The translations under genes were made by a program, and so were the position numbers. Below, piece after piece: positions 1-41,309 of a DNA stretch of 41,309 bases. The DNA comes from Acanthamoeba castellanii str. Neff. Taxonomy: Eukaryota > Discosea > Longamoebia > Acanthamoebidae. The stretch is taken from NCBI RefSeq assembly GCF_000313135.1, contig NW_004457568.1, forward strand, positions 182,568 through 223,876. Reading direction: 5' to 3'. The stretch's first letter is position 1. Every line of letters begins with the position of its first letter. Under the pieces are notes generated by a model, which was not told where the DNA came from, did not search any database, and saw only the letters and a program-made list of their open reading frames with translations.

Positions 1-26
1 CACGCAACACGCAACACGCAGCATAC

Positions 27-3000
27 CGAACGAAGCTCTGCCACAGAGGATTGGTGCGCACGAGTTGGCGGCGTAGAGCGGAGGCCTGGTCTCGGTTGTA
101 GCAATAGGGGTAGTAGATGCGCATCATGGGGAACTAGTGCATCAGCGCGGGCCGCGAGATGTTAGTTCGACGCTCGTCCTGATCCGTACAACACAACCAC
201 GAGGGATCGAATCGAGTCGCACCGTTTCGATGAGAATGTCAGAAATGATGGGATCCGAGTGACCCTCGTCAGTTTCCTTGTCCTGCCAGCTGCGCGCGCG
301 CTGCTCCAGCTTTTCCAGGAAGGCCTTGCTGAGCGTCCAAATGTCCTCAATGTTGGAGAACATGGTGTTGATCTCCTCCCACGTCACTATGCCATGCTCA
401 CGTGCGTTCAACGGCTCGAGGTAGACCTGGAGATCATCATACAGGCAAACAAGTTAGGCACGGACACGACGACGCATGCGCATAGACGCACTACATCACA
501 CGATAAGCAGATGCGCAAGACGACCGGACGAGGCGTGCCTTGATCAAGGTCTTCAGCGCGCTCGCATAGCGACGCTCGGTGGCGAGCAGCTCATTGATCA
601 CTTGCAGCCGCTTTTTGCACAGATATTGTTGCCGCGCCTAGTACGCGTACCCGCCAAGACGAGGTGCGAGAGTGATCGATCAGATGTAAGTGTGCACAAC
701 ATGCATCCGCAGGTAACAAAAAAAAAACTGTCACAGCGTACCACCTCGTTGTTATTCGCGGTTGACCGATCCCTTTCGGCAACGCTTGCTATGTCACCTG
801 GCAAAGGCGAGCAGTTAGTTTTTCTTCAGTGTGAGTAAGCGGTGTGAGATTGAACTGTGAACATGGCACAAAGGTGTGCATATTTACCTGAGTTCATGTT
901 GTTGCCTTCATTGTTGCCCTCGGACGTCAGAAGCGGCGACGCGACGAAAAAGGGGCCGGCTTCCTCTTGCTGGAAACAGTCGAGCGCCTCCTCCTCCCCG
1001 GATTCGATGAAGGCTTCGGGCATCTCATCGGCGAGGCTCTCCTCGTCGAGGTCCGCCCAATTATTGCCTTGGCCAGCCGACGGCGCGACTCCGGCTCCTC
1101 TCGCGGAACGAGGCGAGGGAACTGCGCTACCGCGCGTGGAGGCGTGTTTCCCCGAAGCACGACTGGTAGACGGACGGTGCGCAGAAAACGGAGAGTCCTT
1201 GCCCGTCCGCGGCGTAGCCAGATTCTTGATGTTGTAGACTTCGCTCAGCCGAACTTCGAGTGCGTCCACGACCATGCGAACGGACGGCTTCTTGGCCTCT
1301 GCGTTCCCCTTAAGGACGTCGACCTCCTCCGCCGCAGCGCTGTTGGTCGGTTCGAGTTCGCGATAGGTGTTCCTTTCCCTCGCCGTGTGGGGCCGCCTTT
1401 CCTCTGATCCCTTCCGAGTCACCGCTTCGGGCGAACTGCTGGTGCTTCCACTGCTGCCGATATTGACCGTGATGGTGGCGCGGTTGTTGCCGCCGTGGCT
1501 GCTGTCGTGCGGAAGATTCTTCGGTTCGGGGGCAGAGGAGTCCTTGCGCAACGTTCGGTAGGCGTCGCTGAGGCCGGACCGCATCTGACTGAGCTGCTGT
1601 TCGAGCGTCGCGACGCAGTGCGAGAGCCTATCGTTCTCCTGGTTCAGGACGGCGATTGCGCGATTCTTCTCCGCCAACTGCTCAGCCGCGCGGAGCAGCT
1701 GGTCGTTCAGGTTGGCGCACTTGTTCTCCTGCTCGGTGAGGAGCGCTTTGAGCTTGGCCGCTTCGTCGTTGAGCGCGAGAACGAAGGGATTCGAGTTGCT
1801 CGTGCCGTTGAGGTCTGTTTTGGTACCTCCGTGAGGGTCATAAACAATAAACAGGGGCGGAGGGCGCCTGGCGTGTACCTCCTCTTCTTGCTCCTCCCGC
1901 GCCGGAAAACGACGCACTAGAAGCGGACAACAGCACAGGCGTCGTGGTGCTGTCGAGTGTGATCGTCTTCCTTCGCTCCTTCCTGTGCGCCAAGAGCCCG
2001 CCAATGAATCAGTTCGCCTTGGAAAAAACTGGGAAGTCACCAGCAGACAAGGAGGCGAGAGGTCGAGTCGGTCAAGGCAGCAACAACGCGTACCGTTTGA
2101 ACAATCCTCCCTTTTGAGATGACTGCTTGTCGTCGTCATCGGCCGAATCTGCGGTGCCTTTGAGCGGTGCGCCGTTGGCTTCGCTGCGGGCGTCCAAGGA
2201 CTTGGAGCTCTTCGAGAGGAACGAAAGAGTCCGAGAGCGCCTGTCGTTCTTCTTACTGCTTCTTTTGAGACGCGTCGCTCGGCACCGTCTCGCTTTCGTC
2301 TCTCGCCTGCTGCTGCTGCTGCTGCTGCTGCTCTTCCGCATCGGACGCTTCGCTGCTCCCGCGCCGCCGGGGCCAGTCGAGGAACACCGTCGAGGCCGTG
2401 CGCGATCGTGCTTTGTCCTTTCCTTTCCGCTGCTTCTCTTTCAGAGTGGTGCCTCCCTCCACCACTTCGGCCGACGTCGCTGGCATACCGCCGCTGTCGC
2501 CTCCTACCTTACCACCGTCCCGAGCCGCGAGCTTCTGCCGTAGGAGCAGATTCTCGTGCCGCAGGTGCACCACGAGCGATGCCTCCGCGCTGTCCTCCAC
2601 CAGCCGCTGCAAGCTCGTCACTTCGTCGGTGGAGGGGTCCGCGGCTGCTGATGCCTCGCCCTTGCCGTCGCGTCGCGTTAGCTGGTCGAGAAGCCGCCGG
2701 AGTAGGCCTCGCTGGGCGGCGTCGATATCAAGCAGGGACTCCAGCTGGGTCTGCAGCTCGTCTCTTTCTTCGCGCAGCACTCGCCATCCCTCCTCTTCCT
2801 CGTACTCGCTCCCCAGTCCGCTTCCTCCCTCCTCCACCGCCTCGTCCGGGACCCAGGCGCCAACAAACCCCCCAATCGACCTTCGCCAGCCCGGCGCGGC
2901 CTTCTGCGGAGTAGTAGTGCTGCCTTTGTTGGACGGCGGCGCTGCTGGAGAAGATGAGGAGGAGGAGGATGAAGGGCTGGGCGCCGAGTAAGAGGCAGGT

Positions 3001-3146
3001 GAGGGGGTGAGGAAGCTCGATGAGACGGTTGGGGCGGCCTCCTCAGAAGAAGAAGAATAAGAGGAGGAAGGGGGCTGGTCTTTGGCAGTGTTCTTGCGGA
3101 CGAGGAAAGAGAGCCTGTGCAGGCTCGTTCGCCCCGTTTTCGACAT
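27..3146 (-). CDS. RhoGEF (DH domain) protein, 3' end beyond the window
   Basis: Guanine-nucleotide exchange factor for Rho-family GTPases, read on the minus strand. Exons: 3146-2094, 1867-888, 797-742, 610-539, 426-223, 133-27; the gene continues off the left edge. About 823 residues are visible. The N-terminus (MSKTGRTSLHRLSF) leads into Ser/Pro-rich sequence, a coiled coil near residues 120-165, a poly-Gln run, and a second strong coiled coil (EAAKLKALLTEQENKC onward). The last three exons carry the start of a DH domain: INELLATERRYASALKTLIK, VYLEPLNAREHGIVTWEEIN, and the conserved-region-3-like IYYPYCYNRDQA. Intron 538-427 has a GC donor. The frame slips by one base in exon 1 near 2255 (AAAAG run followed by an in-frame stop), so one extra base is probable. 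No PH domain is visible because the gene is cut. It diverges from the RhoGAP gene at 3434. The DH assignment is firm; the splice borders are my model. Confidence 0.85.
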
Positions 3147-3433
3147 TGTCTCCACAAGAGAGATTTAATCACACGATGATGATGATGATTATTATTATTG
3201 GTGCGATTTCACCTCTTGCAATCCATCTCCGACCAAGTCGCCCTCTGCGCAGCTCGGATGGTGACACTCCCCAAAACGAAGGCGCCTCCCCGTGCCCTTA
3301 TCCATCTTTGGTCGCCAAGATCAGGAAGCCATTAGCACGAGAGAAAAGCTGAGAGAAAAACCCACAGCGGCCTCGAAAAAGGCCACAACACATCAATCAC
3401 ATCAAGGCGCTGTGACACCAAATTGCAGCACGA
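3147..3433. promoter_or_regulatory. Shared divergent promoter/5'UTR region, RhoGEF and RhoGAP
   Basis: 287 bp between two divergent start codons. It holds a GAT/ATT triplet tract (about 3174-3200) and no open frame that resembles a protein. I see no clear TATA box. Its role as a bidirectional promoter is inferred only from the gene arrangement. Confidence 0.5.
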
Positions 3434-4159
3434 ATGTGGGCCAGCAGTAGCACGGCGAGTGGTTCCTCGGCTTCGGCTGTGCCGCCGGTGGTCGGGCTGA
3501 CAACGAATGTTGGGGGCAAGCCGGTGACACGGGTATTCGGGCAGCCTCTGGACCCCGAGAGCGGCAACGCTCCTGGCGCCCTCCTCAAGCTCATCCAATA
3601 CCTCCAGAAACGAGGTGCAGCTTTTCGTCCCCCCCCCCCATCTCCGCTTTTGTACTCTCTGCACATGCTTGCCTCGACTCGTCCAAGCGAGAGATTAATC
3701 TCGTGCGAAGCAACTGCTGCTCCCCTCTGCGACACCAGGCAAGAATACGCCGGGTTTGTACCGAAAGCCCGTCGAGGAAATAGCTAAGGAAGTGGATGCT
3801 CTGCGCAAGGGCGTCATGCTGGGTAAGTTCCCCTCACCCAGCTTAGAGGAAAGAGCGCTCGTCGTATGTGCACCACACACACGGACACACACACACCAAC
3901 CGTCTGTGCTTCCGTCTGCAGAGAAAGACCACCTCCAGGTGGCTTCGTACACTAACAGCCCATCCACGGCTGCCGAGGTGATGAGGCAGTTGCTGGCTGC
4001 ACTGCCAGACCCGCTGCTCACGTGCGATCTCTACGACAGCTTCTTGATTGCGCTTAGTACGGCGGACACCAGCCTTTCTTTCACACATTCCTCGTCCGCA
4101 CACGCCACAGGGCCAAGCGTGCGCAATGACGTTACTGGTCAGCTGCTAATGCTGCTTCT

Positions 4160-4198
<39 letters not shown>

Positions 4199-4793
4199 AG
4201 CTTTCACAGAGCTTGAGGATCGGCTAGACTATTGGCGGCTGTTGCTGGCTGCACTCCCTCCCGGTTTCAAGGCCACCACCGAGAAAACGCTCTCGCTACT
4301 TCACTTGCTGCACACCCACTCCACCGGGCAGTTTCCTGCCAATGGCAACGTATGTTCATGCTCCCACCTTCACCTCACGCCAGTGCGCACATGTGTGGTG
4401 AGACGACTAACAACGCTGCCGCTCGCTGTGGCAACAGTACGCACAAAACCTGGGACCCATTTTCGCACCCGTTTTCCTCCGGCCGCGCGCGTTGGGTCCT
4501 CACATGGCCCACGATGCCAAACTAGCAGCAGACGTGACTCAGAATCTCATCGAACACATGCCTTCGCTGTTTGACGTACACGGCCTTCCTCCTATTCGTT
4601 ATTATGCCCTCTGATGACATGCTCCTGATCTTTGCGTGTGCAGCCCGCCCAAATGTCAACATTCCACAACACCCCGCGCAGGCAGAAGAGCACGCCCGTA
4701 TTGACACCAATGAAGTTAGCAACACTACCACACAGCCTGTATTCCTCCACACCCTCCGCGGGTCCACTGCACCCGCTCAGTAAACCATCATGA
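3434..4793 (+). CDS. RhoGAP domain protein
   Basis: GTPase-activating protein for Rho-family GTPases. Six exons: 3434-3614, 3739-3822, 3922-4056, 4210-4349, 4438-4575, 4644-4793; all phases agree and give 275 residues. The RhoGAP domain fills most of the protein. Visible signatures are GLYRKPVEEIAKEVDALRKG, whose Arg after GLY is the expected arginine finger; LLAALPDPLLTCDLYDSFL; FKATTEKTLSLLHLLH; and the NLGPIFAPVFLRP block near the end of the fold. The C-terminal 49 residues are basic and Ser/Thr/Pro-rich with no known domain. Intron 3 ends in a (CA)n tract just before its acceptor. The protein is small for the family and has no membrane or lipid-binding domain that I can see. The start is the first ATG in frame. 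Pairing with the divergent RhoGEF suggests a shared GTPase, but the target (Rac, Cdc42 or Rho) cannot be read from sequence. Confidence 0.88.
4162..4198 (+). repeat. (CA)n microsatellite in RhoGAP intron 3
   Basis: An uninterrupted CA dinucleotide run ends a few bases before the splice acceptor, acting in place of a pyrimidine tract. Similar short CA runs sit just before acceptors in exportin-T introns near 20830-20858 and in its introns near 23155-23177 and 23577-23595. Confidence 0.95.
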
Positions 4794-5124
4794 CCCCTCT
4801 TGCCTCCGCAGTGTTGTGATTGTTGTCGACTAATTGCCCAATATTTAGAAAATGCCAGGTTAATTTGGCTCACAATAATATTTCGCTACGCCGCGGACTG
4901 GTTGCTCCAAGCCAAGTGAGTGGGTGTCCTCAATTTCACGAGCACCACAAGTCCCCTTCGGCTGCAGCAACCAAGCAGTGTACCCTTGACTCCTGCGCGA
5001 GAAGAAGATTGCCAGCCGCATCTGCCAGTGAAGATCTGACCACGAGGTGATCTCTCCGCTGATCAGTTTCAATTCTCAGTTTTGCCAGCGTTTTGCATAG
5101 GCCATCCCTTGCTGCACTACCATC
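4794..5124 (+). promoter_or_regulatory. Spacer with presumed promoter/5'UTR of the myosin-I gene
   Basis: 331 bp between the RhoGAP stop and the myosin start codon. No coding pattern on either strand; it must contain the RhoGAP 3' end and the myosin 5' leader. I find no clear AATAAA signal or TATA box here. Confidence 0.4.
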
Positions 5125-8100
5125 ATGGTACCGCTTCTTCATCTTCTTACCTCTCGCTCATTTTTGCCTACGAGATCGTGCGTGCCGGTTAGCAATTATT
5201 ATTTTTGTGGCATTCATTTTAATGCTCTGCTCCATCAACGCCTCGCTGACGATAGAGACGTTCCTTTCTCTATTTGAACGTACCACCTTTCTAGGCCGCC
5301 GGTAAGAAGAAGGCAGAATGGGTGAACGTGATGAAGCAGGAGGGTCTGGACGACATGACCCTCCTCGCTAAAGTCAGCAACGACGAGATTTGCAACAACG
5401 TCAAGCTGCGTTACGACAAGGACATCATCTACGTACGTGGCTGCAGTCTGCTCCACATTGCTCTCGCGAGTAGCGCCTTACCCCCCCCCTCTTGCGCTGT
5501 GAATCGACAGACCAGCATCGGTTTCGTGTTGATCTCGATGAACCCCTACAAGGATCTGCCCATCTACACGGAAGGCGTGCTCGAGGACTACATTGGCAAG
5601 AGGTGCCTCCCCTTTCCTCTCTCTCTCTCTCTCCTCGCCCCACCTGCAGTTTGAAGCCGCTAAACATACGCGGTTCCCCCCCCCAACCCCAACAGTCGTT
5701 TGGAGCTGCCGCCCCATATCTTCGCCATCGGCGAAGGTGCCTACCGTTCCATGAAGAACGACAAGGAGAACCAGTGTATCATTATCTCGTACGCGTTTCC
5801 TCCTCCCCGGCTTGCGATCGTGCTCGTACGCCACATGGGGGTTTGGGTGTCTTTGACGGCCACGGTTCTCACTCGCTCACGCGCATGCACCAGGGGTGAG
5901 TCGGGCGCCGGTAAGACCGAAGCGGCGAAGAAGATCATGATGTACATCTCCCACGCCTCGTCTAGCAAGGGCGACGTAGAGCGCGTGAAGCACATCATCT
6001 ACGAGACCAACCCCGTGCTCGAGGCCTTCGGTAACGCCAAGACGCTCCGTAACGATAACTCGTCCCGTTTCGTACGCACGCCTCGTCTTTCACTTCAGCC
6101 CTTTACCAGATCTCGAGATCATCATTCGATTGTTGGTCCCGACTGCAAGCGCTCAGACTAACTCGCTGCTGCTGGTGTACGCGACTCGACTCGTCTCCCA
6201 CAGGGTAAGTACTTCGAGATTCAGTTCAACGCTGAGGGCGACCCCATCGGAGGCATCATCTCGAACTGTACGCGCCACCTGCCTCGATACCCTGCCATTT
6301 GCTCAGACCCAACATTTGCTACCAATGAAAGAAGCGTGGCGTGTAAGCTCACACACCACTTTACCGTACAGTCTTGTTGGAGAAGTCGCGCGTGGTCGAT
6401 CAGTCCAAGGGTGAGAGGAACTTCCACATCTTCTACCAGTTCTGCCGTGGAGCCAACGCCCAGCAGAAGAGTACACGTCCCACCTCAAAGAAGAACATAA
6501 CCCTCATCGAGAGATGCGACTCACGGTCAATATCCCTATTTGGACACATCTGATCAGCGGCGTACGGTCTGCACGAGCCCGAGTCGTTTGCCTACCTGAA
6601 CAAGGGCGAATGCACATCCGTCAGCACCATCGACGACGTCAAGTGGTGGCAAGAGACCCAGGAGGCTCTCAATGTCATCGGCATCTCGCCGCAGGAGCAG
6701 GACTCACTCTTCAAGGTCATCGCCTCCATCCTCTGGCTCGGCAACGTCGATTTCCACGAGCAGGGAGACAAGTCCACCATCCGCGACCAGGACGGTACCG
6801 CTCCCCCGACCCGGCTCGCACACTCCATTTTAGCTATTGTGGGAGACCACTTTCAGGGTTACTGATGATCCACTTGTCGTGTCTGTCTCTCCCCCAACAG
6901 TGCTCGACTTTGTGGCGTCTCTTCTGGGCATTCCGACCGAGTTCCTGGCCAACGCCCTCACCATCCGACAGATCGAGACCAAGCACGGCGCCAGGGCTGG
7001 CACCACCTACGCCCTCAACCTCAACAAGATGCAGGTGTGTAATACGCCGCTCCCGTGCGCCTAGTTGTTCCCTTTTGCCCTTTCCAAATGGCCGTCCGCT
7101 CACATGAGTTACAGGCGATCGGTTCGCGCGATGCCTTGGCCAAGGCCATGTACGCTCGCATCTTCGACTGGCTCATTGCCCGCATCAACCAGGCCCTCGT
7201 GACCACCCAGAAGGTGACGGCCTCGATTGGTGTGCTCGACATCTACGGTTTTGAGGTCTTCCAGGTACGACTGTCCGACCGACACACGTTGCACTTTTTC
7301 CTTTCAACTCGCATGTACTCATGTTCTCCCCTTCACAACACACACAGAAAAACGGCTTCGAGCAGTTCTGCATCAACTACGTGAACGAGCGCCTGCAGCA
7401 GATCTTCATCGAGCTCACGCTCAAGCTGGAACAGGAGGAGTACGTCAAGGAGGGCATTCAGTGGACGCCCATCCAGTTCTTCAACAACAAGATCGTGTGC
7501 GACCTCATCGAAGCCACTGTACGTTGCGTCCCATCTTCACCTTCATTACGTGGTAGGTGTGACGGTTTCTCCGCGCTAATGCATACGGCCGGCGTATCGG
7601 CGATGATGTACAGCGCCCGCCTGGCGTGTTCTGCGTGCTGGACGACGTGTGTAAGACGGTCACCAAGGTGGACCCCGACAACGCGTTCGCCGACCGATTG
7701 TCCGCTTGCAATGGCAACGAGCACTTCAAGCACCGCGGCAAGGCCTTCACCATCAAGCACTACGCCGGAGATGTACGCCTACCTGCAACACTACCGCGAA
7801 GGCCGCGCCGGCGACACACGCGCGCATGGTAGGCGCTTGATCTCACCAAGTTAACGTGGTTCTCTCTTGCAGGTGACCTACGAAGTCGGAGGCATGCCCG
7901 AGAAGAACAAGGACACCCTGTTCAAGGATCTCCTCGAGACCATCAAGCTCGCCGAGAACACCTTCCTCTCGCAGACCCTCTTCCCCGAGGAGGTCGATCG
8001 CGACAGCAAGAAGGCGCCCACTACCTTCGGCTACAAGATCAAGAGCCAGGCCAACGATCTCATCGCCACGTTGATGAAGGCGACACCGCACTACGTGCGT

Positions 8101-10842
8101 TGCATCAAGCCCAACGACGACAAGAAGTCGAACCACTTCGTCAAGGATCGTGTGATGCATCAGATCGTGTATCTGGGTCTCCTCGACAACTTGAAAGTGC
8201 GACGTGCCGGTTTCGCCTACCGTGCTCCTTTCCAGAAGTTCATGGACAGGTACGTTGCTCTCCACGTTGGCTGCTTCTTTACTACTTTATATATAAAGAC
8301 CAACACAGTGTCTCGTGGGTGTTGTTGTTGATCGATCGCGAACAACAACAGGTACTTCCTCATCTCGAAGCAGTGCTCGTACGCCGCGCAGCGCATCTGG
8401 AAGGGCGACGACATCAGCGGTTCCAAGGCCATCCTTGCCGATAACTACATCGGCAACGACCAGTACCAGATCGGTAAGACGAAGATCTTCATCCGTCATC
8501 CCGAAACGGTACCCTTCTCCCTCCTCGTCACTTCAGGGTGAGGGTCACCCTAGGTTCAACGCTTATTTGTTCCCCTCCCCTGCGGTCCAGCTTTACCACC
8601 TGGAGGACCTGCGTGAGAACTATTGGCACAACATGGTGAACCGCATCAAGAACGCCTACTACACCTACAAGAACTTCCACGGCGAGTGCGTGAGCAGGAT
8701 CAAGCTGGCCTTCAAGGTGTGGAAGGCCTACCGCGAGGAGATGCTGGTGATCATCCAGCGGGCCTACCGCGAGTTCAAGAACCTCTCGCCCTTCTACGAC
8801 TTCAGGATGGACAACGAGAAGGTCATGCACGGCAACAAGCAGCGCAACCGGCTCTCCATGGCCTCGGTGCGCAAGTTCTACGGTGACTACCTCGACATGC
8901 GCAACCAGAGGGCGCTCCTGGACGCCATGGGTCCTGGCGCCGGTAACGAGAAGGTGCCTTACTCTCGCTCCTCACGCACACAAGCTCTCTTGTCCCCCCC
9001 CCACACAACACGGCTCACACGCTTTTGTGCGCGCAGGTCATCTTCTCGTTCAAGTGTAAGACGGTGGTTCACCCGGGCTTCCTCGGCTCGCCCAAGCTCT
9101 CTCCGCGCTACCTGTGCCTCACCGAGCAGTACCTCTACCTGGTGGCTCTGGTCGTCAAGAAGAAGGTGGCCACCCACGTGCTCGACAAGAAGGTGCCCAT
9201 CAACTTCATCGAGTCGGTGTCGCTTTCGCCCCTGTACGATAACTACCTCATCATCCACTGCCCGCAAGTACGCTTCTTCCTCTCCTTTCTGCAGCGTCGA
9301 CGATTGCGATCTTGTATGTGTCTTGCGATGCTTACGCAGCATCCGACTGTCTCTAGGATGCCGATCTTGTGCTCGAGCTGGACTACAAGACCGAGCTGGT
9401 GGCTTGGCTGCGGTCGAAGAAGCCCGTCAACGTGCGATTCAGCGCCGAGTACGCCCCCCCCCGTGTTGACCTTCTGTGTTCCCTGCCTCTGTCGCCAGAT
9501 AGGCTGATGAACGATTGGCGTTGCCCTTCCTGTGTGATAGGATCCTCTACATGAAGAAGAAGGGCAAGGAGCAGAAGCTGCAGTTCACGCAGGACCTCGA
9601 CCAGTTCAGGGTCAAGCTCAAGGCCGACCCCGCCGCGACCACCTTCTACAAGAAGCACCACGTCTACACCGTCACCGGTCTTCCGCCCAACTCGGGTACG
9701 CTTCATCTGGCTCAAAAACTTTCCACCGTCTTGGTCCTTACGCCGCGTGAACTCCTTGTGTGCTATCTACATTGTGCAGTCCCGCGCGAGTTCCTCAAGC
9801 AGGCCGGTGTGATCCCGCACCAGCAAACGCCTGCGCCTCAGCCCTCCGCGTCCCAGCGAGGCCGAGGCCCGGCTCCGCCGAGAGGTGGACGAGGAGCCGG
9901 CCGAGCCCTTCCCATGGGCGGTACGGCCTTAACCACTTTCTTTTGCCCTTTCCCCTCCCGCAGGGCGCGAACACCACCTAACGACTCTTCTCCTCTCCTT
10001 GTTGCGTACTTTGCTTAGGTGGTGACGAGGCTCCCTTGCCTCCCGTCCCCACTGGACCCAGCGGCGGCCCTGGCCCTGCTGGTCCCGGTAGGGGCATGCC
10101 CGCTGGCCCCGGCAGAGGCGCTCCCGGTCCTGGCAGGGGCGGTCCCGGTGGTCCGCCCGGCCCGGCTGGCCCCGGCAGAGGCGCACCCGGCCCCGGCAGA
10201 GGCGCCAGAGGAGGCCCTGGTGGTACGCCCCACACCCCCGCCCCCATCACCTATGGTTGCCCACCTGCCTTGCTCACCCTCGTTATGTTTGCGGTCCGCA
10301 GGCCCTCCGCCCGGTGGTCGTGGTATGCCCCCGCCCGGCGGCAGGGGTGGCCCCGGCGGTCCTGGTCCCGCTGGTCCCGGCGGCCGCGGCATGCCCGCTC
10401 CCGGTGGTGGTAGGGGTGGTCCCGGTGGCCCTGGCCCTGCCGGCCGAGGCGGCCCTGGCCCCGCTGGTCGTGGCATGCCCCCCGCTGGCGGCAGAGGAAT
10501 GCCCCCGCCCGGCGCTGGTCGTGGTATGCCTTTCCCCCCTCGTTAAGCTAGCGACGTCACCTACGTCGTTGGCCAAGGGCTGACCCACCGCGCGTGTGAT
10601 TTGCTGCTTGTGTCGCTGCTGCAGGAGGACCCGCACCGGCCGCTGCTCAGCCGGCGCTCCCCGCTGTGCCTACCGTGGGTCGCTGTCGGGCACTGTACGA
10701 TTACGGCGCACAGGAGGCCGACGAGCTGACCCTGCGCGAAGGCGACGTCATCGACGTCATCCAGAAGAGCGGCGAGTGGTGGGAGGGCACCCTCAACGGC
10801 AAGACTGGCGTCTTCCCCGCCAACTACGTCGAGGACATCTAA
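5125..10842 (+). CDS. Long-tailed class I myosin heavy chain
   Basis: Actin-based motor, 22 exons, 1231 residues, phases consistent throughout. The first coding exon is only the ATG (5125-5127); exon 2 starts at 5295 ([17 protein letters not shown]). Motor domain 1 to about 690: P-loop [13 protein letters not shown] near 110, switch I NDNSSRFGKY, switch [10 protein letters not shown], actin-binding region [11 protein letters not shown]. The TEDS residue is Thr336, in RAGTTY: Arg at -3 and Tyr at +2 fit the PAK-type consensus of amoeboid myosin-I heavy chain kinase. One or two IQ-like segments follow ([13 protein letters not shown]). Then come a basic TH1 membrane-binding domain (about 750-945), a Gly/Pro/Arg/Met-rich TH2 region (about 965-1175) and a C-terminal SH3 (1178-1231, [19 protein letters not shown], ending [11 protein letters not shown]). 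The tail order TH1-TH2-SH3 is that of amoeboid long-tailed myosins I. Whether this is the IA, IB or IC orthologue I cannot settle. Exons include 5511-5602, 5696-5788, 5894-6071, 6558-6794, 7873-8249, 8591-8953, 10302-10541, 10625-10842. Confidence 0.96.
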
Positions 10843-11116
10843 GCGCTGTTCGAAACGCACAGCCACACCCACAGCCACCAGCCCCCAGAACCTTCATCCG
10901 CCCCTCCGCTAGCCGTGATCTCTTCGCTTGTTCCTTGTTGCCGGCTAAACAACGAACCCCCCTTGTACCACTTGCTGAGGTCCTTGTCCTTGCCGAGGTA
11001 AATATTAATGTTACAACCTCGACGCATCTTCACTGAAGCCTGTGTACCACGTCGACACACGCAGGGCAAAACGCAAGACGACCTCTGCTTTTCCTCAACC
11101 CCCCCCCTCAGCAAGG
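10843..11116 (+). other. Spacer between myosin-I and LRR-Arf genes
   Basis: 274 bp holding the myosin 3' end and the leader of the next gene. It is C-rich with short CACA stretches; no coding or RNA feature is seen. Confidence 0.4.
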
Positions 11117-14100
11117 ATGATGAAGCAGCAGTGCCAATACGAAAGCAACTTTCCCATCATCACCTTCAATCACCGCCCATTGTCGAAGGACTGCCGCCCC
11201 CTCGTTGAAGTCAGCGGGCAGGCGGTGGTGGGCCGTGGCTGGCGCTTCTCGCCCGCCGACGTCCAGCAGCTGCCGGCAGAGCTGGAGACCGGTACCCTCT
11301 GGCCGCTAGTATGCGCCGCTGCGAGGAGAGGACCTGGTGGCGTGCCTCAGGGCAAGGCCGGTGACGGCGATGGGTGGGACGCGCTGGCGGCTCTGGACTG
11401 GTTCCAGCGGGTGAAGGAGCTCGACCTGCGGCCTTTCCTCGCGGTCTACAACCAATCGCAGCGCGGACTGGCCGTGGTCGAACGGCTCAAGATGGCCAAC
11501 CTCGGCCCCGAGAGCATCGTCTTGGACGGCCTCAGCCTGCCTGGTATCTGCTCACCCCACGCCACCCCCAAGCTGCCACAAAGCACACAAAACACACAAA
11601 TACACACACCACCCTGAACGACCGGCTTGGTTGCTCACCTACGGAGATGCGCCCATTTCTCCATCACACCTAGACTCGACCGACACGGAGGACGGCTACT
11701 CACTCGCCGGCAGCCGCTACGTGGACACTCTACGCTCGCTCTCGCTTCATAAAGCCAAACTCTCGCATTCCTTCGTTGTCCACGGCCTTGCCGGTACTCC
11801 GTGCTACTTGTTGTGCCGCGGCCGCGTTGTGTAAAGCGGCCTGTGTGGTTAATCGCTTCAATTCGTTTTCTCTCTCTCGACTTGTGTTATGTTAGCGCTG
11901 ACCAACCTGCAAGAGTTGAATCTCTCCGAGACTGGCATTACCGACAAAGAGCTTCTTGCTCTCTCGGGTATCAAAAGATTGCTCACTTGCTCCCTCTTCA
12001 GTTCGTCCTAACCCAGTCACACTGCCCCAACCGCAGGACTGACTCGGCTGGAGCGACTGCAGCTGCGCTCATGCAACATCACCGACTGCGGGCTGGCCGC
12101 TTTAGCAAGTACGCGTCCTCGACACTTCTTCTCCCGTGGGACTGACTGCCACTTACACTGCGCTAACATGCCTGTGGGGGTGGACCTGTGCATTAGAGAT
12201 GCCTCTCACGACGCTCGATCTCGAGGGCAATCCGCGCCTCTTCGACTTCTCCCTTTCCGCTTCGTTGCCGCTCAATTTCGGTACGCTCCCTCACCCTCTC
12301 CAGGGTAGTGCCACGTGGACGCGATCTCGTCACACACCCAAGATGTTGTTGCATACAGGTGATCGAAGAGTGTTGATGATTGGCCTGGACGGCGCTGGTA
12401 AAACGGCGCTTCTCTGTCTCTGGCATCAGCGCGAGAAAGTGAACACTGTCCCCACTATTGGTACGTTATGTGTGGCCCATGTTCGTCCGTTCGTCTCTCG
12501 AGTAGTGCGTCTGGTGGCTGCAACTTCCCATCACAGGCTTCAATGTGGAGAAAATCGCGAGTGAGCATGCGTCGCATGTCGTGTGGTACGTTACAAGACT
12601 TAGTTACATGTTCTCAGATTGCGAGCCAACAAAAACAACGCATCTTTTCACTGCTTCAGGGATGTGGGCGGTCAGGAGCGCATTCGCCCCTTGTGGAGGT
12701 ACGACACATGCAGTGGAGACAGCATTGGACGCTTGGCTTCTTACAACAACGTCTTGTGATAGGCACTACTACGACAACACGGACGTACTGATCTGGGTTG
12801 TGGACAGTACTCAGAACACCCACACATTCGCGGAATGTACATCCTCTATCCCCCTTTTGCCTGCCTCTCTTCCCAATCAGCATGCTCACAGTGGATTCTC
12901 TCTCCTTTCTCCACTTCCAGCGGCCGAAGCCTTTTGAACGTTTTCCAATCTGAGGAAATGCCGAATGGGGTTGCTCTAGTTGTGATAGCCACCTGGCAGG
13001 TGCTGATTCCTCACCAGAAACATTCTCTCTGTGTGTTGTTGTTGTTGTTACTTCCCTTGGTAACCTGACCGATGCTGCTGTTGACCACCACTATAGGATG
13101 TACCAGGAGCGGCGTCGCCTGCCGAAGTCGAGAAAGCCATGGACATTGAGAAACTGGTACATTGTGCTGCACTTCCATACTGATCTGCTGATGTGATGAG
13201 GAACAAGTTGATTCTCCTCACTTCACCTACTAATTGGCCCACCAACAGATGCGCGAGAGCAGGCGCAAGCCGTCCTCATGTGTGGTCATGGGTGCATCGC
13301 CCAGCATGGAAGAGACAGAGCTACGGGCACCACTGCGCTACATGGATTCTCTGGCACAAAACGCCATCATCCAATCACAAATCGTCGAGCGTGTGGAGCA
13401 CCTCCGGCGTACGGGCCTGTCCTCGCTCCTGTTGTGCGTCCCTGCTGCAATGAGCGTACAAATGACACTAATGCGCGTGGGCTGACAGCACTTGCGCCTA
13501 CCCTCACTTCGTTGAGCCTGGGTAAAACCAATATCACTGGCCAAGGACTTGCCCATCTGACCTGTATGCTCCTCCTCTCATTCAACTACGCACGCACGCA
13601 CTGGGTCAAATGCTGATGAGTCCCGCTGGTCTGGTGGGCGCTAGACCTTACCAGGCTGGAGCACCTCAAGTTCAGGAATGGCACTATCAACGATCCACTC
13701 ACTTTCTCAGGTTCGTTTTAATTTTCATTTCATTTTATTTTTTGCCTTACGCCTCGGCTTCCTTCGTCCATGGTCTCTGTGTAGACTGACGGGCGCTTTT
13801 CTTCTGAGCGCCTGCAGGGATGCCGTGGTTGAAGAAGCTGAACCTCAGGGGATGCTCGATTCTTGGGCAGGTCATCCCCACACTCGGATGTACGCCTTGC
13901 CTCTCCTGATGGTGCAAAGTGGCACCTTTCCTCCATGATTCTGACCACATAGGCATGGGTCAGTCTTGGAGTCTCTCGATCTGCGCCAGATCAATCCGAC
14001 AGGCTACGCTCCAGACGACCAACCCGCTCTCTTTGCTCGTACGCGTCATCTCCTCGCTCCCAAGTTCTGTTAAACGATGATGAAAGTCAGCTGACATCAG

Positions 14101-15442
14101 TTGTGAGTTGTGTCGATGCAGCTCTTGCATCTCTACAGGAGTTGATTGTTGAGTGTGGAGATGGAGAAGAGGGCCGTACGTCCACTCCCCCATGCCGCTT
14201 CTTGTTCTATTAACTGGATTCCTGACACCCGTGCACACCACTTGCCGCCAACAGTTGGCCTCTTCCCGCCTGGCTTCAACATCAGGAACAAAAAGAAGAA
14301 GGAGTCGGACGGAGCTGGGCAACAAGGTGGTACAACCGACCACTCGATAACGTTTTTTTCTTGAGCACCAGAATCCACGATTGGTTTTCTCACCCTGCCC
14401 TGATTGTCTTCTCCGGCAGATGCGTCATCAAAACACCGCTCAGTCATGCTGGGTCTTGGCAATTCGGGCAAGACGACGCTTCTCTACCGCGAAAAGGTCA
14501 ACACCCCCCAACCCCGATTCGTTGTGTGGTGGCACGACTGACCGTAGTAAACCCCATGACAAGAGCAGTTGGGCGAGGTCGTGACCACCATGCCCACGAT
14601 CGGATTCAATGTCGAGACGTTGTGGTACCCCAGGTACCGTGCTCGCGCAAGGGGCTGGCCTGCAATCTTTGTGTCTACTCACGACTTTTCCAGGTTGGAC
14701 GCCAACATCACCATGTGGGACGTCGGTGGCCAGCGGAAAGTACACGTTTCCCCCCTGTTTTCGTGGCTGCCGCGCTTCAATAACACGACACACTCCTTAC
14801 ACACGCACCACACACGAAATGGCAGCTTCGATCTCTCTGGCGGCACTATTGGAACGAAGACCAGCAGTCGCTGGTGTGGGTGGTCGACGCAAGCGACCGC
14901 GAGCAGCTTCCCGAGTGTACGCTTCTCTGGGATACCTTGCCGGAGATGCGCCTGATCAGTTCACTGCATCATCCCTCCATCTTACCATCACTCTGTGCGT
15001 GTGCGATGGTGCGTGTGCGTTCTCCATGAATGCAGCCAAACAGGAGTTGCACCGGGAGCTGGCCAACAATAGGGACGCGTTCTTACTCGTGCTAGCAAAC
15101 AAGTGCGACCTGCCGAACATAATGCCGCGTACGTGGACCCCCGGTTCATTCATGTATCTGGCCAGCCGCGCGGCGCCATGCACTGACATAGCCGTACGAT
15201 CAGTCGAGGAGATCTCGCAGGGCTTGGACCTGGCGGGTCTGGGCAATCCCTACATTTTGCACGAGTGCTCGGCGACAACCGGCGTGGGTAAGTCTCTCGC
15301 GCTTGGTATCCGCCAGTGACCGCTCCCTGTATTGACCCATTATTATTTTCCAGGGGTGACTGAGGCGTTGCACATGCTGGCGGCGCAGCTTAACAAGATG
15401 GCGCCGACTGCGTCGGAAAAAGGCCCCGTTCTGCTCGATTAG
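11117..15442 (+). CDS. LRR-Arf-LRR-Arf double GTPase protein
   Basis: About 762 residues in 25 exons. Order: N-terminal part with LRR-like segments (1-258), Arf-like GTPase 1 (about 259-430), second LRR block (about 447-565), basic linker [12 protein letters not shown], Arf-like GTPase 2 (about 590-750). LRR exons 3, 4, 13, 14, 15 and 16 are 66-75 nt with phase-1 borders, i.e. about one repeat each (e.g. [20 protein letters not shown]). GTPase 1 has P-loop GLDGAGKT, switch [11 protein letters not shown] and switch [15 protein letters not shown], but NKxD is replaced by TWQD and the G5 region reads VVMGAS. GTPase 2 is complete: [42 protein letters not shown]. Exon 10 (12921-12999) has a frame slip: the TTTT at 12932-12935 needs one more base to give [13 protein letters not shown]; with it the whole gene closes in frame. 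Internal Arf domains lack the N-terminal myristoylated helix of free Arf, so membrane binding must differ. Two separate genes is the alternative, but no stop or start lies between the halves. Confidence 0.82.
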
Positions 15443-15487
15443 CTTGTAATCGGTTTGGCGTAGTTGTACCAAAAAGGCGCTTTTTTT

Positions 15488-17102
15488 TTACAGAGCCGGT
15501 GACCACACGCTGAAGGTCTTGTCGTAGAAGGAGCAGCTGCCGACGAGGCTGCCGCCATTGGCATCGGTGTGGTACGACCAGTCCACCCCGTAGGCCAGCG
15601 ATTCGTGCCTGCCCGTGTGCTCCGCCACAATCTCGATGTCTGATGCCACGACACACGACACTGACTCAGCTCTATATCCGCTGTTGTGGTTCTCTCGCGA
15701 GTGACGTACCGCCTCCCTCCGCCCATCGCATGACGAAGAAGCCGCGGTGCATGGCGGCGATGACGAAGAGACGCGGATCGTGCGGGTGCCATTTTATGCG
15801 CCACACGCCACCGCCCTCGGTGCCTCGCTGGGCCACCGGCTGTGCTCGCCCGGTCATCATCCTCTTGTCCCAAATCGACACCATTTCGTCATAGCTGCAT
15901 GGCACACGGCACGAACGCGGCACACGAACAAGACAACGCGTGTTAAACACGACTATACGACATACGACGGTAGCGACAGGGCACGCGCGCGTGCCTTCCC
16001 GTGGCAACAGTGTGTTCAAGATGAGGATGCGATTGCACTGTCGTGACCCCCATGTCGTGCCTGCGCACAGGTGTGGAATGTCGTCAGCAACGCGCCTGCT
16101 CTGGAGAGCAATGAGAGTACCGCTTGGTGAAAATGGGTGAGTCGGTGCCGGCCCGCAGATCCCACAGCTTCAACGTGCAGTCGTCGCTCCCTGTTCACTG
16201 GTGTCAGCCCAGTCGTACGGGGAGAAGGGCGAGCGGACGTTGGGGGAGGGGGGCGGAAATGTGCCTGAGTAGACGATGTTCGGGTTCCAGTGGTCGTAGG
16301 CCGCGATCCAGGCCTCCAGCGAGTGGGCCTGCCACTGCTGGTCGCACACAAGCTCGGCGGGTGTACAGCGCCACACGCACAGATGCCCGCTCGAGTAGCT
16401 CGCCACGACGGCCGGATCCACCCTGGTGGTGGCGGTGGTGTGGTTGGCAGTCGGTAAGACGTGTGTGTGACAGGCAGAGGGTGGTCTTCTCCGTACTCAG
16501 TCAGCACTTTGTTGTTCCAATCGAGCGAGAGAGCCAACGATTGCGGGCTCTCGTCGAAGGTGGCCGCGGCCGTGCGCTCCAGGCAGCACGCCTCGGACTC
16601 GACCAAGTCTGGCTCGTCAGCTGCGCCTGCGAGCCGCCACAGCGATACCTCCACAGCTCGCCACGTCAGAAACCAGCCAATCACGGCCACCATGTTACGC
16701 TGGGAGTAGTGGTACCTGGCCCTGGGCCTGTGCCGCGGCGCCCAGTGGGCTACTCCCGCCCAGTGGCGACACACACCTGCGTTGAGGGCGAAGAGTTGGC
16801 ATCACCCAATGATGACGGTGACGTTGAAAGGTTAGGGGAGAGGCACACCACTTGAAGTCCAGGACACCGTCGATGCCCTCCTGACCTCGCCACAGCCACT
16901 CCACCTTCCGCTTCTTGTCCGCTGGCGCTGCGGCATGGTCCGCCCGGCGGATGCGGAAGAGGGCGAGGCTGCCGTGCCGAGTCTGGCCGTCGGGGTGCAG
17001 GTCGTATGCGCCCACCACGCCCAACCCCGTGGCACCCAGGGTCGGGCAGAACTCCACCGTGTCCAGCGTTAGCTCCTCCACGGAGTGGCCAACCTCTTCC
17101 AT
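15488..17102 (-). CDS. DPH7: DPH7/WDR85-like WD40 protein, diphthamide biosynthesis
   Basis: Homologue of DPH7, the cytosolic methylesterase acting late in the pathway that modifies a histidine of translation factor eEF2 to diphthamide. 365 residues, eight exons: 17102-16849, 16776-16716, 16648-16497, 16422-16265, 16190-16121, 16060-15995, 15894-15710, 15639-15488. WD40 propeller throughout. Family-specific matches are LDFKWCVSPL, SLALSLDWNN, QAHSLEAWIAAYDHWNPNIV followed by YSGSDDCTLKLWD, HDMGVTTVQSHPHLEHTVAT, YDEMVSIWDKRM and GGGVWRIKWHPHDPRL, ending SCSFYDKTFSVW. Two introns (16264-16191 and 15994-15895) start with GC, not GT; reading them as GC-AG restores YSGSDD and GSYDEM exactly. The gene is convergent with the LRR-Arf gene: the two stop codons are 45 bp apart, so the 3' UTRs must overlap. 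It lies 94 bp downstream of the CENP-W-like gene on the same strand. Confidence 0.9.
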
Positions 17103-17134
17103 TCTTCTCCGCCCTCTGCGAATGCGATATTGAT

Positions 17135-17161
17135 TTTATTTACTTTTTAGTTTATTTTATT
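17135..17161 (-). terminator. Poly(A) signals (AATAAA) for the CENP-W-like gene
   Basis: On the minus strand three AATAAA hexamers lie in an AT-rich patch (TTTATT at 17135-17140, 17151-17156, 17156-17161) just after the stop at 17197 and before the DPH7 start at 17102. Confidence 0.6.
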
Positions 17162-17196
17162 ATTTAAAAACAGAAATAGGTCGCAAGGCCGTTACT

Positions 17197-17603
17197 TCAC
17201 TTGCTAGCGTCGTCTTGGTGATCTTCGCCTTTGGCCTCTTCTTCGTTGGGCATCTGCTTGCGTTCCAGGTGAGCAAAAAGAAACACAAAAAAAAAGATTG
17301 AGATTCGAGATTAACCTGATCTGCGAGAACAGCGCTGAGCAAACTTCGAGTGATACGCTTCTGGCGAGAGCGAGCAGCGTGGGCCACAGCCTGCTCGGCC
17401 ACCCGCTTCACGAAGTCCACGTAGGCCAAGTATATCTAGTAGTGATCGATCAACCGAAATCTTTCAAAAGATCTGAGATGAAGCCCGTTGAGGAGGGAAT
17501 TATCACGTACAAACAGTTCTACATCAGAAGAAAAATTGTGGGCCGGTTGATGAGTGCGCAGTAGCTTCCTCACCTCCCTTCTAGCCTTGTGCGGCCGACC
17601 CAT
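17197..17603 (-). CDS. Small histone-fold protein, CENP-W-like
   Basis: Exons 17603-17511, 17435-17316, 17253-17197; 89 residues, in phase. The protein starts MGRPHKARREVRKLL, basic, followed by a predicted helix (SSDVELFIYLAYVDFVKRVA), a second helix and the RITRSLLSAVLADQ segment, then an acidic tail (MPNEEEAKGEDHQDDASK). Layout, length and spacing match metazoan CENP-W (88 residues): basic N-terminus, long middle helix, then a (R/K)xI-x3-LLxAV last helix. CENP-W pairs with CENP-T at the inner kinetochore. Sequence identity is low, as usual for kinetochore proteins, so other short histone-fold proteins (CENP-S/X, Dr1 or POLE3/4 types) remain possible. The last intron uses a GTTAAT donor and a weak acceptor, so the exact C-terminus is less sure. 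Divergent from PDCD2, with 115 bp between starts. Confidence 0.6.
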
Positions 17604-17718
17604 TCCAATTGTTGGGGGTCTTCTTCTTGCGCACGAGATTGCCGCACCATTTTTTCTCTATTTTTTTCTGGCCATTTTCCACCGCTCATCTCCTCTGCTC
17701 TGGCAGGACAGGCTCAAC
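17604..17718. promoter_or_regulatory. Divergent promoter, CENP-W-like gene and PDCD2
   Basis: Only 115 bp separate the two opposite start codons; a T-rich patch lies at about 17650-17672. Bidirectional promoter by arrangement only. Confidence 0.5.
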
Positions 17719-19588
17719 ATGGAGGAGGACAAGATTGTGCAACTGGGATTCCTTGAGCAAGCCGAGGATCCGGCGCGGCTCAGCGATTTCGAGTACCTCC
17801 CGGACAAAGTCGGCGGCAAGCCGGTACGCAAGCGCGCGTTAAATTCAATCTAATCATCGTTCCGATTTTGCTGATGTCCTTGAATTTAGTGTAGCATTCG
17901 AATCCGCGCGTGATTAGGACTTATTTTTGATTGCTCCCGGTCTTGCTTTCGTGATTGCCCTTCCCGATGAAGCTTGATCATCACGTGATTGCTAATCTTT
18001 TGTTTGATTAGACGTGGCTTGTGCCCCGTGGTGTGCCCACCTCCGCAGATGTGGCCTGCACGCGTTGCGAAAAGCCCATGCCACTCCTAATGCAGGTGCC
18101 TTTCTCTCCATACACTTCTGCTGCAAGGACCGGCGCCTAATGGGCGCTTGCGTGCGTTTATAACCTGTTGCAGATCTATGCTCCCTTCAAAGAGTTCGAC
18201 CACACGTACCATCGGGTGGTGTATATCTTCAGCTGCAAGAACGGTTCGTGTCACGCATCGCTTGCCCATGGAAGGTACGCGGCTACTCTACTGCCTGCAC
18301 TCAACCACGTGATCATGATGATGCTGATGATGCTGATGATGATGATGCAACATCATTCCACACCCACAGCTTCAAGGTGTTCCGCTGCCAGCTGCCCAAG
18401 GACAATCCCTACTACGAGTCCAAGAGTGAAGATGCCATCGAGGAGGATCCTGAAGCCGCGCAGTACATCTACCACATGCCGGAGAAAGGTAACTCGTCGT
18501 CAGGCTCCTCTCTCTCCCACTTCTGGTCGACAACACTGACAGAGCTCTCACTTCAATCGTACGTCTGTCCTCTTCACAGTGTTTTTCTGTGCTGAATGCG
18601 GCATGAGAGCGGAGAAGAGGTGCAGCGCGTGCAAGATGGTGCACTACTGCACCGTGACCCACCAGAAGGAGCACTGGGGCAGAGGCCACAAGGAGGAGTG
18701 CGAGCAGATCAAGGCGGCGGGACAGGCTGGCAAGAAGGCCGCTCCCGCAGTCAAGCCCTCGCTGGCGCTGTTTGATGAGTGGGAGATCATCACTGAGGAA
18801 GAGCCATCGGATGACGAGAAGGAAGAGGGCGAGGACTACGAGAAGAAGCTGTCGCGAAAGTACAAGGAGCTCAAGATGCTCCACAAGATGAAGGCCCAGA
18901 GCCGACCCAAGCTCGGGCCGGGCGAGCTGCCGGTGGACTTCCCCGTGCCCGAGGAGCCCGATGAGGAGGCGCCGATCGACGACAGCTTCATCGAATTCCA
19001 GCACCGAGTCAAGAGGGCGCCCGACCAAGTGCTCAGGTAGTCCTGCACGTGTTTGATTGGATTGCAAGCACACGCAACGCTCACTCATAACGCAACGTCT
19101 TGCAGATATTCGCGCTGGGACGGAGCCAAACCGCTCTGGGTGCGCGATTCGTTGCAGCCGACTGCTGACGATGTGCCGCCCTGCCCTCACTGCCAAACCC
19201 CGCGCAAGTTTGAGTTTCAGGTATGCACAACACCTTCATCTCACCGCACAGGTGCATAGCACACTCACACCGGCAATACGCCGATGATAGGTCCTCCCGC
19301 AACTTCTACACTACCTCGAGGTGGAGAAAGTTGAGAAGGAAGGAATCGACAAGGCCATCAACTGGGGCACCGTGGCCGTTTTCTCGTGCCCCAAGTCGTG
19401 CCAGCCCACCCCGACCGGTACTACTTTTGATCATCCACCGCATCGCCATCCACCTCACCATCACCATTCCCCCTCCCCTCCTCGTGGGCAGAAGAAGACT
19501 CACCTCGCGTCTTCTGTTTCCAGATGAGCCGAACTCATCCGGCCCCACCTACTTTGAAGAGTGCACATGGCGACAGAACATGGAGTAG
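17719..19588 (+). CDS. PDCD2: PDCD2 / Tsr4-type 40S assembly chaperone (MYND zinc finger)
   Basis: Homologue of PDCD2 (yeast Tsr4), the dedicated chaperone of ribosomal protein uS5 (RPS2). 390 residues, eight exons: 17719-17823, 18012-18095, 18174-18274, 18370-18488, 18580-19036, 19106-19220, 19291-19417, 19524-19588. The N-terminal part has LPDKVGGKPTWL and two CxxC pairs (CTRC, and C in FSCKNGSC); a MYND finger follows at about 140-177 (CAECG, CSACKMVHYC, HQKEHWGRGHKEEC). The C-terminal PDCD2 domain carries YSRWDGAKPLWVRD, CPHCQTPRKFEFQ, VLPQLLHYL, INWGTVAVFSCPKSC and the terminal EECTWRQNME. The order and all key cysteines agree with the animal protein. A mid-protein acidic/coiled stretch (EEPSDDEKEEGEDYEKK) is a normal linker for the family. 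Exportin-T follows 104 bp downstream on the same strand. Confidence 0.93.
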
Positions 19589-19650
19589 TCGCCCTAAGAG
19601 CAGACCCCAAACCGCCAGTTTTCTTCGCTGTGGAAAAATGGCGCGAACCA

Positions 19651-19660
19651 AATAAATAAA
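19651..19660 (+). terminator. Overlapping AATAAA poly(A) signals for PDCD2
   Basis: AATAAATAAA gives two overlapping canonical hexamers 63 bp after the PDCD2 stop and 33 bp before the exportin-T start, showing how short the intergenic spacing is. Confidence 0.65.
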
Positions 19661-19692
19661 GTGCAAAACCAACAATCACGCGATCGTGGAGG

Positions 19693-22600
19693 ATGGGGGA
19701 TGATTTCGAGCGTGCGGTGCTGGTGAGCCTCAACCCGACGCAGGTGTCTCCGCAGACGCTGCAGGGGGCGCAGGCGCTGCTGGCTCAGTTTAAGGCATCC
19801 GGTGATGCCTGGAAGCTGTGCCTTCAGAAGGCCTTTTCCGATTGCCCCATGCAAGTCCGATTTTTCTGCTTCCTCACCCTCGTCGACCTTCTCAATCACA
19901 AGTGCGCGTGCTTCCGGCCCACCTTCTTTCATTTACATTTGAGATTTTATTAATTCAATCACTTTTATTGATAAATCCCATAAATCCGCTGCAGGCACGG
20001 CGAGCTCTCGGCCGAGAGCCGTGCGGCACTCCGGCAGGGCCTGCTCACGTGGCTCAAGGACCACTTGCCGGCACACCCACAGGAAGACACTTGTACGTTG
20101 CCGCATGATAGCACTCGGCATGATACCAAGTGCAATGGCGTTGGCTGGACCGGACCCAGTACTGACTGGCACGCACCTCCACCCGCAGCTGTGAAGAACA
20201 AGTTTGTGCAGGCACTGGTGGTGATGTTCAAGCTGGAGTACCCCGAGGAGTGGCCTTCCTTCTTCTCCGACCTCTTCATGCTCCTCAAGTCCACTGGCTG
20301 TACGCCGCTCTTCACTCATTTCCACTTATGCACCGCCGCCGCCGCCGCCGCCACCAGCCATGGTATTCTGACGGTCCACTTTGCATGTATGCAGCTACGC
20401 CGGCGGGGCTGGTCATGGTGGACATGTTCCTCCGCATCATGGCGTCCATCGACCAGCTGGTCATCAACTCTGATGCCGTCCGCTCGTCCGCTGAGATCGC
20501 TCACGCATCTGATATCGTACCTTCATCATCGCTTCTCGCTTCGTATTGCGCTGCTGTCCCTTGTCGCCTGGCTTCTTACGCGTGATCGCCCACATGACGT
20601 GTCATGTAAAACACAATGCAGAAAGAGGCGATGAAGGTGCATTGCGTGAACACGTACGTGGAGGTGTGCTACTCCATCATCGTAACGTTTCGCACCTCCT
20701 GCCCGCCCATTGCCAAGTCCTGTCTGGACAACCTGCGCGCTTATCTCGGTATGTACCGAGATCGTTTCTGCAAGTGTGCACTGCGCATCGCTCATGACTC
20801 CTTCACCACCACCACCGCGCGCGCGCTCGCACACGCACACACGCACACACACACACAGCTTGGATCGAGCTGCCGTTGATTGTGAATAATCGATTCTTGC
20901 CCCTCTTCTACGAGCTTCTCTCTTCTGAGGACCTCAGAGAAGAGGTCTGCGAGTGCCTCTACGAGGTACCCTATCAATCGCGCCTTCGCCACAACGGCAA
21001 GCAGGAAATTCCTGAATACTAAATCATAAATCAAATTGGTGGTGAACAGATCGTTGTACGCGGCATGGACACGATGCTTAAGCTTGACTTGCTGCACAAG
21101 CTCAACCTCTTGCCGATCATCTCGTCCATCAAGACCGAGGTAGAATCCGGGTGTGTGGGTGGTTGGGTCATCTCGTCGTACTGAGTCGCCGTGTCGTTGG
21201 TCGTGTCGTGTCAGGACGAAGATTTTCAAGTCAAGCTGGCCAAGCTGGTCAACGCGATTGGCGTCGAGCTCATCTACGGCTGGACTGCGGTACTATGTTT
21301 CCTTTCCCCATTTCGCTGATGGATGTGGTCGGTCCTCACGCGCTGCACCCAGATCCAAGTAATGGTGGCGCAGCAGAAGGTCGGACCCGACGTCGAAAGT
21401 ACGTCCAGCGGTCTTGAGGTTTGTGGTTAACGGACGATGACTCACGTTTGCCTCTGTTGACATGTGTTGCTTTGTGGATTCATTTGCGGCGCAGAACAAA
21501 GCAAACAGATGGTCAATGCGGCTCTGGCTCTGATGTGGCAATACCTCAATGCCGAGGATGACCTCGTGTACGTGCTCCGCTTCATTTCCTCGCGGACCTG
21601 ATTCCCATCGGTCTCACTCGACGACCAAGCGATGGGAAAGCAGCAGCCTGACGTGTGGTTTCCCTGGCCCGGTAGGTCGGAAGAGGTGGTTCCTCTGGCC
21701 AAGTGCTTCGTGGAGAAGGTGCAGAAGGACAAGGAGCTCACGGAAGAGGACAAGGAGCACTTGCGGAAGCTCCTCACCATCCTGGCCAACAAGATGAAGT
21801 ACGACTCCTCGTACGACTTCTCCAAGCCGGACCAGATCGAGCAGGAGTTCCTCCAGTACCGCAAGGTATGAGCGAGTTACATCATCGATCTCAGCCTTAA
21901 CGTTCCGTACACCTCGCTCCACTGGTTCTCACACGCTTCTTCTGTTTGTGATTCGATGGCTTCAGGAGTTGAGCAACTTGTTCCGGAAGGTGGTCAAGCT
22001 GTGCCCGGAGATGTCGGTCATGTTCGTGTCGTCTCTCGTCCGGGCGTGCTTTGCCAACATCTCAGCGATGTCCTTTGCCGATGTCGAGGTGTCGCTCTAC
22101 CTCCTCGGCCTTCTCAGCGACGCTTCCACCCAAGTCGGTACCGTTTTGCCTCTCAGCTCCTCCGTTGTTTCTTCGAGTCGCACTGAACCTTTCCTGCTCG
22201 CGTGTGGTGCGTGCGTGCGTGCGTGCGTGTGTGTGTGTTGTTACAGATTCTCGCTTTTTCTCTGAGATGCTGGTGGCACTTGTTTCCTCAGGTAAGCACA
22301 ACCTCGCCTGGATAGTATGGAAAGCCCCGACCCAGACCGCCGGAGCTTTAACGCAATCCAATTGAACGCCATATGCAGACGTGTGGCGATACCCGCATCG
22401 GGCGGTGGTCCTGACGGCCTTTGAGACCGCCGTCAATTATGCTCGATACCTGCCCAACGATGCTGCCGTAATCTCCAACTTTTTGGGCGCTTTCTTCGGC
22501 ACGAGGTACTCCATTCATCATTTTCTTGTTGTTGTGCTGGAGCGCACATTCTCTGACCGGTTGTGTGGCTCGTCTCAATAGTGGAATGCGAAGCAGCGAT

Positions 22601-22723
22601 CTCACGGTGCGCAGCCGAGCCGCTTACATGTTCTTCCGCCTCTGCCGAGCCCAGAAGAATCTCCTTCTCCCCTATCTCCCTCAGATCCTCGCTGCGTCTC
22701 AGGTACACACAACACACACACAC

Positions 22724-22756
<33 letters not shown>

Positions 22757-25044
22757 GCTTGAGCTCCTTGTCAGCTTTGATACCCATACGCACAGCATCC
22801 TTGCAGGATCAACTTGTGGTGAAGCTGGAGGCCGATAACGTGCTGCCCTACGATAGCCAGCTCTTCTTTTTCAACGGCATCGGGCTGCTGCTATCCGCCA
22901 CCAAGGACAAGAAACTGCAACAGGACACGCTCAAGGTACTCCTTTCCGCACCGTGCTACAGAGCCGGTCACGAGTTTGCGCTGAAGCGAAGGGGTGATCA
23001 TGACTCTGCGTGCAGAGCGTGGTGGGAAAATTTCTGGACCAAGTGGAGGAGATATTGGCCAAGGAGATCTACAAGCAGGACACAGTTGAAAGGCCGGTTT
23101 GCGCCAATTTTTTGCAGCAGGTCGTGGCGGTGGTCACTGCCCTCAGCAGCGGTACACACACACACACACACACACACAACGCGGTAGTGAGTTGAGACTG
23201 AGATGAGTGGTGCGTGTGCGTGTGTGCAGGCTTTGGTTCGCTTGAGGGCCAGTCGGGAATGGAGGAGCTCCTGGCCATGTGGAGCCGAACCTCGCACGTC
23301 GCTCTGCGAATCGTGGCAGCCATTCCACAATACCCCGACTTGCGCCTCAAGGTAATGAAGTCCCCGCCGCCGCTTCAGGACCCGCCGATCATACAGCAGC
23401 GCCGCTCAATTACGCGCGTGCGCGCTGGTACAATCTGTATACAACAGGTGCTCTCGTTCCTGCACAGAATGGTGGAATCGATCGGCACGCACGTCCTGCC
23501 GTATCTACCTCTGGCCTGCCAGGTTTGCCGCCCACCGGGTGCCGCACTTTTCTTGAAGAAGCCGTGTCGCTCACTGCACACACACACACACACACATTGT
23601 GGCATTCGGGGACAGGTCTTCATTCCCATATTGAACAGTGGGTCGGTTTACACTTCGACCGATATGACGAAGGAACACCAGGACTTCGTTCGCCTGATCA
23701 CGCAGGCCATCAACCGCTTCAAGGCACGCACACATAGCACGACAGACAAATGTGGAGGTACCTTCTTCTTACGCGCAACATTTTGTGGACCGACACACAG
23801 GACAAGGTGCGGAACATCGTCGAGGACATCGTGGGTCCGGTCATTCAGAGCCAGGTCTGTCCGCTCGTGTCCGCCCTCGCTCAAAAGTTTCAGGCCCAAG
23901 CTAGCGATGGTGCGACGCCACACTCTCGATCTCCCATCCATTTGGCTAGGTCTAACATTTTGATTGTTGTTGTTGTAGATGACGAGGTGGAGATTGACGT
24001 CGTCAGCGAGGAGGAGCGCGAGTGGACAGACATGATCAAGGGCTACCTGCTGCTCATCCAAAGCGTGCTAGGCCACTCCCTTTCGTCCACACTCATCGCA
24101 CAGGTACGTCGTAGAACCGCTCCGCTCGCCTTTTTCATTTATTCTTTTTATTATTGTCGTTCTTCTTTCTGTAGCTGGGTGGTGCACCTAACCGTGGGGG
24201 GGGACGTTTCGATGAGAAGAAAAACGGACCGTACCTTGAGGCGCTGCTCAAGGCGCTGCTCTTGGCGACGACTGCCAGCGACGACATTTCTGTACGCTCG
24301 CTTGCTCGCTTTCTGCTTACAATGTTGGCGGCACTGACCAGATGTCCGCACACAGCTCAAGAAGCAGTGCGTGACCACGTTGCGTATGATGATCGAGGCG
24401 TGGGCCGGCAAGATCACTGTTGTTTCGGACCCCAACGAAAGGTAGGGTGTGGCCTGCTTTCGTTTTCCCGTCGGCGATGGCTGGCTAACGTCCAACTTCA
24501 CCCTTATGTTCTCTTAACAGCGGAGGACAGCAGATGATTGCTTTCCAGCAGGCGTTCAACGTGTTTGTGTTCGAGCACTGCGTGCCGCTTTTCTTCACGC
24601 TGCCTCTATCACCCGACTTCAGGCCAGCCGACGCTCAGTGCAGCATGGTGCGGACCATTCTTCATTCCGACGAACACCACACGACACACACGACACATCG
24701 ACTGATGCATGCAGCTTAGATCCTGGGCGAGATGAGCAAGATGCAGAAGACGCTGGTGGAGCGATGCGGACAGGACGCCCTGCGCCACATCAAGAGCGTG
24801 GTGTGCCAAATCCCCAACTGCTCGGCACAGGCCACCGAGGAGTACATGCAACAGCTGCTTCAGCCCCTCAAGCAGTTCGACCCCTTCTACAAGGTCAAAC
24901 AAAACCACACACCACTTGGCCTTCTCCTTCTTTACTACACCCTCGGTCATTGCGCTGACTCCTCTTCGTGTTGCATGTCGCCCCGAACAGAAATTCGTGC
25001 AGGCTGCTCGAACGCAAGCCCTCGCTGGCCCACTGTCCCAGTGA
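19693..25044 (+). CDS. XPOT: Exportin-T (tRNA nuclear export receptor)
   Basis: Karyopherin that carries mature tRNA out of the nucleus with Ran-GTP (Los1/XPOT/PAUSED family). 27 exons from 19693-19901 to 24991-25044, 1024 residues, all phases consistent; human XPOT has 962. The whole protein is HEAT-repeat helices. Matches to the family include QVRFFCFLTLVDLLNHKHGE, TWLKDHLPAHP, KNKFVQALVVMFKLEYPEEW followed by PSFFSDL, the GLVMVDMFLRIMASIDQLVI block, YLAWIELPLIVNNRFLPLFY, LREEVCECLYEIVVRGMD, FQVKLAKLVNAIGVELIYGW, SSDLTVRSRAAYMFFRL, YDSQLFFFNGIGLLL, and near the end QQAFNVFVFEHCVPLFF. An acidic insert (DDEVEIDVVSEEEREW) lies in the C-terminal third. Intron 23724-23800 has a GC donor (AAG|GCACGC) whose removal gives the expected NRFKDKVRNIV. 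Several introns carry CA/GT microsatellites. Not recognised as any other karyopherin. Confidence 0.94.
22703..22758 (+). repeat. CA then GA dinucleotide tract in an exportin-T intron
   Basis: A (CA)n stretch followed by an imperfect (GA)n tract (about 22722-22757) lies within intron 15 of exportin-T. Confidence 0.85.
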
Positions 25045-25452
25045 CCACCGCCCCGTGTACCAAAAGACAAATAATAAAAAGAACAGTAAGAATAAAATAA
25101 AATTTAAAAAAACAAAAAGAGCAAAATGAAATAGCGTTGCATTTGTGGCTGAGCTTTGTAATATTTGGTAAATGAGGACGGACGGAGTTGTGCACGAGGG
25201 AAGACAAAAGACAGCCACGACACGAAGAAGGCGGTCACGTGAGTCTTCGCGCTGACGAACCACAGCCGCTCGCCCCTTTTTGTGTGTTTGCTCCGCGCTC
25301 GCTCCCTTTCTATTTCGTTTCGCACACCGCCTCGGTTCCTTCTCTGTTCCCTCCTTCACGCCCGTGGGTTTGGTTAGGTCTCCAATCTCTTTCCTTCCAA
25401 CCAAACATCTCGCTGAGGAAATCGCAATCGGCACAAACATCTTCTTTGTAAG
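25045..25452 (+). promoter_or_regulatory. Exportin-T 3' end and desaturase promoter/5'UTR
   Basis: 408 bp without a gene. The first part is A-rich with poly(A) signals for exportin-T (AATAAA at 25091-25096 and further AATAAAA-like words around 25068-25100). The rest is a T/C-rich leader (about 25270-25450) before the desaturase ATG. Open frames on the minus strand here are shadows and lack family resemblance. Confidence 0.5.
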
Positions 25453-27069
25453 ATGGCGACCACTACGAAGACGGGCGAGAAGAGCGGGGCGGTGAAGCGA
25501 TTCCGCAAGAATGCCTACGCGCCCGTGGCCTCCAAGCTGTGGGCCATCCACGGCCAGTACTACGATCTCGCCAGCTTCATCGATTCCCACCCGGGCGGAT
25601 CGGAGATGCTGCTCCTCGGCCGAGGGCGCGATTGCACAGAGATGTTCGAATCGGTCCACGCCCTGTCGAAGCGTAACGTGCACGCCCTCCTGGCCAAGTA
25701 CAAGGTGGAGACGCCCGAGGGAGCGCCCCCGCCCCCCGTCGAGCTCTTCGCCTGGCAGCCGGATGGCTTCTACTCGGTCCTCTCGCAGCGGGTGCGCAAG
25801 CATTTCGAGCAGACCGATGGTAACTACAAGGCCACAACGGCCTACTGGTTCAAGGTGACCGCCTTCTTCGTGTCGTGGCTGGCCCTCATCTCCTACGCCT
25901 ACTCCATCGGCTCTCTCTACGCGGGCCTCCTCGCCGGCTTCGTCATGAACATGATCGGCTTCACAGTCATGCACGACGGCTCGCACTACGGTACCCACTC
26001 CCCAGCACACACCTGAACTATTAATATTTTAATTCATTCTTCTACTCGAGCCCAATCGATTTATTACCTCATAATTATTTATTGCTTAGTATTGTTATTA
26101 TTGCCTATTTCCACGGAATGCGGAATATGACACGTGACACAAGCATGACTCATCTCTTCGTGCGTGTGTGTGGGGTGTGCGCAATGTGTGCTACCCACCA
26201 CCTGTTTAGGTATTAGCAAGAACCCGTTGGTGAACAGAGTGCTGCACACGCTGTGGAGCGACTGGAACCTGTGGTCACACTTCCTCTGGCTGCGCCACCA
26301 CACCTACGGCCACCACTCGTACACGGGCGTCTACAGGCGCGACCCCGATCTCGTGAACGGCCAGGTCTTCTTCCGCAAGCACAGCGAGAGCCCGTTCCAG
26401 GCGCAGCACACGCAGCAGTGGTGGGTCACCTACGTGCTGCTGTGGTTCTTGCCCAACCAGCACGTCGGTCAGTCGCTCCTCTACCTCCGCGCGTGGATCG
26501 TCAAGACTGTCTTCGGCGTGCCCCTCGAGCGCATTTCGGCCATCGACCTGCTGGCGAGCACGGCCATCTACGTGCCCTCGCTCTACTTCCACCTCGTGCT
26601 GCCCTTCCAGCTCCTGCCCACGAGCGCCGCGTTGACCATGATGGCCCTTTACTGGAGCGGCCAGGGCCTCGGCTACGCGCTCAACATCATTCCCAACCAC
26701 GACACCTACGAGACGCACTCGCTCGTGAGCGTCCCCTCGAACGGCCTGCGCGACTGGGGCGAGCAGCAGCTGCTCGGCAGCGGCAACCACACCACCGACG
26801 GCGGCCTGTGGAGCACCATCGTGGCCACGCTCTGGGGCGGCATGAACTTCCAGATCGAGCACCACCTCTTCCCCTCCGTCTCGCATGTGCATTACCCGGC
26901 CATCTCCAAGATCGTCCGCGAGACGTGTGCCGAGTTCAACTTGCCCTACACCACCCACTCGTGGTTCCACGCCATCCGCTCCTTCGGCAAGATGCTCGTC
27001 GCCCTCTCTCTGCGCTCCTCCTACCGTCCCTCCGATGCGCCGCCGCCCAAGCAGCGCAAGCAGGACTAA
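25453..27069 (+). CDS. Cytochrome b5-fused front-end fatty acid desaturase
   Basis: Membrane enzyme that adds a double bond between an existing one and the carboxyl end of a polyunsaturated acyl chain. Two exons, 25453-25990 and 26210-27069, 465 residues. N-terminal cytochrome b5 domain with haem motif HPGG at 46-49 (DLASFIDSHPGGSEMLLLG). Three histidine boxes: HDGSH (174-178), HxxxHH (H210, H214, H215 in HTYGHH) and QIEHH near 394-398, where Gln replaces the first His; this is the mark of front-end desaturases. Hydrophobic segments lie before box 1 (WFKVTAFFVSWLALISYAY) and in the middle (STAIYVPSLYFHLVLPFQLL). The regiospecificity (delta-4, -5, -6 or -8) cannot be read from sequence. The 3' 488 bases recur at 28326-28813 beyond a gap. 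Confidence 0.93.
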
Positions 27070-27370
27070 GGACTAGGATCGAAAGCGGCGCAACGAGTAG
27101 CGCCAACGACCTTCTCAAGATAGGTACGCTTCATTCTCACTCACTCTACCCTTCTCTTCTTCTTCAAGCTTGCTTAGGATGACTTCTTATAAACCCAGCT
27201 CGATGACATTCATTTATGATTATACTTGTAATTCTGCTTCTCTGAACACACAAGCTACACTGTGTGTTTTAGATCTCCTTCTCCATCAGGCGTGACGCTG
27301 ACGATGGTCTCTCTTGTTTGTGGCAGGCTCTCGGTGTGCATCAGGAACTGTGCTGCCGTTCACAGCTAGC
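27070..27370 (+). other. 301-bp block present only in the first copy
   Basis: Lies between the desaturase stop and the common GRASP leader; absent from the second copy, where the TAA is followed directly by GGCTCTTCGG. No open frame of note. It contains a small perfect inverted repeat (AACACACA at 27245-27252 and TGTGTGTT at 27261-27268). It has no GT/AG borders, so it is not a spliced-out intron, and no terminal repeats that would make it a transposon. Confidence 0.6.
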
Positions 27371-27634
27371 GGCTCTTCGGCCGATGCCATCCTTCTTTTA
27401 CACGCACATCTTCTACGACTCTTCCTCACACCATCTGCTCTTTCTTTTCTTTCTTCATGCGCTCTTCTTTCCCAGGTGTTGTAAAGTAGTGTCGCGTACA
27501 CAACCGCCCATGCAGTTTTTGCCTTGTCGACAAGATTTCCTGATGAACAAGAAAAAAGAAACAAAAAGAAACAAAAAGAACAACAGAGGCGCGGGACACG
27601 TCACGCCAGAGGCGAGAGGGCAGCAGACGCAGGG

Positions 27635-27870
27635 ATGGGTAACGAGGCCTCCACCACGGGTGGACCCAAGGTGGGCTACCACGTACTAAAGGTGCGTACT
27701 TTTGGCTCCTGAGTTGAATGCGCAAAAGCGCTTTGGCGAGTCGTGCATGCAGATAGGATCAGATTGGCTCACGGCAGGTTGGTGCCGCAGGTGGTGGCGC
27801 ACTCGCCTGGGGCGCAAGCGGGGCTTACCCCTTTTTCGACTTCATCGTCGCTGCCAATGGTCAAGTATTG
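27635..27870 (+). pseudogene. Truncated first copy of GRASP exons 1-2 at contig end
   Basis: Start ATG at 27635 (exon 27635-27691) and second exon 27778-27870 match exons 1 and 2 of the complete gene at 29077. The copy then runs into the N gap. It reads SGAYPFFDF where the complete gene reads SGLTPFFDF, because GGGG..CCCC here stands against GGG..CCCCC there: two offsetting single-base changes that keep the frame. The SGL version agrees better with the GRASP family (AGLEPFFDF), so this copy may hold base-calling errors. Most likely an allele or assembly remnant, not a separate gene. Confidence 0.6.
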
Positions 27871-27899
27871 GTAGAGTACCCCCTAACAACGACTCACGT

Positions 27900-28325
27900 N
27901 NNNNNNNNNNNNNNNNNNNNNNNNNNNNNNNNNNNNNNNNNNNNNNNNNNNNNNNNNNNNNNNNNNNNNNNNNNNNNNNNNNNNNNNNNNNNNNNNNNNN
28001 NNNNNNNNNNNNNNNNNNNNNNNNNNNNNNNNNNNNNNNNNNNNNNNNNNNNNNNNNNNNNNNNNNNNNNNNNNNNNNNNNNNNNNNNNNNNNNNNNNNN
28101 NNNNNNNNNNNNNNNNNNNNNNNNNNNNNNNNNNNNNNNNNNNNNNNNNNNNNNNNNNNNNNNNNNNNNNNNNNNNNNNNNNNNNNNNNNNNNNNNNNNN
28201 NNNNNNNNNNNNNNNNNNNNNNNNNNNNNNNNNNNNNNNNNNNNNNNNNNNNNNNNNNNNNNNNNNNNNNNNNNNNNNNNNNNNNNNNNNNNNNNNNNNN
28301 NNNNNNNNNNNNNNNNNNNNNNNNN
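27900..28325. other. Assembly gap (426 N)
   Basis: Run of 426 undetermined bases. The flanks overlap in content (see the copy 1 entry), so the true sequence may be shorter than drawn or the gap may not exist. Confidence 0.99.
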
Positions 28326-28813
28326 TCTACTTCCACCTCGTGCTGCCCTTCCAGCTCCTGCCCACGAGCGCCGCGTTGACCATGATGGCCCTTTACTGGA
28401 GCGGCCAGGGCCTCGGCTACGCACTCAACATCATTCCCAACCACGACACCTACGAGACGCACTCGCTCGTGAGCGTCCCCTCGAACGGCCTGCGCGACTG
28501 GGGCGAGCAGCAGCTGCTCGGCAGCGGCAACCACACCACCGACGGCGGCCTGTGGAGCACCATCGTGGCCACGCTCTGGGGCGGCATGAACTTCCAGATC
28601 GAGCACCACCTCTTCCCCTCCGTCTCGCACGTGCATTACCCGGCCATCTCCAAGATCGTCCGCGAGACGTGCGCCGAGTTCAACTTGCCCTACACCACCC
28701 ACTCGTGGTTCCACGCCATCCGCTCCTTCGGCAAGATGCTCGTCGCCCTCTCTCTGCGCTCCTCCTACCGTCCCTCCGATGCGCCGCCGCCCAAGCAGCG
28801 CAAGCAGGACTAA
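28326..28813 (+). pseudogene. Second, partial copy of the desaturase 3' end
   Basis: In frame from the YFHLVLPF segment to the same stop codon, with the QIEHH box intact; protein sequence identical to residues of the complete gene as far as I can compare, with only synonymous differences. The 5' part falls in the N gap. It could be the end of a true tandem paralogue, but unmerged haplotypes explain it more simply. Confidence 0.65.
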
Positions 28814-29076
28814 GGCTCTTCGGCCGATGCCATCCTTCTTTTACACACACATCTTCTACGACGCTTCCTCACACCATCTGCTCTTTCTTTTCTTTCTTCA
28901 TGCGCTCTTCTTTCCCAGGTGTTGTAAAGTAGTGTCGCGTACACAACCGCCCATTCAGTTTTTGCCTTGTCGACAAGATTTCCTGACGAACAAGAAAAAA
29001 GAAAAAAGAAACAAAAAGAAAACAACAGAGGCGCGGGACACGTCACGCCAGAGGCGAGAGGGCAGCAGACGCAGGG

Positions 29077-31221
29077 ATGGGTAACGAGGCCTCCACCACG
29101 GGTGGACCCAAGGTGGGCTACCACGTACTAAAGGTGCGTACTTTTGGCTCCTGAGTTGAATGCGCAAAAGCGCTTTGGCGAGTCGTGCATGCAGATAGGA
29201 TCAGATTGGCTCACGGCAGGTTGGTGCCGCAGGTGGTGGCGCACTCGCCTGGGGCGCAAGCGGGCTTACCCCCTTTTTCGACTTCATCGTCGCTGCCAAT
29301 GGTCAAGTATTGGTAGAGTACCCCCTAACAACGACTCACGTCCGGTTCCCGCCCGCTGCTCATGTGCACAACGCGCTGTGCCGCACACACGGCACAACAG
29401 GACAGAGAAGACTCAAGACTGGTGGACGCCCTGCGCAGCAACTTGGAACACGAAGTCGACCTTTCAGTCTACAGCACCAAAACCGAACAAGTGCGAAGTG
29501 CGTTCTTCTCCTTCCTCGCTCTCCGCTGTGCTTATCGTGTCACGATCGCTCACTGTGGCCACGCTGTTCACCTCATCAGGAGTGAAGCTTATTCCGAGCC
29601 TTCAATGGGGCGGTAGCGGTATCGTTGGTATGATCTCACCTCTGTTCTGTTGTGGGCTTGTCGTGTCCGGCATTACTCAATGAAAGCACTGTGCAGGAGT
29701 CAGCACGCGCTTCTGCTCGGTGGCTGCTGCCAACGAGAACGTGTGGCACGTCCTGGTAAGGCCTACACATCACAGACCTCTTCTGCTTGGTCCACTCGCC
29801 ACCCGCATTCACCTTCATCTTACACGCTAAACGTTCTGGAAACAAAACAACAGGAGGTGTCGCCCAACTCACCCGCGGCCGAAGCCGGTTTGGAGAGCCA
29901 CCTGGACTACATCGTGGGCACACCGGAGCTTGCGTTCAACGACCCCGAGGACTTCTTCACCCTGATTCAGAACAACGTCGGCGTGGCTGTGCAGCTCTAT
30001 GTATACAACCTGCGCGACGACAACATCCGGCTCGTGTCTTTGCGCCCCCGCAAGGACTGGGGCGGTGTTGGCTGGTACGAGGCACACTAAACGGCCGTTT
30101 TTCTCCCCTCCCCCCCCCCATAGACTCGTCGCCGCTAACCCCATCCACGCCGTACCGTGCATGTTGTTCGCAGCCTGGGATGTGGTGTGGGCTATGGCCT
30201 GCTACACCGCATCGCTCGAGACAGAAAGGCAACGCTCGCGCGGTACGGCATTGCGGTCGAGGACACCGAACTAGGCGAACAGCACCATGATGCCCCCGTC
30301 ACGTCACCGACCAGCGTGACCGTCCCTCCCGTGGTGGTTCCGCCTCAAACACAACCAGTATCTGTGGCCACCACCGCACCCGCCAGCAGCGTCAACACTC
30401 CGTCATCGACGCCACCGGTACCGCAGCACCCGCCGGCTCAGAGCGTAGGAGAGCCTTTCGCCCACAGCCCTCAGGCTTCTGCCGCCCCAGCTCCCGCTGG
30501 TGCCACTCCTGCGGCCCCGTACAGCCACAGCCAGCCCTCCCCTTCCATCGCCACCACGATCGGCAGCCCTGGCGCTCCTGCGGTCACGGCGCCATCGACG
30601 CCCCTGTCGCGGCCCCTCTACAACCCATCATCGACGCCCTCTGCGATGAGCCCGCCCTCCTCCATCACGTCGAACCCACCACTCTCCTCGAGCCCTCTGC
30701 GCACTCCACTGAGCGGCGGCTCCCCGTACGGAAGTGGCAGCTTCCCTTACGGAAGTGGTCACAGCATTTCGTCGCCTTTCGCGGGTGGCCTCCCCGCGAG
30801 CACTCCACTGAGTGGCGGCTCCCCGTACGGAAGTGGCAGCTTCCCTTACGGAAGCGGCCACGGCATTTCGTCGTCCTTCGTGTCGGGTGGACTCCCCGCG
30901 GGCACGACCGTGCCGGCCTCTCCGCTTGGCGGCTTGCCGCTCCCAGCCCTCTCACAGCCACCGACGCCCCTCGCGCAGCCCTACAGCCCAGCTCGCGGGC
31001 AGTACTTCCCACCTGGCGGGTACGGCGGCCTCGCGCAACAGAGACCATCACACCTCCCTGGCACCTTCACCCCGGCATCCCCCGCCAGCACTCCTCCGCA
31101 CTCAGGAGGCGCGCCTCCCCTTCACAGCTACTACCAGCCGCAACAGCCCCTGCACACCCCAACATCCACAGCGCTGCAACAACCTCAACAGCAACAGCCT
31201 TTCACTCCCTCCAGCCACTGA
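29077..31221 (+). CDS. GORASP: GRASP55/65-type Golgi reassembly stacking protein
   Basis: Peripheral Golgi protein that tethers cisternae and takes part in unconventional secretion. Seven exons: 29077-29133, 29220-29312, 29401-29497, 29580-29627, 29697-29755, 29854-30074, 30174-31221; 540 residues. MGNEAS at the N-terminus has Gly2 suited to N-myristoylation. Two atypical PDZ domains form the GRASP domain: YHVLKV, GLTPFFDFIVAANGQVL, QWGGSGIVGVSTRFCS, then ENVWHVLEVSPNSPAAEAGL, DYIVG, QLYVYNLRDDNIRLVSLRP, WGGVGCLGCGVGYGLLHRI. The C-terminal half (about 230-540) is Ser/Pro/Thr-rich, like the regulatory SPR region of animal GRASPs, and holds a 33-residue tandem repeat. The exon 3 donor is GTGCGT at 29498, not the earlier GTGCGA, since only that one keeps the frame (KTEQVRRVKLIP). 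Confidence 0.92.
30701..30873 (+). repeat. Tandem coding repeat in the GRASP tail, 99-nt period
   Basis: Two near-identical 74-nt blocks (30701-30774 and 30800-30873) encode TPLSGGSPYGSGSFPYGSGH with one or two changes. The offset is 99 nt (33 codons), so frame is kept. Each unit itself contains a doubled PYGSG motif. Confidence 0.9.
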
Positions 31222-31430
31222 GCTGATCACCCCACACACGATAGTATGAAGATACACACACTCGCGTCCGACGCTCTTTTCTGTCAGCTTTCTTTTGCTT
31301 TTTCTCTGCTTTTTCCTGGATGCTGGTGTTCGGAGAAGCGGAGCCAGGACTTTTCTTTGTGGGTTGCCACGCAGGCCACACATCCATCATCTGTTTCCTC
31401 TGTTCCGCAGCGTAGCTGATTGTGTATCGT

Positions 31431-33901
31431 ATGATCTTCAAGAAGCCTGCGGTGCATGTACAACGTCTTTCCTTCGATGATTTCTACATAATTGAGCAGG
31501 TGGGTGAAGGCACCTACGGGTATGTTTCCTCCTTCCCCCTTCTGATACGTATGTATTCACTCTGAAACATTGCAGGCGTGTCTTCAAGGCGCGTAACGTT
31601 CACACAAACAAGCTCACTGCACTTAAAGTCGTCTTTCCTACTGAGGATGATGAGGGGGTACTTCTGCCTTCTCCATCGCATCATTTCCCCCCCCCAAACC
31701 CCATCCAATCCTCTTTCTGACGAATCTATGCCATCAAAGCTTCCTTTCACAGCAGTCAGAGAAATCAAGTACCTGCAGATGCTGAGCGACAATCCCAACG
31801 TGATTAAACTCGAGGGAACCTTCTTCACCAGAGGTACGTGGGTCAGACTTCACAAGATGGCGCTACGTACCGGCGCCCGTTTGGCCTGAGCTGGACAGGG
31901 CATTGACACAACGTTGTGCGCTCTGTGCAGACGGCGAGCTTGTCTTGGCCTTCGAGTATATGGAGAATGATCTCTCAGGCCTTCTGTCGCTGAAGAACCT
32001 CCAATTCAGCCCGGCGCAGACCAAATGTCTCTTCAAGCAGGTGCTGGAGGGCCTTCACCAGTGCCACCGTGCGGGCATCATGCACAGAGACATCAAAGGT
32101 AATAGGCAGCAGCATAGGCCCAACCTCCCTCCTCTAATAAGAGGAGGTGAGCCACACGGTTTAGCTAAACCAAGTGCTGTTCTATCTATCTATTGCTCTC
32201 GCTCGCTCTCTCCTCCGCGGCTTCGCTCGCATAGCGGCCAATCTGCTGCTGAACAATGGTGAGCTGAAAATGGCCGACTTTGGCCTAGCCTCCAACTACC
32301 TCCGGCGACGCACGTTCTCAACGAACGTGGTGACGCTTTGGTATCGCGCACCCGAGCTCCTGCTCGGCGTCAACGCCTATGGCCCCAAGGTGGACATCTG
32401 GAGCGCGGGGTACCCTTGCCTTCCTGCCATGCGACTGTCGTTTGTTGCTATACAAAGTTGGAGATTCTTACGCACTGTTCTGTATGTGTGCGTGCTCACC
32501 TACCAGATGCTTGTTCATCGAGCTCCTGACGCGACAGTCGCCGTTCCCCGGCAGGGAAGAAAAGCACCAGCTGGAGCTCATCGTACGGACGTGTGGGACA
32601 CCCGACGAGAGGAACTGGCCTGGCGTGACCAAGCTCGAGGGCTACAAGCAGCTTCAGGGGCTCATGGGCCACAAGAACCGGCTGCGAGAGGTCTTCGGCA
32701 AGTTCGATCCTCGGGCGCTCGATCTCCTGTCCAGGATGCTCTCCCTGAATCCTGCGGACCGGCCGACCGCCTCGGAGGCCCTTGACCACGACTATTTCTG
32801 GACGGACCCGGTGCCTTGCAAAGCGACTGAGTACGTCTTCTTATTCTCCTCTCATCCTTCTGCTCTTACTTGCGGATGACTGACTCGGCCAACCTTTGCT
32901 GGGTGTACAACAGCCTGCCTCACTATCCTGCGATGCACGAATACGAGGCGAAGAAAACGCGACAGAGCGAGCGCCAACCGAAGAGACAGAGGGTCACTGG
33001 CTACGCGCCTAACGTTCCGGTCGCGCCTCTTCGGTCGCAGCCCTACCCTCCGCACAATGCCGGCTATCCGCCGCACGTCCCTCTCCCCGTACCGCAACAG
33101 CCCGCGCGCGGCGACTACCCGCCTCCTCTTCCCTCTCCACACTATGCCCACCTCCCGTACCCTTCGTCGAAGCTCGGGCAGTACGGCCAGCCACCAGCCA
33201 GGCAGAATCTGCCCACAGGCCCGCAAGGCTGGGGACCGGCGGCTCACGGAACGCACCCCCCAGCCGCGGGCAATGGCCTCCTGCCCACGCCTCACGTCCC
33301 TCTTACCGTTCCCGGCCACCCGCCACGGCCGACCGGCTACGCCGGCGCATCCTCCTACCCGGGCATCCACCCACCCTCGGCCATGCCGCACTACGACGCC
33401 GCGCGAAGTAGTGGGTCGCGCCATCGCCAGCCGTCGTCGGGTTCACTGGTGGCCAGCGCTCGGCATCCGCTTGTTTCATCTGGCCTGCCACCGCACCGTA
33501 TCGGCGGGGCTCAACCACAGTCGTCGTCATCGTCATCGTCGTTGCCTCCTAGCACGGGCCTCCGCGGAGGGTATCACCACGCCGGACCCCGGGAGATGAA
33601 TCGACCGCCGACCTCTTCGGCGCGGGTCGAGGGCGGGCCGCGACACGACATGCCGCCCCACTTGGCCTCGGGCTACAACCGACCGCCGGCGGGCGCGCAT
33701 CGACCGGTCCACCACCACGCGGCGCTCCAGCACCATAACCACCTCGGCCACCCGATCATCGCGGACGGCCATCACGCACCAACTGCCCACAACAGTGTAC
33801 ATAAGAGCCATGCGCGGGCCACGTTGAGCAGCGTCGAGCGGATGGGCGTGGGCGTCGACACGACCGGCAAGCGCAAGAGGGAGGCCACGCCGCTCTCGTA
33901 G
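31431..33901 (+). CDS. CDK9/CDK12-type transcriptional cyclin-dependent kinase
   Basis: Ser/Thr kinase of the group that phosphorylates the RNA polymerase II tail. Seven exons: 31431-31519, 31576-31657, 31740-31833, 31931-32098, 32235-32409, 32507-32830, 32914-33901; 639 residues. Kinase domain about 18-310: glycine loop VGEGTYG (24-30), catalytic Lys47 (ALKVV), cyclin-binding helix PFTAVRE (59-65; PITALRE in CDK9), HRDIKAANLLLN (140-151), DFG (159-161), activation loop [14 protein letters not shown], with Ser173 at the usual T-loop Thr position and Thr174 next to it. The tail after the domain ([15 protein letters not shown]) resembles the C-terminal extension helix of CDK12/13, while KAAN resembles CDK9, so it may stem from before that split. 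Residues 330-639 are His/Pro/Gly-rich and probably disordered. The acceptor at 31740 was chosen because it yields [17 protein letters not shown] lies 209 bp upstream. Confidence 0.92.
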
Positions 33902-34050
33902 TAGCGCCGGCCATTTTTGATAACAAAACAAAACATCGGAAAAAGTAAAATATACAAAAACATTATTTCTAATATTTTTGTATTTTATGTATCTGCGTTT
34001 GCCAGTGGCAGAAAAATAGAATTATTTCACTCGATCGCGGCGAGACGAAG

Positions 34051-36425
34051 ATGAGCAGCTCGTCGTCCTCATCTTCCACCAGGAAGAGGGTGAGATCGAA
34101 ATCGTCGGCGAAGGCGGCTCCGTCGAGCGACGCCACGAGGAACAGAGGAAATCGCTCCCTTTCCACTGATTCTTCGGAGGCGGCTGTGGGCGGCCTTGCC
34201 TTGCTTCAGCGGATGGCTGCAGCCGCTGCCGCGGAGCATCCACAGCCACCACCTGCCGCAGCTGTGCAGACCACCACTGCGGGGGCGAGTGCCTCTCTCG
34301 GGAACCATCACGTGTTCAGCGCCGTTTTCCAGTGCTTCACATCGCTCCCCTTCTACGCGTCGCTCCTGCTCGAGCTCCAATCCATGGCGCGGGCCATTGA
34401 CGAGCGCCCCCCGTACGCCCGGCAGGCCGTCTGGTCTCAGCTCATGGCGCTCGTCGCCTCATCACCAACAGCTGCCGCTACTTCCTCTTCTGGTGCGCCA
34501 TCTTCATCTTCATCTGTTTATTCCAACATGCCGGACGCCGCGTTCGGGCCTGTCGTGGCCGGGTGGCTGGCCGGTCCGAGCACGAACCTGCTGGCCGTGG
34601 AGCTGCTCTACCTCGCCTTCATGCTGTCGGTGCTCAAGTACCCCGACCTCCTGGGCGACGACGGCGGTTCCGCCGCCGCATCAGCCGCCGCCACCACGTC
34701 GGCCCTGCAGCCACCGCAGCACCAGGCCGGCCCGCACCAGCAGATGCACGTGACGGCGCCTCCTGGCGGCCGATCGCTGCAGCAACAGCCCGCACACCAT
34801 CAACACCGCCAGCAGCAGCAGCCCCAGCAGTCCCAACCGTCGCAACGGCACGCGCCATCGCGGGCGGACTCGGATGCCTCCACGTCATCATCGCGGGCCA
34901 CGCAGCGGGCCGGGAGTGGCGGCCGCAGCAATGCACCTCCCCCGTCTTATTCTTCGTCGTCGACTGCAGCGCAGTCGCTGAGAGCAACTGGGTCGGTACC
35001 GCTACCCAAAGTGCTGCCGCTGGTCCCGAGTTCTCCGTCTTCGTCGTCTTCCTCTTCGGCTGGCGCGTTCCACGGCGGCGGCGGAAAGCCACGAGGCTCT
35101 GGCGCAACGCAGCCGCCCTCTCCTTCCCAGCCTGCGTCGCTGTCTCACCACCAGCAACAGCAGCAGCACCATCTCCACCAGCAACAGCAACAGCTCATGC
35201 CGGGTCCCGGACCCAACACTACCATGGCTCTGCAACAGCTGGCGCTGGTACCCCTCTCGCTGCATCAGTCGTGTGTGGTGGTGGTGGTGGTGGTGGTGGT
35301 GGTGGTGGTGGTGGTGGTGGTGGTGGTGGTACGATTTAGCTGACCTTTACCGCCGCGCAACAGCTGCAGCATTGGGCCGGCGAGTTGGACGATCTGCCGC
35401 CGGACCAGAAAAGCATGCTGTGGCAGGTGTGCGAGTCCTTGCCCCACTGGACCGGCCACTGCTACAAGGACTCCTTTCACAAGACCGTCGAGCTCTGGTC
35501 CTCCGATGTCCGATCCAGCATGGTTGAACCCCTAACTGCCCCCCCCCTCTCTACATCGCACACACCTCCAGTCTCACATGGCTGTGTTGCATGTGTCGCG
35601 TGCATGGGCGCGCGCAGATGTCGATCTTCTCGCTCTTCTACGCGATCAGTACGCTGCGCGGCTATGAAGCGCCGCCGATACCGATGCCGATTCCCCAACA
35701 GCAGGCATGGGGCACAACATCTTCCCCATGGGCGCCGGCCCAGCCTTGTCGACACTTCAGCCACACCACGCGCACATCCTCGCACAGCCGCCCTCGCCCT
35801 CGCCGCACAGGCCTGGGTCTTCATCGTCGACCTCCACCTCCACTTCATCCACGTCATCCTCGTCTTCTTCATCGTCGTCGCAGCTGCCCTTCACCACCCT
35901 TCCGCCCCTCACGCAAACCGGCCTGCTCTCGTCCGGGGCGGCGCTCTCCTCCTCCGCCTCGCTCTCGTCGTCGTCAGGCGGCGCGCCTCCCTCGCCTTCG
36001 TCTCAGCGGCCGCGTCCGCCCTCCGACTCTGAGTTTGCCTATCTCTCCGCCCTCAACTCCGCCGCCCTGCTCGCAACTCCTCCTCCTCGCTGAATTCGCC
36101 TCCGTCTTCTTCTTCTTCTTCGGCCTCTTCGTCATCTGCTTCTTCGTCATCGTCGTCATCGTTGTCGGGTCCGTCGCCGCCCGGATCGGGTGGTGCCGGG
36201 TCTCTGCGACAGAGCCGTCCGCCGCCAATGACGCTGCCGCCGCTCACCCTGCCCTCACCGTGGTCCACCTCGGGTTCGTCGCCGCAGATGGGACACGTCC
36301 ACCACGCCTACGCCTCCTACCCGCCCTCCTTCACCCCGGCGCCCCCGCCCCTGCCGCCCCCGCCCTCCAGCGACTCGTCTTCGTCATCTTCCAAGTCCTC
36401 CTCAAGGTCCGACCGACGTTCCTGA
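34051..36425 (+). CDS. Unknown protein with helical cores and long Ser/Gln/Pro tracts
   Basis: I do not recognise this gene. Model: 34051-35247, 35364-35522, 35618-36425, about 721 residues. An N-terminal Ser/Lys/Arg-rich start (SSSSTRKRVRSKSSAKAAPS) looks nuclear. Two structured-looking helical stretches follow: HHVFSAVFQCFTSLPFYASL with LLELQSMARAIDERPPYARQ, and FGPVVAGWLAGPSTNLLAVE running on to LLYLAFMLSVLKYPDLL. After a long Ser/Gln/Ala/His tract comes a third: QHWAGELDDLPPDQKSMLWQ, then VCESLPHWTGHCYKDSFHKT and MSIFSLFYAISTLRGYE. The rest is Ser/Pro-rich. Exon 3 needs two one-base corrections to stay open: in the GGGG run near 35711 and in the CTCC repeats near 36080. With both, the exon closes at TGA 36423-36425. 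The large proline/serine content and the CDK neighbour could suggest a transcription-related role, but that is only a guess. Confidence 0.65.
35274..35332 (+). repeat. (GTG)n triplet microsatellite in an intron
   Basis: About 19-20 GTG units lie in intron 1 of the unknown gene. They are outside the coding model, since the donor at 35248 (GTACCC) and acceptor at 35363 join two in-phase exons. Confidence 0.9.
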
Positions 36426-36516
36426 CCACTTTTGGTGTGCAGCGCGCCACGAATGTAGGTGATTTAGGAAATTACACGGCAACATTTCGTCAGCGCTGGG
36501 CTGCTGGCAACAACTC

Positions 36517-38102
36517 TCAGTTGCTGTTGGTGGCGTTGAAGGCTTCGGTCATGCGGCGGAGGACGAGGTCTCTGATGTGGGCCGTGTCCTCTTCCTGGTG
36601 GAAGGGGTTCAAGCCCGTGGCGGTGTCGTTCACCTCTGCATCGCCGCCACGTCGCAGTCAGACCAAACACCAAACCTCATCATCATCATCACCATCATCG
36701 TTAGGTCGCGTACCAAGGATGGTGTGGTTGCCCTTCTCGTCGACCACAGCGTCGATGCTCAAGATGTCCAGGCCGCCGAAGATCTTGCTGCACTCATCTG
36801 TTTTGGCGCAGTCGAGTTGAGAGAGCAGTGAGTGAGGAGGACTGCTCACCACCACCGCACACGACACACGACACACGCACGACTGCACACGATTCTCTCG
36901 TTTTCTATTTCGACGTACCGGCCCACAGCTGGTAGAGGGGGGTGACTGGGATGTCCTCCACCTCGGCCTCGCCCACGTTGCCCTTCCACCCGGCCGTGAC
37001 CCTGCGGTAGGCCCTGACCTGGTCCCCCACCCTCTGAATGCGCACGTCGCCCACGTTGGGCACGAACGGCTCCGTCGTAATGTAGTCCGAATACCTGCGT
37101 TGCGTACACAACACGCACACACGGCACACGGCACACACGGCACACACGGCACAAGCATAGCGTCATGACCAGGACCCCTTTCGCAGGAATTTCTTTGCAC
37201 TTACATGGCCATCAGTGTGGAGAAGTCGGCAAAGTCGTCGTCCTTGAACTTCATTTTACCATAGCCCGCGTGCGACGTACCCACCTTGGCCACCTACAAC
37301 CAACCCACACACGCCACACACGCCACACACGCCACGCGGCACGCACACAACTCAACGCCGGTTACGATGGAGCGGCCACTGGAGGGAGGTGGTGGGTGGT
37401 GTGAACCAGCGGGAGGTCCTTGGGCTTGGGCAGGTGGTGCCGGGTGTTGGGGTAGTAGCGGATGGGCACGAGCGGGAACACGTCCTTGCCCAGCTTGCCC
37501 TGGATCCGCTTCAGCTCCGCGATCATCAGCGCCCGCTGCGTGCTGAAGAACACCGAGTCCAGCGAGTTCACTGCCGGCACGTTACCCACTCTACGCCGCC
37601 ATCACCACCACCAGCACCATCGTCACCATCATCAACAGCGCCGTCTTCAGGTGTGTGGTGTACCGGAGGGCCATGAGGGTGTTGAGCCACGACTGACCGT
37701 GGATGCCCAGCACAAAGTTGCGGACGAGGACGAAGTCGGGGGTGAAGCTGCGCTCGTACTTCTGGGAGCTGCCCAGGATGGGCTCGGGCGACGGGTGGAC
37801 GGTGAGGTGCACCGCGTCGTCGGCCCACGCCTCGATCAGGTCCCACTGCGTCTGCTCCACCCGGATCTCCTCCCCATCCGGTCCTGCAGTCCACAACACA
37901 ACCACAAATGAAAAATTAATAATAAATGGATGAATAAATCAATAAAATAAACAGTTTTGACTATTGGTAGGACCAGTGAAAGTGTGAACGGAGTGGGGGG
38001 GCACTGAGCGAACTCACCTTTGAGGCCCTTGAAGACGCGATACCAGTTGTTGGCGGGGTTGCTGTCGATGACCAGCAGGATGTGCATGCGCTTCTTCTCC
38101 AT
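36517..38102 (-). CDS. Synapsin C-domain homologue (ATP-grasp)
   Basis: 318 residues, seven exons: 38102-38018, 37883-37664, 37590-37407, 37293-37205, 37094-36919, 36797-36714, 36635-36517; phases agree. Nearly the whole protein aligns with the synapsin C domain, an ATP-binding fold of the ATP-grasp superfamily. Landmarks in order: MHILLVIDSNPANNWYRVFK, IRVEQTQWDLIEA, SFTPDFVLVRNF, GNVPAVNSLDSVF, KRIQGKLGKDVFPLVPIRYY, the Gly-rich ATP loop PLVAKVGTSHAGYGKMKF (about 161-179), YITTEPFVPNVGDVRIQRVG, AYRRVTAGWKGNVGEAEVED, ECSKIFGGLDILSIDAVV, and the end HQEEDTAHIRDLVLRRMTEA. It lacks the N-terminal A domain with its kinase site and the Pro-rich D and C-terminal E domains of animal synapsins. In animals synapsins coat synaptic vesicles; here a general vesicle or enzymatic role is the safer view. 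Convergent with the unknown gene (91 bp) and divergent from the UNG-PARP gene. Confidence 0.9.
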
Positions 38103-38272
38103 GGCTCAAACTGTTACCGTCAGTCACCTTTTCTCTTTTGCGAGCTCAACACGCGTCATGTCGGCGACATTGTTGAAATTCAAGCATTTTATTTTCGCTT
38201 TCCAGGAACGAATGTTGTGGTTGTCACAAGACAGTATTAAAAAAGATTGAGAGCCCCCAAGAGAGGAAAAAG
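38103..38272. promoter_or_regulatory. Divergent promoter, synapsin-like gene and UNG-PARP gene
   Basis: 170 bp between opposite start codons, AT-richer than the flanking exons, with TATTAAAAAAG at about 38235. Co-regulation is possible but not shown by any site that I can name. Confidence 0.45.
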
Positions 38273-41200
38273 ATGGCTGACCAAGAGGGGCGCTGCTGCG
38301 CGAGCTCGTCGTTGGCAGCCGGTCTGAGGGAGGAGTCGTGGTGCCGTGCACTGTGCCCTGAATTCGAGCAGTCCTACTTCGGCGCCCTCGAACGCTTCCT
38401 GAACCACGAGTGGCAACTCAGCAACAAGATGACACCGCCGAGGCGATGACCGTCTTCCCGCCTCGAGAGCAGGTCTTCGAGGCTCTCAACGCGTGTCCGC
38501 TCGACCGGGTCAAGGTGGTCGTTCTGGGCCAGGACCCCTACCACCAGCCTCGTCAGGCCCACGGCCTCGCCTTCTCCGTGCTGCCCCAGGCCCCCACCCC
38601 ACCGTCCCTTCTCAACATCTTCAAGGTACCCTCGTCTTCGCTCTTTTTTCTTTTGGCGCCTTCGCTTTTTTCGAACTAACTTCTTTGTGGGCGCAGGAGC
38701 TGCAGAGCGACCTTGACCTGCCGCCCGAAGCTTTTCCCAACGGCTGCCTGCTCTCGTGGGCCGAACAGGGCGTCCTACTCCTCAACACTTGCCTCACAGT
38801 CCGGTACGACGTCACCTGCCCCGCGGCGTTGACGTGCTGTGTGCTGACGTGACCCATGGCTGTGTGGGTTGCAGGAGGGGCACGCCGCTGTCGCACTCGG
38901 GCAAGGGCTGGGAGATGTTCACGAATCGAGTGCTCGAGGCAGTGAGCAGAGAGGGGGACGGGGTCGTGTTCCTGCTGTGGGGCAAGAGCGCCCAGTCCAA
39001 GAGCCGGCTCATCGACCGCTCCCGCCACTCCATCCTCACCGCGGCCCACCCCTCGCCCTTCTCCGCCGACAAAGGTGCCTGCTTGCTCCTCCACCCTAGG
39101 ACCTGCGTTTTATCTGCCGACCGACCTGCGGTGTGCGGCGATGTGCGGTGTGCGGTGGTGCGCCTCAGGCTTCTTCGGCTGCAAGCACTTCTCGAAGGCC
39201 AACGAACTGCTGATAAAGGCGGGCCATGAACCCATTCGCTGGGCTCTGGCCGACGTCGAGCCCCGATACAACGTTGGCTCTCTTTCGGCGGAAGAAGCGG
39301 CTCTGGGTGTTGATGACGTTGACAGCGCGGACGACGATGAGGTCGGCGACAGCGGCACGCAGGTCGAAGTGCCCCCCGGGGCGAGCGAAGCGAGGAATCT
39401 CTTCGAGGGCCTGGTGTTCGTCGTGTGCGGCCTCATCGCCGAGATGCGCGACCTCCACGCCAAGATTCGCCAACAGGGCGGCGAAGTGGCGCACATCGTC
39501 TCGGCGCAGATCACGCACATGGTGACCACTCAAGCCGAGGTGGACGCGGCCTCCTACAAGGTGGCGCGGGCCATGGCCTACGACCGGGTGCACGTCGTGT
39601 CGGCCGACTTCATTCACGACTCCATCCGCGCAGGAGAGCGTTTGGCCGAAGCCGCCTATACCCTCGCCCAGGCCAGCCCCCAGTCCACCGGTACTGTGGC
39701 AGAGGGCTACACCTCGTCTCTGGCGAGAAGCGAGCTTTCCCACAGGACCAGAGAGCTGCCGGCCTTTGGTGTGGCGGAGCAAGAGCAGAATGGGCCTGGC
39801 CTAGTCGCAGCGGCGCAGGTGCTGGACTGGCCTTCCGCCAACCCCTCGCGGCCGCTCATTCGGGCAAAGAGGAAGGCGGGCGTGGTGTCACGCCTCTCAA
39901 CACCCGCGTTCCAGTTTGCGGCGCCGCCTTCGCAACTGTCGCTGTCCGCACCGGCCCAGCAGGCATCGACCGGGGTGCAGCTTGCGGCCTTCGGTGCCGC
40001 GTCGGCATCGCCTTTGGTCACCCCAGCGCCCGTGCCTGTGGACTCGACCGACGCCGTTCTGCCGAAGCCGGCCAAGAAGGACAACTGGCGACCCCACTGG
40101 GGCCTCGTCAAGATCTACAAGGCGGATGACCCGCACGCCCCGCACTTCCCAAAGGACTATGACATCGTCCGCAGGGACGTACTGAACGTACACGTCATCC
40201 TCGTCATTCTCTTCCGCGTCGTTGGGCTCACTGTGTCGTCATGGTATCGAGTGCAGGTGACTGAGCTGAACGAGAATCGGAACAAGTTCTACAGCATGGA
40301 GCTGCATGAGGGCAAGGAGAGGGGCAAGAGCTACTTCCGCATCTACACCCACTACGGACGCACCGACCTGCTCGATGCCGAGTCACAATCTGGTCTGGAT
40401 TCCACCGGCGGCGTGGCCGAAGAGTCATCGGACCTGTTCGTCGAGCGCAAGGAATGTCGATACCTCCACAGCCTCCAACAAGCCAACGTACGCTGCCACA
40501 CCATCGGCTCCCCACTTTGCCAGTGAACTGTGGGGCGCAGGAGAATAACTTGAATTCCTTTCGTCACTCCATAGTGGATCTACGACCTGATCTTGGAGGA
40601 CAAGTCGGACGCCGAGGCCAAGGGCTACAAGTCCATCAAGCTGGCCGCCGCCACTGTCGGCTCAGAGAAGGGCCGGGCCGTGGACCAGCACACCAGCCAG
40701 GCCAAGGTCGCCCGGGCCAGTGGTGCGCCACCACTTCGTTTTGCCATGGTTGTGATTGGTGGAATGAATGCACTCACCGGCCAATCGACAGCCGACGACG
40801 AAGAGCTCGCAGCTGACAAGGCAACCGCCGCCCAGCTCACGGAGCAGGTGAGGCAGCTGGTGAGGGACATCTACGAGGAGGCGACGAACCAGCTGACGAG
40901 CAAGGTCTCGGCGAAAATCACAGCGCGCGGGCTCGAGACGCCGCTCGGCATCCTCGACCTGGAGCAGATCGCCGAGGGCGAGGCCATCCTGGGCCGCATC
41001 CAGGACCACCTCACCTCGACCGGCGGTTTCGTGGACCAGGGGTCAGTCGCCAAGCTCTCGGGCGAGGTATGTCTCTTCCGCATGCGCCTGCATTCATTGC
41101 ATTCCCTAACCCAGGGATGTGATGTGGTTGCTGACGTCTTCTCTCCTGAATCGTCTCTCCAGTTCTACACTCTGATTCCGCATCGGCTGGGGCGCTCAAA

Positions 41201-41288
41201 AGCCGAGATGGCCGCGGCGATCATCGACACGATCGAGAAGCTGGAGGAGAAGCAGGAGCTACTCCAGCTCATGAAGGACGTGCTCAAG
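38273..41288 (+). CDS. Uracil-DNA glycosylase-PARP fusion (UNG-BRCT-WGR-PARP regulatory), 3' end beyond the window
   Basis: Exons 38273-38625, 38697-38803, 38875-39074, 39169-40178, 40257-40487, 40575-40722, 40792-41066, 41163-41288, continuing off the right edge; about 817 residues are visible. Residues 20-250 are a family-1 UNG: catalytic loop GQDPYH (86-91), [23 protein letters not shown] (212-216, where most UNGs have Leu as the base-flipping wedge) and [16 protein letters not shown] 40-residue acidic linker leads to a BRCT domain (about 293-385, ending [14 protein letters not shown], like the PARP1 BRCT). A basic linker, a WGR domain (about 524-610, [12 protein letters not shown]) and the helical PARP regulatory domain (from about 690; [32 protein letters not shown]) follow. 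The ADP-ribosyltransferase domain should come next. Exon 4 alone spans UNG C-terminus, BRCT and WGR start with no stop. Exon 1 has a one-base slip near 38409 (CACGAGTGGC): the upstream [15 protein letters not shown] and downstream [13 protein letters not shown] belong to one UNG, so a base is missing. Confidence 0.9.
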
Positions 41289-41309
41289 GTACAGCGTCAG
41301 GCCTTGGGG

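What the first reader, a model, noticed from the sequence alone, without database searches (positions are those of the whole stretch)
38273..41288. Uracil-DNA glycosylase fused to PARP domains in one polypeptide
A full family-1 UNG is followed, without a stop, by BRCT, WGR and the PARP regulatory domain. The exon at 39169-40178 holds the last UNG motif (GFFGCKHF), the whole BRCT and the start of the WGR in one uninterrupted frame, so the fusion does not rest on intron prediction. Animal PARP1 senses breaks with zinc fingers N-terminal to BRCT-WGR; here a lesion-specific glycosylase sits in that place. This suggests direct coupling of uracil removal to ADP-ribose signalling at the resulting abasic site. 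I know of no described enzyme with this layout.
Basis: partly seen in the sequence, partly recalled or inferred. Interest (0 to 1): 0.93.

Follow-up and report, generated by a model that had tools for sequence, protein, structure and literature searches.

The report
Uracil-removing enzyme fused to PARP
In an Acanthamoeba genome, one gene appears to join an enzyme that cuts uracil out of DNA to an enzyme that tags proteins with ADP-ribose, two steps of DNA repair that are separate proteins in other organisms known to me.

Summary
The fusion is real at sequence level. An eight-exon model (38446-41288, GT-AG, 759 aa) gives family-1 UNG, BRCT, WGR and PARP_reg. The UNG C-terminus and the whole BRCT share exon 39169-40178, with no in-frame ATG between them.

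The contig ends with the window. A second, 97.9%-identical copy starts contig C25 and continues into a PARP catalytic domain with H-Y-E aligned. Two further database proteins keep the junction exon open.

Two corrections. The UNG is not "full, without a stop": its N-terminal piece (38273-38449) ends at a TGA in another frame. And the PARP scores best with PARP4, not PARP1 (157.6 against 103.7 bits), so the glycosylase does not simply replace PARP1 zinc fingers.

On C25 an RPA70-like DBD-A/B segment follows in phase, but only through a weak splice donor: possible, unproven.

One paper lists one Neff accession (L8HFK7) as both UDG and PARP; the passages I saw do not mention a fusion. I read the gene as an "excise uracil, then ADP-ribosylate" enzyme; that coupling is inferred. 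My searches found no second UNG-PARP fusion and no description of one.

The parts
38273..38449 (+). N-terminal piece of the UNG (58 aa) in a frame that ends at TGA 38447-38449; the frame break lies between this piece and the core
   Evidence: ORF; matches the N-terminal part of UNG homologues, best blastp E 2.7e-7; no Pfam hit by itself
38446..38625 (+). UNG exon with GQDPYH motif (model starts at an in-frame ATG 38446)
38697..38803 (+). UNG exon with GVLLLN motif
38875..39074 (+). UNG exon with HPSPFS motif (Phe where 81 of the 84 fetched proteins that match HPSPxS have Leu)
   Evidence: also present on contig C25
39169..40178 (+). Junction exon: UNG C-terminus (GFFGCKHF), acidic linker, BRCT, Ala/Pro/Ser-rich linker, start of WGR; no in-frame ATG between UNG and BRCT
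   Evidence: open in C25, P0001 and P0002
40257..40487 (+). WGR exon (motif Tyr-Gly-Arg)
40575..40722 (+). end of WGR ([17 protein letters not shown])
40792..41066 (+). PARP regulatory (helical) domain, first part
41163..41288 (+). PARP regulatory domain, second part; the next intron runs into the end of the contig; the catalytic domain follows on contig C25

Best explanation
This is a gene of Acanthamoeba castellanii in which a family-1 uracil-DNA glycosylase is fused to the N-terminus of a PARP4-like ADP-ribosyltransferase (BRCT-WGR-helical domain-ART). That one reading frame of this layout is encoded is shown by sequence (I put a single polypeptide at about 0.9). Inferred mechanism (about 0.45): the UNG domain removes uracil and leaves an abasic site; BRCT and WGR, held at the same place, bind the DNA or the nick made by AP endonuclease; this relieves the helical domain; the ART domain then ADP-ribosylates the enzyme itself and neighbouring proteins, which releases the product-bound glycosylase and marks the site for the next repair enzymes. 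Mono-ADP-ribosylation is somewhat more likely than poly, by likeness to PARP4; the H-Y-E triad alone does not decide it.
For: One exon joins UNG end and BRCT. No in-frame ATG between them: after Met 110 the next Met is residue 255, inside the BRCT at 238-315. Two contigs of the assembly carry it, with 0 gap bases in 1990 exon bases against 20 in 474 non-exon bases. Two further proteins (P0001, P0002; organisms not named), 99% and 98% identical, keep the frame. UNG residues align through GQDPYH, LLLN and HPSP with solved UNGs (229 bits). The catalytic domain on C25 scores 103.3 bits with Pfam PARP, and its His, Tyr and Glu align with those of PARP4. One Neff accession, L8HFK7, is called UDG and PARP in the same paper and is up-regulated under a PARP inhibitor (PMC11165085, passages). 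In mouse cells PARP1 senses AP sites and breaks made during TDG-initiated repair and modifies the repair proteins, which dissociates them (PMC10762122, abstract).
Against: The window copy has a frame break inside the UNG, and the N-terminal half of the UNG is on no second contig except a 55-base overlap. Differences between the two contigs fall on codon positions 7/8/11 (26 in 1990 bases), no sign of purifying selection in this small sample. WGR is under the Pfam cut-off, and the PARP1-like protein P0140, which carries Pfam WGR, gave no match to it. P0001 and P0002 may come from the same species, so they are not shown to be independent. Human PARP4 is not stimulated by the nucleic acid it binds (vault RNA; PMC10711553, abstract), so DNA-dependent activation may not hold for a PARP4-like enzyme. 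I saw no transcript or protein data for this locus and could not read the L8HFK7 sequence.
Confidence: 0.6

Rival explanations
1. The glycosylase part is broken or inactive: the frame break is real, and translation from 38446 gives a UNG without its N-terminal part that serves at most as a DNA-binding piece in front of an ordinary PARP4-like enzyme.
For: The ATG-38273 frame ends at 38449. The residue after HPSP is Phe, not the usual Leu. The genome has UNG-like matches on four other contigs, so this one could decay. Codon-position counts show no constraint.
Against: GQDPYH, LLLN and HPSP are kept and the core scores 229 bits with solved UNGs. The N-terminal piece is still recognisable at E 2.7e-7. 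Exons have no gap bases against C25. A break in one contig of a draft assembly may be a sequencing error or one allele (inference).
Confidence: 0.2
2. Two genes or two transcripts: a UNG transcript that ends inside or before the junction exon and a separate BRCT-WGR-PARP transcript.
For: UNG and PARP are separate proteins elsewhere as far as I know; two PARP paralogues in this genome show no UNG match.
Against: The UNG C-terminus and the BRCT share one exon. No in-frame ATG lies between them. The linker frame is open in the window, C25, P0001 and P0002. L8HFK7 bears both labels.
Confidence: 0.07
3. The protein goes on beyond the PARP domain into RPA70-like DBD-A and DBD-B: UNG-BRCT-WGR-PARP-RPA in one chain, with the RPA part holding the enzyme on single-stranded DNA.
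For: On C25 the RPA-like exons follow on the same strand and in phase through a 77-base intron; the joined model is 1331 aa without an internal stop. REPA_OB_2 58.5 bits; RPA70 120.6 bits. The segment has no DBD-C match, while contig C146 holds matches to both DBD-B and DBD-C families. The paralogue C113 also reads on past its PARP domain. Human UNG removes uracil from RPA-coated ssDNA through a contact with RPA (PMC8053108, abstract).
Against: The needed donor, GTTACG, scores -4.4 where the other 16 introns score -0.0 to 10.1 (left out in turn), and 240 of 280 background GTs do as well. Without that splice the PARP ends at a TGA (L027 3468-3470), close to where the fetched free-standing relatives end. 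The paralogue C223 stops soon after its PARP domain. 0 of 11 other PARP loci show an RPA match (sensitivity of that query not tested). The known human contact is with RPA2, not with the RPA70 domains seen here (PMC8053108, abstract).
Confidence: 0.35
4. Fusion real and both enzymes active, but without direct coupling: the UNG only brings the transferase to DNA, or the pair share timing and place only.
For: Human PARP4 binds nucleic acid through the BRCT without being stimulated (PMC10711553, abstract).
Against: The WGR keeps Tyr-Gly-Arg where human PARP4 has Phe-Leu-Leu (PMC10711553, passages), so the DNA-sensing domain is less changed than in PARP4.
Confidence: 0.3

Closest known systems
PARP4 (vault PARP), PARP1-homology region
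   Same: BRCT-WGR-helical-ART order; best score among solved structures (157.6 bits); H-Y-E aligned
   Different: UNG in front; no VIT or vWA match in the scan of the C25 model; WGR keeps Gly-Arg
Free-standing PARP_reg-PARP proteins of 445-482 aa, 13 of 14 with Pfam WGR (P0124-P0137, organisms not named)
   Same: closest sequence relatives found for the PARP part, 41-46% identity
   Different: no UDG or BRCT in their Pfam lists; the 5 of 14 fetched end at or soon after the ART domain
Family-1 uracil-DNA glycosylase (UNG/Ung)
   Same: core and motifs, 229 bits
   Different: fused to PARP; frame break before the core; Phe in HPSPFS
UNG fused to other repair enzymes (20 of 22 proteins P0003-P0024 also carry PF00730; two are named UNG/endonuclease III)
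   Same: UNG as part of a larger repair polypeptide
   Different: partner is another glycosylase-type domain, not a PARP
PARP1
   Same: BRCT-WGR-helical-ART
   Different: no zinc fingers found; lower score (103.7 bits)

Membership tests
Family-1 UNG | UDG fold with GQDPYH, LLLN and HPSP motifs | tested here: met
   (motif roles recalled)
Family-1 UNG | intact reading frame from start to end | tested here: not met
   frame break between the piece at 38273-38449 and the core at 38446; the second copy lacks this part
Family-1 UNG | uracil excision | not testable with these tools
   needs enzyme assay
PARP/ARTD | PARP catalytic domain with H-Y-E | tested here: met
   on contig C25, not in the window
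PARP4 (clade 5) | BRCT-WGR-helical-ART and closest to PARP4 | tested here: met
   by scores only, no tree built: solved structures PARP4 157.6, PARP1 103.7 bits; P0121 PARP4 158, P0140 PARP1-like 51 bits
PARP4 (clade 5) | VIT, vWA and vault-binding region | tested here: not met
   no VIT or vWA in the Pfam scan of the 1331-aa C25 model; vault-binding not tested. Two Dictyostelium discoideum proteins close to PARP4 also lack VIT and vWA (PMC4245714, section 9)
PARP1 | N-terminal zinc fingers | tested here: not met
   no Pfam zinc-finger hit in either model
RPA1 (for the C25 extension) | DBD-A, DBD-B and DBD-C | tested here: not met
   A and B match RPA70; no Rep_fac-A_C hit
Single fused polypeptide | one transcript across the junction | tested here: inconclusive
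   exon, frame and second copy agree; no transcript data at hand; the L8HFK7 double label is indirect

The most novel reading that the evidence does not exclude
A single polypeptide UNG-BRCT-WGR-PARP-RPA(DBD-A/B): a one-chain uracil repair starter that finds single-stranded DNA, removes uracil and ADP-ribosylates the site, a cis version of the UNG-RPA partnership known in trans in human cells, joined to a PARP4-like transferase.
Probability: 0.33. Interest if true: 0.82.

Novelty: new variant of a known kind. Interest (0 to 1): 0.68.

Why it matters
PARPs are usually thought to sense DNA damage after a glycosylase, and mostly an AP endonuclease, have acted. A natural fusion that places the glycosylase in the PARP chain would make it directly testable whether base removal itself can drive ADP-ribosylation, and whether self-modification frees a glycosylase from its abasic product. 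It would also give a DNA-repair role to a PARP4-like enzyme; the function of PARP4 in vaults is called unclear in PMC4245714 (passage).

Tried and rejected
PARP1-like reading of the transferase: rejected on scores, though no tree was built. Assembly chimera: unlikely, because two contigs and two further database proteins carry the junction. Separate BRCT-PARP gene: unlikely, no in-frame ATG in the linker. RPA fusion: kept only as a possibility because the donor is poor.

Led nowhere: structure prediction of the junction exon with three near-identical rows gave mean pLDDT 34.6, not used. The substitution pattern between the two contigs gave no selection signal. Proteins with both UNG and PARP domains: 0 of the 120 listed (207 found, 87 not listed; only the 7996 candidates sharing most words were scored); two searches listed 3 and 17 proteins, none with a UDG domain. 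No Neff protein with both domains came back, so L8HFK7 is either not held, out of length range or left out. Paper searches; no title or abstract start in the listings shows a described UNG-PARP fusion; most papers were seen as listing or abstract only. The PARP survey PMC4245714 has no occurrence of glycosylase, UDG, RPA or replication protein A in its main text; its figures were not seen.

Full report
What is in the window. The window is the right end of contig C87, and the contig stops at the window's last base. On the plus strand, eight exons from 38446 to 41288 with GT-AG borders join to one frame of 759 aa. Pfam gives UDG at 18-177, BRCT (PF00533) at 238-315 and PARP_reg at 640-757, each over its cut-off, and WGR at 501-535 under its cut-off. 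The WGR region matches 14 of the 20 proteins P0121-P0140 at E 1 or better, the best at E 1e-28; 13 of the 14 carry Pfam WGR (the exception, P0135, matches over 49 residues only). P0140, a PARP1-like protein with Pfam WGR, gave no match.

The junction. The exon 39169-40178 holds GFFGCKHF, the rest of the UNG, an acidic linker, the BRCT and the start of the WGR in one frame. The model's methionines are at 1, 110, 255 and later, so no ATG lies between the UNG end (about 189) and the BRCT start at 238. A separate gene starting by ATG in this exon could not make a whole BRCT.

The frame break. The frame from the ATG at 38273 ends at a TGA at 38447-38449. Its 58 aa match the N-terminal part of other UNGs. 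The core is in another frame. Whether this is an error, one allele or a true loss cannot be told here: apart from itself, the stretch 38100-38900 matches only a 55-base overlap on C25 and a 68% match to another UNG on C124.

The second copy. Contig C25 begins inside the gene. Its first 2470 bases match the last 2464 of the window at 97.9%: 26 substitutions and no gap bases in 1990 exon bases, 7 substitutions and 20 gap bases in 474 non-exon bases. The substitutions fall 7/8/11 on codon positions, so they give no sign of purifying selection; the lack of exon gaps does fit coding sequence. The two contigs overlap end to end and are probably two haplotypes left unjoined (inference). Two further proteins, P0001 and P0002 (organisms not named, perhaps the same species), 99% and 98% identical over the exon, are open over the same junction.

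The transferase. C25 goes on through the rest of the regulatory domain into a PARP catalytic domain (103.3 bits; the half UNG at its start is under the Pfam cut-off, 19.6 against 24.3 bits). Its His (FHGSR), Tyr (MYFGE) and Glu (SEYVIYE) align with PARP4. Against solved structures, PARP4 scores 157.6 bits and PARP1 103.7; the WGR is not part of those best matches. By sequence the nearest found are free-standing proteins P0124-P0137, 41-46% identical. Eleven other PARP loci of this genome were fetched, 8.0-9.5 kb each. With tblastn at E 0.01, 8 of the 11 match the regulatory-catalytic query (L152, L153 and L159 match none of the five queries, so the test is not fully sensitive), 2 of 11 (C113, C223) match the BRCT, 0 of 11 the UNG and 0 of 11 the RPA part. 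The UNG thus looks like an addition in front of a PARP4-like gene (inference). A survey of PARPs notes an expansion of clade 5 in Amoebozoa and A. castellanii members with extra domains, but its main text has no glycosylase and no RPA (PMC4245714; passages and sections 8 and 9). Human PARP4 has H-Y-E yet makes mono-ADP-ribose, and its WGR has lost Trp-Gly-Arg (PMC10711553; abstract and passages); here the motif is Tyr-Gly-Arg.

Beyond the PARP. Downstream on C25 lie exons like RPA70 DBD-A and DBD-B (120.6 bits with RPA70), on the same strand and in phase. The joined model is 1331 aa with no internal stop. Matches to the DBD-C family lie on C146, C79 and C104, not on C25; C146 also has the DBD-B match. 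The link needs a 77-base intron whose acceptor is ordinary (5.2; 44 of 288 background AGs as good) but whose donor is the worst of 17 (-4.4; 240 of 280 background GTs as good). Unspliced, the PARP ends at a TGA at L027 3468-3470. Of the two BRCT-bearing paralogues, C113 reads on past its PARP domain and C223 stops soon after it. I give the RPA extension about one chance in three.

The glycosylase. The core aligns with solved UNGs over nearly its whole length with GQDPYH, LLLN and HPSP kept. The loop residue after HPSP is Phe, while 81 of the 84 fetched proteins that match HPSPxS have Leu. UNG-like matches lie on four other contigs, C124, C200, C75 and C65.

Prior record. In a study of a PARP inhibitor on A. 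castellanii, accession L8HFK7 is listed once among UDG genes and once among PARP genes, up-regulated in both lists; the passages seen do not comment on this (PMC11165085, passages). It may be this gene. I could not read the entry. So the protein may already be in databases, while a description as a fusion was not found in the listings.

Mechanism. Shown: domain order, motifs, second copy. Inferred: that one transcript is made, that both enzymes act, and that the product of the first triggers the second. In mouse cells PARP1 senses AP sites and breaks during TDG-initiated repair and modifies the proteins so that they leave (PMC10762122, abstract); a fusion would do this in cis. Against easy activation stands human PARP4, which is not stimulated by vault RNA (PMC10711553, abstract).

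Verdict. The finding is real and unusual; its main claims hold with corrections on the UNG frame and the PARP type. It is a new domain combination of known parts.

Noticed in passing
36905-37938, minus strand: Synapsin-like gene (three pieces, Pfam Synapsin and Synapsin_C over cut-off) in an amoeba, head to head with the fusion gene, about 170 bases between the two starts as read.
   Followed up: partly
L027 3523-5293 (contig C25): RPA70 DBD-A/B-like exons directly after the PARP, without a DBD-C match.
   Followed up: yes
L027 about 5280-6900: Further open frames; the 296-aa piece tested had no Pfam match; they look like another gene.
   Followed up: partly
L031 3415-3963 (contig C124:12414): Another UNG with an internal TGA, an altered HPSP motif (HLSLYS) and a run-on into further coding sequence; may be of viral origin (guess).
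   Followed up: partly
P0118 (contig C75): Neff UNG with several further Pfam domains (zinc knuckles and GRF finger, names recalled) and Tyr in the HPSPxS loop; a second unusual UNG in the same genome.
   Followed up: no
L151 (contig C223): Two BRCT matches and two WGR-start matches about 2.2 kb apart: a likely tandem duplication of a PARP4-like gene.
   Followed up: no
P0003-P0024: UNGs joined to a PF00730 domain (20 of these 22; two named UNG/endonuclease III); several match the UNG N-terminal piece at two places.
   Followed up: no
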